This document shows positions 1-64,000 of a stretch of 64,000 nucleotides of DNA, piece by piece. The stretch's first letter is position 1; every line of letters begins with the position of its first letter. The translations under genes were made by a program, and so were the position numbers. Source of the DNA: Methyloligella sp. GL2 (lineage in GTDB: Bacteria; Pseudomonadota; Alphaproteobacteria; Rhizobiales; Methyloligellaceae); assembly GCF_013341275.1 (NCBI RefSeq), contig NZ_CP054476.1:1377501-1441500 (forward strand), given 5' to 3'. The notes beneath the pieces were generated by a model. The model was not told the origin of the DNA and did not search any database. It saw only the letters and a program-made list of their open reading frames with translations.

Positions 1-1468
1 AGGAATGCAGCTCGTTCACCGAGGCGCGGAGCTGCGCCTCGCTATCGGCCAGCAGCTTCTGGCTGCGCTTGATCTGGGTGATGTCGGTGCCGACGCTGAC
101 GAAGCCGCCGTCGCGGGTGCGGCCTTCGTTGATATGCAGCCAGCGGCCGTCTTCGAGCTGCGCTTCATAGGTGCGGCTGCCGTCCTGATGCTGGTCGACG
201 GTGATGCGTTTGCGGATCACCGGCTCGTGGGCGGAGGAGATCACCTGCTGGTACGGCGCGCCCTGCATCAGCGCTTCGTCGGAGAGGCCGTGGAACTGCT
301 GGTATTTGCTGTTGCACATCACCAGCCGGTTGCGGTCGTCCCATAGGACGAAGGCCTCCGAGATGCTCTCCACGGCATCGCGCAGGCGGGCATTGGCCTC
401 CGCGGCGTGCTCGGCGGTGCTCTCCTCGGTGCGGGTGGCGATGGCGGTCAGATGCGGCTCGCGGGTCTCGGCATCGCGGAAGATATGGCCGCGCAGGCGC
501 AAGCCGACCCAATGGCCGTCCTTGTGGCGGAGCCGGATTTCCTCATCGACCAAATCCTTCCCCTCGCGCAAATGCCGGTCGATCATGGCGATGAGATCCT
601 CGCCCGGATGCAGCGCCTGACGGATCATGCGGAAGGGCATGGCCTGATCGATCGGCTCGATGCCGAGCATGCGATGCATGCCGCCGGACCAGGTGACATG
701 GCCGCGGGCGAGATTCCAGCGCCATAGGCCGCAGCCGGGAAAGGCCTCGCTGAGATCGCGGGTGAGGCGCATGGCGTCGAGCGTCTGCGGCTCTTGTACC
801 GGGTTCCACAGCGCCGCGCCGAGCAGCAGAAGCAGCAGGCCGCCGGTGGCCAGGATGGTGATCTCGATGGTGCTGTTACGCCACCAGGGCGACAGCACCG
901 TGGCGGTCGGCTGCAAGAGCAGGAGCTGGCGCTGCGGTCCGGTGAGGTTGCGCACCGTGGCCAGCACGTCCTCGCCGCTGGTGAGGGTGAGGCGCAGCAC
1001 GCCGGCGGAGGCGCCGAAGGTGGTGAGCGGCTGTTCGGGGCCGAGCAGCGCCAGCAAGGTGCCTTCGCTCTCGCCGCCAAGCGGCGCGCGGGCGCGGATC
1101 TTGCCCGACGTCTCGGCAAGCAGCATGCGGCGGCTCTTTAACGTGGCGCCTTTGGGCAGGGCCGCGGCAAGCGCCGCCTGCCAATTGCCGTCCGCTGCGC
1201 TTTGGTCAGCCGCCAGCCTTTCGGCGATCAGATCGGCCGAAAGCGTAAGCTGTTGCTCCGCCGAATCGAGCAGGCTCTGCTTGTTGGTGCTGATCTGGGT
1301 GATGGCGCCGATGGCGGCAACGACCAGAAATCCGAGGATCAGATAGGGGAGGGCGCGGCGTAGAGAATCGGGGGTGAGGAGATGCCGATGCAGAAGGTCC
1401 TGCGCGGCCTTTAGAATGGCCTCCGCAAGCGCATAAGTATCCTCACGCGCGGATCTTGCCCGCGACAT
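1..1468 (-). CDS. PAS-domain membrane sensor kinase, C-terminus beyond window
   Basis: The frame is open from an ATG at 1468 (preceded by a GGGGGACCGG ribosome-binding region) to the window edge, giving 489 residues of a longer protein. A membrane segment lies at about residues 43-60 (LPYLILGFLVVAAIGAI) and a second at about 210-228 (EITILATGGLLLLLLGAAL). They bracket a periplasmic domain. Two PAS-like regions follow: one around 240-340 with a PAC-like end (HLTAIATRTEE) and one around 355-485 (FVLWDDRNRLVMCNSKY ... FVSVGTDIT). The C-terminal end of the visible part is becoming a linker (KRSQKLLADSEAQL). This layout is usual for alphaproteobacterial PleC/DivJ-like histidine kinases, and a kinase module is expected past the edge. 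A diguanylate cyclase output cannot be excluded because the catalytic part is not visible. Confidence 0.8.
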   Translation of the reverse strand, partial: MSRARSAREDTYALAEAILKAAQDLLHRHLLTPDSLRRALPYLILGFLVVAAIGAITQISTNKQSLLDSAEQQLTLSADLIAERLAADQSAADGNWQAALAAALPKGATLKSRRMLLAETSGKIRARAPLGGESEGTLLALLGPEQPLTTFGASAGVLRLTLTSGEDVLATVRNLTGPQRQLLLLQPTATVLSPWWRNSTIEITILATGGLLLLLLGAALWNPVQEPQTLDAMRLTRDLSEAFPGCGLWRWNLARGHVTWSGGMHRMLGIEPIDQAMPFRMIRQALHPGEDLIAMIDRHLREGKDLVDEEIRLRHKDGHWVGLRLRGHIFRDAETREPHLTAIATRTEESTAEHAAEANARLRDAVESISEAFVLWDDRNRLVMCNSKYQQFHGLSDEALMQGAPYQQVISSAHEPVIRKRITVDQHQDGSRTYEAQLEDGRWLHINEGRTRDGGFVSVGTDITQIKRSQKLLADSEAQLRASVNELHS

Positions 1469-1611
1469 CCGGTCCCCCCATCTTCTCTGATCACGTAAAA
1501 ATCGGAGAAGTGCCGCATCTCCGAATCACCTGTTCATTGAAAGAACAGAAGCTGTCGCTGTCCAGAGAAAACTGTGGATAGACGCAGGAAATATCGTTGA
1601 CAGGTTGTGTA

Positions 1612-4281
1612 TTACTCGCCTTCGAGCGTTTTTGAGACGATCTCATACGAGTCGGTGGAAAGATCGGAGTCCTTCAGCCGCTTCAGCGCTGCCTTGGCGA
1701 GAGCCTGGCGTCCCGGCTCCAGCATGCGCCAGCTCTCGAACGCGCCGAGCAGCCGCGCCGCCATATGCGGGTTGAAGGCGTCGATCTTCAGGGCGCAATC
1801 GGCCAGGAAATCGTAGCCGGCGCCGTCCTTGCGGTTGAAAGCGGACGGATTGCCGTTGGCGAAGCTGCCGATCAGGGCGCGCACCCGGTTCGGGTTCTTC
1901 AGCGAGAATTTGGGGTGATCGAGCAACGCCTTCACCGCCTCGACGGTATCGGGCCTCGGTGCGCGGGCCTGCACAGCGAACCATTTGTCGAGCACCAGCG
2001 CATCGTCCTGCCACTTCTCGTAGAAATCGGCGAGGGCGGCCTCGCGGGCCGGGTTATCGAGGCGCGACAGCACGAGAAGCGCATAGATCGCATCGGTCAT
2101 ATTGCCGGCATCGCGATAATGCTTGGCGGCGCGGTGGATCTCCTCCTCCTCGCCGGTGCCGACCAGTAGGTCGAGGGCGGCGATGCGTAACGAGCGCTTG
2201 CCGGCGCTTTCGGCGTCGGGCGAATAGGTGCTTCCCGGATAGATCTCCTCATACATCTCGGCGAGGTTGCCGCGGATCTCGGTACCGATGGTCCGGATCA
2301 AGGTCTCGCGCGCCTGGCGGATGGCGTCGGTGTCGATATTGCGGGCGATCTCCCGGGCGATATCGGATTCGCTCGGCAGCTTCAGCATCTCGGCGCGATA
2401 GGCGACGGCGAGCTCTTCCTCCGCCATGGTGAGGCTCAGGGCTTGCGCCAGGCGCTTTGCCTCCTTGCCGGTCACCGGGCCGGGATTGAAGCCGTTCTCG
2501 GAGGCCGCGGTCAGCAAGGTGACGGCGTAGCTCTGGGCCGCCTGCCAACGGTTGAACGGATCGGAATCGTGCATCATCAGGAACTCGATCTGGGGCAGAT
2601 CGAGGCTGAGGGTGAGGCGGACCGGCGCGGAGAATTCGCGCAGCAGCGAGGGCACCGGCGGGGCCGGGATATCGCGGAAGGTGAAGCGCTGCTCGCGCGC
2701 ATCGACCTCCAAAAGGCCGTCCTTCAGCTCGGTGCCGTCCTCCAGGATCAGCGGGAGGTCGTCGCCATTGGGGCCGAGCAGACCGAGGCGTAGCGGGATC
2801 GGCACCGGCTCCTTGCAGGGCTGGCCCGGCGTTGCGGGCAGCACCTGATTGACCGACAGCGTCGCGGTCTTGGCGCCGGCGTCGTAATCCAGCGAGCAGG
2901 CGAGCTCCGGCGTGCCGGCCTGATTGTACCAGCGCATGAACTTGGTGAGGTCCTTGCCCGAGGCATCGGACAGCGCGCCGATGAAATCCTCCACCGTCAC
3001 CGCCTGGCCGTCGAAGCGGTCGAAATAGAGATCGAGGCCTTTGCGGAAGGTGTCGCGGCCGAGATAGGTCTGCAGCATGCGGCAGATCTCGGCGCCCTTC
3101 TCGTAGACGGTCGCGGTGTAGAAGTTGTTGATCTCGATATAGGAGCCGGGGCGCACCGGATGGGCCAGGGGGCCGCTATCCTCCGGGAATTGATGGCTCT
3201 TCAGAACCCGCACATCGACGATGCGCTTGACCGGACCGGAGCGCAGATCGGCGGAGAACTCCTGATCGCGGAACACGGTCAGCCCTTCCTTCAGGCAGAG
3301 CTGGAACCAGTCGCGGCAGGTGATGCGGTTGCCGGACCAGTTATGGAAATACTCATGGGCGATGACGCCTTCGATGGCCGCGTAGTCGGCATCGGATGCC
3401 GTGTCGGGCCGGGCCAGCACCAGCTTGTCGTTGAAGATGTTGAGGCCCTTATTCTCCATCGCGCCCATATTGAAATCGCTGACGGCGACGATGTTGAAGA
3501 TGTCGAGATCGTATTCGCGGCCGAAGCGCTGCTCGTCCCAGCGCATGGATTGCTTGAGCGACTCCATGGCCCAGTCGCAGCGGTCTTCCTTGCCGTGCTC
3601 GACATAGATGTTGAGCGCCACCTTGCGGCCCGACTTGGTGACGAATTCGTCCGACAGGCAGGCGAGGTCGCCGGCGACGGAGGCGAACAGGTAAGACGGC
3701 TTGGGGTGCGGGTCGTGCCAGACCGCATAGTGCCGGCCGGTGACCTCGTTCTCGCCTTGCTCGATGGGATTGCCGTTGGCGAGCAGCACGGGATAGGCCG
3801 CCTTGTCGGCTTCCAGCCGCACGGTATAGACGGCGAGCACGTCGGGCCGGTCCAGGAAGTAGGTGATGCGGCGGAAGCCTTCCGGCTCGCACTGGGTGCA
3901 GAAATTGCCGCTGGAGCGGTAGAGGCCGAGCAGGGCGGTGTTGGCTTCCGGATTGCAGAGGGTCTCGATCTGGAGCTCGAACGGCGCGTCCGGCACCTTG
4001 TCGATGGTCAGGCTTTTCTCGGTAAGGGAGTAATCGCCGGGCTCGAGCGTCTTGCCGTCGAGGCTGACGCTCTGCAGCTCGATGCTCTCGCCGTCCAGAA
4101 CCAGCGGGGCGCCCTTGGCGGTGGCATCGGGGTTCGGCCGCAGCCTGAGCTTGGAGCGTACGGTGGTCCGCTCCGGCTCCAGATTGAAATCGAGGAAGAC
4201 CTCGTCGATCCGGTAATCGGGCTCTTTATAGTCGCTTAGCCGTTTTGCCGTGCGCTCTGCATTCTTCATGGCGGTAGGCAC
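1612..4281 (-). CDS. pepN: Aminopeptidase N (M1 family)
   Basis: This encodes an 889-residue cytosolic zinc aminopeptidase that removes N-terminal residues from peptides. The exopeptidase signature GAMENKGL is at about residue 272. The zinc motif HEYFHNW is at about 309, with the third ligand Glu in LKEGLTVFRDQEFS about 20 residues on. A long helical C-terminal domain follows. Length and order match the PepN branch of bacterial M1 enzymes (about 870-890 residues). The annotated start reads MPTAMKNAERT. A second ATG four codons in (4269) is equally possible. The gene appears monocistronic: it is flanked by the sensor kinase at 1468 and a hypothetical gene ending at 4399. Confidence 0.95.
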   Translation of the reverse strand: MPTAMKNAERTAKRLSDYKEPDYRIDEVFLDFNLEPERTTVRSKLRLRPNPDATAKGAPLVLDGESIELQSVSLDGKTLEPGDYSLTEKSLTIDKVPDAPFELQIETLCNPEANTALLGLYRSSGNFCTQCEPEGFRRITYFLDRPDVLAVYTVRLEADKAAYPVLLANGNPIEQGENEVTGRHYAVWHDPHPKPSYLFASVAGDLACLSDEFVTKSGRKVALNIYVEHGKEDRCDWAMESLKQSMRWDEQRFGREYDLDIFNIVAVSDFNMGAMENKGLNIFNDKLVLARPDTASDADYAAIEGVIAHEYFHNWSGNRITCRDWFQLCLKEGLTVFRDQEFSADLRSGPVKRIVDVRVLKSHQFPEDSGPLAHPVRPGSYIEINNFYTATVYEKGAEICRMLQTYLGRDTFRKGLDLYFDRFDGQAVTVEDFIGALSDASGKDLTKFMRWYNQAGTPELACSLDYDAGAKTATLSVNQVLPATPGQPCKEPVPIPLRLGLLGPNGDDLPLILEDGTELKDGLLEVDAREQRFTFRDIPAPPVPSLLREFSAPVRLTLSLDLPQIEFLMMHDSDPFNRWQAAQSYAVTLLTAASENGFNPGPVTGKEAKRLAQALSLTMAEEELAVAYRAEMLKLPSESDIAREIARNIDTDAIRQARETLIRTIGTEIRGNLAEMYEEIYPGSTYSPDAESAGKRSLRIAALDLLVGTGEEEEIHRAAKHYRDAGNMTDAIYALLVLSRLDNPAREAALADFYEKWQDDALVLDKWFAVQARAPRPDTVEAVKALLDHPKFSLKNPNRVRALIGSFANGNPSAFNRKDGAGYDFLADCALKIDAFNPHMAARLLGAFESWRMLEPGRQALAKAALKRLKDSDLSTDSYEIVSKTLEGE

Positions 4282-4398
4282 CTCCCTAGACCCTCGCTCT
4301 TAGTCGCCCGGGGCGCGAATGCCAAGAGGGAAGCGAGAGGGAAGCAGGGAGCCCGGTGGGAAGTCGCGGCTTTCTAGCGAGGCGCGGGGCGCGCCGGC

Positions 4399-4959
4399 CT
4401 AGCTGGCGGCGCGGGTCTCGGTGCGCATGTGCTGGTCGCCGATATCCTCAAGCAGCGCGCGGGCCGTTGCGGCGAGATCGGCCATATCGGCGCTGAGATT
4501 TTCCGGCTGCTGCTCGGCTTGTTTGACGAAGAGCGTCAGCAGCTGCAGCAGCGCCGGGGTGCGGACGATCAGCTCGGCCTGCTTCTCGATACGGTAGGGA
4601 TCGAGATCGTATTCGGCGCCGGGCACCCGCCAGCCGCCCCATTCGGCGTCGCCCGTGACGACCATCGGATGGGTGCCGGGGAAGGGATGATGGCTGCATT
4701 GCTCGGCGCTCTTCCAGCGGTTCTGGGCGCGGACGATGCGCCAGTTGCCGAGCTCGGCCGAGCCCCGCACCTGGGGACCGGCCGTCTCCGGCGCAAGTTC
4801 GTTGTCGGAGAACTCGCGTCCCAAGCCGCAATCGTACGTGACCTTGATCGGCTCGTCGCAGCCGCGGATCCATTTCGGGATCACCTTTTCGATCAGCGCC
4901 CAGGTGCCGACCGGATTCACAAACACCCGCTGTGCCTTGTGGAACTTCGCCTTCGCCAT
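4399..4959 (-). CDS. Conserved hypothetical protein, 186 aa
   Basis: The product is a 186-residue soluble protein with no signal peptide or membrane segment. The ATG at 4959 is preceded by AAGGCGG at a good distance. The N-terminal half is rich in aromatic residues and has two isolated cysteines (RGCDEP, TYDCGLG) plus a SHHPFPGTHPMVV segment. The C-terminal half is helical (residues about 125-180). I do not recognise a characterised family. Coding character is clear: codon third positions are GC-rich as in the neighbours. It is divergent from opgG at 5324, with a 364-bp shared upstream region. Confidence 0.7.
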   Translation of the reverse strand: MAKAKFHKAQRVFVNPVGTWALIEKVIPKWIRGCDEPIKVTYDCGLGREFSDNELAPETAGPQVRGSAELGNWRIVRAQNRWKSAEQCSHHPFPGTHPMVVTGDAEWGGWRVPGAEYDLDPYRIEKQAELIVRTPALLQLLTLFVKQAEQQPENLSADMADLAATARALLEDIGDQHMRTETRAAS

Positions 4960-5323
4960 CTTGCCGCCTTACTGAGACCTATTTCCACGATAAGCTTAGA
5001 GGCGAGGGGTTAACATCGCCCTTGGATGGCGTTGCGCGTCGAAGCAGCACATTGACGCGTGGGGCGGAGGCTTCGCAAGCTTCGGTAGGTGTTCATTCAG
5101 GGTTCAGAGTCGATGTCGCAAAACAACGACGATCGGACGGTCGGATCTTTTTCACCGCGCTGATATCGAATGTTCGGGCCGGGTTCGCGGTCATGGGGCA
5201 CATCCAAAAATCGTTTCGCCCGTTAATTAAGGCGCGGGCGGAGTGGGATAAGACTATTCGGCGTGGAGATCGGCAGGAACCGTCCTGGACGATCTCAGCG
5301 CTTCTTCGCTCGGGAGTGTGTGT
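4960..5323. other. Intergenic region between divergent genes
   Basis: This 364-bp gap between the hypothetical gene (minus) and opgG (plus) must hold both promoters. I see an AT-rich patch at 5221-5228 (TTAATTAA) and a possible -10-like GATAAGACTAT shortly after, but no convincing paired -35/-10. No small gene or structured RNA is evident. Confidence 0.4.
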
Positions 5324-6871
5324 ATGAACCGCCGGGAATTTTCGGTGGCACTTGGTGCAGCCGCGCTGGGCGCGGCCGGCGCGGGGCAGAAAGGCCTGAT
5401 CTCGACCGCCGCAGCGCAAGAGGCGCCTGCGAAGAATAACAATTCTCATTTCTCCCGCCGGACCGTCGTCGACCTGGCGAAGGATATGGCGAAGAAGCCG
5501 TTCCAGGCGCCGGCGCAGATCCCGGCGAGCTTCTCCAGCCTGTCTTACGACGACTACCGGAAGATCCGTTTCCGCAAGGACAAAGCCTTGTGGGCGGACA
5601 AGGATCTCGGCTTCACCGTGGAGCTGCTGCATACCGGCTTCGTGGTGCGCACGCCGGTACAGATTTACACGGTCGAGAACGGCATCGCCCAGCCGGTGAT
5701 CTATTCCTCGGAGCTGTTCGATTTCGGCGATCTGGACGTGCGCGCGCCGGACGGGACGGCGCTGTTCTCCGGCATCCGCATCAACGCGCCGATCAACGTG
5801 CTGCACCAGTACGACGAGGTGATGGTGTTCCAGGGCGCGAGCTATTTCCGCGGCCTCGGCGCCAATCAGAATTACGGCATCTCGGCGCGGGGGCTGGCGA
5901 TCGATACCGGCGAGCCGACCGGTGAGGAGTTTCCCTTCTTCCGCAGCTTCTGGATCGAGACGCCGCGCGCCGATTCCAAGACCATCACGGTGCATGCGCT
6001 GCTCGACAGCCCGAGCGTGACCGGCGCTTTCACCTTCGTAATCCGCCCCGGCGCCACCACGGTGTCCGACGTTACCGCCTCGCTGTTCGCCCGCACCGAC
6101 ATCACCCATTTGGGTCTCGCCCCGCTGACCAGCATGTATTTCTTCGATGCGCGCGAGCGGGGACGGTTCGACGATTTCCGCCCGGCGGTGCACGACTCAG
6201 ATACGCTGGCGATTGCCCGGGGCAATGACGAGTGGATCATGCGACCGCTGGCCAACCCGAAGACTCTGCAGATCAGCGCCTTCGCCGAGGACGCGCCGAT
6301 CGGTTTCGGCCTGCAGCAGCGGGAGACCGACTACGAGACCTACAAGGATCTGGAGTCGCGTTTCGAATTGCGGCCGAGCGCCTGGGTGCAGCCGAAATCG
6401 CCTTGGCGCAACGGACATGTTGAGCTTGTCGAAATTCCGACGAATTCGGAGACCAACGATAACATCGTCGCTTTCTGGCGCCCGCGGGCGACCCTGAAGG
6501 CGGGGGGAAATCTGACGTATTCCTATTGGCTCAGCTTCGGGCCGCCGGTCACCAATATCCGGCTGGCGCGGGTTCTGGAGACGCGGATCGGAATGGCATC
6601 GACGCGCAAGCGGCGCAAATTCGTGGTCGAGTTCGACGCGCCCCTGGAAGACGGGGTGCCGGTCTATCTCGGCTCCGATGTGGAGCCGCGGGTCAGCGCC
6701 TCGGCGGGACGTATCGATAATGTAGTCGGTCGTCATAATCCCATGACCGGCGGGTATCAGGTTAGCTTTGAAATGGATCCCGCCGATGTGGAACTTTCCG
6801 AACTGCGCCTTGTTCTAGCGCACAAGGGTCAGCCGATCAGCGAGACGTGGCTATATCGATGGACAGCATGA
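5324..6871 (+). CDS. opgG: Periplasmic glucan biosynthesis protein, OpgG/OpgD family, Tat-exported
   Basis: This is a member of the MdoG/OpgG-OpgD family, which acts in the periplasm on osmoregulated beta-glucan backbones. The protein has 515 residues from the ATG at 5324. That start fits better than an in-frame GTG at 5318 because GGGAG lies 7 nt upstream. The N-terminus reads MNRREFSVALGAAALGAAG and ends in TAAAQEA: a twin-arginine signal with a typical cleavage region, as in E. coli OpgD rather than the Sec-exported OpgG. The mature part begins with FSRRTVVDLAKDMAKKPFQ and contains the family-like segments SYDDYRKIRFR and ASYFRGLGANQNYGISARGL. The stop codon overlaps the opgH start (ATGA at 6868), so the two are translationally coupled. 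Whether it is functionally OpgG or OpgD is not decidable here. Confidence 0.93.
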   Translation: MNRREFSVALGAAALGAAGAGQKGLISTAAAQEAPAKNNNSHFSRRTVVDLAKDMAKKPFQAPAQIPASFSSLSYDDYRKIRFRKDKALWADKDLGFTVELLHTGFVVRTPVQIYTVENGIAQPVIYSSELFDFGDLDVRAPDGTALFSGIRINAPINVLHQYDEVMVFQGASYFRGLGANQNYGISARGLAIDTGEPTGEEFPFFRSFWIETPRADSKTITVHALLDSPSVTGAFTFVIRPGATTVSDVTASLFARTDITHLGLAPLTSMYFFDARERGRFDDFRPAVHDSDTLAIARGNDEWIMRPLANPKTLQISAFAEDAPIGFGLQQRETDYETYKDLESRFELRPSAWVQPKSPWRNGHVELVEIPTNSETNDNIVAFWRPRATLKAGGNLTYSYWLSFGPPVTNIRLARVLETRIGMASTRKRRKFVVEFDAPLEDGVPVYLGSDVEPRVSASAGRIDNVVGRHNPMTGGYQVSFEMDPADVELSELRLVLAHKGQPISETWLYRWTA

Positions 6872-8775
6872 GCGAACCTCTGGAAACGCTGGGCGGCGGT
6901 GCCGCCGGGGCCTTTTACCATGGCCTGACGCCTCCGGAGAATCCGTTGGAAATGCCGGAGCAGAGCCTGAAGAGCTGGTATGGCGAGCCGCCCAAGACGG
7001 CGTCCGGCCCGGCGCTGAAGGAGCATACGCTGGCCTCGCGCCTATTCGTCTTCGGTATCGCCGCCGTGCTCACGGTCTATGGCGTCTGGGGCATGTGGAA
7101 GGTGGTGGGGCAGAACGACGCAACCGGCCTGCAATATATGCTGGTGGTGCTGTTCGCCTTCAGCTTCACCTGGATCGCGCTGGCCGCGGCCAATGCGATG
7201 CTCGGTTTCTTTGCCCTGATTGCCCGGCTGGACTGGCGGCGCGGCATCGCTTTGCGCGGCAAGCTGTCGACGCGGACCGCGGTGCTGATGCCGGTCTATA
7301 ACGAAGACACCAGCAAGGTTTTCGAAAATCTCACCGAGATGGCCGAGGAGCTCGCCGCCTCGGGCAAGGCCTGGCATTTCGATTTCTTCGTCCTTAGCGA
7401 CACCACCAATCTCGCCATTGCGCGGCAGGAGCGCGAGGCGGCGCTTCGTCTGCGCCAGACCATGCTCGGCCGGCTCAATGTCTATTTCCGCCGCCGTCCG
7501 GAGAATGTCGGGCGCAAGGCCGGAAACATCGCCGACTTCGTGCGCAGCTGGGGCGGCAATTACGACTTCATGCTGGTGCTCGACGCTGACAGCTACATGA
7601 CCGCCGAGTCGATGATCGCGCTGGCCGAGGCGATGGAGGCGGACAGCAATGCCGGCCTGATCCAGACCGTGCCGCGGCTGGTCAACAAGAAGACGCTGTT
7701 CGCCCGCATGCAGCAATTCGCCACCGGCACATACGGTCCGGTGGTCTCCGCCGGGCTCGCCATGGTGCAGGGGCGAGAGGGCAATTACTGGGGCCATAAC
7801 GCGATCATCCGAACCCGGGCCTTCGCCAGCTCTTGCGGCTTACCCGTGCTGGCGGGGCGCAAGCCCTTCGGCGGCCATATCCTGAGCCACGATTTCGTCG
7901 AGGCGGCGCTGCTGCGGCGCGCCGGCTGGGACGTCTATATGCGTCCCGACATCGTCGGCAGCTACGAGGAGACGCCGCCGACCCTGACCGATCACGCGGT
8001 GCGCGACCGGCGCTGGGCGCAAGGCAATCTGCAGCACTCCAAGGTGATCGGGGCGAGCGGCCTGCATTGGATGAGCCGGCATCACCTGCTGACCGGCATC
8101 ATGAGCTATGTGGCTTCGCCGCTCTGGCTGATGTTCCTGGTGGTCGGGATCGCGCTGGCCTGGCAGGCCTCGGCCTATCAGCCCGACTATTTCCCCGACG
8201 CCCACGCGCTGTTCCCGACCTGGCCGCAATTCGATTCCCAGCGCGCCTGGACGCTGCTCGGCTTTTCCGCCGCGGTGCTATTGGCGCCGAAAGTGTTCGC
8301 CGTGCTCTACGCCATGACCAACAAGCGCATGCGCAAAGGGGCGGGCGGTCCGCTCGGCCTGGTGTTCAGCTTCCTGCTGGAGACTTTGCTCTCGGCGCTG
8401 CTGGCGCCGGTGTTGATGCTGCTGCAGACCGGTTTCATCGGCCAGATCCTGATTGCCCGGGATTCGGGCTGGAACCCGCAATGCCGCGACGACGGCACCG
8501 CCTCGCTGCTCGCCACGATCAAGGGCTACGGTTTCCATTCCGTCTTCGGCTTGGTGCTGGCGGGGATCACCGCCTACATCTCCTGGCAGCTCTTCTTCTG
8601 GCTGCTGCCGGTTTGGCTCGGCTTGGTGCTGGCGATTCCGCTGGTCTATCTCAGCTCGCTTCGCGCGGCCGGGCAGGGCGCGCGCGTCTTGCGCATCTTC
8701 CTCATTCCGGAAGAGCGCGAGGCAAGGCGGCGCCTGCGGCAGCCGGTCGCCGAGCCGGTGGCTGCCGCAAGCTGA
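6868..8775 (+). CDS. opgH: Glucans biosynthesis glucosyltransferase OpgH
   Basis: This is the inner-membrane GT2 enzyme that polymerises UDP-glucose into osmoregulated periplasmic glucans and feeds them to OpgG. I place the start at the ATG overlapping the opgG stop (6868), giving 635 residues. In-frame GTG 6847 and ATG 6859 are alternatives. Membrane segments lie near residues 55-75 and 85-110. The cytosolic GT domain has VLMPVYNED (about 140), LDADSY (about 237) and RRWAQGNLQHS (about 380), the QxxRW-like processivity site. A cluster of C-terminal membrane helices follows from about 400. It is shorter than the E. coli protein (about 847 aa), mainly for lack of the long N-terminal extension. 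Confidence 0.93.
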   Translation: MSEPLETLGGGAAGAFYHGLTPPENPLEMPEQSLKSWYGEPPKTASGPALKEHTLASRLFVFGIAAVLTVYGVWGMWKVVGQNDATGLQYMLVVLFAFSFTWIALAAANAMLGFFALIARLDWRRGIALRGKLSTRTAVLMPVYNEDTSKVFENLTEMAEELAASGKAWHFDFFVLSDTTNLAIARQEREAALRLRQTMLGRLNVYFRRRPENVGRKAGNIADFVRSWGGNYDFMLVLDADSYMTAESMIALAEAMEADSNAGLIQTVPRLVNKKTLFARMQQFATGTYGPVVSAGLAMVQGREGNYWGHNAIIRTRAFASSCGLPVLAGRKPFGGHILSHDFVEAALLRRAGWDVYMRPDIVGSYEETPPTLTDHAVRDRRWAQGNLQHSKVIGASGLHWMSRHHLLTGIMSYVASPLWLMFLVVGIALAWQASAYQPDYFPDAHALFPTWPQFDSQRAWTLLGFSAAVLLAPKVFAVLYAMTNKRMRKGAGGPLGLVFSFLLETLLSALLAPVLMLLQTGFIGQILIARDSGWNPQCRDDGTASLLATIKGYGFHSVFGLVLAGITAYISWQLFFWLLPVWLGLVLAIPLVYLSSLRAAGQGARVLRIFLIPEEREARRRLRQPVAEPVAAAS

Positions 8776-8818
8776 TCCGCTTTTCCCTCGATTGCCTTAC
8801 CCGCGCGAACGCGCCTGC

Positions 8819-11137
<2,319 letters not shown>

Positions 11138-11275
11138 CAGGGCCTCGTCTCGAAAAATGCGTCAAACGGCCAGCGCACAACACCCGCGCTGGTGCTCTCT
11201 CTTCGCCCCATGCTTCTCCTATATAGAGAGAGAAGCGGCCAGAGCCAAAAGACCGCGCCCCCGAGACGGCAAATT

Positions 11276-11290
11276 CCACTCTTGGAGTGG
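11276..11290. promoter_or_regulatory. 15-bp palindrome between copA and a membrane-protein gene
   Basis: CCACTCTTGGAGTGG is a perfect inverted repeat (6-bp arms, 3-bp centre) in the divergent intergenic region, about 140 bp from the copA start and 100 bp from the plus-strand start. On the plus strand TTGGAG, a 16-bp spacer and TAGAAT (near 11303-11308) could be a promoter overlapping it. It could be an operator, possibly metal-responsive, but it does not match the usual CueR site. A second dyad (CCAGCGC...GCGCTGG, 11170-11192) lies in the copA 5' leader. Confidence 0.3.
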
Positions 11291-11389
11291 CGGCAGGTTT
11301 GGCTAGAATGGCCGGCAGCGATTCAACTGGCCCGTGCCCGATAGAAAATGTGGCGAGCGGGGACCAAAAGCAAAGGAAGAGTACGCATC

Positions 11390-11953
11390 ATGGCGCAGAA
11401 GGACGGAGCGGCGGAGACGCTTTCGGGGTCGGCGAAGACGGGCATCTGGATCGGAGCCGGCATCGTCGCCAGCTTTCTGTTCAGCTGGGCCCTGGCCTGC
11501 ATCACGCCGTTCGCAGCGCTTGCCGCCATCGCCGCGCTGACCTTGTCGCGGCGCAATGCCTTTTTGATGGTCGGCGTCGCTTTCCTGATCAATCAGGCGG
11601 TGGGCTTCCTGCTGCTCGGCTATCCCCATACGCTCGATACCTATGGCTGGGGCGTTGCCATCGGCGTCGCGGCGCTTGCCGCCACCTATGTGGCGAGCCT
11701 TGCACCGGAGAAAAGCGACAGCAAAGTCGCGGTGATCGTCATGGGCTTCCTCGGCGCCTTCGTGGCGTATGAGCTGGTGCTGATGGCCGCGACCGCGGTG
11801 CTGCCGTCCGAGGGCGGGTTCAGTTTCGCGGTGATCGGCAAGGTCTTCTGGATCAACGCGCTCGCCTATGCCGCGTTCCTGGCGCTGCGCTGGGGCGGCG
11901 AGGCGATCGGCTTCTTCGCCGGCACCGGGCGCGGGCTGATCGCGGCGCGTTAG
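11390..11953 (+). CDS. Small polytopic membrane protein, function unknown
   Basis: The product has 187 residues. The ATG at 11390 is chosen because AAGGAAGA lies about 10 nt upstream; an in-frame ATG at 11348 has no such site. About five hydrophobic helices are visible: GIWIGAGIVASFLFSWALACI, AALAAIAALTL, AFLMVGVAFLINQAVGFLLL, GWGVAIGVAALAATYVASL, VIVMGFLGAFVAYELVLMA, with a last one near 150-165. Polar residues within the membrane (NQ in FLINQAVGF) suggest a transporter or sensor rather than a simple anchor. I do not recognise the family with certainty. The divergent neighbour is copA, but no metal-binding motif is present, so a copper role is only positional. Confidence 0.7.
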   Translation: MAQKDGAAETLSGSAKTGIWIGAGIVASFLFSWALACITPFAALAAIAALTLSRRNAFLMVGVAFLINQAVGFLLLGYPHTLDTYGWGVAIGVAALAATYVASLAPEKSDSKVAVIVMGFLGAFVAYELVLMAATAVLPSEGGFSFAVIGKVFWINALAYAAFLALRWGGEAIGFFAGTGRGLIAAR

Positions 11954-12110
11954 AGGCCCCCTGTCGGACAGGCTAAGCATCTAAGACCATTGCGCTTTCC
12001 ACCGAGTGGCTGCAGCGAATGTCGCGGTCTCTTGTGCGAGATTAAATCGCGCACGATATATCCTGGCAATGAAGGGCGGTATCCCGCCCCAAACTTGCAG
12101 GAGCATCGAT

Positions 12111-12815
12111 ATGCTGACACTTCGACGGGCCGAAGAGCGCGGCCGCGCTCAGTTCGGTTGGCTGGATAGCCGCCACAGCTTCTCTTTCGGACAGTATTAC
12201 GATCCGGCGCATATGGGCTTCGGCCCGTTGCGGGTGATCAACGAGGACCGAGTGGCGCCTGGGGGTGGGTTTCCGACCCATCCCCATAGCGACATGGAGA
12301 TCGTGACCTATGTGCTGTCCGGCGCGCTGGAGCATAAGGATAGTCTGGGCACGGGCTCGGTGATCCGCCCCGGCGACGTGCAGCGCATGTCGGCGGGGAC
12401 CGGCATCCGCCATAGCGAGTTCAACGCCTCGGACGAGGAGCCGGTGCATTTCCTGCAGATCTGGATCCTGCCGGAGGCCCGCGGTCTTGAGCCCTCCTAC
12501 GAGCAGAAGAGCTTCTCGGCGGAGGAGAGGCATGGCGGGTTCCGGCTGGTCGGATCGGCCGACGGGCGCGACGGCTCGGTGACCATCCACCGAGATGTGT
12601 CGCTCTATGCCGCCGTGCTCGATGACGGCGAGACCGCCGAGCTCAAGCTCGGAGAGAACCGTGCCGGCTGGCTGCAGCTTGCCCGCGGCAGCGCCGAGGT
12701 GAATGGGCAGCAGCTCTATCCGGGCGACGGGCTGTCCTTCGACGCGGCGGTCACCATCTCGGTGAAGGGAACTTCCGAAGCGGCGGAGGTGCTGTTCTTC
12801 GACATGGTGCCTTAG
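12111..12815 (+). CDS. Pirin family protein (YhhW-like bicupin)
   Basis: This is a 234-residue bicupin of the pirin family. Family members bind a metal and some act as quercetin 2,3-dioxygenases. The N-terminal cupin carries the pirin signature: [12 protein letters not shown], then [22 protein letters not shown] with the metal-binding His-x-His and downstream His and Glu ([23 protein letters not shown]). The length is that of the short YhhW type. The start at 12111 follows GCAGGAG at an ideal distance. The gene has its own terminator just downstream. Substrate cannot be told from sequence. Confidence 0.92.
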
Positions 12816-12842
12816 GCGCTGTCATGAGCATCTAAGACGAAG

Positions 12843-12885
12843 ATCCCCCAATGCCGGCGGTCCCGGGATTGGGGGATTTCTTTTT
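12843..12885 (+). terminator. Intrinsic terminator after the pirin gene
   Basis: A perfect 10-bp stem, ATCCCCCAAT (12843-12852) with ATTGGGGGAT (12868-12877), encloses a 15-nt loop and is followed by TTCTTTTT. It lies 28 bp after the pirin stop codon. Confidence 0.9.
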
Positions 12886-12993
12886 GCCACGTAGCGGATT
12901 CACCTTTGGTCGCTGCGTGGTTGTGCAGCTTAAGCTTTATGCAATCTCAGGTTCCGATGATGCGAGCTCCCGCTGGGAGAGGAGTGAGGCATC

Positions 12994-13722
12994 ATGTGCA
13001 AGTATTGTTCTGGAACGGCCGCGCCGGATCTCGACCGCCGCGGCGTGCTTTCGCTGGGGCTCGGTGCGGCGGCGGCGCTGCTCGCCGGCAACGCAAAGGC
13101 CAAGGCTGAAGATCAGCCGCCACGGCCGCAAAATGTGCTCGATCCCGATCAGGCGCTGGAGCGGCTGATGGTGGGCAATGAGCGCTATGTCAAAGGCACC
13201 GGCAAGACGCACGACTTCATCGCCGAACGACCGGCTCTGGTGCGCGGGCAGAATCCGTTTGCCGGCATTCTCTCCTGCGCCGACTCCCGCGTCGCGCCGG
13301 AGCTTGCCTTCGATACCGGACGCGGCGATCTCTTCGTGCTTCGGGTCGCCGGCAATTTCGTCAATCTCGATAATCTGGCGAGCTTCGAATATGCGGTGGC
13401 GGTGCTGAATGCGCCGCTTCTGATGGTGCTCGGCCACGAGGCTTGCGGCGCGGTCTCCTCCACCATCTCTTCCATTGAGGACGATACCACCTTGCCGGGA
13501 CATCTGCCGGCGCTGGTGAAGGCGCTCACCCCGGCGGTGAAGCAAGCCTCGGCGCAATCCCATGACGATCTTCTGGCGCGCGCCACCGAGGACAATGTGC
13601 GGTTGAATGTGGAGAAGCTGAAAACCGCCAGCCCAATCCTCGATAAGGCGGTGAAGGCCGGCAAGCTCAAGGTGGTGGGCGGCATTTACCGGCTTGAGAC
13701 CGGCAAGGTGGAGCTGCTCTGA
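12994..13722 (+). CDS. Beta-class carbonic anhydrase, probably Tat-exported
   Basis: This is a 242-residue zinc enzyme interconverting CO2 and bicarbonate. The zinc site is complete: CADSR (about residue 93, Cys ligand plus the Asp-Arg dyad) and GHEACGAV (His and Cys ligands about 55 residues later). The N-terminus MCKYCSGTAAPDLDRRGVLSLGLGAAAALLAG has a twin arginine, a hydrophobic core and an AKA-like cleavage region, so the enzyme probably acts in the periplasm. This type is often seen in alphaproteobacteria next to transporters or in CO2/pH adaptation. A GAGAGGAGTG ribosome-binding region precedes the ATG. The unit ends in a strong terminator. Confidence 0.92.
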   Translation: MCKYCSGTAAPDLDRRGVLSLGLGAAAALLAGNAKAKAEDQPPRPQNVLDPDQALERLMVGNERYVKGTGKTHDFIAERPALVRGQNPFAGILSCADSRVAPELAFDTGRGDLFVLRVAGNFVNLDNLASFEYAVAVLNAPLLMVLGHEACGAVSSTISSIEDDTTLPGHLPALVKALTPAVKQASAQSHDDLLARATEDNVRLNVEKLKTASPILDKAVKAGKLKVVGGIYRLETGKVELL

Positions 13723-13760
13723 CGCCCCGGACGGAGCGTCTGGTCTTTATTGGCATCGTC

Positions 13761-13796
13761 AAAAGGGCGCGCTAGGGCGTGCCCTTTTCGTATTTT
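13761..13796 (+). terminator. Intrinsic terminator after carbonic anhydrase gene
   Basis: The 12-bp hairpin AAAAGGGCGCGC / GCGTGCCCTTTT (one G-T pair, TAGG loop) spans 13761-13788 and is followed by CGTATTTT. The A-rich left arm and T-rich right arm suggest possible function in both directions. Confidence 0.88.
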
Positions 13797-13860
13797 CACA
13801 GGCTAAAAATCCATTCCAATCAGTGAGTTAGTCTATCGTCCCGGAATTCGCCTTGTGATT

Positions 13861-13895
13861 GTTATGATATAACGTTAATGACGTTAATATATAAC
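13861..13895. promoter_or_regulatory. Two tandem Zur-like boxes upstream of the zinc receptor gene
   Basis: GTTATGATATAAC (13861-13873) matches the alphaproteobacterial Zur core GTTATAnTATAAC with one mismatch. GTTAATATATAAC (13883-13895) matches with two. Their centres are 22 bp apart, close to two helical turns, and the second ends 33 bp before the proposed receptor start. They sit in an AT-rich island unlike the surrounding DNA. Zinc-loaded Zur binding here would repress the receptor when zinc is plentiful. Confidence 0.8.
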
Positions 13896-13927
13896 ATATC
13901 AGTTCAAGCTGGGTTTTGGGGGACTTG

Positions 13928-16252
13928 ATGGGGATGCTGCCGCTTGGCCGCGCGCTGGTTTTTGGCGCGGCCGCAATCGCGTTTTTCGGAATTTCATCGC
14001 GCCTCGCGGCGCAGGAGGTGACCGACGTCACCGACGATGCCGCCGTGGATAGCGAGGTGGTAGTGCTGCCGCCCATCGTGGTGACGATTCCGAGCCCGGT
14101 TACGCCTGCTCCTGCCCGCCGGCACAGCTCCGGGAGCGGCAGTGTCGCAGCGGCGGCATCGAGCAGCGGAGAAGGCACGCAGCGCACCGAGAGCGCGCCA
14201 CCGTCCGTGTTGCCGAGCTTCGCGCCGGAGAGCTTCTCCTCGGTCACGGTGATCGGCGAGGGCGAGATCGAGCGCAGCGAGGCGACCAACTTCGGCGACG
14301 TGATGTTCACTAAGCCGGGCATCACCTCCACCACCTTCGCGCCCGGCGCGAGCCGGCCGATCATCCGGGGTCTCGATAATTTCCGGGTCCGCATCCAGGA
14401 AAACGGCATCGGCATTCACGACGTGTCGGCGCTCGGCAACGATCACGCCGTGCCGATCGATCCGATGTCGGCGGACCGGATCGAGGTGATCCGCGGGCCG
14501 GCCACTTTGCGCTGGGGCTCCCAGGCCATCGGCGGCGTGGTCGAGGCCAGCAATAACCGCATCCCGACCGACATTGCCGATGGCGAGCGGCATCTCAGCG
14601 TGCAAGGCGCCTACACCACGGTGGATGAGGGCTGGAACGGCGTAATGAAATACGACAATCGCTCCGGCAATGTTGCGGTGCATGTCGATGCGCTGGGCCG
14701 TAATGCGGAGGATTACGAGACGCCGCTCGGTACCGAAGAGAACAGCTTCGTGAAGACCGACAGCCAGGCTGCGGGCGCCACGCTGTTCTTCGACCGCGGC
14801 TTCTTCGGCACTTCGGTCAGCCGCTTTGCCAGCGATTACGGCATTCCCGGCGGCGAGGAGGCCGAGCTCGGCATCCATATCGACATGGAGCAATATCGCT
14901 GGAGCAATCACGGCGTCTATCGTCCGCTGACGGGACCGGTGGAGGAGGTGCGCTTCTGGCTCGGCTATTCCGACTATCATCATGACGAGATCGGTGCCGA
15001 ACACGAGCACGAGCATGAGGATGAAGATCACGACGAGGAAGCCCATGAGGACGAGGATCACGAAGATCACGACCATGAGCACGAGCTGGCCGAGGGGCAT
15101 GAGGAGGTCATCCACGGCACCTTCAAGCGGAAGGCCTGGGAAGCCCGCACCGAGTTCCAGCACGTTCCCGTCGCAACCCAATTTGGCGAGCTGACCGGCG
15201 CGCTCGGCCTGCAATGGTCGCATGACGATCTCGCCACCGAAGGCGAGGCGGAGGAGCTGCTGGCGCCGAACACCACCGTGCAGGTCGCCAGCTATCTGTT
15301 CGAAGAGCTGGCGCTCTCCGACCGGCTGCGCTTCCAGGCGGCAGGCCGCATCGAGAATGACGATGTGGACGGCTTCGCTCCGGACGTTCCTGCGAACCTT
15401 CTGCCGCCGCCGGACGAGATTCCGGTGACTGCGGCGAACCGCAACTTCACCCCGGTCAGCGGCAGCATCGGGCTGCTGCGCGATCTGCCCAATAACGTGG
15501 TGATGCGCGCCACTGCGCAATATGTGGAGCGCGCGCCGACGGCCTCGGAGCTGTTCTCGAAAGGCTCGCATCACGCCTCCGGCACCTTCGAGATCGGCGA
15601 TCCCGATCTCGATATCGAGGCGGCGCAGAGCTTCGAGGTCGGCCTCGGCCGGTCGACTGGGCGCTTCCGCTTCGACGCCAGCGGCTATTACACAGAGTTC
15701 GACGGCTTCATCTATCAGGCTCTGACCGGCATCACCTGCGACGAGGAGTTCTCCACCTGCGGCATTGCCAATGGCGAGTTCGACCAGGTGCAGACGTCGC
15801 AGCGCGATGCGACCTTCTACGGCGCGGAGCTGGAAGGCCAGTACGATGTGACGCCCATCGCGGGCGGTACGTTCGGCATCGACGGGCAGTACGATTTCGT
15901 GCATGCGACCTTCGCCGACGGCTCCTATGTGCCGCGTATTCCGCCCCATCGCCTGGGCGGTGGGCTCTATTGGCAGGACGAGCATTGGCAGGGCCGGGTC
16001 AGCCTGCTGCACGCCTTTAGCCAAGACGAGGTTGCCGCGCATGAAAGCGATACGCCCGGCTATAACCTGTTGAATGCCTCGCTGAGCTGGAGCGACAATT
16101 TCTGGACCGGTGCCTATCAGAACCAGGTCACCATCGGGCTCGCAGCGGACAATCTGCTGGATGACGAGATCCGCAACGCGGCCTCGTTCAAGGCGGACGA
16201 GGTGCTGCTGCCGGGACGGAGCTTCAGGCTGTTTGCCAAGGCGACGTTCTAG
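13928..16252 (+). CDS. znuD: TonB-dependent outer-membrane receptor, ZnuD-like, with His/Glu-rich zinc loop
   Basis: This is a 774-residue outer-membrane beta-barrel importer. A signal peptide (LPLGRALVFGAAAIAFFGISSRLAAQ) and a Pro/Ser linker precede the plug domain (ATNFGDVMFTKPGITSTTF, RPIIRGLDNFRVRIQENGIG, DRIEVIRGPATLRWGSQAIGG). The barrel follows and ends with a C-terminal Phe (SFRLFAKATF). An extracellular-loop segment at about residues 349-393 is almost wholly His, Glu and Asp (for example EHEHEHEDEDHDEEAHEDED), as in zinc receptor ZnuD. The start is set at ATG 13928, 5-6 nt after GGGGGA; ATG 13934 and TTG 13916 are alternatives. Two Zur-like boxes upstream support zinc as substrate. 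No zinc ABC transporter is in the window. Confidence 0.9.
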   Translation: MGMLPLGRALVFGAAAIAFFGISSRLAAQEVTDVTDDAAVDSEVVVLPPIVVTIPSPVTPAPARRHSSGSGSVAAAASSSGEGTQRTESAPPSVLPSFAPESFSSVTVIGEGEIERSEATNFGDVMFTKPGITSTTFAPGASRPIIRGLDNFRVRIQENGIGIHDVSALGNDHAVPIDPMSADRIEVIRGPATLRWGSQAIGGVVEASNNRIPTDIADGERHLSVQGAYTTVDEGWNGVMKYDNRSGNVAVHVDALGRNAEDYETPLGTEENSFVKTDSQAAGATLFFDRGFFGTSVSRFASDYGIPGGEEAELGIHIDMEQYRWSNHGVYRPLTGPVEEVRFWLGYSDYHHDEIGAEHEHEHEDEDHDEEAHEDEDHEDHDHEHELAEGHEEVIHGTFKRKAWEARTEFQHVPVATQFGELTGALGLQWSHDDLATEGEAEELLAPNTTVQVASYLFEELALSDRLRFQAAGRIENDDVDGFAPDVPANLLPPPDEIPVTAANRNFTPVSGSIGLLRDLPNNVVMRATAQYVERAPTASELFSKGSHHASGTFEIGDPDLDIEAAQSFEVGLGRSTGRFRFDASGYYTEFDGFIYQALTGITCDEEFSTCGIANGEFDQVQTSQRDATFYGAELEGQYDVTPIAGGTFGIDGQYDFVHATFADGSYVPRIPPHRLGGGLYWQDEHWQGRVSLLHAFSQDEVAAHESDTPGYNLLNASLSWSDNFWTGAYQNQVTIGLAADNLLDDEIRNAASFKADEVLLPGRSFRLFAKATF

Positions 16253-16300
16253 GAACGTGTCGGGCGGCGGCTTCGGCCGCCGCGGCGCTTTGGCCTCGGC

Positions 16301-17476
16301 TCAGCCGGTACGCGCCGGCGAGGTCAGATGGTGGAGCTGCACCGGCTCTTTTTGATGCAAGGCGGTGCGGTTGCGGCCGTTCTGCTTGGCGGTGTAGAGC
16401 GCCGCATCGGCCATGGCGATGAGACGGTCGAGATCGGTTCCGTCTCTTGGCGCTGCGGCGAGACCGGCGCTCGCCGTCACCGAAATGGCGTGATCGCCAT
16501 ACTGGATCGGGGTGGCGGACAGCACTGCCCGGATACGGTCGGCGATAAGGGCGGCCTCCTCGCGGTTCATACGCGGAAGCAGCAGCGCGAATTCCTCGCC
16601 GCCGAGCCGGCCGAAGATGTCGCCGGGGCGCAGCTGGTCTCGGGCGCGGGCTGCGAACTCGGCGATCACCCGGTCGCCGGCGGGGTGGCCATACGCGTCG
16701 TTGATGCGCTTGAAGTGGTCGATATCGAAGACCACGACAGCGGCGCGGCTGGCCTTCTCGTGAGGGCCCAAGGCAGCAGTGCCTTTCTCGAAGAAGCCAC
16801 GCCGGTTGAGCGCGTCGGAGAGGGGGTCGGTGGTGGCGAGCCGGTGCAGCCGCCGATGCGAGACCTCGCTGATCATCAAGATGCCGAACAGCACGATGGC
16901 GATCATGGCGATGCCAGTCTGGAACGGGGCGAAGGTCATCCAGCCGGTCAGCGGCCCGTCGCCGATCTCGTTCCGTAGCGTGAACAGGGCAACGGCCTGG
17001 GAATAACTGATCAGGGTCTCGATCAGGCAGACGATGCCGATACAGCTCCTGGCGCTGAACGGCCGTTTGGCGGTGCGCATGATGTCAGCGCCGATCAGCA
17101 AGGTTCCCGTGCCGATGGCGAGGTTGAAGACGAACGGCTTCAGCGCGTAGGTCGGCTCGACGAGGGTGAGGCCGATAAGCCAGATTGCCGGCGGCAACAC
17201 GGCGAGAAACGGGAAGGGGCGTTGCTCGAAGGCACGTAGCCCGGCCCAAAGCGCGCCGACGCCGAACAGCGCGATCAGAGCGGGAAGGGGGACGGCCAGC
17301 GGACCGAGATAGGGTTTCAGTCGCCCCAGAACCACGCCCAATCCGAACAGGGTGAAGCCGGCAACCCACCAAGAGTAGGCGGGATTACGGTCGCGAAGGC
17401 GCAAGACGAGCATGATCAGCCCGCCGAGAAGGCAGGCCGCTGCAACGACAAGCCCGGTTGTAAAACGGTCGAACAC
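16301..17476 (-). CDS. Membrane diguanylate cyclase (GGDEF)
   Basis: This 391-residue protein makes cyclic di-GMP. A GTG start at 17476 is preceded by GGGGGA at a good distance. The first 205 residues form about six to seven membrane helices, which resemble a sensory domain without recognisable ligand motif. The GGDEF domain follows (about 215-375): TTDPLSDALNRRGFFEKG, DIDHFKRINDAYGHPAGD, and active signature RLGGEEFALLLPR. An inhibitory I-site RxxD (RPGD) lies exactly five residues before GGEEF, so product feedback is likely. There is no EAL domain. It converges with the receptor gene. Confidence 0.93.
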   Translation of the reverse strand: MFDRFTTGLVVAAACLLGGLIMLVLRLRDRNPAYSWWVAGFTLFGLGVVLGRLKPYLGPLAVPLPALIALFGVGALWAGLRAFEQRPFPFLAVLPPAIWLIGLTLVEPTYALKPFVFNLAIGTGTLLIGADIMRTAKRPFSARSCIGIVCLIETLISYSQAVALFTLRNEIGDGPLTGWMTFAPFQTGIAMIAIVLFGILMISEVSHRRLHRLATTDPLSDALNRRGFFEKGTAALGPHEKASRAAVVVFDIDHFKRINDAYGHPAGDRVIAEFAARARDQLRPGDIFGRLGGEEFALLLPRMNREEAALIADRIRAVLSATPIQYGDHAISVTASAGLAAAPRDGTDLDRLIAMADAALYTAKQNGRNRTALHQKEPVQLHHLTSPARTG

Positions 17477-17607
17477 GATATTTCCCCCGATCGGCAGCCC
17501 ATATATGGGGCCGCGGGTGATAATTTGCAGAGAACGGATTCAATAAAATTTTCCTCGCCTTGAAGCCTGCCCCGCGTGGCGCGATGGCTCTGGCAAGAAG
17601 ACGCTAT

Positions 17608-18909
17608 CTAACCTTCGGCTGCTCGCGCCTTGTCGTCGAGGAGATCTGCCGGCTCCGCCCGGGCAGCGAGGGCAACGGCTTCGGCGAGGACCTTAGTGCC
17701 GGCCAGGATGTGCTGCGGTTCGACCCACTCGGCCGGATGATGGCTGATACCGCCGCAACAGGGGACGAAGATCATTCCCGTCGGGCAGACGTAGTGGAGC
17801 TGGCGGGCATCATGTCCGGCGGCGGAGAAGAGCCGCATGGAGGCAAGTCCGGCGCGCTCCGTGGCCTTCTCCAACAGCTGTTGCATCGGGGCCGGGAAGG
17901 AGAGCGAAGGCGCATGGGTAATCTGGTGCAGCGACACTTGGCAGCGATCGCGATCTCCTGATGCGGCGGCGCGGATCTTGGCGTCGAGGCGGTCCACCGC
18001 AGCATTGTCGGGGCAGCGAATATCGAGAGAAAAATAGACGCTTTCGGGTATCACCGAGGGGGCATTCGGCGTCACGTCGAACTGGCCCACGGTGAATTTC
18101 ATGTCCTCAAGGCTGACCGCCTCGCGGTGTAGTTCCCCGATAAGGCCGGTGGCGGCGATCAGCGCGTCGCGACGATCGGCCATGGCGACGGTGCCGGCAT
18201 GGCCGGCTTTGCCGTCGACGCGGATGCGATAGCGCCGCGTGCCCTGAATGCCGGTGACGATGCCGATTGGGATGTTGGCCCGCTCTAGCACGTCGTTCTG
18301 TTCGATATGCGGCTCGATATAGCAGTGGACCGGCCGGCCCAGCGGGTGCTCGGGGATGGACTCGTCGCCAGCGTGGATCTCGGCGATCGCCTCGGCCATG
18401 GAGATGCCGGCACGATCGCGTATGGCGAGGATGTCCGGCAAGGACTGAGGGTTGGTGAAGCCTGTCGATCCGCTCATCCCCGGGGCAAAACGCGAGCCTT
18501 CCTCATTGGTCCAGGCCACCAGCTCTACCGGCCGTTCCGGCCTCTCGCCGCGTTCGATAAATACGCGAAGCACCTCCAGCGCTGCGATCACGCCAAAAGT
18601 GCCATCGAAGCATCCGCCTGTCGGCTGTGAATCGATATGCGAGCCGATGAGAACGGGCGGAAGTTCGGGGCGTTGTCCCTCCAGGCGGAGAAACAGGTTT
18701 GCCGCCGCATCGGTATAGGCGGAAAGCCCGATCTCTCGTCCCCAGGCGACGATTTCGGCGCGGGCGCGTGCTTCCGCCTTGGAGAGGGCCGGGCGGTTGA
18801 CCGCCCCGCCGGGACTGGCGCCGTGCTTGGCGAGGGCCTCGATATTCTGCCACAGGCGGTAACCGTCGACCGCGGTGCTGAGGCCTTGTCGTTGCTCGGC
18901 CACCGTCAT
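17608..18909 (-). CDS. M20-family amidase (allantoate amidohydrolase / N-carbamoyl-amino-acid hydrolase type)
   Basis: A 433-residue cytosolic di-metal hydrolase that cleaves carbamoyl or ureido amides. Metal-site motifs of the hydantoinase/carbamoylase family are present: GSHIDSQPTGGCFDGTFGV (about 88), TNEEGSRFAPGMSGS (about 130), HIEQ (about 205) and the C-terminal SAAGHDARQLHYV ... FVPCCGGISHHPAEW. The ATG overlaps the stop of the upstream alpha/beta hydrolase by 4 nt, so it is the last gene of the minus-strand operon starting at 21783. The family acts on allantoate, ureidoglycine, N-carbamoyl amino acids or beta-ureidopropionate; the natural substrate here is unknown. Confidence 0.88.
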   Translation of the reverse strand: MTVAEQRQGLSTAVDGYRLWQNIEALAKHGASPGGAVNRPALSKAEARARAEIVAWGREIGLSAYTDAAANLFLRLEGQRPELPPVLIGSHIDSQPTGGCFDGTFGVIAALEVLRVFIERGERPERPVELVAWTNEEGSRFAPGMSGSTGFTNPQSLPDILAIRDRAGISMAEAIAEIHAGDESIPEHPLGRPVHCYIEPHIEQNDVLERANIPIGIVTGIQGTRRYRIRVDGKAGHAGTVAMADRRDALIAATGLIGELHREAVSLEDMKFTVGQFDVTPNAPSVIPESVYFSLDIRCPDNAAVDRLDAKIRAAASGDRDRCQVSLHQITHAPSLSFPAPMQQLLEKATERAGLASMRLFSAAGHDARQLHYVCPTGMIFVPCCGGISHHPAEWVEPQHILAGTKVLAEAVALAARAEPADLLDDKARAAEG

Positions 18910-19793
18910 TTGGTTCGCATGACCTGGTCGGGATCGGCGCGTGGATCGCGCTTGTCCCAGCGCCCGGCGATGGTGCTGAACAGGAAGTCCTCCAGCAGCC
19001 GGTTAAACAAGGCCGGCTCTTCCAGGTTCAGCGTGTGGCCGGATTTCGGCAGCACCGCCAGACCGCAGCGGGGCAAGGTCTGCTTGAGAAACAGGGCCGG
19101 CTGCAGACAGTGGTCGTCCTCGTCACCGGTCATCACCAGGACCGGCAGGTCCAGTGCCGCGAGACGCTCGCGCAAGTCATAGAGGGAGGGGCGCATCATC
19201 TGTATGCCGCGCATGGTATTTGCCGCGCCGGTGTCATCGTGCTGCGCCAGCCGCTCGGCAAAGACGCGCCAGCCATAGGGATCCTTCTCTTGGAATTGGA
19301 CGCGGGAGGCACCCTCCGCATAGGTGGGGGCGAAGTCCTTTGTCCCCCGCTGCTCGAAATTGCGTGCGACGGCAGCGGAGACCTCGCGGAAATAGTCCTC
19401 AAAGCGTTTCTCGGCGCCATAGCCGGTGCCGGCTGCGGTTATGGAGAGAACCCGTTCGGTATGGCGCAAGCCGGCATGGAGGCAGGCGAAACCGCCCATG
19501 GAAAGGCCGGCAAGATGGGCCTGCTTGATGCCAAGACCGTCCATCACCGCGATGATGTCGTCGGCGGCGCGGTTCTGGGAATACTGTTCGGTCTGCTTCG
19601 GGATGTCTGAGGGAGGATAGCCTCGCGCCGCGAAGGTGACGCATTGGAAGCGGCGTGAGAAATGGCTGATCTGCGGTTCCCAGCTCCAATAACTGCCGCC
19701 GAATTCATGGACGAATATCAGCGGCGCGCCGTGGCCGTAGCTTTCGGTGTGAAGCGCGATGCCGTCTTCGGTGGTGATACTTGCCGTCGGCAC
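18906..19793 (-). CDS. Alpha/beta hydrolase
   Basis: This is a 295-residue alpha/beta-fold hydrolase. The oxyanion region is FVHEFGGSYWSWEPQ (about residue 28), the nucleophile elbow GLSMGG (about 98), the acid residue probably in TGDEDDHCLQ (about 225) and the catalytic His in KSGHTLNLEEP (about 253). It starts 1 nt after the SDR stop and overlaps the following amidase by 4 nt, so the three are one transcript. Similar enzymes in catabolic operons hydrolyse enol-lactones, ring-cleavage products or amides. The specific reaction is not evident. Confidence 0.88.
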   Translation of the reverse strand: MPTASITTEDGIALHTESYGHGAPLIFVHEFGGSYWSWEPQISHFSRRFQCVTFAARGYPPSDIPKQTEQYSQNRAADDIIAVMDGLGIKQAHLAGLSMGGFACLHAGLRHTERVLSITAAGTGYGAEKRFEDYFREVSAAVARNFEQRGTKDFAPTYAEGASRVQFQEKDPYGWRVFAERLAQHDDTGAANTMRGIQMMRPSLYDLRERLAALDLPVLVMTGDEDDHCLQPALFLKQTLPRCGLAVLPKSGHTLNLEEPALFNRLLEDFLFSTIAGRWDKRDPRADPDQVMRTK

Positions 19794-19794
19794 G

Positions 19795-20577
19795 TCAGAT
19801 CACCGAGCGGCGGGCGGAGATGCCGCCATCGATGGTGATGACGGTTCCGGTGATATAGGCGGCACGCTCGGAGGCGAGGAACAAGAACATGTCGACCACC
19901 TCGCGAAGATGGGCTGGCCGTTTCAGCGGATAGCGTTCTATGAGCTCGACATAGCGGGCTTCGTCGTCGAACAGCGTTACCGCGCGCTGGCGAAGCATGT
20001 TGTAGATGCGGCCGGTATCGACCGGTCCCGGATTGACGCCGACGACGCGGATATTGTCGTCCAGGCTACGGCCCCCAAGCGCCCGGGTGAATGCCATCAG
20101 CCCGGCATTGCCGGTCGCGCCGGCGATGTAATCGGGATCGCAGATTTCGCCGCCATTGCCGATATTGTTGAGGATCACGCCGCCGCCGCGCGCCTTCATC
20201 AGAGGATAGAAAGCGCGGGACATGTCGACATAGCCGAAGCCTTTCAGCTGCCAGCCTTCGCGCCAGGCCTTGGCGTCCACCTGCCAGAGATCGCCGCTGG
20301 GGATGGTGCCGGCGTTGTTGACCACAATATCGACCGCGCCGGCCTCGCTGACGACTTGCTCGACGGCCCCCTCCGCGGTGAGGTCGACGGCACTGTAGGT
20401 CACTGCAAGTCCGTTTATCTTCTGCGTTCTTTCTGCCAGCTGCTGAAGCCGGTCCTCAGACCGCGCCACCAGATGCAGCGGACAGTTTTCCTCCGCAAAA
20501 GCGATTGCCAGTGCTTCGCCTATGCCTTGCGATGCACCCGAAATCAGAACACGCTTCCCTCGAAGCCCCAGCTCCAT
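19795..20577 (-). CDS. Short-chain dehydrogenase/reductase, divergent active site
   Basis: This is a 260-residue Rossmann-fold protein. The cofactor motif GASQGIG (about 14-20) and the NNAG motif (about 87) are intact. The usual active-site YxxxK is not: the aligned segment reads DPDYIAGATGNAGLMAFTRAL (about 160), with Tyr kept but Ala where Lys is expected. It belongs to a minority branch of SDRs that carry a Y-x-x-G-x-x-G-N variant. The following NPGPVDTGRI is typical of SDRs. It lies between the aminotransferase and alpha/beta hydrolase genes in the minus-strand operon. Redox chemistry is plausible but not assured. Confidence 0.85.
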   Translation of the reverse strand: MELGLRGKRVLISGASQGIGEALAIAFAEENCPLHLVARSEDRLQQLAERTQKINGLAVTYSAVDLTAEGAVEQVVSEAGAVDIVVNNAGTIPSGDLWQVDAKAWREGWQLKGFGYVDMSRAFYPLMKARGGGVILNNIGNGGEICDPDYIAGATGNAGLMAFTRALGGRSLDDNIRVVGVNPGPVDTGRIYNMLRQRAVTLFDDEARYVELIERYPLKRPAHLREVVDMFLFLASERAAYITGTVITIDGGISARRSVI

Positions 20578-20649
20578 CGTTTCGATCGTCCTTCTATTTG
20601 GTCCGTTCCGGCTTGGCCGGTTCCAGGTTGGGTTGGTTGTGGCCTGCGC

Positions 20650-21783
20650 TCAGAACAGCGCGAGCTCCTCGTTCTTTCCGCGCGCGGTTTCCAGCATCTC
20701 CGGCAGCAGCGCGACGAATGCTTCGACCCATTCGCGCGGCACGGTGAGGCTGACCTTGATGAAGCGACGGCCGAAGGCCTCGGTGTGATAGGCGCCTTGG
20801 CGGATCATGATGTCGTGGGGCTGATAGGCGGATGCCAAAGCTGCCGAGTCGATTCCGGTCTCATCGCATTCAACGACGAGGAAGTTGCCGTTGGAGGGGT
20901 AGACCGGCAGCGACAGCCCCGGAATCGCCTCGACAGCTTCGCGCACCAGCTCCTGGTTCAGCCGGAGGTCCTTCAGCACCTGCGGAAACCACTGCTCTTT
21001 GGACGCCAGACCGGCGATCGCCGCGCGTTGGGCGAGAATGCTGGAGCCGAGATTGTTGGGCGGAGCCACGGCGAGTCGCTCGATGAGGTCGGGCGAGCCG
21101 ACCACGGCACCGATACGCAAGCCAGCCAAGCCCAGCCACTTGGAGAAGCTGTACGTGGTGAGCGTTCCCTCCGGATAGAATCTCGAGGCCAGGTGATGCT
21201 CGTAGGCAAAATGCCGATAGGTGGAATCGTGGATCAGATAGGCGCCGGCGTCTCTTGCGATCTCAGCGATCTGGGCGATCTCATCGCGCGTCGCGACGGT
21301 GCCGAGAGGATTGTTCGGATCGACGAAGTAGATCACCCGGGTCTTGTCGGTGATCGCTGCTGCGAGCCGCTCCGGAGCGAGGCGGTAGCCGTATTCGGCC
21401 CCGTAAATCGGGATTTTGGAGACCGTTGCCCCCGCCTGCTGGGCGAAGGACATGGGCCAGTTCCAGGTCGGGTCGGTCGTCAGCAGCTCGTCGCCCGGCG
21501 AGAGCAGCGTGTTGCAGATGTGACTGAGGGCCGAGACTGCGCCATCGGAAATCAGCACTGACTGCCCTTGCAGACCGAGATCGCCGATGATCCCGGCGCG
21601 TAGCTCCTCCAGGCCGGCGGGAGGGGCGTAGATGTGGAACTCCTCGTCGCGGATGGATTTCTGCATTGCCGCGATGACGCTCGGATGCGGCGTTGCGTGA
21701 TTGGTGTTCTGGCCGAGCCATTTCATCCCCGGCGTATTCACCAGGTGGTCGAAATGGGCGTTGCGGATCTCGAAATTCTTCAT
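20650..21783 (-). CDS. PLP-dependent aminotransferase, fold type I
   Basis: This is a 377-residue aminotransferase of class I/II. Substrate/cofactor landmarks are the N-terminal Gly-rich start, ISDGAVSALSHICNTLL, DPNNPLGTV (Asn that contacts PLP), HDSTYRHFAYE (Asp/Tyr) and the Schiff-base lysine in TTYSFSKWLGLAGLRIG (about residue 217). It is the first gene of the minus-strand operon with SDR, hydrolase and amidase genes; the gap to the SDR is 72 bp. The ATG at 21783 has GGAGTCC upstream. The amino-acid substrate cannot be assigned. Context suggests a beta-amino-acid or amino-acid-like product of heterocycle breakdown. Confidence 0.88.
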   Translation of the reverse strand: MKNFEIRNAHFDHLVNTPGMKWLGQNTNHATPHPSVIAAMQKSIRDEEFHIYAPPAGLEELRAGIIGDLGLQGQSVLISDGAVSALSHICNTLLSPGDELLTTDPTWNWPMSFAQQAGATVSKIPIYGAEYGYRLAPERLAAAITDKTRVIYFVDPNNPLGTVATRDEIAQIAEIARDAGAYLIHDSTYRHFAYEHHLASRFYPEGTLTTYSFSKWLGLAGLRIGAVVGSPDLIERLAVAPPNNLGSSILAQRAAIAGLASKEQWFPQVLKDLRLNQELVREAVEAIPGLSLPVYPSNGNFLVVECDETGIDSAALASAYQPHDIMIRQGAYHTEAFGRRFIKVSLTVPREWVEAFVALLPEMLETARGKNEELALF

Positions 21784-21830
21784 GGCAAGGACTCCAGCGA
21801 AAGCTCGGAGACCATAGAGAGGAATTTCTA

Positions 21831-21862
21831 ATTATGCAATATCAAAGAAATCTTATACAATG
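21831..21862. promoter_or_regulatory. AT-rich motif A, candidate GntR operator/promoter
   Basis: The 48-69 bp upstream of the aminotransferase start contain ATTATGCAATATC and CTTATACAATG. Read on the minus strand these are CATTGTATAAG and GATATTGCATAAT. Closely similar pairs occur upstream of the ADH/ALDH genes (27590-27617), and a related copy lies between the amidohydrolase genes (23437-23465). The shared core ATTGT(A/G) resembles half-sites used by FCD-type GntR regulators. Confidence 0.5.
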
Positions 21863-21907
21863 AGATATCGCCTTGTAGCCGGAGTTGCGGTCTATTGTGC
21901 GCGGCTT

Positions 21908-23383
21908 CTAGACCGTCCGGCGCCGGTGGTTGCCGGCCTGATAGAAGCGGGCGAGGGTCTGCTGATGCCGGCGGAGCACGGGCTGCAAGGCGCGCATACG
22001 CTCCCCTTGCGCCTTGCTCGCGGCGAAGATCTCGTCCTCGACGGCCTCGAAATCGACATTGACCAGGCGTCCTTCGGCGACGACCTGTTTGCCGGCGACA
22101 AAGAGATCGCGGACATAGCGGTTGCAGGCGCGGGTCAGAACCACATCGCTCGGGTCGATCATTCCTTCGATGACGTCGCGGCCCATTTTCGCGTAATCGA
22201 GCACCACCAAATCGGCGGGGCTGCCTGGCTCGATCCGGCCATAGCCGTCGCGGTTCATCACGATGCGGAAGCCGGTGTTGAGCGCTTCGTCGTAGAACCG
22301 GTCGAGGGTGAGGCGGGGATGGCGATGGGCGGGGCTGTGCAGCCAGTAGCTGAGCTTCAGCTCGCGGAACATGTCGTCATCGTCGTCCAGGGAAAAGGAA
22401 TCCATGCCGAAGGCGAAGCCCACACCGTGGGCGAGATAGCGGTCGACGGGGGAGAGCCCTGAAAAGACGCGTAAATTCGAGCTGGTATTGATGGCGACGG
22501 TGGTGCCGGCCTCGGCCATCAGAGCGAGGTCGGTTTCGTCGAGCCAGATCCCGTGAGCGGTGGTCAGGCGCTCCGACAGCCAGCCGACCTCCTTCAGGTG
22601 CCGCACCAAGCCGTTGGGGTAATGGGCCTTGGCCCATTGATGCTGCGGTTCGCTTTCCAGAAAATGGGTGTGGATACGGCGCCCGTCCTTCGCGGAGCGC
22701 TCGCCGATGGCGCGGGTCAGCGCCGGATCGCAGGCGTGCGGGCTGTTGGGCCCGTACTGCACCGCGATCATGTCGTTCTCGATATGGGCGGCGACTTCGC
22801 CTACCAGCGAGACGTAATCCTCCACCGCCGGCCAATCGTTGAGCCAAGTGGAGCGGATGGTGTCCTGATCGCCTCTATCATGCATGGAGAGCGTGAGTTG
22901 GTCATCGCCCAGTGCCATAGTGCATTGATTGCGCAAAGGAACCACGAAGCCGACGCGAATCCCGACATCGCGCGCGGCGCGGGCGATGGCGACAGCATCT
23001 TCGATCAGCCGGTCGGTCTTGATGGAGGAGTAGACGCAAAGCGTCGTGCCGATCCCGGCAAGCGCCATGCGGCTGAAAGCGTAAAGCGCGTTGAGATAGG
23101 GATCGATGCGGGGTTGAGCGTAGAGAGCGCCGCGCCAAGTCTCGAACGGCTCGTCGCGCGCACCGAAGGCGAGATGATGTAGCCCGCGGGCGTGGTCATG
23201 GGCGTTTACCAGCGCCGGCATCGCGAACAGCCCCTTACCGCCTGATATCGCCTGGTCGGTCTCAACCTTGGAGATCGTGCCGTCGGCAAAGGTGATGCCG
23301 ACAGCTTGGCTGCTGGCCTCGTGTCCGGGGCGGAGCCAGGCGAATTCGGCATTCAAAACAGGGGGGTTGGGCTGATCGGCCAT
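21908..23383 (-). CDS. Amidohydrolase-superfamily deaminase (cytosine/guanine deaminase-like)
   Basis: This is a 491-residue metal-dependent deaminase or hydrolase. Motifs of subtype-III amidohydrolases are present in order: NAHDHARGLHH (HxH, about residue 60), HTHFLESE (about 240), the following metal His in TTAHGIWLDE (about 273), and GMDSFSLDDDDD with the catalytic Asp (about 330). It lies divergent from a second amidohydrolase gene at 23620, with an intergenic operator-like motif between. The C-terminal tail (residues 430-491) is helical and basic. Deamination of an aminated purine, pyrimidine or triazine-like ring is the likely reaction class. Confidence 0.85.
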   Translation of the reverse strand: MADQPNPPVLNAEFAWLRPGHEASSQAVGITFADGTISKVETDQAISGGKGLFAMPALVNAHDHARGLHHLAFGARDEPFETWRGALYAQPRIDPYLNALYAFSRMALAGIGTTLCVYSSIKTDRLIEDAVAIARAARDVGIRVGFVVPLRNQCTMALGDDQLTLSMHDRGDQDTIRSTWLNDWPAVEDYVSLVGEVAAHIENDMIAVQYGPNSPHACDPALTRAIGERSAKDGRRIHTHFLESEPQHQWAKAHYPNGLVRHLKEVGWLSERLTTAHGIWLDETDLALMAEAGTTVAINTSSNLRVFSGLSPVDRYLAHGVGFAFGMDSFSLDDDDDMFRELKLSYWLHSPAHRHPRLTLDRFYDEALNTGFRIVMNRDGYGRIEPGSPADLVVLDYAKMGRDVIEGMIDPSDVVLTRACNRYVRDLFVAGKQVVAEGRLVNVDFEAVEDEIFAASKAQGERMRALQPVLRRHQQTLARFYQAGNHRRRTV

Positions 23384-23436
23384 TGGATACCTCGATTTCG
23401 TTTTGCCGCGTCCGTATCAGAGAAGAGGCTTGATGC

Positions 23437-23465
23437 ATACATAATTTACGGTATTGTGTAAAAAC
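23437..23465. promoter_or_regulatory. AT-rich motif B between divergent amidohydrolase genes
   Basis: ACATAATTTACG followed by GTATTGTGTAAAAAC lies 54 bp from one start and 155 bp from the other. The ATTGTGTAA core parallels ATTGTATAA (motif A) and ATTGTACAG (motif C). It sits where a single regulator could control both divergent amidohydrolase genes. Confidence 0.45.
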
Positions 23466-23619
23466 TTACCTCGTCAAATATCATGGAACGGAGACTTCGG
23501 ATGAGCTTCAGCCGGCGGAGCGCGCGGTTGCCGGATGATCGGATTCGTCTGCGCGGCCGCGTTATGGACCCGCAGCCTGGGGGCTGCCCCGTGCCCTGCG
23601 GCAGAGCCGTTCCGATTTC

Positions 23620-25083
23620 ATGAGCCTGCTCCTTCGCAATATCGACGAGCTGCACCTGGCCGATGGGGAGGGGCGGGTCATCGCCGGCGCGCATGTCGCG
23701 ATCGAGGATGGCAGGATCGCGGATATCTCCGCAGTGCCGATCCCGGAGGAGCGGTTCGACGAGGTCATCGACCTTACCGGGCATATCGTGACGCCGGGGC
23801 TGGTGAACACCCACCATCATTTCTTCCAGTCGCTGACCCGGGCGATCCCGGCGGTGCAGCGCGGTCATTTGCTAGATTGGCTGCTGAAGCTTTATCCGCT
23901 TTGGGCGGGGATGACGCCGGAGCATCTGGCGGCGGCTACCGAGGCGGCCTGCGCCGAGCTGCTGCTGTCAGGAACCACGGCTACCTCCGACCATCTGTAT
24001 CTCGTCCCGCGGGCCGATCCGGCGTATGCGGAGGCGGAGATTGCGGCGGCTTCGGCGCTCGGCATTCGCCTCAACCTGGTGCGCGGCAGCATGACCGGGA
24101 TGGAGGCCGATCTTGGCGCGCAGTTGGATGCGCTGCTGGGGGAGAGGGCCGGCGGGGTGCTGGACGATGAGGATGCGGTTCTTGCCGACATGGAAAGGCT
24201 GGCCCGCCGGCACCATGACGCGAGCCCCGATTCCAAGCTGACCGTCGCGTTCGGGCCAACGACGGTGACTTATCACAATCTCGATTTCATGCGCCGGGTG
24301 GCCGCGCTCGCCGGCGATTACGCTTGCGGGCTGCATACGCATTTTCATCCCAGGCCGGATGAACGGGAGACCTGCCGCGGGCTGGACGCAAGCCCGGTCG
24401 ACGTGCTGGCGGAAATCGGCTGGCTGCGTCCGGGCACTTGGATCGCCCATGGCACGCGGCTCGACGCGTACGATATTGGGCGGCTCGTCGAGAACGGCGT
24501 AGCACTCGCCCATTGTCCGCGCATGATCTTGCGTCTCGGGGCCCGGGTGCCGCCGCTGCACGATTATATCGCGGCGGGGATGCGCGTTGGGATCGGCGTC
24601 GACGGCGCGGCGAGTAATGATTGCGGCTCGATGGTCAACGAGATCCGCATTGCCGCGCTGCTGCATCGGGTCGCCTCAGGTGGCGGCGAGGTGCCACCGG
24701 AGGGTTGGCTGCTACCGGCAGAGGTGCTTCGGCTCGCAACGGCGGACGGTGCGCAGGTGATCGGCCGGCCGGATCTCGGCCAGATCCGCGTGGGCGGACC
24801 CGCCGATATCGCCGCCTTCGATCTTCGCGGGGTTGGCTATGCAGGTGCACGCACTGATCTATTATCTGGCTTTATACTCGCTGGCAGCGAGACCCGCGCG
24901 GCTTATACAGTCGTTGGCGGACAGATTCGCGTTCGCGGTGGCGAGCTTGTGGATTATGACGAGCAGGCCATCAGGGAGCGGCTCGACCGCGCGACCGCGC
25001 AGCTGATCGGGCAACTGTCCGACAAGCTCGGATGGGATTATAGGAATTTCGAAGGTGGGAGATCCGATGTCGTCCTTGGCTAA
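23620..25083 (+). CDS. 8-oxoguanine-deaminase-like amidohydrolase
   Basis: This is a 487-residue member of the amidohydrolase superfamily, in the branch that includes 8-oxoguanine deaminase and the atrazine/hydroxyatrazine hydrolases. Diagnostic segments are PGLVNTHHHFFQSLTRAIPAVQ (split here as NTHHHFFQSLTR, about residue 65), LLLSGTTATSDHLYLVPR (about 115), the HTHFHP metal pair (about 237), IAHGTRLD (about 275) and IGVDGAASND (about 328, catalytic Asp). The expected chemistry is hydrolytic removal of an exocyclic amine from a purine or pyrimidine-like ring. The regulator gene starts inside its 3' end, overlapping by 17 nt, so they are co-transcribed. Confidence 0.88.
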   Translation: MSLLLRNIDELHLADGEGRVIAGAHVAIEDGRIADISAVPIPEERFDEVIDLTGHIVTPGLVNTHHHFFQSLTRAIPAVQRGHLLDWLLKLYPLWAGMTPEHLAAATEAACAELLLSGTTATSDHLYLVPRADPAYAEAEIAAASALGIRLNLVRGSMTGMEADLGAQLDALLGERAGGVLDDEDAVLADMERLARRHHDASPDSKLTVAFGPTTVTYHNLDFMRRVAALAGDYACGLHTHFHPRPDERETCRGLDASPVDVLAEIGWLRPGTWIAHGTRLDAYDIGRLVENGVALAHCPRMILRLGARVPPLHDYIAAGMRVGIGVDGAASNDCGSMVNEIRIAALLHRVASGGGEVPPEGWLLPAEVLRLATADGAQVIGRPDLGQIRVGGPADIAAFDLRGVGYAGARTDLLSGFILAGSETRAAYTVVGGQIRVRGGELVDYDEQAIRERLDRATAQLIGQLSDKLGWDYRNFEGGRSDVVLG

Positions 25084-25831
25084 GAGCACTGAAAGTTCGA
25101 AGGGACCCGATGCGCCGAGCCGTCGGAAGACGGCGCCCGAGCGCAAACAGAATGTGCTGGAGGCGGGCGCCGAGCGGGCGATGACCTCGGCGCAGCGTGT
25201 GCGGGCCGGGCTGGAAGAAGATATCCTGTTTGGCCGCATCAAGCCTGGCGAACGGATCGACGAAGTTTCGGTGAGCCATCAATACAATGTTTCGCGCACG
25301 CCTGTGCGTGAGGCCTTGAACAGCCTGGCCTCGGGCGGGCTGGTCGATGTCCGGCCGCGCCAAGGGGTGTTTGTCGCCGAGTTCACCATCGAAAAGCTCA
25401 TCGAGATGTTCGAGGTTATGGCCGGGCTGGAGGGATTCTGCGTGCGGCTTGCGGCGCGGCGTGCGACGCCGGAGGAAATCGAGGCGATCATAAAGTGCAA
25501 TGAAGAAGTCAACGCGCTGGCCCGCGAAGGCAATTCCATGGGCTTCTTCGAGAAGAACAACGAACTGCACGGCTTGTTCTACCGCGCATCCGGCAACGAA
25601 ACTCTGATCGAGATGACGCTGGCGACCCAGCGCAAGGTGGCGCCGTACCGGCGCTATGCGACCTATCACAAAGAGCGGATGCAGAATTCCATCGGCGAGC
25701 ATCAAGCGGTGATCGATGCGATCATGGCCCATGACGAAGATGCCGCCGACCGGCTGATGCGGGAGCATCTTTCGCTTCTCGCCGTCGGGTTTAGCGATCT
25801 CGTCGCGGCGCTCGCCAAGGATAAGGGCTGA
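25067..25831 (+). CDS. GntR-family regulator with FCD ligand domain
   Basis: This is a 254-residue DNA-binding regulator. The start at ATG 25067 follows GGTGGGAG; an in-frame GTG at 25055 is less likely. After a flexible basic N-terminus the winged helix covers about residues 45-115 (ILFGRIKPGERIDEVSVSHQ, SRTPVREALNSLASGGLVDV, RQGVFVAEF). The FCD effector domain follows (about 120-245) with helices bearing conserved Arg and His metal/ligand residues (HGLFYRASGN, EHQAVIDAIMAHD, MREHLSLL). Such proteins usually repress nearby catabolic operons until an acid-type pathway intermediate binds. It sits mid-cluster, and three shared intergenic motifs are candidate targets. Confidence 0.92.
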   Translation: MSSLAKSTESSKGPDAPSRRKTAPERKQNVLEAGAERAMTSAQRVRAGLEEDILFGRIKPGERIDEVSVSHQYNVSRTPVREALNSLASGGLVDVRPRQGVFVAEFTIEKLIEMFEVMAGLEGFCVRLAARRATPEEIEAIIKCNEEVNALAREGNSMGFFEKNNELHGLFYRASGNETLIEMTLATQRKVAPYRRYATYHKERMQNSIGEHQAVIDAIMAHDEDAADRLMREHLSLLAVGFSDLVAALAKDKG

Positions 25832-25927
25832 GCCCTCCTGACGGCGAGGCGCTACCGCTTTGGCCACGAAGAAAGGGCGCCGGAAAGCCGCCGCCCCGCA
25901 ATTTCTCCTCGCAGCGAAATTCGGTCT

Positions 25928-27433
25928 TTAGAGCTTGGCGGCGACCGCCTTCACCTCGGTGTAGTGCTCGATCGCTTCCTTACCCGAAGCGCGTCCCCAG
26001 CCCGACTGCTTGTAGCCGCCCATGGGCAGGGCGGGATCGAAGAAGTTGTGGGCGTTGATGCAGACATTGCCGGCCTTGATGCCGCGCGCCACCATATGGG
26101 CGGTGCGGAGGTTCTGGGTCCAAATGCTGGCATGGAGGCCGTAGATCGTGTCATTGGCGGCGCGCACCACCTGATCCACATCGTCGTCGCCGAAGCGCAT
26201 GGCGCATAGCACGGGGCCGAAGATCTCTTCCTGATAGACCGACATATGCGGTTTGACGTCGGTCAGCACCGTCGGTTCGATGAAATAGCCTTGGCTGCCC
26301 GGTGCGCCCCCGCCGGAGATCACCGCCGCGCCGTCGCGGCGTCCTTCCTCCAGATAACGCGAGACCCGGTCGTGCTGCTCCTGGGAGACCAGCGGGCCGA
26401 GCTGGGTTTCGGGGTGAAGCCCGTGGCCGAGCTTGAGGCTCCTGCCGAATTCGCTCACCCCTTCGATCACCTTGTCGAAGATGCGTTCATGCACGAAGAC
26501 GCGGGAGCCGGCCGTGCAGACCTGGCCGGCGGAGAAGAAAATGGCGCGGGCGACGCCGGGGATGGTGACGTCCAGATCGGCATCGTCGAACACCAGCATT
26601 GGCGATTTTCCGCCAAGCTCGAGGAACACCCGCTTCAGGTTGGAGGTGGCTGCTCGGACGATATTCTTGCCGGTCTCGGTCGATCCGGTGAAGGAGATGC
26701 CTTCGACGTCGGGATGTTCGGCCAACGCCGCCCCGACCGTCTCGCCATAGCCGGTGACGACATTGACGACGCCGGGAGGAAAGCCGATCTCCTCGAACAG
26801 CTCACCGAGGCGCAGGGTTGAGAGGGAGGTCTGCTCCGCAGGCTTCAGAATGACGGTGCAGCCGGCGGCGAGGGCCGGCGCCATGCGCCAGACGGCGAGC
26901 TCGAGCGGATAGTTCCAGGGAAGGATGATGGCGACGACGCCGAGGGGCTCGCGCATGGTATAGGCGTGATAGTCGGCCGGTCCGGGCAGCGACACCTCCA
27001 TGGTTTCGCCGTTAATTTTGGTGGCGTAGCCGGCCATATAGCGCAGCATTGCACTGGATCCGGGTACATCCACCAATTTGCATTCATAGAGTGCACGGCC
27101 TGTATCCAAAGACTCCAATTCCGCGAAGTGATCGGTCAGTTCGTCCAGGCGTTCTGCTAGGGCCCAGATCAGGTTTGCCCGCTCCGGCCCGGTCATCCGG
27201 GACCACTCTCCTTCCTCGGAAGCCCGCTTCGCCGCAGCGACGGCGCGATCCACATCGGCCACATCGGCAGACGGGATATGGCTGACAGTATCCCCCGTCG
27301 CGGGATCGACGACCGCTATGGTCTGTCCGGAAACGGCGTCCTCCCAGGCTCCGCCGATCAATAGTTTATGATTTTTTTTCAGGAAGTTAGCGGATTCAGG
27401 CGAAAGCAGATTTGTGAGGTTGGTCGCTAGCAT
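25928..27433 (-). CDS. Aldehyde dehydrogenase (NAD(P)+)
   Basis: This is a 501-residue ALDH-superfamily enzyme oxidising an aldehyde to a carboxylate. I use the ATG at 27433, with AAGGGA upstream; a TTG two codons earlier is possible. Visible landmarks are IILPWNYPLELAVWRMAPAL (about 160), the FTGSTETGK cofactor turn (about 245), catalytic Glu in LELGGKSP (about 267), nucleophile Cys in SAGQVCTAGSR (about 301) and EIFGPVL (about 400). It is divergent from an alcohol dehydrogenase gene, sharing a 224-bp region with an operator-like motif. Together the two could oxidise a hydroxymethyl group through aldehyde to acid. Confidence 0.93.
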   Translation of the reverse strand: MLATNLTNLLSPESANFLKKNHKLLIGGAWEDAVSGQTIAVVDPATGDTVSHIPSADVADVDRAVAAAKRASEEGEWSRMTGPERANLIWALAERLDELTDHFAELESLDTGRALYECKLVDVPGSSAMLRYMAGYATKINGETMEVSLPGPADYHAYTMREPLGVVAIILPWNYPLELAVWRMAPALAAGCTVILKPAEQTSLSTLRLGELFEEIGFPPGVVNVVTGYGETVGAALAEHPDVEGISFTGSTETGKNIVRAATSNLKRVFLELGGKSPMLVFDDADLDVTIPGVARAIFFSAGQVCTAGSRVFVHERIFDKVIEGVSEFGRSLKLGHGLHPETQLGPLVSQEQHDRVSRYLEEGRRDGAAVISGGGAPGSQGYFIEPTVLTDVKPHMSVYQEEIFGPVLCAMRFGDDDVDQVVRAANDTIYGLHASIWTQNLRTAHMVARGIKAGNVCINAHNFFDPALPMGGYKQSGWGRASGKEAIEHYTEVKAVAAKL

Positions 27434-27589
27434 GAGCAAAATGTCCCTTTCTTCGCTTTACGGGGATGCCGCTGCAGGCGGATCCCAGCTTGCAGATCAG
27501 TCAGACGAATGGTGGGGCGCAATTTTTGCCCAATGTTTAGGCGTGATCGCGCGTTGACTAATTTGCAAACTATCCATAATCTCAATCGC

Positions 27590-27617
27590 ATGCAATATCG
27601 TAAAAACTGTACAATGA
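27590..27617. promoter_or_regulatory. AT-rich motif C between divergent ALDH and ADH genes
   Basis: ATGCAATATCG then ACTGTACAATG, 41-68 bp before the ADH start. The minus-strand reading CATTGTACAGT ... GATATTGCATG closely parallels motif A at 21831. The first 10 bases, ATGCAATATC, are identical in A and C. Confidence 0.5.
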
Positions 27618-27657
27618 ACTTGCGGTAGAGATTGGTTTGCGAAGGGACGTCACGCTG

Positions 27658-28701
27658 ATGCCAGAGGTTAAGACACTCAAGAGTAGGGCCGTTAAATTCA
27701 AGGGACCCAACCAACCTTTCGTGCTCGAAACCGTCGATGTGCGGGAGCCCGGGCCTGATGAAGTCCTCGTGCGGGTCAAGGCTTGCGGGATGTGTCATAC
27801 GGAGCTGCATCTGCGCGACGGCGTGGTGGATTTCGGCGCACGGGACATCGCTGTCGGCCACGAGATTGCCGGGACCATCGAGCAGGTGGGGAAGAATGTG
27901 GACCCCTCCCGGCTGAACGAACGGGTGCTCGTCTATTATTATGAAGGGTGCGGGGCCTGCGAATATTGCGCCCGCGGGGATGAACATCTGTGTGCGACGC
28001 CCAAGGGGCAGCCTGGTTTTCGCAGCGATGGAGGCTATGCGGATTACGTCGTCACACGCGCCCGCAACTGCGTGCGGGTTCCCGACCACGTGCCGCTGTC
28101 TCACATCGCGCCGATGGGCTGTGCCGGCACCACGGCTGTGCATGCAAGCTCTCTTGCAGAGATCAAGCTGCGCGAATGGGTGGTGGTCTATGGTGCCGGC
28201 GGTGTCGGGCTGGCGCTGGTGCAGATCGCCCATGCCGCCGGAGCTCGGGTCATTGCCATCGACATGGAGCCGAAGGCCTTGGATCTGGCCGAGAAGTCCG
28301 GCGCCGATGCCATCATCAATGCCGGGGAGACGGAAGATTGCGTTGCCGCGGTGATGGAGCTGACCGGCGGGAAGGGGGCGGACGTCGCGTTCGATCTCGT
28401 CGGCACCGATGCGACCATGACCGCCGCCAGCCAGATGCTCGGGCGCCGCGGCCGCCTGGTCTTCATCGGCTATTCGGGCGACTCTTTCCGCATTCATCCA
28501 GTCGAGGCCATCGTGCGGGAGCTGAAGATCATGGGATCGGTCGGCTCCACGCTTTACGATCTGCAGCGCACCGTGGACCTGGTCGCTTCCGGCATTCTCA
28601 AGCCGGTGATCGATCGGGAGTTGCCGCTTGAAGATTTCGAGAAGGGGCTTGAGGCGATCGAACGCCACGAGCTGCTCGGACGGGCTGTGCTCATTCCGTA
28701 A
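27658..28701 (+). CDS. Zinc-dependent medium-chain alcohol dehydrogenase
   Basis: This 347-residue MDR-superfamily protein is predicted to oxidise an alcohol with NAD(P)+. I use ATG 27658 (GAAGGGA upstream) over an in-frame TTG at 27637. The catalytic zinc site is CGMCHTELH (Cys about 41) and GHEIAG (His about 62). The structural zinc site is CGACEYCARGDEHLC (about 96-110). The Rossmann fold has VVYGAGGVGLALVQIAHAAG with Asp in VIAIDMEPKALDLA, which favours NAD over NADP. The next gene, encoding the ABC binding protein, begins 62 bp downstream, so transport and oxidation are probably co-expressed. Confidence 0.92.
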   Translation: MPEVKTLKSRAVKFKGPNQPFVLETVDVREPGPDEVLVRVKACGMCHTELHLRDGVVDFGARDIAVGHEIAGTIEQVGKNVDPSRLNERVLVYYYEGCGACEYCARGDEHLCATPKGQPGFRSDGGYADYVVTRARNCVRVPDHVPLSHIAPMGCAGTTAVHASSLAEIKLREWVVVYGAGGVGLALVQIAHAAGARVIAIDMEPKALDLAEKSGADAIINAGETEDCVAAVMELTGGKGADVAFDLVGTDATMTAASQMLGRRGRLVFIGYSGDSFRIHPVEAIVRELKIMGSVGSTLYDLQRTVDLVASGILKPVIDRELPLEDFEKGLEAIERHELLGRAVLIP

Positions 28702-28763
28702 TCCTGCACCCAAGCCCGCATCGCCCATCCTCCAATCCAGACGCTCACGTGAAGGGGAATATC

Positions 28764-29708
28764 GTGTTTCTGATCAGAATAGTTTTTGCCGCCATGCTGT
28801 TGGTGGCCAGTACTGGCGCTGCCATGGCGGCCGACAAGGTGACCGTGCTTTTGGATTGGTTCGTCAATCCGAACCAGGCGCCGCTTTTCGTCGCCAAATA
28901 TATCGGCGCCTACGAAAAATACGGGCTCGATGTGGAGCTGATACCGCCGGCCGACCCGAATTTGCCGCCGCGCTTGCTCGCCGCGGGGAAAGCGGATCTC
29001 GCCATCAGCTATCAGATCCAGCTCAGTATTCTGCGCGATCAGGGACTGCCGCTGAAGCGGGTGGCGACCTTGATCGACACACCGCTCAACTCGCTGACCA
29101 CCATCTCTTCCACGGGCATCGAGTCACTGGCCGATTTCAAGGGCAAGAAGATCGGCGTCTCGATCAGCGGCGTGGAGAATGCGCTGGTCTCGGCGATGAT
29201 CGGCACGGCGGGTCTTAGCCTCGACGATGTCGAACTGATCAATGTGAACTTCCAGAACGTGCCGGCGCTGATGGCCAAGCGGGTCGATGGGGCAATCGGC
29301 TCCTACCGCAATTTCGAAGTGACGGAGCTGAAATCCCGCGGTCTCACTCCGGTTGTGTTCTATCCGGAAGAGAATGGGGTGCCGATCTATGACGAGCTGA
29401 TCGTGCTCGCCAATGACGACAATATCGACAATCCGAAGATCGTCCGCTTCGTCAAAGCCATGCAGGAGGCGACGATCTATCTGCTGAACCATCCCGACGA
29501 GATGTGGGAGGCATTTATCGCCGAATTTCCGGAGCTCGATAACGACCTGAACAAGACGGCCTGGCAGTTGACCCAGCCGCGCTATGCCAAGAATCCCTTT
29601 CTGCTCGATACGCAGCGCTATGACGAGATGCAGAAGTTCCTGGTCGAGAAGGGCGTCATCGATAAGCCGCAGAAGGTCGAAGAAATCGCGGTCGAGCTGC
29701 CGCACTGA
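28764..29708 (+). CDS. ABC transporter substrate-binding protein, NMT1/THI5 (ThiY-like)
   Basis: This is a periplasmic binding protein of about 314 residues. The start is uncertain: GTG 28764 has AAGGGGA 5 nt upstream and begins a clean Sec signal (MFLIRIVFAAMLLVASTGAAMAA). GTG 28749 would add five residues. The mature start VTVLLDWFVNPNQAPLFVAK and the following LDVELIPPADPN are characteristic of the NMT1/THI5-like group that binds thiamin pyrimidine precursors and related small heterocycles. With the ATPase and permease genes that follow it forms a complete importer. The ligand could be an aminopyrimidine, but related proteins also bind sulfonates and riboflavin, so this is tentative. Confidence 0.88.
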   Translation: MFLIRIVFAAMLLVASTGAAMAADKVTVLLDWFVNPNQAPLFVAKYIGAYEKYGLDVELIPPADPNLPPRLLAAGKADLAISYQIQLSILRDQGLPLKRVATLIDTPLNSLTTISSTGIESLADFKGKKIGVSISGVENALVSAMIGTAGLSLDDVELINVNFQNVPALMAKRVDGAIGSYRNFEVTELKSRGLTPVVFYPEENGVPIYDELIVLANDDNIDNPKIVRFVKAMQEATIYLLNHPDEMWEAFIAEFPELDNDLNKTAWQLTQPRYAKNPFLLDTQRYDEMQKFLVEKGVIDKPQKVEEIAVELPH

Positions 29709-29798
29709 GTGGCCCTGCAGAATGCGGTCCGCGTCGCTGCCAGAGCAGGGCGCGGGCCGCATCGGCCGATGCGACGTCAAGAGGGAGCCTGAAGTACC

Positions 29799-30608
29799 AT
29801 GCTCAATACCATCTTCGCCTCGCGGCCTGAGGAGAGCAGCGTGAGGGAAAACCGCTGCGACGGTCCTATGTCCGATTGTCCCGCCATCTATATCCGAGAC
29901 CTCAAGCTGGCCTATGGCGGGCACGTTATTTTCGAGGGGCTCGATCTCGATATCGAAGCGGGACGGTTCACCACGCTTCTGGGAACCAGCGGCGTCGGCA
30001 AGAGCAGCTTGCTGAAAATCGTCGCCGGGCTGCAGGCGCCGACCGGCGGCACGATCGCGGCATCCGACGGCAAGCCGATCTCGCATCGCATCGCCTATAT
30101 GGGGCAGCAGGATTTGCTGTTCCCGTGGCTGAGCGTGGTCGAGAACGTGATGCTCGGCTCACGCCTGCGCGGCGATCGGCGCGACCCCGATCGCGCGATG
30201 CACATGCTGGAACAGGTGGGGTTGGCCGATCGGCGCGATGCATTGCCGAGCCAGCTCTCCGGCGGTATGCGGCAGCGAACGGCGATCGCCCGGACGCTCT
30301 ATGAGAGCCGGCCGATCGTGCTGATGGACGAGCCGTTTTCCGCGCTCGACACCTTCACGCGTTCGAAGGTGCAGGAGCTTGCCGCCGAGACCCTGGCGGA
30401 GCGCACCGTGCTTTTGATCACCCACGATCCTCTGGAGGCCTGCCGACTGGGGCACAGGCTTTTCGTGCTCTCCGGCTCGCCGGCCAAGCTGAGCCCGCCG
30501 ATCAGCGTGCCCGGCTGTCCGCCGCGCTCGCCGGAGGATCTTGGTTTGTTGGAAACCCAGGCAGAGCTGATGGGCACTTTGCTCGATGCACATACGGCGG
30601 CGGATTGA
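29799..30608 (+). CDS. ABC transporter ATP-binding protein (ThiZ-like)
   Basis: This is a 269-residue importer ATPase. Walker A GTSGVGKSS (about 63), Q-loop MGQQDLLFPW (about 102), signature LSGGMRQRTAIARTL (about 150), Walker B IVLMDEPFSALD (about 171) and the switch His in LLITHDPLEA are all intact. The start is ambiguous. ATG 29799 has GAGGGAG 11 nt upstream; GTG 29841 has GGAGAG 4 nt upstream; ATG 29868 is nearest the conserved region, which begins YIRDLKLAYGG. It belongs to the nitrate/taurine/thiamin-precursor subfamily, which agrees with its partner binding protein. Confidence 0.92.
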   Translation: MLNTIFASRPEESSVRENRCDGPMSDCPAIYIRDLKLAYGGHVIFEGLDLDIEAGRFTTLLGTSGVGKSSLLKIVAGLQAPTGGTIAASDGKPISHRIAYMGQQDLLFPWLSVVENVMLGSRLRGDRRDPDRAMHMLEQVGLADRRDALPSQLSGGMRQRTAIARTLYESRPIVLMDEPFSALDTFTRSKVQELAAETLAERTVLLITHDPLEACRLGHRLFVLSGSPAKLSPPISVPGCPPRSPEDLGLLETQAELMGTLLDAHTAAD

Positions 30609-30645
30609 TCGCGTATCGCCGTCGCAGCCGGAGGATAATTTCGCC

Positions 30646-31392
30646 ATGCGCAATGCCACCCGACCCTTTGTAACCGCCGCGGTGATGATCGCGCTCTGGT
30701 GGGCGATCGCCCATCTCTCCGGCCTGCCGGACTACATGCTTCCGAAGCCCGAGGAGGTCGCTGCGATCCTGCAGAAGAAATACGCCTTCCTATTCGAGCA
30801 TACGCTGGTGACGGTCTCGGAGATTCTGCTCGGCCTGTTATGTGGCACTGCGCTGGGCAGTCTCTGCGCCATATTGATGATGCTCTCGCCGGTGGTGCAA
30901 AGATGGCTGTCGCCGATCCTGGTGTTCAGCCAGGCCATGCCGGTCTTCGCCATCGCCCCGCTGCTCGTTCTGTGGTTCGGCTTCGGCATGTCGTCGAAGA
31001 TCGTGATGGCGGTGCTGATTATCTTCTTTCCCGTAGCGGCTGCCTTCTATGACGGTTTGCGGCGCACCGAGCCGGGCTGGCTGGAGCTCGCCCAGACGAT
31101 GAACACCTCGAAGCTCGGCATTCTGCTGCGCGTCCGGCTGCCCGCAGCCTTGCCGGCCTTCGGCTCGGGCTTGCGGGTTGCTGCGGCAGTCGCGCCGATC
31201 GGCGCTATCGTCGGTGAATGGGTCGGCTCCTCGGCCGGGCTCGGCTATGTGATGATGAATGCCAATGCCCAGGTGCGGACCGATGAGATGTTCGCCGCGC
31301 TCCTGATCCTATCCGCCGTCGCGCTGACCTTATGGGCGCTGGTGAATTTGATGCTGCGGCGCCTGTTGTTCTGGGCACCGGATTCTCATTAA
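30646..31392 (+). CDS. ABC transporter permease (ThiX-like)
   Basis: This 248-residue inner-membrane permease completes the importer. The ATG at 30646 follows GGAGGA by about 10 nt; an in-frame ATG at 30586 would overlap the ATPase gene by 23 nt. Six hydrophobic helices are visible, beginning PFVTAAVMIALWWAIAHL. The EAA coupling loop is recognisable in the segment ELAQTMNTSKLGILLRVRLPAALPAF (key residues around 31110-31155). It is the last gene of the plus-strand catabolic/uptake unit; no terminator is obvious before dusA. Confidence 0.92.
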   Translation: MRNATRPFVTAAVMIALWWAIAHLSGLPDYMLPKPEEVAAILQKKYAFLFEHTLVTVSEILLGLLCGTALGSLCAILMMLSPVVQRWLSPILVFSQAMPVFAIAPLLVLWFGFGMSSKIVMAVLIIFFPVAAAFYDGLRRTEPGWLELAQTMNTSKLGILLRVRLPAALPAFGSGLRVAAAVAPIGAIVGEWVGSSAGLGYVMMNANAQVRTDEMFAALLILSAVALTLWALVNLMLRRLLFWAPDSH

Positions 31393-31564
31393 GCCTGACG
31401 CGTGTCTTCAGCGTATGCGGCTTCACGCGTGCGGGCCCCGGCCAATTCGGCTAGAGATACCCCTGGACAAGGCGCCCGGTTGCGGCGTACCCCGCGAAGG
31501 CGCGGCCCGTGAAGGCTTTGCCCCGAGTGCACGATCCGATCTCTTCAGCAGATGGCCTTGAGCT

Positions 31565-32572
31565 TTGGAGCAGCAGAGTAAAACATTTTCCGTGGCGCCG
31601 ATGATGGAGTGGACGGACCGGCATTGCCGGTACTTCCTACGCCTGATCTCTTCGCGCGCGCTGCTCTATACCGAGATGGTCACCGCCGATGCGGTGCTGC
31701 ATGGCGACAAGCTGCGGCTGCTGGGGTTCGATCCGGATGAGCACCCGGTGGCGCTGCAGCTTGGCGGCAGCGAGCCGGAGAGATTAGCCCGTGCCGCTGC
31801 GATCGGCGAAGCCTTTGGCTATGACGAGATCAATCTGAATGTCGGCTGCCCGTCGGATCGGGTGCAGTCGGGCCGGTTCGGCGCCTGCCTGATGGCGGAG
31901 CCCGATCTCGTGGCCGATTGTGTCTTCGCCATGGCGGCGAAGGTCTCCGTGCCGGTCACGGTGAAGTGCCGCATCGGCATCGACGAGCAGGATGCCGAAG
32001 AAGATCTCAACCGCTTCATCGACCGGGTGGCCGAGACCGGCTGCAAGAGCTTCACGGTCCATGCCCGCAAGGCCTGGCTGCAGGGCCTCAGCCCGAAGGA
32101 GAACCGGGACGTGCCGCCGCTCGATTACGCCCGCGTCTACCGGCTGAAGGCGCGGCGGCCGGAGCTTGAGATCGCCATCAATGGCGGTATCGACACTATT
32201 GCCGCGGCGGAAGCCCATCTGACCCATGTCGATGGAGTGATGCTCGGCCGCGCCGCCTATCACAATCCCTATCTCCTCGCCGAGGTGGATCGCGTCTTCT
32301 ATGGCGAGACCGCGCCGGCGCGCTCGCGCGTCGAGGTGCTGGAGGCTTTCATGGGGTACGCGGAAGCCGAGCTTGCTCGCGGTATCCGGCTGCAGCAGCT
32401 CACCCGGCATATCCTTGGGCTGTTTCACGGCCAGCCGAAAGCGCGGGCCTTCCGCCGGCTGATCGCCGAGCGCGCGCATCTGGACGGCGCCGGGCTCGAA
32501 GTGCTGGACGAGGCGATCTCGATGATGCGTGGCGTGGAGCAAACGCCGGCTGAGGTCATCGCGGCGGAGTAG
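31565..32572 (+). CDS. dusA: tRNA-dihydrouridine synthase A
   Basis: This is a 335-residue flavoprotein that reduces uridines in the tRNA D-loop. It aligns by eye with DusA from its first residues: FSVAPMMEWTDRHCRYFLR, then LLYTEMVTADAVLHGD, LQLGGSEP, EINLNVGCPSDRVQSGRFGA (catalytic Cys about 98), KCRIGID, FTVHARKAWLQGLSPKENR and the phosphate-binding INGGI / DGVMLGRAAYHNPY. An in-frame stop at 31559-31561 leaves TTG 31565 as the only start giving the full N-terminus; GTG 31592 would cut into conserved sequence. No strong ribosome-binding site is seen. Confidence 0.95.
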   Translation: MEQQSKTFSVAPMMEWTDRHCRYFLRLISSRALLYTEMVTADAVLHGDKLRLLGFDPDEHPVALQLGGSEPERLARAAAIGEAFGYDEINLNVGCPSDRVQSGRFGACLMAEPDLVADCVFAMAAKVSVPVTVKCRIGIDEQDAEEDLNRFIDRVAETGCKSFTVHARKAWLQGLSPKENRDVPPLDYARVYRLKARRPELEIAINGGIDTIAAAEAHLTHVDGVMLGRAAYHNPYLLAEVDRVFYGETAPARSRVEVLEAFMGYAEAELARGIRLQQLTRHILGLFHGQPKARAFRRLIAERAHLDGAGLEVLDEAISMMRGVEQTPAEVIAAE

Positions 32573-32616
32573 TTCCGGTTTCTGTCGGGCAGGGTGTACC
32601 CCTTCTCACCGTCGTC

Positions 32617-32775
32617 ATGCCCGGACTTGATCCGGGCATCCACGCCGTTCCCTCTCGGCGCAGTGTGGCGTTTGCTCTTCTGACTCCAGCGCAAACTGCT
32701 AGGTCACGGCATGGACCCCCGGGTCAAGCCCGGGGGTGACGAAGGAGGATGAGGCTTGTCCGGGCATGACAGGAG
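32617..32775. repeat. Copies of a short palindromic intergenic repeat
   Basis: ATGCCCGGA-CTTGA-TCCGGGCAT (32617-32639) is a 9-bp hairpin flanked by GTC. An inverted relative lies at 32715-32737 (ACCCCCGGG-TCAAG-CCCGGGGGT), and a partial third copy (TTGTCCGGGCATGAC) near 32756. Loops CTTGA/TCAAG are reverse complements, so the copies are in opposite orientation. This is a REP-like element between dusA and a membrane-protein gene. The rest of the 269-bp gap holds no gene. Confidence 0.8.
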
Positions 32776-32841
32776 AGGATGAGGAGGGCCGTCTTCTCTC
32801 ACGTTCGGCATGACGACGGAGAACGTCGTGCCGCCGGCTGC

Positions 32842-33444
32842 CTACCCCGCATCCCCCGCAGGCGCTTTCGGTTTCAGCCCGAGCAGCGCCTGGATGTCGA
32901 GAAAGCGGGAGGTCTTGGCGCAATAGGCGTCATAGGTCGCGCCGTAGAGCTTGCGCAGCCAAAGCTCCTCGGTCAGCGCCATCTGCACATAGGCGGCGCT
33001 CATCACCACGCAGAGCACGATGGTGAGATAGGAGTTGGCGAAGATCGCCAGGCCGATCAGCCCCAGGATCGAGAAGGTATATTGCGGGTTGCGGCTGATA
33101 TTGTAGAGCCCGCCGGTCACCAGCCCGTCGGAGCCGCAATAGGTGTTGCCGAGGCCGAGATTGAAATAGCCGGCGATGCAGATGCCGAAGCCGGCGACGA
33201 AAAGCGGCACGCCGATGAAGAAACGGGTTTCGTTCAGCAGCGGCACCGCGTTCCAATCGAGAAGACCGGTGGCGAAGGTCAGCACCATGCCGCCGCGGAA
33301 CAGCGTCCAGAAGGTACGGCTCTGCCAGGAGCCGGGCTCCGGCGCGGGCCAGAGCCGGAACTCCGGCACGAGCTGCGTGGCGAGCAGCAGCGCGTTGAGC
33401 GTTAGCCCGAAGATCAAGCCGATGGCAAAAATCAGTTCCGTCAT
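32842..33444 (-). CDS. Isoprenylcysteine/phospholipid methyltransferase-like membrane protein
   Basis: This 200-residue integral membrane protein has about five helices (ELIFAIGLIFGLTLNALLLA at the N-terminus). The C-terminal half has the methyltransferase-like signature GLVTGGLYNISRNPQYTFSILGLIGLAIFANS (key RNPQY at about 118) followed by EELWLRKLYGATYDAYCAKTSR (key EE at about 160). This is the SAM-binding pattern of the ICMT/PEMT family, with the usual RHP changed to RNP. Such proteins methylate lipids or small hydrophobic molecules. The substrate is unknown. Confidence 0.8.
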   Translation of the reverse strand: MTELIFAIGLIFGLTLNALLLATQLVPEFRLWPAPEPGSWQSRTFWTLFRGGMVLTFATGLLDWNAVPLLNETRFFIGVPLFVAGFGICIAGYFNLGLGNTYCGSDGLVTGGLYNISRNPQYTFSILGLIGLAIFANSYLTIVLCVVMSAAYVQMALTEELWLRKLYGATYDAYCAKTSRFLDIQALLGLKPKAPAGDAG

Positions 33445-33501
33445 CTTACCGGCGAACCAAGCAGACTCGGTTTACAGATTTGCGACGGCGCCGCGCCGCC
33501 C

Positions 33502-35001
33502 TCAGATCTTCTGATTATACGCACCAACCTCCGGTTGTTGCGAGAGCACATCGTCGATCTCCTTGAAGATCGCGCGCATATTCTCTTCCGAGGTCGGGCT
33601 CTCCACCACCACGACAAGCTCCGGCTTGTTGGAGGAGGCGCGCACCAATCCCCAGGTGCCGTCCTCCAGCACGATGCGGATGCCGTTGACGGTGATCAGC
33701 TCGGCGATCTTCTGCCCGGCGAGGGTGCCGCCCTCGGCCGCCAGATCCTGGAAGTGCTTCACGATACGATCGACGACGTCATACTTCTTCTCGTCGTCGC
33801 AATGGGGCGACATGGTCGGCGATTGCCAGGTCTGGGGCAGGTCTTGGCGGATCTCGGCGAGGGTCTTGTCGGCATTGCGATCCATCATGTCGAGGATGGC
33901 GATGGCCGAGACCAGCCCGTCGTCGAAGCCGCGCCCGATGGGCGGGTTGAAGAAGAAATGGCCGGATTTCTCGAAGCCGACCAGGGCGCCGGTCTCGTGG
34001 CTGTAGCGCTTGATGTAGGAGTGGCCGGTCTTCCAATAGGCGGTCTTGGCGCCGTGCTCCTTCAGCACCGGGTCGGTGAGGAACAGGCCGGTCGATTTCA
34101 CGTCGACGACGAAATGAGCATCCTTGTGCAGGGCGGAGATATCGCGGGCGAGGATCACGCCGACCTTGTCGGCGAAGATCTCCTGGCCTTCATTGTCGAC
34201 CACGCCGCAGCGATCGCCGTCGCCGTCGAAGGCAAGCCCCAGATCGGCGTTGTGCTCCAGCACGCAGTCGCGGGTCGCATGCAGCATGCCGAGATCTTCC
34301 GGGTTCGGGTTATGGGCCGGGAAGCTGTGGTCGAGATCGCAATTCAGCGGGATCACCTCGCAGCCGAGCTTCTCCAGCACTTGCGGGGCGAAGGCGCCGG
34401 CGGTGCCGTTGCCGCAGGAGACCACGACCTTCATCTTGCGGGTGAACGGCGCGCGGTCGGTGAGGTCCGCCATATAGCGCTCCGGGATGTCGGGCACGTA
34501 GGTGTAGGCGCCGCCGCCCGGGGTGGGCAGCTCGCCTTCCAGCACCAGCTGCTTCAGCTCGGCCATGTCGTCGGGGGCGAAGGTGAGGGGGCGCTCCAGC
34601 CCCATCTTGATGCCGGTCCAGCCATTGTCGTTATGGCTGGCGGTGACCATGGCGACGCCTTCCACCTCCAGCTCGAACTGGGCGAAATAGGCCATGGGCG
34701 AAAGCGCCAGGCCGATATCGTAGACATGGGCGCCGCCGGCCATCAGCCCGTCCATCAGCGCGGCCTTGATGGCCGAGGAATAGGAGCGGTAGTCGTGCCC
34801 CACCACGATGCGGGCCGGCACGCCGCGGCGCTTCATCAGCGCGGCAAGCCCCAAACCCACCGCCTGGATCCCCATCAGGTTGATCTCTTTTTCGAATAGC
34901 CAGCGGGCGTCATATTCGCGGAAGCCGGTGCGCTTCACGAAAGGAAGCCGTTCGAAGTCGAGCGTGTTGGCGACGAGGTCTTGGCGTGGCTTTGGAAACA
35001 T
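33502..35001 (-). CDS. Phosphomannomutase/phosphoglucomutase
   Basis: This 499-residue alpha-D-phosphohexomutase moves phosphate between C1 and C6 of mannose or glucose, feeding GDP-mannose or UDP-glucose pools for glycans. I place the start at ATG 35001, with AAGGGGG just upstream, rather than the longer open frame to 35091. The active-site phosphoserine loop is TASHNDNGWTG (about 124), metal loop FDGDGDRCG (about 256), sugar loop GFEKSGHFFF (about 345) and a C-terminal phosphate-binding region (RASSNKPELVVVVE). Glu to Phe-Glu-Lys in the sugar loop is a slight variant of GEMSGH. It is monocistronic. Confidence 0.93.
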   Translation of the reverse strand: MFPKPRQDLVANTLDFERLPFVKRTGFREYDARWLFEKEINLMGIQAVGLGLAALMKRRGVPARIVVGHDYRSYSSAIKAALMDGLMAGGAHVYDIGLALSPMAYFAQFELEVEGVAMVTASHNDNGWTGIKMGLERPLTFAPDDMAELKQLVLEGELPTPGGGAYTYVPDIPERYMADLTDRAPFTRKMKVVVSCGNGTAGAFAPQVLEKLGCEVIPLNCDLDHSFPAHNPNPEDLGMLHATRDCVLEHNADLGLAFDGDGDRCGVVDNEGQEIFADKVGVILARDISALHKDAHFVVDVKSTGLFLTDPVLKEHGAKTAYWKTGHSYIKRYSHETGALVGFEKSGHFFFNPPIGRGFDDGLVSAIAILDMMDRNADKTLAEIRQDLPQTWQSPTMSPHCDDEKKYDVVDRIVKHFQDLAAEGGTLAGQKIAELITVNGIRIVLEDGTWGLVRASSNKPELVVVVESPTSEENMRAIFKEIDDVLSQQPEVGAYNQKI

Positions 35002-35207
35002 TCTGCCCCCTTTGACGTGGCGGATGAGCGGTGCGCCGGGTCTCCGGCGCCCCACGAGGAATGATGCGGGCCCGGCTCGGGTTCCGGGCATGGCCTAGAT
35101 GCGCAACTGTCATAGACCGCAGCTGGTATATAACAGAGCACATGGCGAGAGCGTGTCAGCAAATGACAGCTGCGCTGGCGATTTTAGGATTTTAAGGAGC
35201 CCGTTGC

Positions 35208-35603
35208 ATGTTCAGCTACATGATGATCGGCAGCAACGACCTTGCGCGCTCGATTGCGTTCTATGATCCCGTGATGGAAGTGCTCGGACATCCGCGCATC
35301 TATCTGGAGGAAACCGACGGGGCGATGTGGGGGAAGCCCGATCCCGGACCGCATATCATGCTGGCAACGCCGTTCGACGAAAAGCCTGCGACGGTCGGCA
35401 ACGGCATGATGATCTCCTTCCTGGCGGAGAGCCGGGCGATGGTGGACCGGTTCTACGAGGCGGCGCTGGCGAATGGCGGTTCGGACGAGGGGCCGCCGGG
35501 CCTGCGGCTCTATTACGGGCCGAGCTTCTACGCCGCCTATGTCCGGGACCCGGACGGCAACAAGCTCAATGCGGTTTGCTACGAGGCGGAAGAGGAGGAG
35601 TGA
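35208..35603 (+). CDS. VOC (glyoxalase-like) family protein
   Basis: This 131-residue single-domain protein shows the vicinal-oxygen-chelate fold: MFSYMMIGSNDLARSIAFYDPVMEVLGH at the start (first beta-alpha unit) and YAAYVRDPDGNKLNAVCYEAEE at the end, the usual closing strand with the Asp-Pro-Asp-Gly-Asn turn. A strong AAGGAG precedes the ATG. Proteins of this size act as glyoxalase-type lyases, isomerases or antibiotic/thiol-binding proteins. The specific role is unknown. Confidence 0.88.
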   Translation: MFSYMMIGSNDLARSIAFYDPVMEVLGHPRIYLEETDGAMWGKPDPGPHIMLATPFDEKPATVGNGMMISFLAESRAMVDRFYEAALANGGSDEGPPGLRLYYGPSFYAAYVRDPDGNKLNAVCYEAEEEE

Positions 35604-35624
35604 ACAGATAAGGCGCGCGGCAGG

Positions 35625-36203
35625 TCAGCGGGTCAGCACCAGCTCGCCATTCTCGATCTGAAAGCGCTTGAGCTTGCCCAGGAAGCTCATACCGAGCAGG
35701 TTGGCGTGCAGCCGGCCGCGCTCGGCGACGGCGGCGGGCACGTCATAGAGGACGATGCCGCCCAGGGCGATCTTCTTCAGCTTCACCGGTGCCACGGCGG
35801 CGACGCCGTTGGCGGTCTGGGCCCGCCCGGAGAAGTCGAGGCTTTGCGGCGAGAGGCCGGCGCGGCGGGCATCCTCGTAAGTGAGCACCACCAGCGAGGC
35901 GCCGGTATCCACCATCACATCGATGAAGCGTCCGTTGATGGCGGCCTTGGTGGCGTAATGGCCGCTGCGGTCGCGCGGGATGCGGACCATATTGGAGAAG
36001 CCGCTAGAGGCCGGTTCGGGTGCTTTTGCCTCCTGCTGCCACAGATCGGTCAGCGTGGCGGAAGGCGAGACCAGGCGTCCCAGATCTTCGGCGAAGTAGA
36101 TCGCTACGCCGACAGCGACAGCCGCGCCGGTCCAGGTGAGGCTCTGCAGGATCAGATGGCGGGTGCCGGTGCTCAATCGCGGTCTCCGGGCCTCGTCGGC
36201 CAA
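35625..36203 (-). CDS. Membrane-anchored retropepsin-like aspartic protease (TIGR02281 type), copy 1
   Basis: The product has 192 residues. One membrane helix at about 20-38 (SLTWTGAAVAVGVAIYFAED) anchors a periplasmic domain with the single-lobe aspartic protease pattern: HYATKAAINGRFIDVMVDTGASLVVL (catalytic Asp in DTGAS about 105) and LLGMSFLGKLKRFQIENGELVL (second conserved LLGMSFL). As a single-lobe enzyme it must dimerise. It is paired with a similar gene immediately upstream (46-bp gap). Confidence 0.85.
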   Translation of the reverse strand: MADEARRPRLSTGTRHLILQSLTWTGAAVAVGVAIYFAEDLGRLVSPSATLTDLWQQEAKAPEPASSGFSNMVRIPRDRSGHYATKAAINGRFIDVMVDTGASLVVLTYEDARRAGLSPQSLDFSGRAQTANGVAAVAPVKLKKIALGGIVLYDVPAAVAERGRLHANLLGMSFLGKLKRFQIENGELVLTR

Positions 36204-36248
36204 GGCATCTGCGGCGCAAAACTGCAGCTCAAGTTCAGCCGCGCAAGC

Positions 36249-36953
36249 TTAGCCGCGCAAGGTCAGGTAATCGCCGGAAAACTCATAAGAGCGAAGCCGG
36301 CTTAAGAAACTCATACCGAGTAGGCTCTCCGACAGCCCGCCGCCCTTGCGGGTGACGAGGGCTGAAACGTCGCTGCGGGTGAGCGGGCCGATCTTGATCT
36401 CGCCGATACGCACCCGTGCCGCCATGGTAGTGCCGTTGGCGGTCATCACCGGGATATTGTAGCGGAGCGATTTGGTATCGATGCCGATCGCCTTGGCGTC
36501 GCCCTGGGTCAGCACCACGGTGGTGGCGCCGGTATCGACGATCATGGTGATCGACTTGCCGTCGACATCGGCTTCGGCGGTGAAATGGCCGCCGAGACGC
36601 CGGGTGAGCTTCACCTCGGCCTCGCCGGAGGCGCTCTGCTCCACCACCATGCCGCGGCCCGGGATCAGCTCGCTGGCCACCCGGTCGGCGATCGGCATCA
36701 GCTCGCCGCGATAGGCGTAGAGCGTGACGAGGCCGAGGCCTATGGCCGCCCAGGTGACGATGTCGCGGAGCATCTGTCCGGCCCGGCCGCCATAGCTTCC
36801 GAGCAGACCGCCGCCGAGATAGACCAACAAGGCCGCGCCGAACACGACGAAGCCGAAGGTCTCGGCATCCAGGCTGGCGATGGTGCCGGAATCGTTGGCC
36901 ACGAGGAGAATGCCGCCAAGCGCCAGGATGAAAAGTGCAAGCCAGGTGGACAC
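36249..36953 (-). CDS. Membrane-anchored retropepsin-like aspartic protease (TIGR02281 type), copy 2
   Basis: The product has 234 residues with three membrane helices in the first 90 (for example TWLALFILALGGILLVAN and GFVVFGAALLVYLGGGLLG). The periplasmic protease lobe follows: GHFTAEADVDGKSITMIVDTGATTVVL (catalytic Asp in DTGAT about 143) and LLGMSFLSRLRSYEFSGDYLTL. It shares the core with the downstream copy but has a different membrane portion, so the pair looks like an old tandem duplication, not a recent one. Hetero-dimerisation of the lobes is conceivable. Function in alphaproteobacteria is poorly defined. Confidence 0.85.
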   Translation of the reverse strand: MSTWLALFILALGGILLVANDSGTIASLDAETFGFVVFGAALLVYLGGGLLGSYGGRAGQMLRDIVTWAAIGLGLVTLYAYRGELMPIADRVASELIPGRGMVVEQSASGEAEVKLTRRLGGHFTAEADVDGKSITMIVDTGATTVVLTQGDAKAIGIDTKSLRYNIPVMTANGTTMAARVRIGEIKIGPLTRSDVSALVTRKGGGLSESLLGMSFLSRLRSYEFSGDYLTLRG

Positions 36954-36985
36954 GGGGGAGGGCTGCCTTTCTCAGATCTTCGGGG

Positions 36986-37180
36986 TCACGGCTTTTCCGC
37001 CGCTTTCATCGTCTTCAGCCGTTCCGGCAGGCGCGCCATGATCGCGCGGCGCTCGTCGTCGGTCAGCCGGATCCAGCTTGCGATCTCCGCAATGCTTCTG
37101 CCGCAGCCGCGGCACATCTCGGTCTCCTCGTCGATCTCGCAGACGCTGATACAGGGTGTTTCCACGAAGATCGCATCCAA
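36986..37180 (-). CDS. DUF1289 small cysteine-rich protein
   Basis: This small protein of about 60 residues carries the DUF1289 pattern TPCISVCEIDEETEMCRGCG followed by RSIAEIASWIRLTDDERRAIM. Four cysteines probably bind a metal. The start is uncertain: the frame remains open upstream into the histidine-kinase gene, but typical family members are short, so I favour TTG 37180 or GTG 37165. It lies between the retropepsin genes and the histidine-kinase gene, all on the minus strand. Confidence 0.75.
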   Translation of the reverse strand: MDAIFVETPCISVCEIDEETEMCRGCGRSIAEIASWIRLTDDERRAIMARLPERLKTMKAAEKP

Positions 37181-37298
37181 CCGTTGAGAGGAAAACCGGC
37201 CTCGCCCGCAGCCGAACGGTTTGCCGGCGGCGCGCGGAGGCTCGCCATTATTTAGGGGGTCGAAGCCGCAAGAACAATTGTGGGGCGTTCGGGGTGCC

Positions 37299-38882
37299 TC
37301 AGGCAGAGCGCTTGGTGGCCTGCTGCCACAGCCAGGGGCGGTTCTTCTGCTGGCTGGTTTGGGGCGTCTCTTCGGCCTCGCCGGTTTCGCCCGGCTCGGC
37401 AATGCGGGGCAGGGCTTCGGCGATGCGCTTGGGCGGGAAGGTGACGATCACCTCGGTGCCGTAGCGCAGCTTGCTCTTCAGGTCGAACTTGCCGTCATGC
37501 AGCTCGGCGAGGCCGCGCGTGATGGGCAGGCCGAGGCCGGTGCCGCCCTCGGCGGTCTCATGGGCCAGGGAGCCCTGGCCGAAGCTTTGCAGCACGCGGG
37601 GGATCTCGTGCTCGGGAATCCCCGGGCCGGTATCCTTCACCTTCAGCACTTGTCCGCCGTCTTCTGTCCTGTGCACGGCAAGGGTGACGGTGCCGCCGGA
37701 GGGGGTGAACTTGATGGCGTTGGAGATCAGGTTGAGGCAGATCTGGCGCATGGCGCGCTCGTCGGCCCACAGATTTTGCAGATCGGGTTCGAAATCCTCG
37801 ACGATCTTCAGCCCCTTATTTTCCGCGCGCACATGCATCAGCCGGCGGCAATCGGCGGCGATATCGGCCAGCGCCACGGAGGATTCGTGCAGCTGGTAGC
37901 GGCCGGATTCGATGCGGCTGATATCCAGCACCTCGTTGATCAGGTTGAGCAGATGCTGGCCGCTGTGATGGATGTCGTTGGCGTATTCCTTGTAGGTCGG
38001 GTTGGAATGCGGACCCAAGATCTCGGCGCGCATGATCTCCGAGAAGCCGAGAATGGCGTTCAGCGGCGTGCGCAGCTCGTGGCTCATGGTGGCGAGGAAG
38101 CGCGACTTGGCGATATTCGCCTCCTCGGCGCGCGAGCGCGCATCGTCCGAGATGGATTTCGATTGCTCCAGCTCGGCGATCAGCGCGTCCTTCTCGGCGC
38201 GGAACTCCAGCATGGCGAGGACGGTGCCGTTCACGCCGTTCATCAGCCAGATGAAATAGATATGCACGCCGACGGCCATGGCGGCCATGGCCCAGTAGAA
38301 CGGGTTGTCCAGCAGCGCGAAGCGGATCACCAGCGCCGCCGTCATCGGCAAGGTGCCGGCGTAGACGATGGACATATTGGTCGATGCGAACAGCATGCGC
38401 ATCGAGATGACGACGAGCACCGAGGCGAAGATGAAGGTATGCGCCGATTCACTTTGGGTGTCGGCGTTGATGAAGACGACGCTGGCCCAGCAGACGCCGT
38501 AGAGGAATTCGGCGGCGGTGATCTTGGCGCGCCAGACATTGGGCTTGGCCTTCTCCTTGGGGATCTTGGAGAACTGCCGGCACAGGCTGAGCAGGATGCC
38601 CTTGGAGATGAACACCATCACCAGCCAGTAGATCAGCGGCTGGACCGGCGCCCAGAACATCATGCCCATGGCGACGATGATGGCGAGAAGCGGGGTGGTG
38701 AGCGCCGCCGCCAGCTCGTTCTTCACGAACATGAGCAGCAGGTCGTAATCGAATTCGGGCTTGAAGCCGTTCTTATAGGCGAGCTTCTCGCGCGCTTCCT
38801 GGACGCTGCGTGAGGAGCGGCGTCTGGCGCTCATGGCCGCGGGCCTCCTCGCCCTGGCCTCCGCTGACAGTTCGACCGTCAT
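37299..38882 (-). CDS. Membrane sensor histidine kinase (PleC/PdhS-like)
   Basis: This is a 527-residue two-component kinase. An N-terminal basic stretch precedes about six membrane helices (residues 55-220). A short coiled linker (AEKDALIAELEQSKSISDDA) leads to the HisKA dimerisation domain with FLATMSHELRTPLNAILGFSE (phospho-His in SHELRTP, about residue 269). The ATPase domain has NLISNAIKFTP (N box), DTGPGIPEHEI (G1), and GGTGLGLPITRGLAELHDG (G2). The kinase core is of the type found in alphaproteobacterial cell-cycle kinases, but no PAS domain is present. There is no adjacent response regulator. ATG 38834 is an alternative start. Confidence 0.92.
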   Translation of the reverse strand: MTVELSAEARARRPAAMSARRRSSRSVQEAREKLAYKNGFKPEFDYDLLLMFVKNELAAALTTPLLAIIVAMGMMFWAPVQPLIYWLVMVFISKGILLSLCRQFSKIPKEKAKPNVWRAKITAAEFLYGVCWASVVFINADTQSESAHTFIFASVLVVISMRMLFASTNMSIVYAGTLPMTAALVIRFALLDNPFYWAMAAMAVGVHIYFIWLMNGVNGTVLAMLEFRAEKDALIAELEQSKSISDDARSRAEEANIAKSRFLATMSHELRTPLNAILGFSEIMRAEILGPHSNPTYKEYANDIHHSGQHLLNLINEVLDISRIESGRYQLHESSVALADIAADCRRLMHVRAENKGLKIVEDFEPDLQNLWADERAMRQICLNLISNAIKFTPSGGTVTLAVHRTEDGGQVLKVKDTGPGIPEHEIPRVLQSFGQGSLAHETAEGGTGLGLPITRGLAELHDGKFDLKSKLRYGTEVIVTFPPKRIAEALPRIAEPGETGEAEETPQTSQQKNRPWLWQQATKRSA

Positions 38883-39079
38883 CGCTTTACGCTCGCCCCA
38901 GACTCAAAGACAGTGTTCCGCAAAACTGCACCCCAAAAGCCCGGTGCGGAGGCCTCGCCCGGGTTTTGCCGCTAACGTTCCGTGAACTATGTGGTGAAAA
39001 TCCCTAATGCGGCGTTTACTTTCGCGCCGGTGTGAGACGGGCCTGAATGGCCGGAAAGACGGGGACTGGGAGACAAGCG

Positions 39080-39823
39080 ATGCGTTTGACGATTGTCGGC
39101 TGTGGCGATGCGTTCGGGGCAGGAGGACGGCTCAATACCTGCTTTCATGTCGAGAGCGGGGAGCGGCGTTTCCTGATCGATTGCGGTGCGACCAGCCTGG
39201 TCGGGCTGAAGGCGCTCGGGATTCCCACCAACGAGATCGACACCATCTTCGTCACCCATCTGCATGGCGATCATTTCGGCGGGCTGCCCTGGATAATCAT
39301 CGATGCCAAGCATCGCAGCATGCGCAAAGAGAAGCTGACCATCGTCGGGCCGGAAGGGATCGAGGAGCGCTTGCGCATTGCCGGCGAGGCGCTGTATCCG
39401 CATATCCTGTCGGGCGAATTGGATTTCGAGCTTTGCTTCGAGGAGCTGGAGGCGGAGACACCGCATCAGAGCGGCGATGTCCTGCTCACCGCTTTCGAAG
39501 TCGTGCACCCGTCCGGCGCGCCGCCCTATGCCTTCCGCTTCCTGATCGAGGGCAAGGTGCTCGCCTTCAGCGGCGATACCACTTGGACGGATTCGCTCAT
39601 CGGTGCTGCGAAGGGCGCCGACCTCTTCATCTGCGAGTCCTATCAATACGATACGCCCAACCCGGTGCATCTCGACTTCAAGACCATCGACGACAATTTC
39701 GAGCGGCTCGGTGCAAAGCGCATCCTGCTCACCCATATGGGGGAGGAGATGCTGGCCCGTGCCGGCAATGTCGATCCGGACCGTTACGGCGCCGCCGAGG
39801 ACGGGATGGTGATCGAGCTTTAG
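39080..39823 (+). CDS. Metallo-beta-lactamase-fold hydrolase
   Basis: This 247-residue protein has the MBL fold: THLHGDHFGGLPW (metal motif HxHxDH, about 62), His in FEVVHPSGAPPYAF (about 140), FSGDTTWTD (bridging Asp about 163) and final LLTHMGEEM (about 215). The overall arrangement resembles ribonuclease Z-like and small-molecule phosphodiesterase members. The start at 39080 follows GGGAG by about 8 nt. The UDG-like gene starts 23 bp after its stop codon, so they may be co-transcribed. Confidence 0.9.
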   Translation: MRLTIVGCGDAFGAGGRLNTCFHVESGERRFLIDCGATSLVGLKALGIPTNEIDTIFVTHLHGDHFGGLPWIIIDAKHRSMRKEKLTIVGPEGIEERLRIAGEALYPHILSGELDFELCFEELEAETPHQSGDVLLTAFEVVHPSGAPPYAFRFLIEGKVLAFSGDTTWTDSLIGAAKGADLFICESYQYDTPNPVHLDFKTIDDNFERLGAKRILLTHMGEEMLARAGNVDPDRYGAAEDGMVIEL

Positions 39824-39845
39824 AGGCTGTGCCCGGAGGCGCGAC

Positions 39846-40490
39846 GTGACGCCGAATTCCGCGAACCTGGAAAAGCTTCTCGCCGAGGTCAGAGCCTGCC
39901 GCTATTGCGTCAGCGAGGCGGTGGCGAACCCGCTGCCGCATGAACCGCGCCCCGTTCTGCAAGCGAGCCTCGGCGCCCGGCTCGCCGTATGCAGCCAGGC
40001 GCCCGGCACCAAGGTGCATGCGTCGGGCCGTCCCTTCACCGATCGTTCCGGCGACCGCTTGCGGGAATGGATGGGGGTGACGCCGGACGTGTTCTATGAC
40101 GAGCGGCGCGTCACCATCATCCCGATGGGATTTTGTTTTCCGGGGCAGGATGCCAAGGGCGGCGACCTGCCGCCGCGGCGCGAATGCGCCTCGCTCTGGC
40201 ATGCGAAGCTGTTCGACAGCCTGCCCAAGCTGGAGCTGATCTTGGCGATCGGTTCTTACGCCCAGCGCTGGCATCTGGGGCCGGCGGCGGGCAAGACCTT
40301 GCAGGAGACCATGCTCGCCTGGCGGACGCATCTGTCCCGTGAGGACGGGCCGCCCGTCCTGCCTCTGCCGCATCCCTCCTGGCGCAACAATGCCTGGCTG
40401 AAGAAAAATCCCTGGTTCGAAGCGGAGCTTTTGCCGGTTTTGCGGGCGAAGGTGCGCGCGCTGGTTTCGGACGGCCGAGCTTCGGCTTAG
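39846..40490 (+). CDS. Uracil-DNA-glycosylase-family protein
   Basis: A 214-residue member of the UDG superfamily, probably DNA repair. The first motif is VCSQAPGTKVHASGRPFTD followed by SGDRLREWMGV, which is the water-activating and base-binding region in this branch. The last motif is LPHPSWRNNAWLKKNPWFE (His-Pro-Ser of DNA insertion loop). Two N-terminal cysteines (RACRYC) resemble part of the Fe-S ligands seen in some UDG families, but two further conserved Cys are not evident. GTG start at 39846. Activity on uracil is not assured from motif A. Confidence 0.85.
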   Translation: MTPNSANLEKLLAEVRACRYCVSEAVANPLPHEPRPVLQASLGARLAVCSQAPGTKVHASGRPFTDRSGDRLREWMGVTPDVFYDERRVTIIPMGFCFPGQDAKGGDLPPRRECASLWHAKLFDSLPKLELILAIGSYAQRWHLGPAAGKTLQETMLAWRTHLSREDGPPVLPLPHPSWRNNAWLKKNPWFEAELLPVLRAKVRALVSDGRASA

Positions 40491-40585
40491 AAAGAAAAAC
40501 TACATTTGACCGATTTTTGCCTTTCAATTTGCGCAATAGGGGTATAGTCGGCGGTCGAATAGAAATTTTCTTTCGGCTGGATGAT

Positions 40586-41065
40586 ATGATCGACAGGATG
40601 GACCGCAAGATCCTCGAAATCTTGCAGCGCGATGCGACCGTGCCGGTGGCGGAGATCGGCAAGCAGATCGGGCTTTCCACCACACCGTGCTGGCGGCGGA
40701 TCCAGAAGCTGGAGGAGAGCGGCGTGATCCAGCGGCGGGTGGCGCTGCTGGAGCCGAAGAAGGTCAATGTCGGGGTGACGGTGTTCGTCTCCATCACCAC
40801 CAGCCATCACGAGCAGGATTGGCTGGAGCGCTTCCACGAGGTGGTGAGCGAATTCCCCGAGATCGTCGAGTTCTACCGCATGAGCGGCGAGGTGGATTAT
40901 CTGCTTCGCGTGGTGGTGCCGGATATCGAGCGCTACGACACGTTCTACAAGAAGCTGATCTCGCGCATCGATCTGACCGATGTCAGCTCGGCCTTCGCCA
41001 TGGAGCAGATCAAGTTCACCACCGCCCTGCCGCTTAACTATGCGCTGCCGGAAGAGGCGGCTTAG
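40586..41065 (+). CDS. Lrp/AsnC-family transcriptional regulator
   Basis: This 159-residue regulator has an N-terminal helix-turn-helix (MDRKILEILQRDATVPVAEI, GLSTTPCWRRIQKLEESGVI) and a C-terminal RAM/ligand domain (VSEFPEIVEFYRMSGEVDYLLRVVV, with the conserved G-x-x-D-y). Start placed at ATG 40586; ATG 40598 is possible. A TTGCGCAA palindrome (40529-40536) and TATAGT (40543-40548) just upstream could be an autoregulatory promoter. The nearest metabolic gene is the convergent hydroxyacid dehydrogenase gene at 41406, but a regulatory link is not shown. Confidence 0.92.
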   Translation: MIDRMDRKILEILQRDATVPVAEIGKQIGLSTTPCWRRIQKLEESGVIQRRVALLEPKKVNVGVTVFVSITTSHHEQDWLERFHEVVSEFPEIVEFYRMSGEVDYLLRVVVPDIERYDTFYKKLISRIDLTDVSSAFAMEQIKFTTALPLNYALPEEAA

Positions 41066-41120
41066 GCGGAACCTCTCACAGTCCGAGCGCGCTCTTGCAC
41101 GGTGTCATCGCTTTTGCACG

Positions 41121-41405
41121 GCGTCATCCTGAGGCGGCTGCCAAAGGCAGCCCTCGAAGGATGGGCTTGGTGAATGGCCTCGGTCATCCTTCGAGGCTTC
41201 CCCGGATAAATCCGGGAAAGCGCCTCAGGATGACGGCCCGTGGCGTTGTGCATGCGCTCGGTTGTCATGGCAAGGCGTCATACCGGCGAAAGCCGGTATC
41301 CGACGGGAAGTATCGGCCTGCGCAGGGTGCTCGCTGGATTCCGGCTTACGCCGGAATGACGGCCCGTCGTGTTGCTGCCGACGGGAATAATGGCCCGTCG
41401 CGTTT
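41121..41405. repeat. Mosaic of nested palindromic intergenic repeats
   Basis: The block between the Lrp gene and the dehydrogenase gene is made of palindromes. An outer pair GTCATCCTGAGGCG (41123-41136) / CGCCTCAGGATGAC (41221-41234) encloses an inner pair around CTCGAAGGATG / CATCCTTCGAGG and small hairpins GCTGCCaaaGGCAGC and TTCCCGGATaaATCCGGGAA. Two further hairpins of another family follow: ATACCGGCgaaaGCCGGTAT (41280-41299) and ATTCCGGCttacGCCGGAAT (41338-41357), each next to GTCAT/ATGAC. No gene is present. Confidence 0.85.
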
Positions 41406-42281
41406 CTAGTCCTTGTCGCCGGTCAGGCGGGCGATCAGGCTGGAGGTGTCCCAGCGCTTGCCACCCATCTCCTGCACCTCGGCGTAGAACTGATCGACCA
41501 GGGCGGTGACGGGAAGCTGGGCGCCGTTGGCGCGGGCCTCTTCCAGACAGATGGCGAAATCCTTGCGCATCCAATCGACGGCGAAGCCGAAATCGAATTC
41601 GCCCTTGGCCATGGTCTCCCAGCGATTCTCCATCTGCCAGGACTGCGCCGCGCCTTTAGAGATGGTGGCGATCACCTTCTCGATATCCAGCTCGGCACGC
41701 TCGGCGAAGGCAATCGCCTCGGCCAGGCCCTGGACCAGGCCGCCGATGCAGATCTGATTGACCATCTTGGTGAGCTGGCCGGAGCCAGAGGGGCCGATCA
41801 GATTGACCGCCTTGGCATACGCCTCGATCACCGGCTTGGCGGCGTCGAAATCCGATTGGTCGCCGCCCACCATCACGGTCAGCGCGCCATTTTCTGCCCC
41901 CGACTGGCCGCCGGAGACCGGCGCATCGAGAGAACCGGCCTGCCGCTCCTTGGCCGCCGCATAAAGCTCGCGGGCGATTTTGGCCGAGGCGGTGGTGTTG
42001 TCGACGAAGACCGCGCCGGGCTTCAACGCGGCGAAGGCGCCGTCCGGCCCCAGCGTCACCTCGCGCAAATCGTCGTCATTGCCGACGCAAGCGAAGACGA
42101 AATCGGCGCCCTCGGCGGCCTGTTTCGGGGTGGGGGCGGACGCACCGCCATGCTGCGCCAACCAGCTTTGCGCTTTTTCCGGTGAGCGGTTGAACACGGT
42201 CACGTCGTGACCTTGGGATTTGATGTGGCCGGCCATGGGGAAGCCCATGACGCCGAGGCCGATCCAGGCAATCTTACTCAT
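41406..42281 (-). CDS. 3-hydroxyisobutyrate-dehydrogenase-family oxidoreductase
   Basis: This 291-residue beta-hydroxyacid dehydrogenase uses NAD(P). The dinucleotide motif is GLGVMGFPMAGHI (about 8-20), the substrate motif DAPVSGGQSGAENGALTVMVGG (about 119, with SGG), and the catalytic lysine lies in GSGQLTKMVNQI (about 171). NRSPEKA after the first fold favours NADP. It belongs with tartronate-semialdehyde reductase and 3-hydroxyisobutyrate dehydrogenase; the exact substrate is unresolved. It is monocistronic and abuts the repeat block. Confidence 0.92.
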   Translation of the reverse strand: MSKIAWIGLGVMGFPMAGHIKSQGHDVTVFNRSPEKAQSWLAQHGGASAPTPKQAAEGADFVFACVGNDDDLREVTLGPDGAFAALKPGAVFVDNTTASAKIARELYAAAKERQAGSLDAPVSGGQSGAENGALTVMVGGDQSDFDAAKPVIEAYAKAVNLIGPSGSGQLTKMVNQICIGGLVQGLAEAIAFAERAELDIEKVIATISKGAAQSWQMENRWETMAKGEFDFGFAVDWMRKDFAICLEEARANGAQLPVTALVDQFYAEVQEMGGKRWDTSSLIARLTGDKD

Positions 42282-42377
42282 GGCGGCTACTTAGCCCGGC
42301 GCGGCCCCGCTTTCCAAGAGCACGTCTCGAAAAGCGGGGGCAGGCGGTAAAAAGAGATGGAGTGGCTTGATGCGCGC

Positions 42378-43070
42378 TTACGCGATCGGCGCTTCGGGGA
42401 AGGCCAGCTGCTCGCGGGCGCGCCACTCATTGGTGACGTAGTTGATGATCACCGACTGGCGCACGCCCTTGATCGGGCGCGATTCGAAGCCGTGATAGGT
42501 GTTGTCGCCGGGGATGAACACCAGCGCCAGGTTGGGCGCGAAAGGCGAGCGGCCGACATGCTGCTTGTCGGCGTCGTAAATGTCGGTGCCGAGCTCGTCA
42601 TGGCCTTCCTCGTCGGAGAGGTAGAGCAGCATGGTGAAGGCCTTCACGCCGAGATCGGTATGGGGCTCGAGCCAGAAGCCATTGGTGTCCTGCGCATATT
42701 CCAGACGCAGATAGGTGCCGGCGAGATCGGTGCCGAACGCCTCTTCGATCTTCTTGGTCACGCGCGGATCCTGGAAGGCCTGGGCGAACGCCTCGCAGGC
42801 CTGATATTTGCCGCGGTTTTCCACATCGATATATTTGCGGGTCTTGTTGTGCAGCTCGCGCTTGCCGGAAACGCCTTCTAGCGAGGGCGCGGGGAAGGGC
42901 AGGCCGGCAAGCTCGGTCAGAATGTCGTCCGGCACGCACGCCTCGAGAATCCAGTGGCGATAGGGCTCGCCGTTCTGTTTTGCGGTGTCGATGCTGTGCA
43001 GTAGCGACTGAACGATATCCTCGGCAGAGGATACGGGCTCAGCATGCGAAAGAGCGGCGCTCTCGGACAT
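42378..43070 (-). CDS. 2OG-Fe(II) oxygenase family protein
   Basis: This 230-residue protein has the jelly-roll oxygenase facial triad: His and Asp in EPHTDLGVKAFTMLLYLSD (about 128) and distal His in NTYHGFESR (about 192), followed by Arg in GVRQSVIINYV for 2-oxoglutarate binding. The start is ATG 43070, with GGGAG about 10 nt upstream, rather than the open frame to 43118. It probably hydroxylates a small molecule or protein side chain; substrate unknown. It is divergent from a secreted YHS-like protein gene. Confidence 0.88.
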   Translation of the reverse strand: MSESAALSHAEPVSSAEDIVQSLLHSIDTAKQNGEPYRHWILEACVPDDILTELAGLPFPAPSLEGVSGKRELHNKTRKYIDVENRGKYQACEAFAQAFQDPRVTKKIEEAFGTDLAGTYLRLEYAQDTNGFWLEPHTDLGVKAFTMLLYLSDEEGHDELGTDIYDADKQHVGRSPFAPNLALVFIPGDNTYHGFESRPIKGVRQSVIINYVTNEWRAREQLAFPEAPIA

Positions 43071-43376
43071 CTGAATCACTCCCACGGATGTTATTGCTTG
43101 GCGGCACGTCGCCGCCAATCCCCTTCGGTTAATATGACTCTTATCATCGCAGGAAGACCCGCGCGAGGCTCTTTGTTGCGGTATTTCGACAATGCGCGCG
43201 ACGCGCGTGGCGATAGCCAGGCTCTATCGCATCATGGCTTTGTTTTTGTGAGCTTTTTGCCACAGGCTGTGCCTCTTGCGCATCGCAAAAAAAGCTTCAT
43301 TCTATATGTTGCGGTGCAACACCGTCTTTGTTCGGGGTTTAATGAAAACCACTTCTTGCAGGGAAGAGAGGTTCGA
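43071..43376. other. Intergenic region between divergent genes
   Basis: This 306-bp AT-richer region separates the oxygenase and secreted-protein genes. It holds a perfect 13-bp inverted repeat GTTGCGGTGCAAC (43308-43320), about 57 bp before the plus-strand start, and an imperfect ATGATAAGAGTCAT dyad near 43136-43149 on the oxygenase side. No small gene is evident. Both dyads are possible operators. Confidence 0.4.
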
Positions 43377-43781
43377 ATGAAAGACCGCACAAGATGGATT
43401 GCCGGGGCCATATTCGGTCTGGCTCTCGCGATTGGGACGAGCGGGGCGGCTTCGGCGGCTGATGAGAGCGGTGCGAGGATGACGGCGAGCCAGGAGAAGG
43501 CGTTCGATATGATCGCCATGTCCGGCTTCGGCGGCGGTATCTGGGCGAATTACATTCCCGACGGCGTGACCGGCGAGTTCGACAGCTACGATCCGGTCGG
43601 GCTGATGGCGGGCGATCTGATCAAGGCCGATTGCTCGCTGAGCTGGCGCGGGCCGGAAGGCAAGACCTATTGCTTCTCGACGGCGCCGTCGCTGGTCTAT
43701 TTCCAGGATTTTCCGGAGCGGAATATCCGCAAGGCCAAGAAGGCCTATGAGAGCCTGACCAGCGGCAAGCCTGGATCCTGA
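43377..43781 (+). CDS. Secreted protein with YHS-like domain
   Basis: The 134-residue product has a clear Sec signal (RTRWIAGAIFGLALAIGTSGAASAA, key cleavage after ASA at about 28). The mature part carries a degenerate YHS-like segment: DPVGLMAGDLIKADCSLSWR then EGKTYCFSTAPSLVYFQDFP ending in NIRKAKKAYE. The order DPV ... C ... GKTYxF ... F ... P matches the YHS pattern, with two cysteines that could bind a metal or form a disulfide. A GGGAAGAGAGG ribosome-binding region precedes the ATG. Function unknown; a periplasmic metal-linked role is a guess. Confidence 0.75.
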   Translation: MKDRTRWIAGAIFGLALAIGTSGAASAADESGARMTASQEKAFDMIAMSGFGGGIWANYIPDGVTGEFDSYDPVGLMAGDLIKADCSLSWRGPEGKTYCFSTAPSLVYFQDFPERNIRKAKKAYESLTSGKPGS

Positions 43782-43879
43782 GGGATCGGCGGGGATTACG
43801 GTAAAAGCGTTCAACGACTGAAGGCTGCGGCGGTTCGCCGGCAGCGTTCAGGCACGTCTTCATCGTGCAAGGCGCGCGG

Positions 43880-44098
43880 TTAGTGAACCCGTCCCCAGCG
43901 CCCGTTCGGGACTGCCGCAAGCTCCAGGCCTTCGCCGAGCTCCTCGCCATCCTCGTCTTCGAAGACGACGGTGACGGTCTGCTCCGAACGCAAGCACTCG
44001 GCGAGCATCTCCAGCAGCGAGGCGTGCAGCTCCCTCTCCGATTCCAAATGCGGCGGATTGGCAGCGAGAAACGCCAGTATTTCTCCGTAGTCGGGCAT
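43880..44098 (-). CDS. Small acidic hypothetical protein, 72 aa
   Basis: A 72-residue acidic protein (helical YGEILAFLAANPPHLESERE, then VTVVFEDEDGEELGEGLELA). A GACGGGGG ribosome-binding region lies 7-8 nt before the ATG. It lies 66 bp downstream of the DUF1045 gene on the same strand, so may be co-transcribed. I recognise no family. No signal peptide or membrane helix. Confidence 0.55.
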   Translation of the reverse strand: MPDYGEILAFLAANPPHLESERELHASLLEMLAECLRSEQTVTVVFEDEDGEELGEGLELAAVPNGRWGRVH

Positions 44099-44164
44099 AT
44101 GGGACCCCCGTCCTAATTCCCCAGCTACGGAGAAGCCTGATGCAGAGCTGTGTCAGAACTGTGT

Positions 44165-44902
44165 TCACGCGCCGAGGCTGTGACGTCCCACCACACGCAA
44201 CGGCGCTGCGCTTTTCGGGGCGGCCATCAGGGAGAGGGCGTCGATCTCGATCCCCTCGCGGCAGATCACATCGAGCACCGGGGCCAGAGCCTCGGCCACC
44301 TGCTCCAGCTTTGCCGGTTCGAGCCGCCCGGTGAGGCGGATCGAGAAGCGGAATTCGCTCATCGCATGGGGGTCGCCGAAGCTCTCCAGCAGCAGGCGCT
44401 GATAGGGGCTCAGATGCGGGAAGTGCTGCTCGCGCTCCTCGGCGCTGAGCGCGTCGGAGAACTCGTCGAAGGCATTGATGCATTGCGCTTCGAGCCAGGC
44501 GACGCTCAGCGCGGGGTCCTGCGGCGCCAGGGCAAGGGCATTGCCTTGCCGGACCAGCGCCAGCGGTCCGGTGCTGACCGGCTCGTGCTTGGCGGCGAAG
44601 CGCTGCAGCTCGGCGTTCAGCCCGTCGGGCGATTTCTCCTCCCGCAGTGCGAAGGGCGCTTTGAACGCGACATGCAGCCCGTGATAGCGGTTGGGGTGCG
44701 AGGGGGCGGACTTGGTCTCCGGCGGCGCTTGATCGGCGAAGCTATCGAGCGCGTCGGATTCGCCTATGCGTCCGAACCAAGAGCGGCTGAACGCCGCAAG
44801 CGTTGTGTCGGGCCGGGGCGTAAAAAAGATAGCGTAACGCGCGGAGCTCGATTGCAGGGGGGCATTTGGCGCCGCAACATCGTTTTTTTTGCATGGCAGC
44901 AT
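44165..44902 (-). CDS. DUF1045 / 2H-phosphoesterase-like protein, catalytic motifs degenerate
   Basis: This 245-residue protein matches the DUF1045 family, which is related to 2H phosphodiesterases and often lies in phosphonate operons. Recognisable segments are RYAIFFTPRPDTTLAAFSRSWFG, HPNRYHGLHVAFKAPFALRE, SVAWLEAQCINAFDEFSDAL, FPHLSPYQRLLLESFGDPH and EFRFSIRLTGRLEP. In family members the two catalytic motifs read HxT and FHLTLTG-like. Here they are HVA and FRFSIRLTG, with the second His replaced by Ser. No phn gene is nearby. It is probably not a normal phosphodiesterase. Confidence 0.75.
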   Translation of the reverse strand: MLPCKKNDVAAPNAPLQSSSARYAIFFTPRPDTTLAAFSRSWFGRIGESDALDSFADQAPPETKSAPSHPNRYHGLHVAFKAPFALREEKSPDGLNAELQRFAAKHEPVSTGPLALVRQGNALALAPQDPALSVAWLEAQCINAFDEFSDALSAEEREQHFPHLSPYQRLLLESFGDPHAMSEFRFSIRLTGRLEPAKLEQVAEALAPVLDVICREGIEIDALSLMAAPKSAAPLRVVGRHSLGA

Positions 44903-45092
44903 CGATTTGTCTCCGCATTATCGCCGGGACGGAAGCGTGCCCGGTCCTTAGCTCTGTCATAGCGCGACGCTATGGCAAGGCAGCGACTGGTTGTTGGCGA
45001 GAAAGCGGCCAAGGGGTGAAAGCTTGATGAAGGCGATCTCGCCGAGATCGTCGGGCGCAGGTTAGGGGCTTAAAGAAAACGAAGGGTTTCGA

Positions 45093-45722
45093 ATGATCGA
45101 GTTTTATACGTGGGGCACGCCGAACGGCCAGAAAGTGTCCATCATGCTGGAAGAGATCGGCTTGCCCTACCGGGTGCACCCGATCGACATCCTGAAGGAC
45201 GAGCAGTTCGCGCCGGACTTTCTGGAGATCTCGCCCAACAACAAGATCCCCGCCATCGTCGACACCGAGACCGGGCAGGCGCTGATGGAATCGGGGGCGA
45301 TCCTGCTCTATCTCGCCGAGAAGACCGGCCAGCTCTGGCCGCAGGAGCCGCACCGCAAATGGGACGTGATGCAATGGCTGATGTGGCAGATGGGCGGGTT
45401 CGGCCCGATGCTCGGCCAGGCGCATCACTTCCTGCATTACAATGCCGGCAAGAGCGACTATGCCGAGGACCGCTACGGCAATGAGGCGAAGCGGCTGTGG
45501 GGCGTGCTGGACAAGCGCCTCTCGGCGGTCGATTTCGTGGCCGGCACCTATTCCATCGCCGATATCGCGATCTGGCCCTGGGCGAGCCGCTATCCGATCC
45601 AGGGGATCGAGATCTCCGACTATCCCAACGTGGTGCGCTGGTACCGGGAGGTTGCGGCACGGCCTGCGGTGCAGCGGGGCTGGAACGTGCCGGAGCGCGA
45701 CGATTCCATTCCCATGCCATAG
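45093..45722 (+). CDS. Glutathione S-transferase family protein (YfcG/YghU-like)
   Basis: This 209-residue GST has an N-terminal thioredoxin-fold domain: MIEFYTWGTPNGQKVSIMLEEI with Thr-Pro-Asn-Gly typical of the Nu class, NNKIPAIVD (cis-Pro) and ESGAILLYLAEK (Glu-Ser glutathione contact). The all-helical C-terminal domain has FVAGTYSIADIAIWPW (N-capping box). Nu-class GSTs such as YfcG have disulfide reductase activity using two glutathiones. It is preceded by AAAGAAAACGAAGGG. No functional neighbour. Confidence 0.92.
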   Translation: MIEFYTWGTPNGQKVSIMLEEIGLPYRVHPIDILKDEQFAPDFLEISPNNKIPAIVDTETGQALMESGAILLYLAEKTGQLWPQEPHRKWDVMQWLMWQMGGFGPMLGQAHHFLHYNAGKSDYAEDRYGNEAKRLWGVLDKRLSAVDFVAGTYSIADIAIWPWASRYPIQGIEISDYPNVVRWYREVAARPAVQRGWNVPERDDSIPMP

Positions 45723-45886
45723 CGCGATTTTCGCGAGGTTTTCCTCCGGTCTCCCGCGACGCGTTCATATCTCTGGAAAACTCCGATATGAGTCCTTATC
45801 TGGACCCATTGCCGAGGTATGGAAGCATTTCGACTGAAGAATCCCGCAAGGGCTTGCGCGGGGAATCGCAAAGGGAGATCTGCGTC

Positions 45887-46378
45887 GTGAGATATTCTGC
45901 TTCGACTATTGGGCGTGCCGCTTCGCTGCGTTGGGCTCTAGGCCTTGCCGTTGCGGTTCTGGTCATGGGCATCGCAAGTGCCGGGCCGGCTTCGGCCCAA
46001 ATCCTCAAACGCGGTGTGCAAGGCGGCGTTGCCGGCGCCGTGATCGGCGGCATCGTCGATGGCGGGTCGGGCGCCGGGAAGGGCGCCGCGATCGGCGCGG
46101 GCGTCGGGCTGGCTGCCGGCGCCATCGAGAAGGATTACAACAAGCATCGCGCCGCACCGCCGCCTGGCTATGCCACGCCGCCGCGCTACGCCAATGCCAT
46201 GGTGGCCGACACCCAGGCCTCGCTGCTTCGCCTCGGCTATAATCCGGGGCCGGTCGATGGCGTGATGGGGCCGGGCACAAGGCAAGCGATCAGCAACTAC
46301 CAATATGCCTGGGGGCTTCCGGTTACCGGTTCGCCTTCGCCGCAATTGCTCGACCATATGCGGCGCCACGGCGGTTAG
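45887..46378 (+). CDS. Exported glycine-zipper and peptidoglycan-binding-like protein
   Basis: The product has 163 residues from GTG 45887 (AAGGGAG 9 nt upstream). A signal peptide (RWALGLAVAVLVMGIASAGPASAQ) is followed by a glycine-zipper stretch GGVAGAVIGGIVDGGSGAGKG and AAIGAGVGLAAGA (about 45-80), which commonly inserts in or spans a membrane. The C-terminal domain (about 100-160) is PG_binding_1-like: ADTQASLLRLGYNPGPVDGV, GPGTRQAISNYQYAWGLPVTG. It is the first of three exported proteins here. It is probably envelope-associated. Confidence 0.85.
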   Translation: MRYSASTIGRAASLRWALGLAVAVLVMGIASAGPASAQILKRGVQGGVAGAVIGGIVDGGSGAGKGAAIGAGVGLAAGAIEKDYNKHRAAPPPGYATPPRYANAMVADTQASLLRLGYNPGPVDGVMGPGTRQAISNYQYAWGLPVTGSPSPQLLDHMRRHGG

Positions 46379-46405
46379 GCGGTCGCGATTTTTTCCCGCC
46401 TGACC

Positions 46406-47920
46406 ATGGGGGTTTGGCGGTCCGGCCTTGCGGCTGGGCTGCTCGGCCTTGTCCTCTTTGCGAATGCCGGCGCGGTGCAGGCCGCTGCGCTTTACGGTCT
46501 TGCCGCCGGAATCGACAATTATTCGTCCGGTCCGCTTTCCGGCGCCGAGGCTGACGCCGCCGATATCGCCGCGGCGCTTGAGGCCGCGGGCGCCAATGAG
46601 GTGGTGCTGCTCAAAGGGGAGGATGCGACCCGCGCCGCCGTGCTGGACGCCTGGACGGACTTGCTCAGCAAGGCCGAGCGCGGCGACACGGTGATCTTCA
46701 GCTTCGCCGGTAAAGGCTCTGCCGGGACCGATGGCCCCGCCTATCTTCTCGCCGGTGACACCGCGCTCTCCCGTCAGGACATTCTTACCCGCGCCAAGCA
46801 AGCCGACGCGCGCGGCGTGCACACTCTGTTTCTCGGCGATGCCAGCTTCGGCGGCGATCTCAACCGGCCGGTCTCGGCTCTCGACGTTCAGCTGCGTCAG
46901 GCGGCGTCCGAGAGTGTGGCGGATGGCACTGGCGAGGCTCCGATCGACGAGAGAGGCTTCAGCTATGGCAGCTTCGTCTATGGCGCGGCGCCTGGCGGCG
47001 CAGTGCCGGAGGTGGCAATCGGCTCGAGCCGTCGCGGCGCGTTGAGCTGGGCCTTCGCCCGGGCGCTGCAAGGCGCGGCCGATGCCAATCGCGACGGCGC
47101 CATCGACGATCACGAGCTTCGCCGTTATCTCGGCCTCGCTGTCGGGGCTCTCACCGAAGGGCAGCAGACCCCGCATATCGTGCCCAACCGGCTGACGCCG
47201 GTGACGCTGGCGCCTGTCTCCCGCGACGGTAACGTGGCAGCCGACGATGACGGGCCGTTGCGGCTTGCGGTGATCGGCGAGGTGCCGCCGGCGCTTGAAT
47301 CGGAGAGCGGCATCGAGGTCGTCAGCGATCCGGGCGAGGCGGAGCTGATCTGGAACCGCGCCGAGAAACGGCTCGACCATTATCTCGGCGGGCAGGTGGC
47401 CGAGGGTGTCGATCGGCGGAGACTGGCGCCGGCGCTTGCCAAGTGGAAGGCGCTGAAGCGTCTGCGCCTGCGCGCGGCGCTCATGCCTGCGCCGATCGAT
47501 CTGGTCAGCGGCGACCGGCTCTATGGCGATGGCGATTTCGTGCAGATCGAAGTGCTGCCGGGCCGCTATCCGTATCTCACCATTTTCGACCTGTCGCCGG
47601 AGGGCTGGGTGGTGCCGATCCTGCCGGCGGATGCGAGCGGTGCGGATAAGCAGTGGAAGGAGCATATCCATCAGATGTTCCGCCAGAGCTCGCCGCCGAA
47701 CGGAGCGCTGCACCGGGTGGTGATCTTCTCCAAGAGTCCGATGACCGGACTGCAGGTGGCGCTCAAGCGCATGGAGGGGAAAGGCGCTACCGGGCTTTCC
47801 GAAGCGCTGGCCAAAGCCTTCGCCGATGAGAGCGCCGTGCAGGTCGGAATCTTCCCCATCTATAGCGGCCAAGCTTCCGGCCAAGCGTCCGGTACCGAGC
47901 CGTCCGCGCTGGCGCCATAG
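46406..47920 (+). CDS. Exported caspase-fold protein with DUF4384, catalytic dyad lost
   Basis: The 504-residue product has a Sec signal (GLAAGLLGLVLFANAGAVQAAA). A caspase (C14) domain spans about 27-280: LYGLAAGIDNYSSGPLSGAEADAADIAAAL, GDTVIFSFAGKGS and TLFLGDASFGGD. Active relatives have a His in the first motif (SGHG) and Cys in the second (DACxSG); here they are Lys103 and Ser147, so cysteine protease activity is unlikely. An EF-hand-like loop DANRDGAIDDHE is at 226-237. The C-terminal region (about 370-450: RLYGDGDFVQIEVLPGRYPYLTIFDLSPEG) is DUF4384-like. It sits between two genes for exported proteins. Confidence 0.85.
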   Translation: MGVWRSGLAAGLLGLVLFANAGAVQAAALYGLAAGIDNYSSGPLSGAEADAADIAAALEAAGANEVVLLKGEDATRAAVLDAWTDLLSKAERGDTVIFSFAGKGSAGTDGPAYLLAGDTALSRQDILTRAKQADARGVHTLFLGDASFGGDLNRPVSALDVQLRQAASESVADGTGEAPIDERGFSYGSFVYGAAPGGAVPEVAIGSSRRGALSWAFARALQGAADANRDGAIDDHELRRYLGLAVGALTEGQQTPHIVPNRLTPVTLAPVSRDGNVAADDDGPLRLAVIGEVPPALESESGIEVVSDPGEAELIWNRAEKRLDHYLGGQVAEGVDRRRLAPALAKWKALKRLRLRAALMPAPIDLVSGDRLYGDGDFVQIEVLPGRYPYLTIFDLSPEGWVVPILPADASGADKQWKEHIHQMFRQSSPPNGALHRVVIFSKSPMTGLQVALKRMEGKGATGLSEALAKAFADESAVQVGIFPIYSGQASGQASGTEPSALAP

Positions 47921-47994
47921 CCGGCTTGGACTCACCGGCCGATCTCCGTCATAGTAAACGACGTGTTAACGGCGTTTCCTCTGGGGAGGGTTCG

Positions 47995-48594
47995 ATGTTC
48001 GGTTACGCGTCGCTGCGGGCCTTCGGTCTTATCGCGGGCCTCATTCTCTGCCTGACCGGCGTTGCGCTGGCAGACGAGGCCAAGCAGCCGGCTCTTTCCG
48101 ACAACACGGCTTCGACCGAGAAGACCGAGAGCGAGTTCGAACGGCTGACAAGGCTTGCCCGGGCGAGCGATCCGGCATGCGAAACTCCGTGGAGCTATAG
48201 CCGGGGGCTCGGCCGCTGCATCTGCATCCGCGAAGGGTTCGGCATGCAGTGGGGGCAGTGCCTGCCGATGCCGCGTGCGGCGGCGGCCGATATAGAGGCG
48301 ACCGCCTCGATCCCGCTGCCGGAGCGCGCCCCCGACGTGCCGGAGGATCCGGCGACCCGTATGGAGCGGACGGCCGCGGCGCAGGACTGCCTGGCCAAAC
48401 TCGGCTTCTATAAGGGTGCGGTCGACGGCGAGGCGGGGCGTTCGACGGTGCGGGCCTTCCGCCGCTTTGCCAAGCGCCAGGGCCTGGCGGAGGGCACTGA
48501 TCTTCTCAGCCGCGGCGCACAGGAAAAGCTGGGTGCGGCGTGCGACGAGAAGACGGCCGCGCTGCCCGAGCGCCGGCCCAAGACGGCAGAGTAG
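47995..48594 (+). CDS. Exported peptidoglycan-binding-like protein
   Basis: The 199-residue product starts at ATG 47995, just after GGGGAGGG. The signal peptide (LRAFGLIAGLILCLTGVALA) is followed by a segment with four cysteines (PACETPWSYSRGLGRCICIR, QWGQCLP) suggesting disulfides, a proline-rich linker, and a C-terminal PG_binding_1-like domain (AAQDCLAKLGFYKGAVDGEAG, STVRAFRRFAKRQGL). It is downstream of the pseudo-caspase gene. Probably periplasmic and wall-associated. Confidence 0.82.
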   Translation: MFGYASLRAFGLIAGLILCLTGVALADEAKQPALSDNTASTEKTESEFERLTRLARASDPACETPWSYSRGLGRCICIREGFGMQWGQCLPMPRAAAADIEATASIPLPERAPDVPEDPATRMERTAAAQDCLAKLGFYKGAVDGEAGRSTVRAFRRFAKRQGLAEGTDLLSRGAQEKLGAACDEKTAALPERRPKTAE

Positions 48595-48712
48595 GGGATC
48601 GGCGGCATCGGCTCTTGCCCTAATCCGGTCACCGCAGCCGATTAGGTCTCGGCGGAGTGATGCAGCGCTGAAGTGCGGCTGCCGATTCGACTTTTTCCGG
48701 TGAAGTTAAGAC

Positions 48713-49897
48713 ATGAAATCCTACGCCAACGCGGCGGCGTTCCTTCGTGAGGAGGCCCCTGAGCGTCCGGTCCTTGCCTTGCGTCCTCATGCAGCGGTGC
48801 GGGCGGCGCAATGGATGCTGCAGCATTTTCCGGGCGAGGTGCTCTACGCGGTGAAAGCGAATGACGCGCCCATGATCCGCGATGCTTTTCATGGCGCAGG
48901 CATTCGCGCGTTCGACGTGGCCTCGCTTCCCGAGATCGAAGCCTTCGCGCCGCTTCCGGGCGTGCGGCTCTATCTGATGCACCCGGTCAAATCGCGGGAG
49001 CTGATCGCCCGCGCCTATCACGATTTCGGGGTGCGCGATTTCGTTCTCGATAGCGAGGCTGAGCTTGCCAAGATTATCGAGGAGACGGGGCGTCCCGCCG
49101 ATCTCAATCTGCATGTGCGGCTTGCCGTGCCGAACGAGCAGAGCCTGATGCCGCTGGATCGGAAATTCGGCGCAACCCCCGCCGATGCGGCGCAGCTTTT
49201 GCGCCTCGCCCGCGGCGTGGCAACCGAACTCGGCATCAGCTTTCATGTCGGCTCGCAAGCGCTGACCCCTGCGAGTTATCCGCGCGCGCTCGCCATCGCC
49301 GCCAGCGTTATCGCCGAGGTGGAGATTCCGGTGGAAAGTATCGATGTCGGCGGTGGTTTTCCTGCGCGCTACCTCAATGCCGATCCGCCGAACCTCTCCG
49401 CCTTCATGGCGTCGATCGCGGAGGCGCGCGATCAACTCGGTCTCGGCGGTTACCGCTTCTTGTCCGAACCCGGGCGTGCCCTGGTGGCGGAAGCCGAATC
49501 CCTGGTGGTGAAAGTGCTCGGGCGCCGCGGCGACAGTCTCTATATCAATGACGGCATCTATGGCTGTCTGTTCGAGGGCTCGGCGGGCGACGGCGCGCTG
49601 AGCTATCCGGTGCGTGCCTTCCGAGGCGGTGAGCCTTTGGCGGGATCTGATCAGCCTTTCACCTTCTGGGGCATCACCTGCGACAGCATCGATTTTCTGC
49701 CGGGACCGTTCGCGCTGCCGGCCGATATCGCCGAGGGCGACTATATCGAGATCGGCCAGGTCGGCGCTTATGGCCGGGTCGCGGCGGGGCACTTCAACGG
49801 CTATGGCTATTACGACGAGGTCGTGCTTCAGGACGCGCCGATGATGGGCATGTATGGGGCACCGCAGGCCCCCGCCAGGGCTGCCGCCAGCTCCTGA
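48713..49897 (+). CDS. Ornithine/lysine decarboxylase, alanine-racemase-fold (type III PLP)
   Basis: This 394-residue enzyme decarboxylates ornithine (or lysine) to a diamine for polyamine synthesis. The PLP lysine is in VLYAVKANDAP (about 47). HVGSQ (about 181) and DVGGGFPARYL (about 215) bind cofactor; EPGRALVAEAESLVVKV (about 260) holds the carboxylate-interacting Glu. The C-terminal CDSID (GITCDSIDFLPG, about 325) places the cysteine that reaches across the dimer to the active site. The layout is as in short alphaproteobacterial ornithine/lysine decarboxylases. Other polyamine genes are absent nearby. Confidence 0.9.
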   Translation: MKSYANAAAFLREEAPERPVLALRPHAAVRAAQWMLQHFPGEVLYAVKANDAPMIRDAFHGAGIRAFDVASLPEIEAFAPLPGVRLYLMHPVKSRELIARAYHDFGVRDFVLDSEAELAKIIEETGRPADLNLHVRLAVPNEQSLMPLDRKFGATPADAAQLLRLARGVATELGISFHVGSQALTPASYPRALAIAASVIAEVEIPVESIDVGGGFPARYLNADPPNLSAFMASIAEARDQLGLGGYRFLSEPGRALVAEAESLVVKVLGRRGDSLYINDGIYGCLFEGSAGDGALSYPVRAFRGGEPLAGSDQPFTFWGITCDSIDFLPGPFALPADIAEGDYIEIGQVGAYGRVAAGHFNGYGYYDEVVLQDAPMMGMYGAPQAPARAAASS

Positions 49898-50105
49898 AGC
49901 GTTGTCCTGAACTGCGTTCGATGTGCGGTTTACGCCTCGAATCCGGCACTTACGCGCAATCGTGGTTAAGGCGATTTGGGCCGCGATTTCTGCGCTCTAC
50001 TGAAATTGGCGGAATTGCAACTCGTCCGTGCGGCGCAGACTGAAATCCTTGGTTAAAACGGCCCGCAAATCTCTGACATTGCACGTTTTGGTTTAGTGAA
50101 TTCGC

Positions 50106-50157
50106 AATGCTCCAGCTCGTAGCTTGCCAGAACATCCTGGAAGCGTTCTGGAGCATT
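50106..50157 (+). promoter_or_regulatory. Hairpin pair covering the ribosome-binding site of the TackOD1 gene
   Basis: AATGCTCCAG (50106-50115) is the exact reverse complement of CTGGAGCATT (50148-50157), a 10-bp stem that buries the only good ribosome-binding site (GGAG, 50150-50153) before GTG 50162. A competing 7-bp hairpin CCAGAAC (50127-50133) / GTTCTGG (50145-50151) uses part of the same strand. The two folds are mutually exclusive, so translation could be switched by RNA structure or a bound factor. Confidence 0.5.
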
Positions 50158-50161
50158 CGCC

Positions 50162-51907
50162 GTGCCTGCTCGGATTTTGCTGATCGATGACGATGCGTTG
50201 ACGATGGATATCGTCAGCGCCGCGCTCACGTCGAAAGGGCACGCCGTCGATACGGCGGAAAGCTGCCTGGCCGCCCTCGATCTGATCAAACATAACGATT
50301 ACGACCTGGCGCTGATCGACTATCAGATGCCGGATATCGACGGGCTTGCCGCCGCCCGGCTGCTGCAGACGCTGACGGCGCAAACCCATGTGCCGCGCCT
50401 TGTCGCGCTCACCGGCAATATCGACAAGCTGAAGGGGCAGGCCGGTGCGGACGATGTCTTCTACGACGTTCTGGAGAAGCCGATCGCGCCGGCGGAGCTG
50501 GCTCGTTATGTCGACCGCACGATCGGCGAGACCGATTACGGACGGCTGGCAAATCTCGCCCGGGCGCTGTGGCGCGAGCGTGGCTTCGAGCAGGCGCCGC
50601 GGGCGATCACCGTGCCCCAGCCAAGCCGCGAGCAGGCGATGATGCTCAGCCTGTTCTTCGAGCCGGCCGAGGGAGGCGCCGCCGACTGCATCGTGCTGAC
50701 CAAGGAAACCGGCGTCGACGAGCTGGAGCGGCTGCGGGGGCTCGACGGCCATTACACCTTGCCCATCGTCGATCTGTCGGGAAAGGCCGGCAAGCTTGCG
50801 GATGTTTCCCTGAACGCGGCCTCGCCCGCCGATTGGCGCAATGTGGCCGACACGGTCGCGCGCTTTTCCGGCAACCGGAACCGGCTGGAGCATCGCTTCC
50901 TGCGCAGCGAGAATTTGCGCGACCAGCTGTTGGCCTATCTTTACGTGGCCGGCCGGACCTTCAGCCCGATCCTCGATGCCTCGAAGCCGAGCTGCGTGAC
51001 CTATCCGGGCTGCTTGCCGGCCGATGCGGTGCAGGCGGCGGAAGCGTTGGCGAGCCAAGGCTTTCTCACCAAGCGTTTCGCCGACCGGTTTTATACCTGC
51101 GGCAGCTGCCAGTCGAAGCGGCTTTCGGTGCGGGAGGAATGTCCGTCCTGCCGCTCGGCCGACGTGGAAATGAGCGAGGTAATCCATCACTTCCGCTGCG
51201 CCCATCAGGCGCCCGAGCGCGAGTTCCGCTCCGGCTCGCATCTGATCTGCCCGAAATGCCGGACCGCCTTGCGCCATTACGGCCACGATTACGACCGGCC
51301 GGGTCAGGTGCTGATCTGCCATGCCTGCGGGGCTTGGAACTCCGAGCCTGCGGTGGGGTTCGTTTGTCTCGATTGCGGCACCCACACCGATGGCGAGGCG
51401 ATCGCAAGCCAAGACGTCCATAGCTTCGAGCTGACCGCCAAGGCACGCCGGGTTCTCACCGGCGATGCCATGCCGGCGACGCCTGACGCGCCACAGCAGG
51501 CGCGGCCCGCAGCGGCGCATGAAGGGCGCACCGCCGATGGTCCGGCGGCTCTGCCGGAGCAGTTGCTGAGTGAGCTGCACGCGCTTGGCCTCGACACGGC
51601 GGTGCACGACTCCGGCCAGATTATCGAGATTACCTATGGCGGCGAGATCGGGCTGATCGAGCGCTACGGCTTTCCCGCCTTCGCCAAGCTGCGGCGGCTG
51701 TTCCGGGAGAACCTTGCCAATCTGCTGTCCGATTACGGACGGGTGGTGAGCGGCGAGGAGAGCGACTTTCTCATCCTGCTGGAGGAGGAGGGCGACCTTC
51801 CGCTGTTCCTGTCGAAGGCCTTCGCCCGCGCCCAGGAGAGCCTCGCCGAGGGTCTCCGCCCGGAATTCCGTGTGATGGAGCAAGAGGAGGTCGCTGTCGC
51901 GCCATGA
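50162..51907 (+). CDS. Response regulator with TackOD1-type multi-zinc-ribbon output domain
   Basis: The 581-residue product starts at GTG 50162. The receiver domain (1-125) is complete: acidic ILLIDDDALT, phospho-Asp53 in LALIDYQMPDIDG, Thr in VALTGN (about 84), Lys106 in LEKPIAP. A middle region (about 130-270) follows. Then come paired cysteines: C278/C284, C313/C316 (CGSC), C327/C330 (CPSC), C346, C363/C366 (CPKC), C386/C389 (CHAC), C402/C405 (CLDC). This is the pattern of the TackOD1 metal-binding output domain described from thaumarchaeal regulators. A C-terminal part of about 130 residues is unassigned. Its stop overlaps the GT2 gene (ATGA). There is no DNA-binding motif; it probably acts by protein contact. 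Confidence 0.8.
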   Translation: MPARILLIDDDALTMDIVSAALTSKGHAVDTAESCLAALDLIKHNDYDLALIDYQMPDIDGLAAARLLQTLTAQTHVPRLVALTGNIDKLKGQAGADDVFYDVLEKPIAPAELARYVDRTIGETDYGRLANLARALWRERGFEQAPRAITVPQPSREQAMMLSLFFEPAEGGAADCIVLTKETGVDELERLRGLDGHYTLPIVDLSGKAGKLADVSLNAASPADWRNVADTVARFSGNRNRLEHRFLRSENLRDQLLAYLYVAGRTFSPILDASKPSCVTYPGCLPADAVQAAEALASQGFLTKRFADRFYTCGSCQSKRLSVREECPSCRSADVEMSEVIHHFRCAHQAPEREFRSGSHLICPKCRTALRHYGHDYDRPGQVLICHACGAWNSEPAVGFVCLDCGTHTDGEAIASQDVHSFELTAKARRVLTGDAMPATPDAPQQARPAAAHEGRTADGPAALPEQLLSELHALGLDTAVHDSGQIIEITYGGEIGLIERYGFPAFAKLRRLFRENLANLLSDYGRVVSGEESDFLILLEEEGDLPLFLSKAFARAQESLAEGLRPEFRVMEQEEVAVAP

Positions 51908-53193
51908 GCGATCTCAATCTCGGCATCGGCTTCCTGCTCAGCCAGAGCAGCGACAGTCTTCTGGCGGCGTTCTGGTATTTTCTGATCTTCGAGCTGCCGC
52001 GCTATGGGCTGGCCTTTATTGCAGTCAGTGTCGCGCCGCTCGCCGCAAAGCTGATGCCCGGTCCCAAGGGCCGGCATTGGAGCCTCGATCACCGGCGTCC
52101 GACTGATATCAGCGTCATCATCGCCGGCCATAACGAGGCCGATGCCATCGAGCGCTGTGTCCGGTCCCTCTACGAGCAGTCGCTGCCTCCTTCTGAGATC
52201 ATCGTGGTCAGCGATGGCTCGAGCGACGGGATGGATGAGATCTGCACCCGGCTCGTCCGCGAAGGGCTGATCGCTCGCGCCTTGTCGACGACGATGCGGG
52301 GCGGCAAGTCGGCGGCTTTGAACCTCGCCATCGGTGCCAGCTCCGGCGATATCGTCATCAATGCCGACGCGGACAGCTCCTATGACCGGTTTGCGCTGGC
52401 CAATATCATCGAGCCGTTTTCCGATCCGCAGGTCGGTGGCGTTGCCGGCGATATCGTGCCGCGCAACGGCAAGGCGAGCCTGATCGCGCAGCTCCAGGAG
52501 CTGGAATATCTGCTCTCCATCTCGGTCGGAAAGCTGGTCGGCAATGCCACCGAGCAGGTGGTGTGCATGTCCGGCGCCTTCGCCGCCTTCCGGCGCGATG
52601 CTCTGGACGAAATCGGCGGCTTCGATGTCGGAGGCGGGGAGGATCTGGACATCACCTTGCGGCTGCGCCAGGCGGAATGGCGGGTGGTCTTCGCCAGCCA
52701 GGCGATCTGCTACACCGACGTTCCGGTGAAGAGCTGGGCCTTGATCCGGCAGCGGCTCCGCTGGGAGCGCGATGCGTTCTGGATCCGCTTCCGCAAGCAT
52801 CGCCGGCTGTTGATCCCGACCTGGTCGCGCTTCCGTTTGGCGGAGGCGTTCCACCAATGGGAGTTCCTTGTTTTCAGCGTTCTCGCCGCCATCGCTTTTC
52901 CGATCTATCTGATTTGGCTGGTCTCCGCGTATGGCAGCTTCGCGCTGCCCATCTTGGTTGCCATGCAGGTCGGCATGCTGGCGGGCGACGTGCTGCTGCT
53001 GGCGCTTGCCGATCTGGCGACAGGGCGTCCGGTGTTCCTCAAGAACGTTGCGTATCTGCCGGCCTATTCCTTCTACACCGGCTACTTCATGCGTTTCGTC
53101 CGGCTCTACGCCTATCTGGACGAAGCCTTCCTGTTCGGTTCGCGCTCCGACAATTACACGCCCGCCAAAGTGCGCATCCCGAGGCCTTGGTAG
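51904..53193 (+). CDS. Processive family-2 glycosyltransferase (polysaccharide synthase)
   Basis: This is a 429-residue membrane glycosyltransferase. An N-terminal helix (FWYFLIFELPRYGLAFIAVS) precedes the GT-A domain: ISVIIAGHNEADAIERC, VVSDGSSDG (about 104), INADADSS (DxD-like, about 154), GGGEDLDITLRLRQ (catalytic Asp region about 246) and RQRLRWERDAFW (QxxRW, about 282). About four helices follow (FLVFSVLAAIAFPIYLIWLV onwards). The QxxRW signature indicates a synthase that polymerises and probably extrudes a polysaccharide, as in cellulose, hyaluronan and poly-GlcNAc synthases. It overlaps the regulator gene by 4 nt and lies 3 bp from the HlyD-like gene, so it is in one operon. Confidence 0.9.
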   Translation: MSDLNLGIGFLLSQSSDSLLAAFWYFLIFELPRYGLAFIAVSVAPLAAKLMPGPKGRHWSLDHRRPTDISVIIAGHNEADAIERCVRSLYEQSLPPSEIIVVSDGSSDGMDEICTRLVREGLIARALSTTMRGGKSAALNLAIGASSGDIVINADADSSYDRFALANIIEPFSDPQVGGVAGDIVPRNGKASLIAQLQELEYLLSISVGKLVGNATEQVVCMSGAFAAFRRDALDEIGGFDVGGGEDLDITLRLRQAEWRVVFASQAICYTDVPVKSWALIRQRLRWERDAFWIRFRKHRRLLIPTWSRFRLAEAFHQWEFLVFSVLAAIAFPIYLIWLVSAYGSFALPILVAMQVGMLAGDVLLLALADLATGRPVFLKNVAYLPAYSFYTGYFMRFVRLYAYLDEAFLFGSRSDNYTPAKVRIPRPW

Positions 53194-53196
53194 CTC

Positions 53197-54276
53197 ATGC
53201 TCAAGATCCATAAGCGTCCGCGTATCGACAAGCTGGTCAGCGAGCAGCGGGTGGAATCCGCCTCCTGGGGACGGCGCATCTACCTGGCGCTGCTCGCCGT
53301 CTTGGCGATCTTCGTGCTGAACTATCTGTTCGGCGACATGCTGTTCCTGCGGGCGGAGGGCATCCTTCTCACCGACAGAGCGATCGTCGCGGCCGACTAT
53401 CCGGGGCGCGTGGTCAGCGTCGAGGTGAAGGAGGGGCAAGCCGTTGAGAAGGGCGATGTGCTGCTGCGCATGGAATCGGCGCAGATGGTGCGCGACATTG
53501 CCGAGCTCACCTTGCGCAGCGCCGAGGTCGGCGAGCGCAACACGGAGCTGAAAACCAAGCTGGCGGTGGTGGAAGCGCTGCTGCCGATCGCCGAGCGGCA
53601 TGTGAAGGAGAGCGAGACGACGCTTTCCGATTTCGACCGTCTGGACAATAAGGGGCTGATCTCGAGCTACCGGCTGACCGATGCCGTCAATTCGAAATAT
53701 CAGGCCGCCGAGCGGCAGGCCGAGCTGAAAAGCCAGGCCGAGCTGCTGCGCAGCCAGGTGCCGACCGTCTCGGCATCCTTCGAGCGAGCGAACAGCGCCT
53801 TGAGCAGTCTGGAGCGTCTGTATGACGGCGGCGTGGTGCGGGCATTCCAAGCGGGGATCGTCGGCCCCCGGGTGCCCTCGCCTGGGCGGGTGGTGCAGTT
53901 CGGCGACGATCTGTTGGAGATCCATGGCACCAACACCTACGTGCTCGCCTATTTGCCGAACAGCTATCTGTTCTCCATCGAGCCTGGCGAGCCGGTGACG
54001 GTCAAAGCCGGCAGCACGACCGTGCAGGGGCATATCGAGGCGGTGCTCCCCGTCGCCGATGCCTTGCCGCCGGAGTTCCAGAACATGTTCCGTCCGCGCG
54101 ACCGCAGCCGCCTGATGCGGATCAGTCTGGATGCGCGCGATCTCGCCGTCTCGCAAAAAGTCAGCGTGCGCGGCTGTTGGTGGCTGTGTGAAAGACCTGC
54201 GGATAGCGCGCGCCAAGCGGTGCAAGCAAGAGGAGAAGGCGACGATGCCGACGGAAGCGACCGGCGAGGGGACTGA
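53197..54276 (+). CDS. HlyD-like membrane fusion protein
   Basis: The 359-residue product has one membrane helix at about 28-47 (RIYLALLAVLAIFVLNYLFG). The periplasmic part has a lipoyl-like half (AADYPGRVVSVEVKEGQAVEKGDVLLRME, about 65-92), a long coiled coil (about 95-205) and the second lipoyl half plus barrel (VVRAFQAGIVGPRVPSPG ... LEIHGTNTYVLAYLPNSYL). It resembles the periplasmic subunits of alginate/poly-sugar export (Alg44-like) and HlyD exporters, and would link the synthase to the cell envelope. The last about 30 residues are Arg-rich and unlike the family, and the final 32 nt overlap the HPt gene start. Confidence 0.85.
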   Translation: MLKIHKRPRIDKLVSEQRVESASWGRRIYLALLAVLAIFVLNYLFGDMLFLRAEGILLTDRAIVAADYPGRVVSVEVKEGQAVEKGDVLLRMESAQMVRDIAELTLRSAEVGERNTELKTKLAVVEALLPIAERHVKESETTLSDFDRLDNKGLISSYRLTDAVNSKYQAAERQAELKSQAELLRSQVPTVSASFERANSALSSLERLYDGGVVRAFQAGIVGPRVPSPGRVVQFGDDLLEIHGTNTYVLAYLPNSYLFSIEPGEPVTVKAGSTTVQGHIEAVLPVADALPPEFQNMFRPRDRSRLMRISLDARDLAVSQKVSVRGCWWLCERPADSARQAVQARGEGDDADGSDRRGD

Positions 54277-54586
54277 TTTCGATCGGGAGACGTTCGAGGC
54301 GCTCAACGCGCTGTTGGGCGAAGAGCGCATTGAGCAGCATCTTTCGACGTTCGAGGCGATGCTGACCGATCTCTACGGCAATGGCGCCGATCGCGAGGCC
54401 CTGGCCAAGGCGGCGCATAAGCTTCGTTCGGTGGCGGGGATGCTGGGCTTCATCCGGGTTTCGGAGCGTGCCGGCGAGCTTGAGGAGGCTTGCGGCGATG
54501 CCGGGGATTTCGATGGGGCTTTGGAGCGCATCAAGGAGGCGGGCGATGCGGCCTCCAGCCATGTCCGGCGCATCAAAGCGGGCTGA
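54245..54586 (+). CDS. Histidine phosphotransfer (HPt) protein
   Basis: This is a 113-residue four-helix HPt protein. ATG 54245 follows AGGAGAAGG. The phospho-accepting His58 sits in KAAHKLRSVAGMLGF, matching the HPt consensus with small residues after the His. It starts inside the end of the HlyD-like gene and is the last of the operon. An HPt passes phosphate between a hybrid kinase and a response regulator; the obvious partner is the receiver-TackOD1 protein encoded by the first gene. No hybrid kinase is in the cluster. Confidence 0.9.
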   Translation: MPTEATGEGTDFDRETFEALNALLGEERIEQHLSTFEAMLTDLYGNGADREALAKAAHKLRSVAGMLGFIRVSERAGELEEACGDAGDFDGALERIKEAGDAASSHVRRIKAG

Positions 54587-54661
54587 AACCGCCGCGCCGC
54601 CGCCTGCCGGGCGCTAAGAGGTTTCGGCAGATCGCCGGCGGCCAATGTCTGACTTCGGCGC

Positions 54662-54698
54662 AAAATAAAAGAGGGTCGAACGGTTTCGTTCGACCCTC
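54662..54698 (-). terminator. Intrinsic terminator for the gstI-like gene
   Basis: GAGGGTCGAACG (54671-54682), GTTT loop, CGTTCGACCCTC (54687-54698) is a perfect 12-bp stem. On the minus strand it is followed by TTTTATTTT, so it ends transcription of the gstI-like gene. It may also stop the HPt operon from the other side. Confidence 0.9.
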
Positions 54699-54756
54699 TC
54701 AGTCTCGTTCAGACCGACACGCTGACGGTACGTCCGACGCGCCGTCAGCGCTTACG

Positions 54757-54951
54757 TCACTTGCTGTGGTCGTCGCCGGCATCGCGGATCGCCTCGTCGT
54801 GATACCACGCACCGCCGGAAGCAACCTTGGCCACGCGGGTGGTGGCAAAGTCCTCGGTCTGGTTCGTCGCAGTGTGTCTGCCAAGAGCCGCCCTACCGCC
54901 GGTAGGGAACTGGATGATCTTGGCGGACTCTCTGGGAGAATTCGCCGTCAT
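54757..54951 (-). CDS. gstI: DUF2735 small protein, GstI-like glnII translation inhibitor
   Basis: This 64-residue protein matches the DUF2735 pattern: RESAKIIQFPTGGRAALG near the N-terminus and ASGGAWYHDEAI near the end. In Rhizobium leguminosarum the 63-residue GstI, encoded divergently next to glnII, blocks GSII translation under nitrogen excess. Position, orientation and size are the same here, 426 bp from the glnII start. GTCTCCTTTT upstream on the plus strand gives AAAAGGAG on the coding strand, an ideal ribosome-binding site. Assignment to GstI is by family and synteny. Confidence 0.82.
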   Translation of the reverse strand: MTANSPRESAKIIQFPTGGRAALGRHTATNQTEDFATTRVAKVASGGAWYHDEAIRDAGDDHSK

Positions 54952-55271
54952 TTGGGTCTCCTTTTGTTGTGCGTCTAAGCCCTAGTGCTTCGACGCAGGT
55001 TAGAGTTCCCCTATATCGTGACTCGCACCCTAACTTGCATAATAAATTTGCGGAATGGCTACAATTTCAGCAATCTTATGTCTGCATCCTCGCTGAGCAA
55101 CCTCGCCGAGACCGTCCGATAGGGCATCCCTGCAGATTTTGCGCCAGTTTCACGCACGTCGGAAAAATCCGCTAACCCCCACGAATTGTTACCGAAAAAT
55201 GAATAGGCTTCGGGCCGCTCGCTACCAGAAGGCGCAGAAGCGGCCGACACGCACGGGGTGCGGCCCGGCCT

Positions 55272-55286
55272 TGGCACAATTACTGC
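55272..55286 (+). promoter_or_regulatory. Sigma-54 promoter of glnII
   Basis: TGGCACAATTACTGC has the invariant GG and GC exactly 10 bp apart (GG 55273-55274, GC 55285-55286), close to the consensus TGGCACG-N4-TTGC. Transcription would start near 55298, giving an 80-nt leader. This fits NtrC/RpoN control of glnII. No convincing NtrC site is visible within 250 bp. Confidence 0.8.
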
Positions 55287-55377
55287 TTGCCGAAGGCTTA
55301 TAGGCCGTCGGTCTCCGATGGCTTGGATGGCGTTTGCGAGAGGCGCTTGCGCCTCACCACCACATGAAGGATTCGCA

Positions 55378-56415
55378 ATGACAAAGTACAAACTCGAGTA
55401 TATCTGGCTCGACGGGTATACCCCGGTGCCGAATCTGCGTGGCAAGACACAGATCAAAGAGTACGAGAACTTCCCCGGCTTGGATGAGCTTCCGCTGTGG
55501 GGCTTCGACGGCAGCTCCACCGAGCAGGCTGAAGGCAGCAGCTCGGACTGCGTGCTGAAGCCGATCCGTGTCTTCCCCGACGGCGCGCGCAAGGACGGTG
55601 TCCTGGTGCTCTGCGAGGTCATGATGCCCGACGGCACCCCGCACCCGTCCAACAAGCGGGCCACCATTCTGGACGATGACGGCGCCTGGTTCGGCTTTGA
55701 GCAGGAATACTTCTTCTATAAGGACGGCCGTCCGCTCGGCTTCCCGGCCGAGGGCTATCCGGCCCCGCAGGGCAAGTACTACACCGGCGTCGGCTATTCC
55801 CAGGTCGGTTCCATCGCCCGCGAGATCGTCGAGGAGCATCTCGATCTGTGCCTCTATGCCGGCATCAACCACGAAGGCATCAACGCCGAGGTGGCGAAGG
55901 GCCAGTGGGAGTTCCAGATCTTCGGCAAGGGCTCCAAGAAGGCGGCCGACGAGATGTGGATGGCGCGCTATCTGCTTGAGCGCCTGACCGAGAAATACGG
56001 CGTCGACATCGAGTATCACTGCAAGCCGCTGGGCGAGACCGACTGGAACGGCTCCGGCATGCACGCCAACTTCTCCACCACGTATTTGCGTGAGGTCGGC
56101 GGCAAGGAGTATTTCGAAGCTCTGATGGCGCAGTTCGAGAAGAACCTCGAGGACCACATCGCGGTGTACGGCCCGGACAACCACATGCGTCTGACCGGCC
56201 AGCACGAGACCGCGCCGTGGAACAAGTTCTCCTACGGTGTTGCCGACCGCGGTGCTTCGATCCGCGTGCCGCACTCCTTCCCGAAGAACGACTACAAGGG
56301 CTATCTGGAAGATCGCCGGCCGAACAGCCAGGGCGACCCCTACGCGATCGCTTCGCAGATCCTGAAGACGGTCTCGGAGGTTCCGACCAGCGGCTCGGCG
56401 ACCGCCGCCGCGTAA
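55378..56415 (+). CDS. glnII: Glutamine synthetase type II (GSII)
   Basis: This 345-residue enzyme makes glutamine from glutamate, ammonia and ATP. It is the eukaryote-like type II enzyme, heat-labile and not adenylylated. Signature segments are KYKLEYIWLDGYTPVPNLRGK (N-terminal, split), LPLWGFDGSSTEQAEGSSSD, FGFEQEYFFYKDGRPLG (metal Glu pair), KGQWEFQI, WNGSGMHANFST and RLTGQHETAPWNKFSYGVADRGASIRVP (key residues around 56190-56270). ATG 55378 follows GAAGGA. It is transcribed alone from a sigma-54 promoter and ends in a strong terminator. Confidence 0.97.
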   Translation: MTKYKLEYIWLDGYTPVPNLRGKTQIKEYENFPGLDELPLWGFDGSSTEQAEGSSSDCVLKPIRVFPDGARKDGVLVLCEVMMPDGTPHPSNKRATILDDDGAWFGFEQEYFFYKDGRPLGFPAEGYPAPQGKYYTGVGYSQVGSIAREIVEEHLDLCLYAGINHEGINAEVAKGQWEFQIFGKGSKKAADEMWMARYLLERLTEKYGVDIEYHCKPLGETDWNGSGMHANFSTTYLREVGGKEYFEALMAQFEKNLEDHIAVYGPDNHMRLTGQHETAPWNKFSYGVADRGASIRVPHSFPKNDYKGYLEDRRPNSQGDPYAIASQILKTVSEVPTSGSATAAA

Positions 56416-56450
56416 CGCGACGGAACGCAAACGGCCTCAAGGCTTTCGAT

Positions 56451-56480
56451 GGGGGACCCGCTCGGGTCCCCCATTTTTTT
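56451..56480 (+). terminator. Intrinsic terminator after glnII
   Basis: GGGGGACCC-GCTC-GGGTCCCCC (56451-56472) is a perfect 9-bp hairpin followed by ATTTTTTT, 36 bp after the glnII stop codon. Confidence 0.95.
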
Positions 56481-56518
56481 GCGTGGGATTGCGGGTAAGC
56501 GGTGCGGTGCCGGCGCGG

Positions 56519-57937
56519 CTAAAGCACGAAGTCGTCCTCGGAGAGCTTGCCGGTGCCGACGAAGATCTCGAAATCGGGACGGCCGTCGCCATCGGTGTCG
56601 GCCTGGACGATGACGGTGTCGCCCTTATCCTTGTAGCGTAATTCGCCCTTCACATCGTGGAAGGGGTTCCGGCCGATCCAATCGAATTTCTGGTTGCCGC
56701 CTCCGGTCTTGGCGTCGATGCGGGAGAGGTCGATGAGGTCGTCGGTGCTGTCGAAATCGTGCACCCTGTCGCGGTGGCGGCCGACGCCGCTATCGCGCAG
56801 GCGGACGAAGACGAAGCTGTCCTCGCCGGGCCCGCCGAACATGCGGTCGAGCTGCCCGCGGCCGAGCAGGGTGTCGTTGCCAGCCTCGCCGAACAGCCGG
56901 TCGTTGTGCCCGCCGCCATTCAGCTTGTCGTTGCCGTCCCGGCCGAGCAGCACATCCCGTCCGCCGCGGCCGGACAGGATATTCACCTCGCCATTGCCGG
57001 TAATCTTGTCGCCGCCGCGGCCGCCGATGGCATTCTCGATGACCGTATCGGTGTGGATGATGACGTTATTGACGTCGCCATAGACGCTCGACATCGCGCC
57101 CGGCGTCAGGTCGATATCCTGATGCTGTGCCGTGCGCGAATAATTCAGCGTGTCGTTGCCGCCGTCGTCGTAGATGGTGAGGCTGGGGAAGCGAAAGCTG
57201 TCGAAATTGCCGCCGAACACGGCGCGGCCGGTCGTGTTGCCGACGCCATAGACCGTATCGCCGGGGCGGGTGGCGGCCGGCGCGCCGTAGATATCCTGGA
57301 TGGCGAGAATGTCCGCTTCCTGCGGGGTGAGCACATAGGCGAAGCTGCCGGTGACGGATGTGTTCTCGGTCTGGGTGAAATAAGACATCACCGAGAGTTG
57401 CCAGCTATCGTTGTCGAAGACGGCGTCTGCGGGATAGCTGGCGGTGCCGTTATAGGGGCCCTGATGGCCGAGACCGATGGCGTGGCCGATCTCGTGCACG
57501 AAGGTCTGGAAGCGGTAGCTGTAAAGATCTGTCGTCGGGCCGCCGTCCCAGCCCGGAGAGACATTGACCAGGGACGAGGTCAGATCGGTGCCGGAGACGT
57601 CGGATGAGGAAAACGCGCCGCCATAATCGTTGACGAAGGTGATATCGGCCGGGCCGGGGGTTCTGACGAAGTTCAGATTGCCGACATCGGACCAGAGCGC
57701 CACGGCGAGATCCACCATATCGCGATCGGCGGTCGGGATGTCCCGGACGTTGTAGGTGATGTTGAGCGGGTCGGGCCAGCTTCGCGGCTGCTCGCTATAG
57801 GCGGTCCAGAAACCGTTGACCAGGTAGTCGGCAAGCTGGCTATAGCTGCCGTCGGCCGCCGTCGCGCCGGCCGGCTGCGTGGCAGCGGTCTCGGTGGTTT
57901 CAGCGGAAAGCGCGAATGTGGCGCCGACCCTTGTCAT
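56519..57937 (-). CDS. Serralysin-like M10 metalloprotease with RTX repeats
   Basis: The 472-residue product is probably secreted by a type I system: no N-terminal signal peptide is present, and the C-terminus ends in acidic/hydrophobic DDFVL. The metzincin site is FVHEIGHAIGLGHQGPYNG (HExxHxxGxxH, about 150) with Met-turn SVMSYF (about 183). About eight Ca-binding RTX-type nonapeptides follow (residues about 300-375), such as GRDGNDKLN, GEAGNDTLL and GGPGEDSFVF. No ABC/MFP/TolC secretion genes are adjacent. Substrate unknown; relatives degrade proteins outside the cell. Confidence 0.92.
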   Translation of the reverse strand: MTRVGATFALSAETTETAATQPAGATAADGSYSQLADYLVNGFWTAYSEQPRSWPDPLNITYNVRDIPTADRDMVDLAVALWSDVGNLNFVRTPGPADITFVNDYGGAFSSSDVSGTDLTSSLVNVSPGWDGGPTTDLYSYRFQTFVHEIGHAIGLGHQGPYNGTASYPADAVFDNDSWQLSVMSYFTQTENTSVTGSFAYVLTPQEADILAIQDIYGAPAATRPGDTVYGVGNTTGRAVFGGNFDSFRFPSLTIYDDGGNDTLNYSRTAQHQDIDLTPGAMSSVYGDVNNVIIHTDTVIENAIGGRGGDKITGNGEVNILSGRGGRDVLLGRDGNDKLNGGGHNDRLFGEAGNDTLLGRGQLDRMFGGPGEDSFVFVRLRDSGVGRHRDRVHDFDSTDDLIDLSRIDAKTGGGNQKFDWIGRNPFHDVKGELRYKDKGDTVIVQADTDGDGRPDFEIFVGTGKLSEDDFVL

Positions 57938-58182
57938 GGCATGACCCCAGTCCTCTTTTCATCGGAGCCCCGCAGGCGTCAGAGCACGGACTTTTGCCAA
58001 GGTCCGGATCTGGAGAGTGTCGCTTGCGGGTAAGATGAAAAAATATCGCGCGGGGCGCTGGCCCGACTAGGCGATCCGCATTTTGCGCTTAAGGGACTAT
58101 GGCCAACTCCCCACCGCTTCTCGGGATCGGGGTAAGCTTCGGTTAACCGTGTTTTTTGGGGGGCTGATTGCGGACCGGATTT
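57938..58182. other. Intergenic region, chromosome side of the island
   Basis: This is the protease upstream region plus sequence before the tRNA-fragment repeat. Its base composition resembles the main chromosome up to about 58150. It contains a run GTTTTTTGGGGGG near 58150-58162. I see no gene or confident promoter. Confidence 0.4.
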
Positions 58183-58241
58183 GAATGGTGGGCGGTACTG
58201 GACTTGAACCAGTGACCCCTGCGATGTGAACACAGTGCTCT
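58183..58241. repeat. attL-like direct repeat: 3' fragment of tRNA-Val
   Basis: These 59 bp are identical to 62879-62937 and in the same orientation. They contain the 3' part of the tRNA-Val gene (CCA end, acceptor 3' strand, T arm, variable loop, anticodon arm and the first bases of the D stem), then diverge at CAACTTTGG. The 5' part of a tRNA is absent, so it is not a functional gene. This is the expected far-end attachment-site copy of an element integrated in the tRNA. Confidence 0.93.
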
Positions 58242-58346
58242 CAACTTTGGCGAGTGAGTTGGCTCTGGTATGCTACGCGTTGCTAGACATACGGGTAGCT
58301 TGGCTTGGGCAAGCGTGGAGGTCCAGGTGAGATCTTCATTGAGTAA

Positions 58347-61300
58347 ATGGGAATCATAGTGCAGGCGTCTTCCGCAACTCCCAGTTGGTGGTATGTCGAG
58401 AACGGACAGACCAAGGGCCCCTTCGATAGTCAGGCAATACAGGGACTGCTGCTCGATGGGCTGCTCGGGCCCGACTCGCTCATCTGGCGAGAAGGAATGT
58501 CAGGCTGGCAATCAGTTCGGGAGGTGGAGGAGCTTGCTCGTGTGCTTGAGCAGTCCTCAAAACAAGAACCTCCCGAGGACGGCATCCTGAACCGTCTTCT
58601 AGATGACGCGCGAAGGCGGCTGGTGGAGACGGGCACAAGAAACCGTCTGATCCACATAAATCGAGAAAATTCGAGAGCCAATGCGCTCAATATCATCAAC
58701 GAGCGCTCAGACGATATTTTCCAAATACTCAGAAGCGGTGGAAAGCGGATGTCGTTCATGGCGACCCGTAGGGACGAAACGCCTGTCGATAATGACGTTC
58801 CACTGCTCGAGACCGTCGTAGATAATCGTAAGCCATTCGACGAGGCCCGGTACACCGATAGCAAGCTTGAGACACCGCTCGGACCAGATGCATTGCAGAA
58901 GCGGCTGCTGAGGTTGGCGCGGGACGCGCGGACCGCCGAAGAGGAGCAGGGCATCAACATCCTCTTCCTGGCACTGGGCTTTCTCGGATGGTTTGAGGAC
59001 GAGACTTCGAACCTTAAGCGAGAGGCTCCCCTAATCTTGATTCCGGTTGAACTTGTGCGCAATTCGCGCACATCGACCTACGACTTGCGTTGCCGAGATG
59101 ATGACATTGTTGCGAACTTGCCATTGCAGGAGCGGTTGAGCGGAGATTTCGGGATCGACTTACCGGAAATCGAGGTGGATGAGCAAGACTGGTCGCCGTC
59201 CAGTTACTTTGACCGAGTTGAGGAGGTCATTGCTCATCAGACGAGATGGACCATTGATCGCGACGGGATGCAGCTTGGCTTCTTTTCATTTGCCAAACTG
59301 CTGATGTTTCGGGACCTGCATCCCGCCGCATGGGGTGAGGGTGGCTTGGCGGCATCCGAGATCGTGAAAGGATTGCTGCGGACCGGGTTTGAGGCCGAAA
59401 CGCCTCTCTTCCCTAAAGAGACTCGTCTCGACGAGATTTTGGAGCCAGCAGATATTATCCAGGTCGTCGACGCTGACGCATCACAGACAAAGGTTATTGA
59501 GGAAGTTCGCGCAGGTAGAAATCTTGTGGTTCAGGGACCGCCTGGAACTGGGAAATCGCAGACAATCACAAACATCATCGCTGCTGCGGTGCATGACGGG
59601 AAGACGGTCCTATTTGTTGCAGAAAAAATGGCAGCTCTATCGGTTGTTCATGACCGACTAAAGAAGGCGAACCTCAGCTCGACCTGTCTTGAGCTTCATT
59701 CACGTAGCGCCAATAAGAAAAAGTTCCTTGGTGAAATTGAACGTACTCTCAACGACGGCAGGACCGTTCCAGGTATGCCGCGAGATCCCGAGGCGCTCAG
59801 ACAGTTCCGCGATCAATTGAACGCAATAGAGCGACGGCTGCACCAGACCATACCGGGAACCGATACGACTCCATTTGGGTCGATGGCAATTATGAGCCGC
59901 CTTGCTGGACTTGGCGCGCCACCTCCCAAACTACATCAAAGCGAGCTTGCTCATCTGACCAGGAGGGACCTTGATGGAGTCGTCAGCCGCGTAGCTGCAT
60001 TTGGCCAACTGAAAACCGAGGTCGGAGTCCCAGAGCAGCATCCCTTTTTCGGTGTCGGGAATCTCCAGCTTCAACCGCTCGATATGCAAAGAGTCGGAGT
60101 GAAAATTGGCGATGCGATTTCTCACATTGAGGCTATCACCGATGGGTCTCGTCAGATTGCGGGCTGGTTGAGGCTTCGGCACGGGTCATTCGACGAGTGT
60201 CAGGTCCTCTTAAATGTTCTCGAGCTTATTGCAGCAGCGCCAGAGACTGCTGAGTCGTCATTGCATGTTGTAGCTGCCGTAGCTGAAAAGGCGCGGTTTG
60301 ATAGAGCGCTCCAGTTAGGGGCTGACTGGGCATCCTCAAAGGCGATGGCAAGCCAATTTCTTGAGGCGGCTTGGCAGGCTCCTGTTGCCCACCTGCGGAG
60401 TTCTGTGGCGAAAGGTGCGGGCTCTTTCTTTGCCAGACTGGGGCCTTCATACCGCTCTGCCTGTCGTGAACTGGCGACACTCGTCAAGGCCCCCCTTCCG
60501 AAAGATGCTCGCAAGAGACTTGCTCTAATCGATCAGCTCATCTCGCTTCAGGAGAAACGGCAGCGTTTCCAGAGCGAGTATATCTTCTTGCAACAATCGC
60601 TGGGAGGCTTGTGGTTGCAGGAAGACTCCGCCTTTACAGAGCTAAGAGAGGTCTCAGTTTGGTACGAGAAGGTCGTCAACGCGTGCGGAGATATCAATCC
60701 AAACCGTCTTGAAGAATGGGCCGCCTCGTCTGCTTCCTGTACGAATTGGGCAAATTGGCTCCGTCCTTCTCTTCTCGGGGCAAAGGCGGAACTGTCAGAA
60801 ATTGAGCAAACTCTGGCAATCTCGTCTAGACAGGTATTTGGGGCGCAGTCGTCGAGCGGAGCGCGCTTCCAAGATATTCTTAATCGTCTTGTGGCCATCA
60901 AAAATGAGCAGCCGCGATACTCGCAGTGGTGCCAATATCGACGGGGGGCTTCGGAACTTTCGAAGAGTGGCCTAGGTGAGCTTGTAAAGCGAATTGACAA
61001 GGGGGAGCTGACTCCGGCTGCTGCGAAGAATGAACTCAAGCTCGCTTACGCTGAGGCCGTTTGGAGGAGGGCGCTGCAAGAGTTTCCAGACCTAGATTCA
61101 ATCGCACAAACGGATCGACACAAAATCGTGCAGGCGTTTGGCCGCAGCGAGGTGACGAGACTGCAAGATGTCCAGCAATTGATCCAAGCAAAGCATCTAA
61201 GCCAATTGCCGACTGGCGCGGCCGGTCAGATGGCAGTCATCCGAGGCGAGATCGCAAAAAGGAAGCGTCATAAGCCGATTAGAAAGCTATTCTCGTCTGC

Positions 61301-62795
61301 CGGTTCGGCTTTGCAGAAGATCAAGCCAGTATTGCTGATGAGCCCGATCTCGGTTGCGCAATTTCTTCCTCCGAAGTCGGTTGAGTTTGACCTCTTGGTT
61401 ATTGACGAGGCGAGCCAGGTTCGGCCCGAGGATGCCCTTGGCGCATGCGCTCGTGCGAAGCAGATCGTAGTTGTCGGTGACCAAAAACAACTTCCACCAA
61501 CCTCGTTTTTCGACCGGCTCACCGGTAATGACCTCGACGGTGATGACGATGAAGAAGAAGAGGTATTGCGAGGGGCAGCACGAGCCGCTGAGATGGAGTC
61601 AATTCTGACGCTTTGCGAAGCGCGAAGCGTTTCTGGGAGGATGCTCGAATGGCACTATCGGTCTCGAGATCCATCTCTGATCGCAGTTTCGAATAGCGAA
61701 TTCTACCGCGGGGGTCTGGTCTTGCCGCCATCCCCTTTACAAGACGACCGTGACTACGGACTGCGTCTCGTCCAGGTGCCGGGGGTTTACACTAGCCGTT
61801 CACGGGGATCGGGTCGTCCCGGAACTAACAGGATCGAAGCTGAAGAGATTGTCAGTGCGATTGCTCGGCACGCGTCGGAGCATCAAGATCTCTCGCTTGG
61901 CATTGCGACGTTCTCAGCAAACCAACGAAACATGGTGACGGAGCTGCTCGAGCTCGAGCGACGGAAGAATGTGCGTCTCGATGATTTCTTACGGGAAGGA
62001 AAAACCGAGGACGTCTTTGTGAAGAACATCGAGAATGTTCAAGGAGATGAGCGTGACGTCATTCTGATTAGTGTGGGTTACGGGCCATTCCAGCCGGGAG
62101 GTAGATTGCCTTCGATGAACTTTGGTCCGGTGAATCTGGATGGGGGGGAGCGGAGGCTCAATGTGCTTTTTAGTCGAGCTCGTGTTCGCTGCGACGTCTT
62201 TGTTTCGTTTGACCCTGGGGATATCGACCTGAGCCGCACCACCAAAAATGGTCCTCGTATACTTAAGCGGTACCTCCAATACGCAAAGACAGGGCGGTTG
62301 GACGAGCAAATACCAACTGGTCGAGGGCCAGACTCTCCATTTGAAGAAGACGTTGCAGCTGTTATTCGCCGGTTAGGTTACGACGTTGACCACCAAGTTG
62401 GCAGTGCAGGATTCTTAATTGATCTCGGAGTGAAGCACCCCAGACGCTCGGGGCAATACATGGTAGCTGTTGAGTGCGATGGAGCGACATACCACAGTGC
62501 TCTCTGGGCCCGCGAACGTGACCGGATGCGTCAGGAGGTACTCGAGCATCTTGGTTGGCACTTCCATCGGATATGGAGCACCGACTGGTTTCATCGTCGT
62601 GAAAGCGAAATCGAACGCCTGAAACAGGCATTGGACCAAGTTACAAGGTCTACTCACGGCGGAATCGATATTGAAGGTGCAAACCAAGGATGGGCTAGTG
62701 TAGCCGAACTACCAGATGAGGATGACGACGGCGCCGGCGAGGTGGCTATTGTCACGCCACGAGCACCGTCAGACGTCGAACTATCCCGCTATTGA
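58347..62795 (+). CDS. Giant GYF-DUF4011-SF1 helicase-nuclease, likely defence protein
   Basis: The 1482-residue product has these parts. (1) GYF_2-like domain (10-60: WWYVENGQTKGPFDSQAIQG, REGMSGWQSV). (2) DUF4011-like region (about 85-260: LVETGTRNRLIHINRE, LGFLGWFED, LILIPVELVR). (3) SF1 helicase, UPF1-like, split by a long helical insert: Walker A GPPGTGKS at 397, Walker B VIDEAS about 1018, VVGDQKQLPP about 1041, LEWHYRSRDPSL, ENVQGDERDVILIS about 1229, RRLNVLFSRAR. (4) C-terminal PD-(D/E)XK-like nuclease of the MTES_1575 type: LIDLGV, VAVECDGATYHS (about 1374), RIWSTDWFH. It is the only gene of the tRNA-Val island. Similar helicase-nuclease proteins occur in defence islands; the specific system is unnamed to my knowledge. 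The start ATG has a weak ribosome-binding site. Confidence 0.85.
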   Translation: MGIIVQASSATPSWWYVENGQTKGPFDSQAIQGLLLDGLLGPDSLIWREGMSGWQSVREVEELARVLEQSSKQEPPEDGILNRLLDDARRRLVETGTRNRLIHINRENSRANALNIINERSDDIFQILRSGGKRMSFMATRRDETPVDNDVPLLETVVDNRKPFDEARYTDSKLETPLGPDALQKRLLRLARDARTAEEEQGINILFLALGFLGWFEDETSNLKREAPLILIPVELVRNSRTSTYDLRCRDDDIVANLPLQERLSGDFGIDLPEIEVDEQDWSPSSYFDRVEEVIAHQTRWTIDRDGMQLGFFSFAKLLMFRDLHPAAWGEGGLAASEIVKGLLRTGFEAETPLFPKETRLDEILEPADIIQVVDADASQTKVIEEVRAGRNLVVQGPPGTGKSQTITNIIAAAVHDGKTVLFVAEKMAALSVVHDRLKKANLSSTCLELHSRSANKKKFLGEIERTLNDGRTVPGMPRDPEALRQFRDQLNAIERRLHQTIPGTDTTPFGSMAIMSRLAGLGAPPPKLHQSELAHLTRRDLDGVVSRVAAFGQLKTEVGVPEQHPFFGVGNLQLQPLDMQRVGVKIGDAISHIEAITDGSRQIAGWLRLRHGSFDECQVLLNVLELIAAAPETAESSLHVVAAVAEKARFDRALQLGADWASSKAMASQFLEAAWQAPVAHLRSSVAKGAGSFFARLGPSYRSACRELATLVKAPLPKDARKRLALIDQLISLQEKRQRFQSEYIFLQQSLGGLWLQEDSAFTELREVSVWYEKVVNACGDINPNRLEEWAASSASCTNWANWLRPSLLGAKAELSEIEQTLAISSRQVFGAQSSSGARFQDILNRLVAIKNEQPRYSQWCQYRRGASELSKSGLGELVKRIDKGELTPAAAKNELKLAYAEAVWRRALQEFPDLDSIAQTDRHKIVQAFGRSEVTRLQDVQQLIQAKHLSQLPTGAAGQMAVIRGEIAKRKRHKPIRKLFSSAGSALQKIKPVLLMSPISVAQFLPPKSVEFDLLVIDEASQVRPEDALGACARAKQIVVVGDQKQLPPTSFFDRLTGNDLDGDDDEEEEVLRGAARAAEMESILTLCEARSVSGRMLEWHYRSRDPSLIAVSNSEFYRGGLVLPPSPLQDDRDYGLRLVQVPGVYTSRSRGSGRPGTNRIEAEEIVSAIARHASEHQDLSLGIATFSANQRNMVTELLELERRKNVRLDDFLREGKTEDVFVKNIENVQGDERDVILISVGYGPFQPGGRLPSMNFGPVNLDGGERRLNVLFSRARVRCDVFVSFDPGDIDLSRTTKNGPRILKRYLQYAKTGRLDEQIPTGRGPDSPFEEDVAAVIRRLGYDVDHQVGSAGFLIDLGVKHPRRSGQYMVAVECDGATYHSALWARERDRMRQEVLEHLGWHFHRIWSTDWFHRRESEIERLKQALDQVTRSTHGGIDIEGANQGWASVAELPDEDDDGAGEVAIVTPRAPSDVELSRY

Positions 62796-62878
62796 CCTGC
62801 GTCCCCTGGAGCCTCCTTGAGCTAGGCTTCTTGGGAGGACCAAGCCTCTGCAGCTACAGCGCAGTCTTCAAAGTGTGG

Positions 62879-62937
62879 GAATGGTGGGCGGTACTGGACT
62901 TGAACCAGTGACCCCTGCGATGTGAACACAGTGCTCT
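62879..62937. repeat. attR-like direct repeat within tRNA-Val
   Basis: This is the second copy of the 59-bp repeat (see 58183-58241), here forming positions 1-56 from the 3' end of the intact tRNA gene plus three flanking bases. The repeat ends within the D arm, so integration kept the tRNA whole. Confidence 0.93.
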
Positions 62938-62957
62938 ACCAGCTGAGCTAACCGCCC
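62882..62957 (-). tRNA. tRNA-Val(CAC)
   Basis: This is a 76-nt gene read on the minus strand. The acceptor stem is GGGCGGT / ACCGCCC, the D stem GCTC / GAGC, and the anticodon stem CTGTG / CGCAG around loop TTCACAT, giving anticodon CAC (codon GTG). The T arm is ACTGG-TTCAAGT-CCAGT. Discriminator A and encoded CCA follow. It is the integration site of the adjacent 4.7-kb island. Confidence 0.97.
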
Positions 62958-63051
62958 TTCGCGTCCGCAAACGGGAGTGCGGATTTAGCGAGTGGCCCTA
63001 GGTGAAGTCAAGCGGCGCTTTGCCTGTAAGGGGCATTCGTGCCGATTGGGG

Positions 63052-63378
63052 CTATTTGGCGAGGCTCAGCGCCTGGTTCAAGCTCGCCTCGGCGGCCGTC
63101 ATGTCGCCATCGGTGCATTCGGAGTCGGCGCGGTCCAGAAGCTCGTTGATCTTGTCGATGGTGTCGTCTCCCAGCGCGCCGCTTTGCATCTTATCGCTCA
63201 TCTTGTTTTCCGCCTCGGTGATCTTGGCCTCGCAGGGGTCGTTGTCCGACTGCATTTCCTCCTCGCTGATGCCGGGAGGGGCCATGACGCCGGCGGCAGG
63301 CACCTGTTCCTCTTGGGCGAGGGCGGCATGTCCGCCGATGAACGAAAAGGCGATGGCAAGGGCAAGCAGATGGCGCAT
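63052..63378 (-). CDS. Small secreted hypothetical protein, 108 aa
   Basis: The product has a Sec signal peptide (MRHLLALAIAFSFIGGHAAL, cleavage near ALAQ at about 22). The mature region is acidic and helical, with two cysteines (NDPCEAK, DSECTDG), about 37 residues apart, that may pair. AAGGGACGACCC precedes the ATG. I recognise no family. It is downstream of the phosphatase gene on the same strand. Confidence 0.75.
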   Translation of the reverse strand: MRHLLALAIAFSFIGGHAALAQEEQVPAAGVMAPPGISEEEMQSDNDPCEAKITEAENKMSDKMQSGALGDDTIDKINELLDRADSECTDGDMTAAEASLNQALSLAK

Positions 63379-63492
63379 GGGTCGTCCCTTCAGGTCTTGG
63401 CGCAGGAGAGGTGCGGCTTTCCGCGCATTTTACGAAAAGCGACTTTGGTTCGAACTGCGGCAGATTTACGGCTCTAGCCGTCGCGGTGTCGC

Positions 63493-64000
63493 TCAGCTTT
63501 GCGCCGCCGCCTTCGCGCCGCGCCGCTGCAGAAGGGTGTGCGCCTCAGGGATCAGACGGTCGAAATGATCGATCAGCGCTTCGGGCGAAAGCGCCGTCAG
63601 CTCCTCGGTGGGCCCGTAGCCGAAGGAGACGGCGATCACCGGGATCTCCGCCGCCTTGGCGGTGCGGATATCGACGGCGCTGTCGCCGATCATCAGGCTC
63701 TTCGCCGCCTCGCCGCCGGCCCGGCCGATGGTCTCGGTGAGATGGCGCGGATCGGGTTTGGAGACGGGGAGGGTGTCGCGGCCCAAAATCGCGGCGAAGC
63801 GATGGTCCAGCCCCAGCGACTGCAGGAGCTTGCGGGCCAAAGCCTCCCGCTTATTGGTGCAGACGGCGAGAATGGCGCCTTGGTCTTCGAGCGCATCCAG
63901 CACCGCGCCGGCGCCGGCAAAGGGTATGCTGTCGTCGGCGATATTGGCTTCGTAATGGGCGATGAAGCGCGCCAGCATGGCGTCGAGCCGGGCCTCGTCC
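63493..64000 (-). CDS. gph: HAD-family phosphoglycolate phosphatase, N-terminus beyond window
   Basis: The C-terminal 168 residues of a HAD hydrolase are visible; the frame runs open past the window edge (DEARLDA precedes the first internal Met). HAD motif II is LAVCTNKREALARKLL, motif III Lys in LPVSKPDPRHL, and motif IV MIGDSAVDIRTAKAAEIPVI, which is the Gph pattern. Motif I (DxDGTL) lies outside the window. The enzyme removes 2-phosphoglycolate formed in DNA repair or carbon metabolism. Assignment within the Gph-like group is probable. Confidence 0.85.
   Translation of the reverse strand, partial: DEARLDAMLARFIAHYEANIADDSIPFAGAGAVLDALEDQGAILAVCTNKREALARKLLQSLGLDHRFAAILGRDTLPVSKPDPRHLTETIGRAGGEAAKSLMIGDSAVDIRTAKAAEIPVIAVSFGYGPTEELTALSPEALIDHFDRLIPEAHTLLQRRGAKAAAQS

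Follow-up and report, generated by a model that had tools for sequence, protein, structure and literature searches.

A single gene encoding a large helicase-nuclease lies between a tRNA gene and a perfect copy of the 3' part of that tRNA gene, and no integrase lies beside it. How did such an arrangement arise, and what does the gene do? The locus was analyzed within a window of 64,000 nucleotides of the Methyloligella sp. GL2 genome, and positions refer to this window. The features are listed below.

55258-56415, plus strand: glnII-like gene, named by sequence reading; native 3'-side neighbour of tRNA-Val in several relatives
56519-57937, minus strand: M10/serralysin-like peptidase ORF (family by sequence reading), the last gene beyond the distal repeat
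58183-58241: distal attachment repeat, 59 bp, the displaced 3' part of tRNA-Val; 100% identity to 62879-62937
58242-58346: left inner spacer, 105 bp; no ORF and no internal repeats found in the sequence
58347-62795, plus strand: large ORF, 4,449 bp, 1,482 aa, PDC-S37-type candidate defence protein
62796-62878: right inner spacer, 83 bp; no ORF and no internal repeats found in the sequence
62879-62937: tRNA-side attachment repeat, 59 bp; 100% identity to 58183-58241
62882-62957, minus strand: tRNA-Val(CAC) (ARAGORN), the target gene, rebuilt by the island end; the same tRNA is present in relatives

Boundaries of the island and the native tRNA-Val locus

The first-pass annotation had described a perfect copy of the 3' part of tRNA-Val(CAC), and comparison of the two repeats bore this out. 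The 59-bp copies are in direct orientation, 4,696 bp apart from start to start. The block corresponds to tRNA positions 21-76 plus 3 bp, so that the whole anticodon stem-loop is included. It occurs twice in the genome (one contig, 3.23 Mb), at the two island ends, and its next-best match was tRNA-Val(GAC) at 86%. Chance is ruled out for a perfect tRNA-derived repeat of this length.

An ORF search between the repeats revealed 58347-62795 as the sole large ORF, in agreement with the earlier claim that one gene fills this space. The earlier observation of lower GC and different codon use was also confirmed, against neighbour averages that are approximate because ORFs were called mechanically and some are possibly spurious: the GC content was 0.544 compared with a mean of 0.643 (SD 0.021; 53 ORFs of at least 200 aa), GC3 was 0.558 compared with 0.763 (SD 0.099), and the codon-usage distance was 0.504 compared with a mean of 0.287 (SD 0.071). 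Since the highest distance among the other ORFs was 0.517, that of the island gene is high, not unique. ORF and Pfam domain searches found no recombinase within 58183-62957, as the first reading had held, and no relaxase domain, and the single ORF is not a replication, packaging or other phage-related gene by domain search. A scan for the sigma-70 consensus gave zero matches, and the right inner junction was unmatched in IMG/VR.

The island gene was absent from all 29 other genomes of the family, including that of the sole congener (G001), in which tRNA-Val is intact. In relatives, tRNA-Val is flanked on its 5' side by a phosphoglycolate-phosphatase-like gene with its neighbours, and several have the glnII-like gene on the 3' side (82-88% identity, 1.1 kb to several kb from the tRNA). 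At one such locus (L138), glnII, a small DoxX-like ORF and tRNA-Val all lie within about 1.1 kb; in L142, only about 0.1 kb separates the end of a different conserved gene from tRNA-Val. In the studied genome, the complete tRNA keeps the 5' context, and the peptidase ORF and glnII lie outside the 59-bp fragment. By gene order, the native synteny is split across the island ends, as predicted for integration into the 3' part of a tRNA gene. The outer junction is identical in no relative, and the empty site is thus shown by gene order, not per base. The proposed comparison with close relatives therefore showed that this tRNA is unoccupied in some of them and holds different cargo in others, and the layout of an integrated island was upheld.

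If the gene were an ordinary resident and the repeat a tRNA pseudogene that lies next to it by chance, the absence of an integrase would be accounted for, and nothing else. The rest of the family lacks the gene, its GC is atypical, the repeat occurs at the two ends only, and the native synteny is split; the uninterrupted tRNA loci of relatives without the gene contradict this explanation. We rejected it as extremely improbable.

The 1,482-aa protein and its homologues

Pfam domains of the protein were GYF_2 (residues 14-63), DUF4011 (91-264), pieces of an SF1 helicase (AAA_11 and AAA_12) and MTES_1575 (1332-1429), a restriction-endonuclease-like PD-(D/E)xK nuclease domain. The best PADLOC match was PDC-S37 (1,648 bits, profile positions 6-1354 of 1550); the protein matches the core of this profile, and the C-terminal part, the DUF3320 region, is absent. 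The claim that the cargo is a candidate defence gene was supported by these domains and this match. Scores for ProA (NCBIfam NF058533, 1,260 bits) and Hhe (NF042953, 968 bits) were under the cut-offs of 1500 and 2000 bits, respectively.

When the protein was aligned to six homologues with which it shares 45-53% identity, the segments GPPGTGKSQ, DEASQ, GDxxQLPP, NVQGDERD and nuclease ID...ECDG proved to be conserved. The N-terminal extension holding GYF_2 was present in the island protein and in none of the six homologues, and the island protein ends short of the C-terminal region in which Pfam places DUF3320 in three homologues (L056-L058). As judged from its domains, the protein is a new arrangement of the DUF4011 helicase-nuclease, with GYF_2 and without DUF3320. 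Because the DUF3320 region of the homologues is missing, the protein might be truncated and inactive; with its domains and catalytic motifs present, it is apparently intact. A GYF_2-DUF4011 fusion was not seen among plasmid records, and matches to solved structures were merely local, to ATPase and GYF domains. Phage records gave a single distant match, a single-sequence scan of IMG/VR gave no relatives, and none of the papers found mentions PDC-S37.

A homologue with 54% identity on an IMG/VR contig (L181) directly follows BREX genes. A second homologue (L058) adjoins type I R-M genes, and a third, on a conjugative plasmid (L180), adjoins DUF4297-HerA. These neighbours make a defence role likely for the island gene, which is, by guilt by association, a likely candidate anti-phage gene. 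From the respective families, foreign DNA would be sensed or processed by the SF1 helicase motor and cut by the C-terminal PD-(D/E)xK domain, and the N-terminal GYF_2 is probably a partner-binding module. The BREX genes on the IMG/VR contig (L181:2-14647) are PglX, present twice, PglZ and BrxL; a 1-kb repeat links both PglX copies, suggesting PglX duplication.

The first-pass annotation had raised a class of minimal defence islands, defined by recurrence of homologues at tRNA 3' ends. Five of 45 other homologue loci were near a tRNA (L145, L149, L155, L171 and L175), and tRNA-derived repeats were found at two (L145 and L149). The other three lie downstream of tRNAs and have no tRNA-derived repeat of about 12-13 bp or more; the remaining loci are away from tRNAs, in a sample that consists mostly of draft genomes and includes some short flanks. 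A general location of homologues at tRNA 3' ends was therefore rejected, and a class of minimal tRNA islands defined by this gene is not established.

One of the two loci is an 8.3-kb contig of a gammaproteobacterial MAG (L145:40-7709; JABIVN010000150.1), in which a full-length PDC-S37 gene with 53% identity is bounded by tRNA-Met(CAT) on one side and, on the other, by a 52-bp repeat that matches the 3' part of this tRNA perfectly. The integrase ORF of this island lacks its N-terminal region and starts beside the start of the defence gene. Another integrase, full-length and distinct from the first, lies past the second repeat, forming a tandem element that shares one tRNA. In the other locus, from a Sneathiella MAG (L149), a related gene lies between tRNA-Ser and a 245-bp repeat (90.6%) that begins in the tRNA-Ser end, with transposase-like genes inside.

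Other insertions at tRNA-Val(CAC), integrases and origin of the island

Genome comparisons, several of which rest on draft contigs, indicate that tRNA-Val(CAC) is an integration hotspot in the family. In one genome (G010), a repeat of 33 bp accompanies an island of 13.8 kb that encodes an Arm-type integrase, type I R-M and AbiEi/AbiEii; in another (G005), the repeat measures 26 bp and the island, which also encodes an integrase, 11.3 kb. On two partial contigs, tRNA fragments of 53 bp (94%; G011) and 55 bp (98%; G003) adjoin an integrase gene, and a 61-bp tRNA-Val(CAC) fragment was found in G015.

Two smaller insertions resemble the studied island in having no integrase. In G029 (contig 23; L134:11761-14069), a 24-bp repeat accompanies a 2.2-kb low-GC insertion at tRNA-Val(CAC), which contains a trypsin-like gene and one unassigned ORF; its distal repeat occupies the position of the tRNA in G028. 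In G025 (contig 18; L140:2446-4296), tRNA-Val(CAC) is interrupted by about 1.7 kb of inserted DNA, and the two parts of the tRNA overlap by 12 bp at the anticodon. This insertion carries one RhuM-family gene (PADLOC PDC-S05) and brings its own divergent complete tRNA-Val(CAC), and G026 (L132:2449-2527) is its colinear empty counterpart. The recurring feature is thus the site, not the gene: small integrase-less tRNA-Val insertions with differing cargo. The sister gene tRNA-Val(GAC) in G021 (contig 28; L139 oriented 5490-13691) holds an island of 8.1 kb in which a tyrosine integrase gene and a type IIG R-M gene are found.

Repeat ends were converted arithmetically to tRNA positions. Blocks including the anticodon were those of the studied island (21-79), G011 (27-79), G003 (24-78) and G015 (16-76), together with the G025 overlap (28-39), whereas those of G005 (54-79), G010 (46-78) and G029 (56-79) cover the tRNA 3' end only. 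This difference suggests that two integrase specificities probably share tRNA-Val(CAC). For tRNA integrases, longer repeat blocks point to crossover in the anticodon loop. Judging from its block length, the studied island probably had its crossover in the anticodon stem-loop.

A PF00589 family search of the one-contig genome revealed three tyrosine recombinases, two of which resemble XerC and XerD by sequence. The third, the sole non-Xer one, lies inside a separate tRNA-Phe(GAA) island whose 48-bp repeat has the core GGACTGAAAATCC. This core is unlike the Val core, which makes this integrase an unlikely helper and leaves no cognate helper resident among PF00589 tyrosine integrases. The earlier suggestion to look for a tyrosine integrase with an att site matching the 59-bp repeat thus gave none in this genome-wide search. 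In the tRNA-Phe(GAA) island (L075:293-10064; G000 about 3008292-3018063), the second tRNA island of this genome, the integrase adjoins the tRNA and the perfect repeat lies 9.7 kb away. Elsewhere in the genome (L074:1312-3244; G000 about 714311-716243), a direct repeat of 153-156 bp (94%) flanks a small low-GC segment with ORFs of 336 aa and 97 aa, the latter Cas2-like by eye.

These results are probably best explained by a recent tyrosine-integrase insertion, with crossover probably in the anticodon stem-loop; what remains is an island of the CIME type that has a single gene and lacks an integrase. A tyrosine integrase would have joined the chromosomal tRNA gene to an attP that contained the 3' part of tRNA-Val(CAC). 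The repeat and the synteny show that the tRNA was restored by the incoming copy and that the far end is marked by the 3' fragment which this copy displaced. The insertion is judged recent because the unselected tRNA fragment is still perfect. The ancestor was probably a small element with an integrase and a defence gene, similar to that of L145, from which the integrase was then lost; no integrase remnant is visible in the island, and its former integrase is therefore one that we infer. By analogy, the shortened integrase beside the same gene in L145 favours loss from a two-gene ancestor. The present element could move only by a same-specificity integrase acting in trans.

Alternatively, the island may be a long-standing hitchhiker, a unit of att, defence gene and att for which other tRNA-Val islands supply the integrase in trans, much as integron integrases serve CALINs. 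The two other insertions without an integrase that the family has at this tRNA (the 1.7-kb RhuM and 2.2-kb trypsin-like insertions) agree with such movement, as do the sister-species islands that carry an integrase and whose att blocks overlap, and so do the perfect repeat, the absence of an integrase remnant, and the tandem elements of L145 that share one tRNA. However, the genome has no resident helper by the PF00589 search, the cassette has no second copy elsewhere, and the other mini-insertions differ in cargo and in part also in att block; independent decay histories may apply to them. We regard this alternative as rather unlikely. The recurrence of integrase-less insertions at tRNA-Val leaves room for habitual mobilisation in trans; the studied island may rely on an integrase acting in trans, and integrase loss is at least as likely. 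A broader proposal, that cassettes of one or two genes and no integrase, several of them with candidate defence genes, dock at tRNA-Val(CAC) in the family and are moved in trans by the integrases of other islands that use this tRNA, as a chromosomal cassette system on tRNA att sites, is speculative and seems unlikely.

The island could also be the inert remnant of a much larger one after internal deletion, with the defence gene merely left over. The DUF3320 region is missing at the tRNA-side end of the island, and island decay at att sites is common (PMC5704250), both as such a deletion would have it. Nevertheless, the sole ORF spans the island nearly end to end with no pseudogene pieces, the protein motifs are intact and the repeat is still perfect, and this origin is improbable.

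Many genomic islands have no obvious means of movement, and bacterial defence genes turn over fast. One gene with perfect att sites and no integrase is near the smallest possible unit of defence-gene exchange. Since sister species have, at this site, islands that carry an integrase and overlap in specificity, mobilisation in trans is directly testable.

Comparison with known systems

PDC-S37, a candidate anti-phage family, and the named anti-phage proteins ProA and Hhe share with the island protein a core of DUF4011, SF1 helicase and MTES_1575, with 45-54% identity to the nearest homologues. The island protein differs from them in its extra N-terminal GYF_2 and the lack of a C-terminal DUF3320, and it scores below the NCBIfam cut-offs for ProA and Hhe.

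P4-like satellites, PICI, PICMI and tycheposons are also small, are often at tRNA genes and can carry defence genes. They differ from the island, which has neither the integrase nor the replication or packaging genes of phage satellites, nor any other phage-related gene; the integrase that an autonomous island carries next to its att site is likewise absent within 58183-62957. CALINs use integron integrases and have attC sites, whereas the island has tRNA att sites. Hitcher elements, including CALINs, depend on a recombinase encoded elsewhere (PMC11389934), and the island is alike only if its own recombinase is encoded elsewhere.

The closest named category is the CIME (cis-mobilizable element), an element that lost its integration and transfer genes and keeps attL and attR (PMC5704250); more broadly, the hitchers come closest (PMC11389934). 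As in a CIME, both att sites are kept, here as the perfect 59-bp repeat, there are no integration or transfer genes, and the tRNA is used by complete islands in relatives. It differs in having one gene only, with no conjugation remnants and no remnant genes of an ICE or IME, and the likeness is anatomical. Islands of this kind are known; this one stands out by its minimum of a single gene, by a tRNA that is occupied repeatedly without an integrase, and by a new protein architecture.
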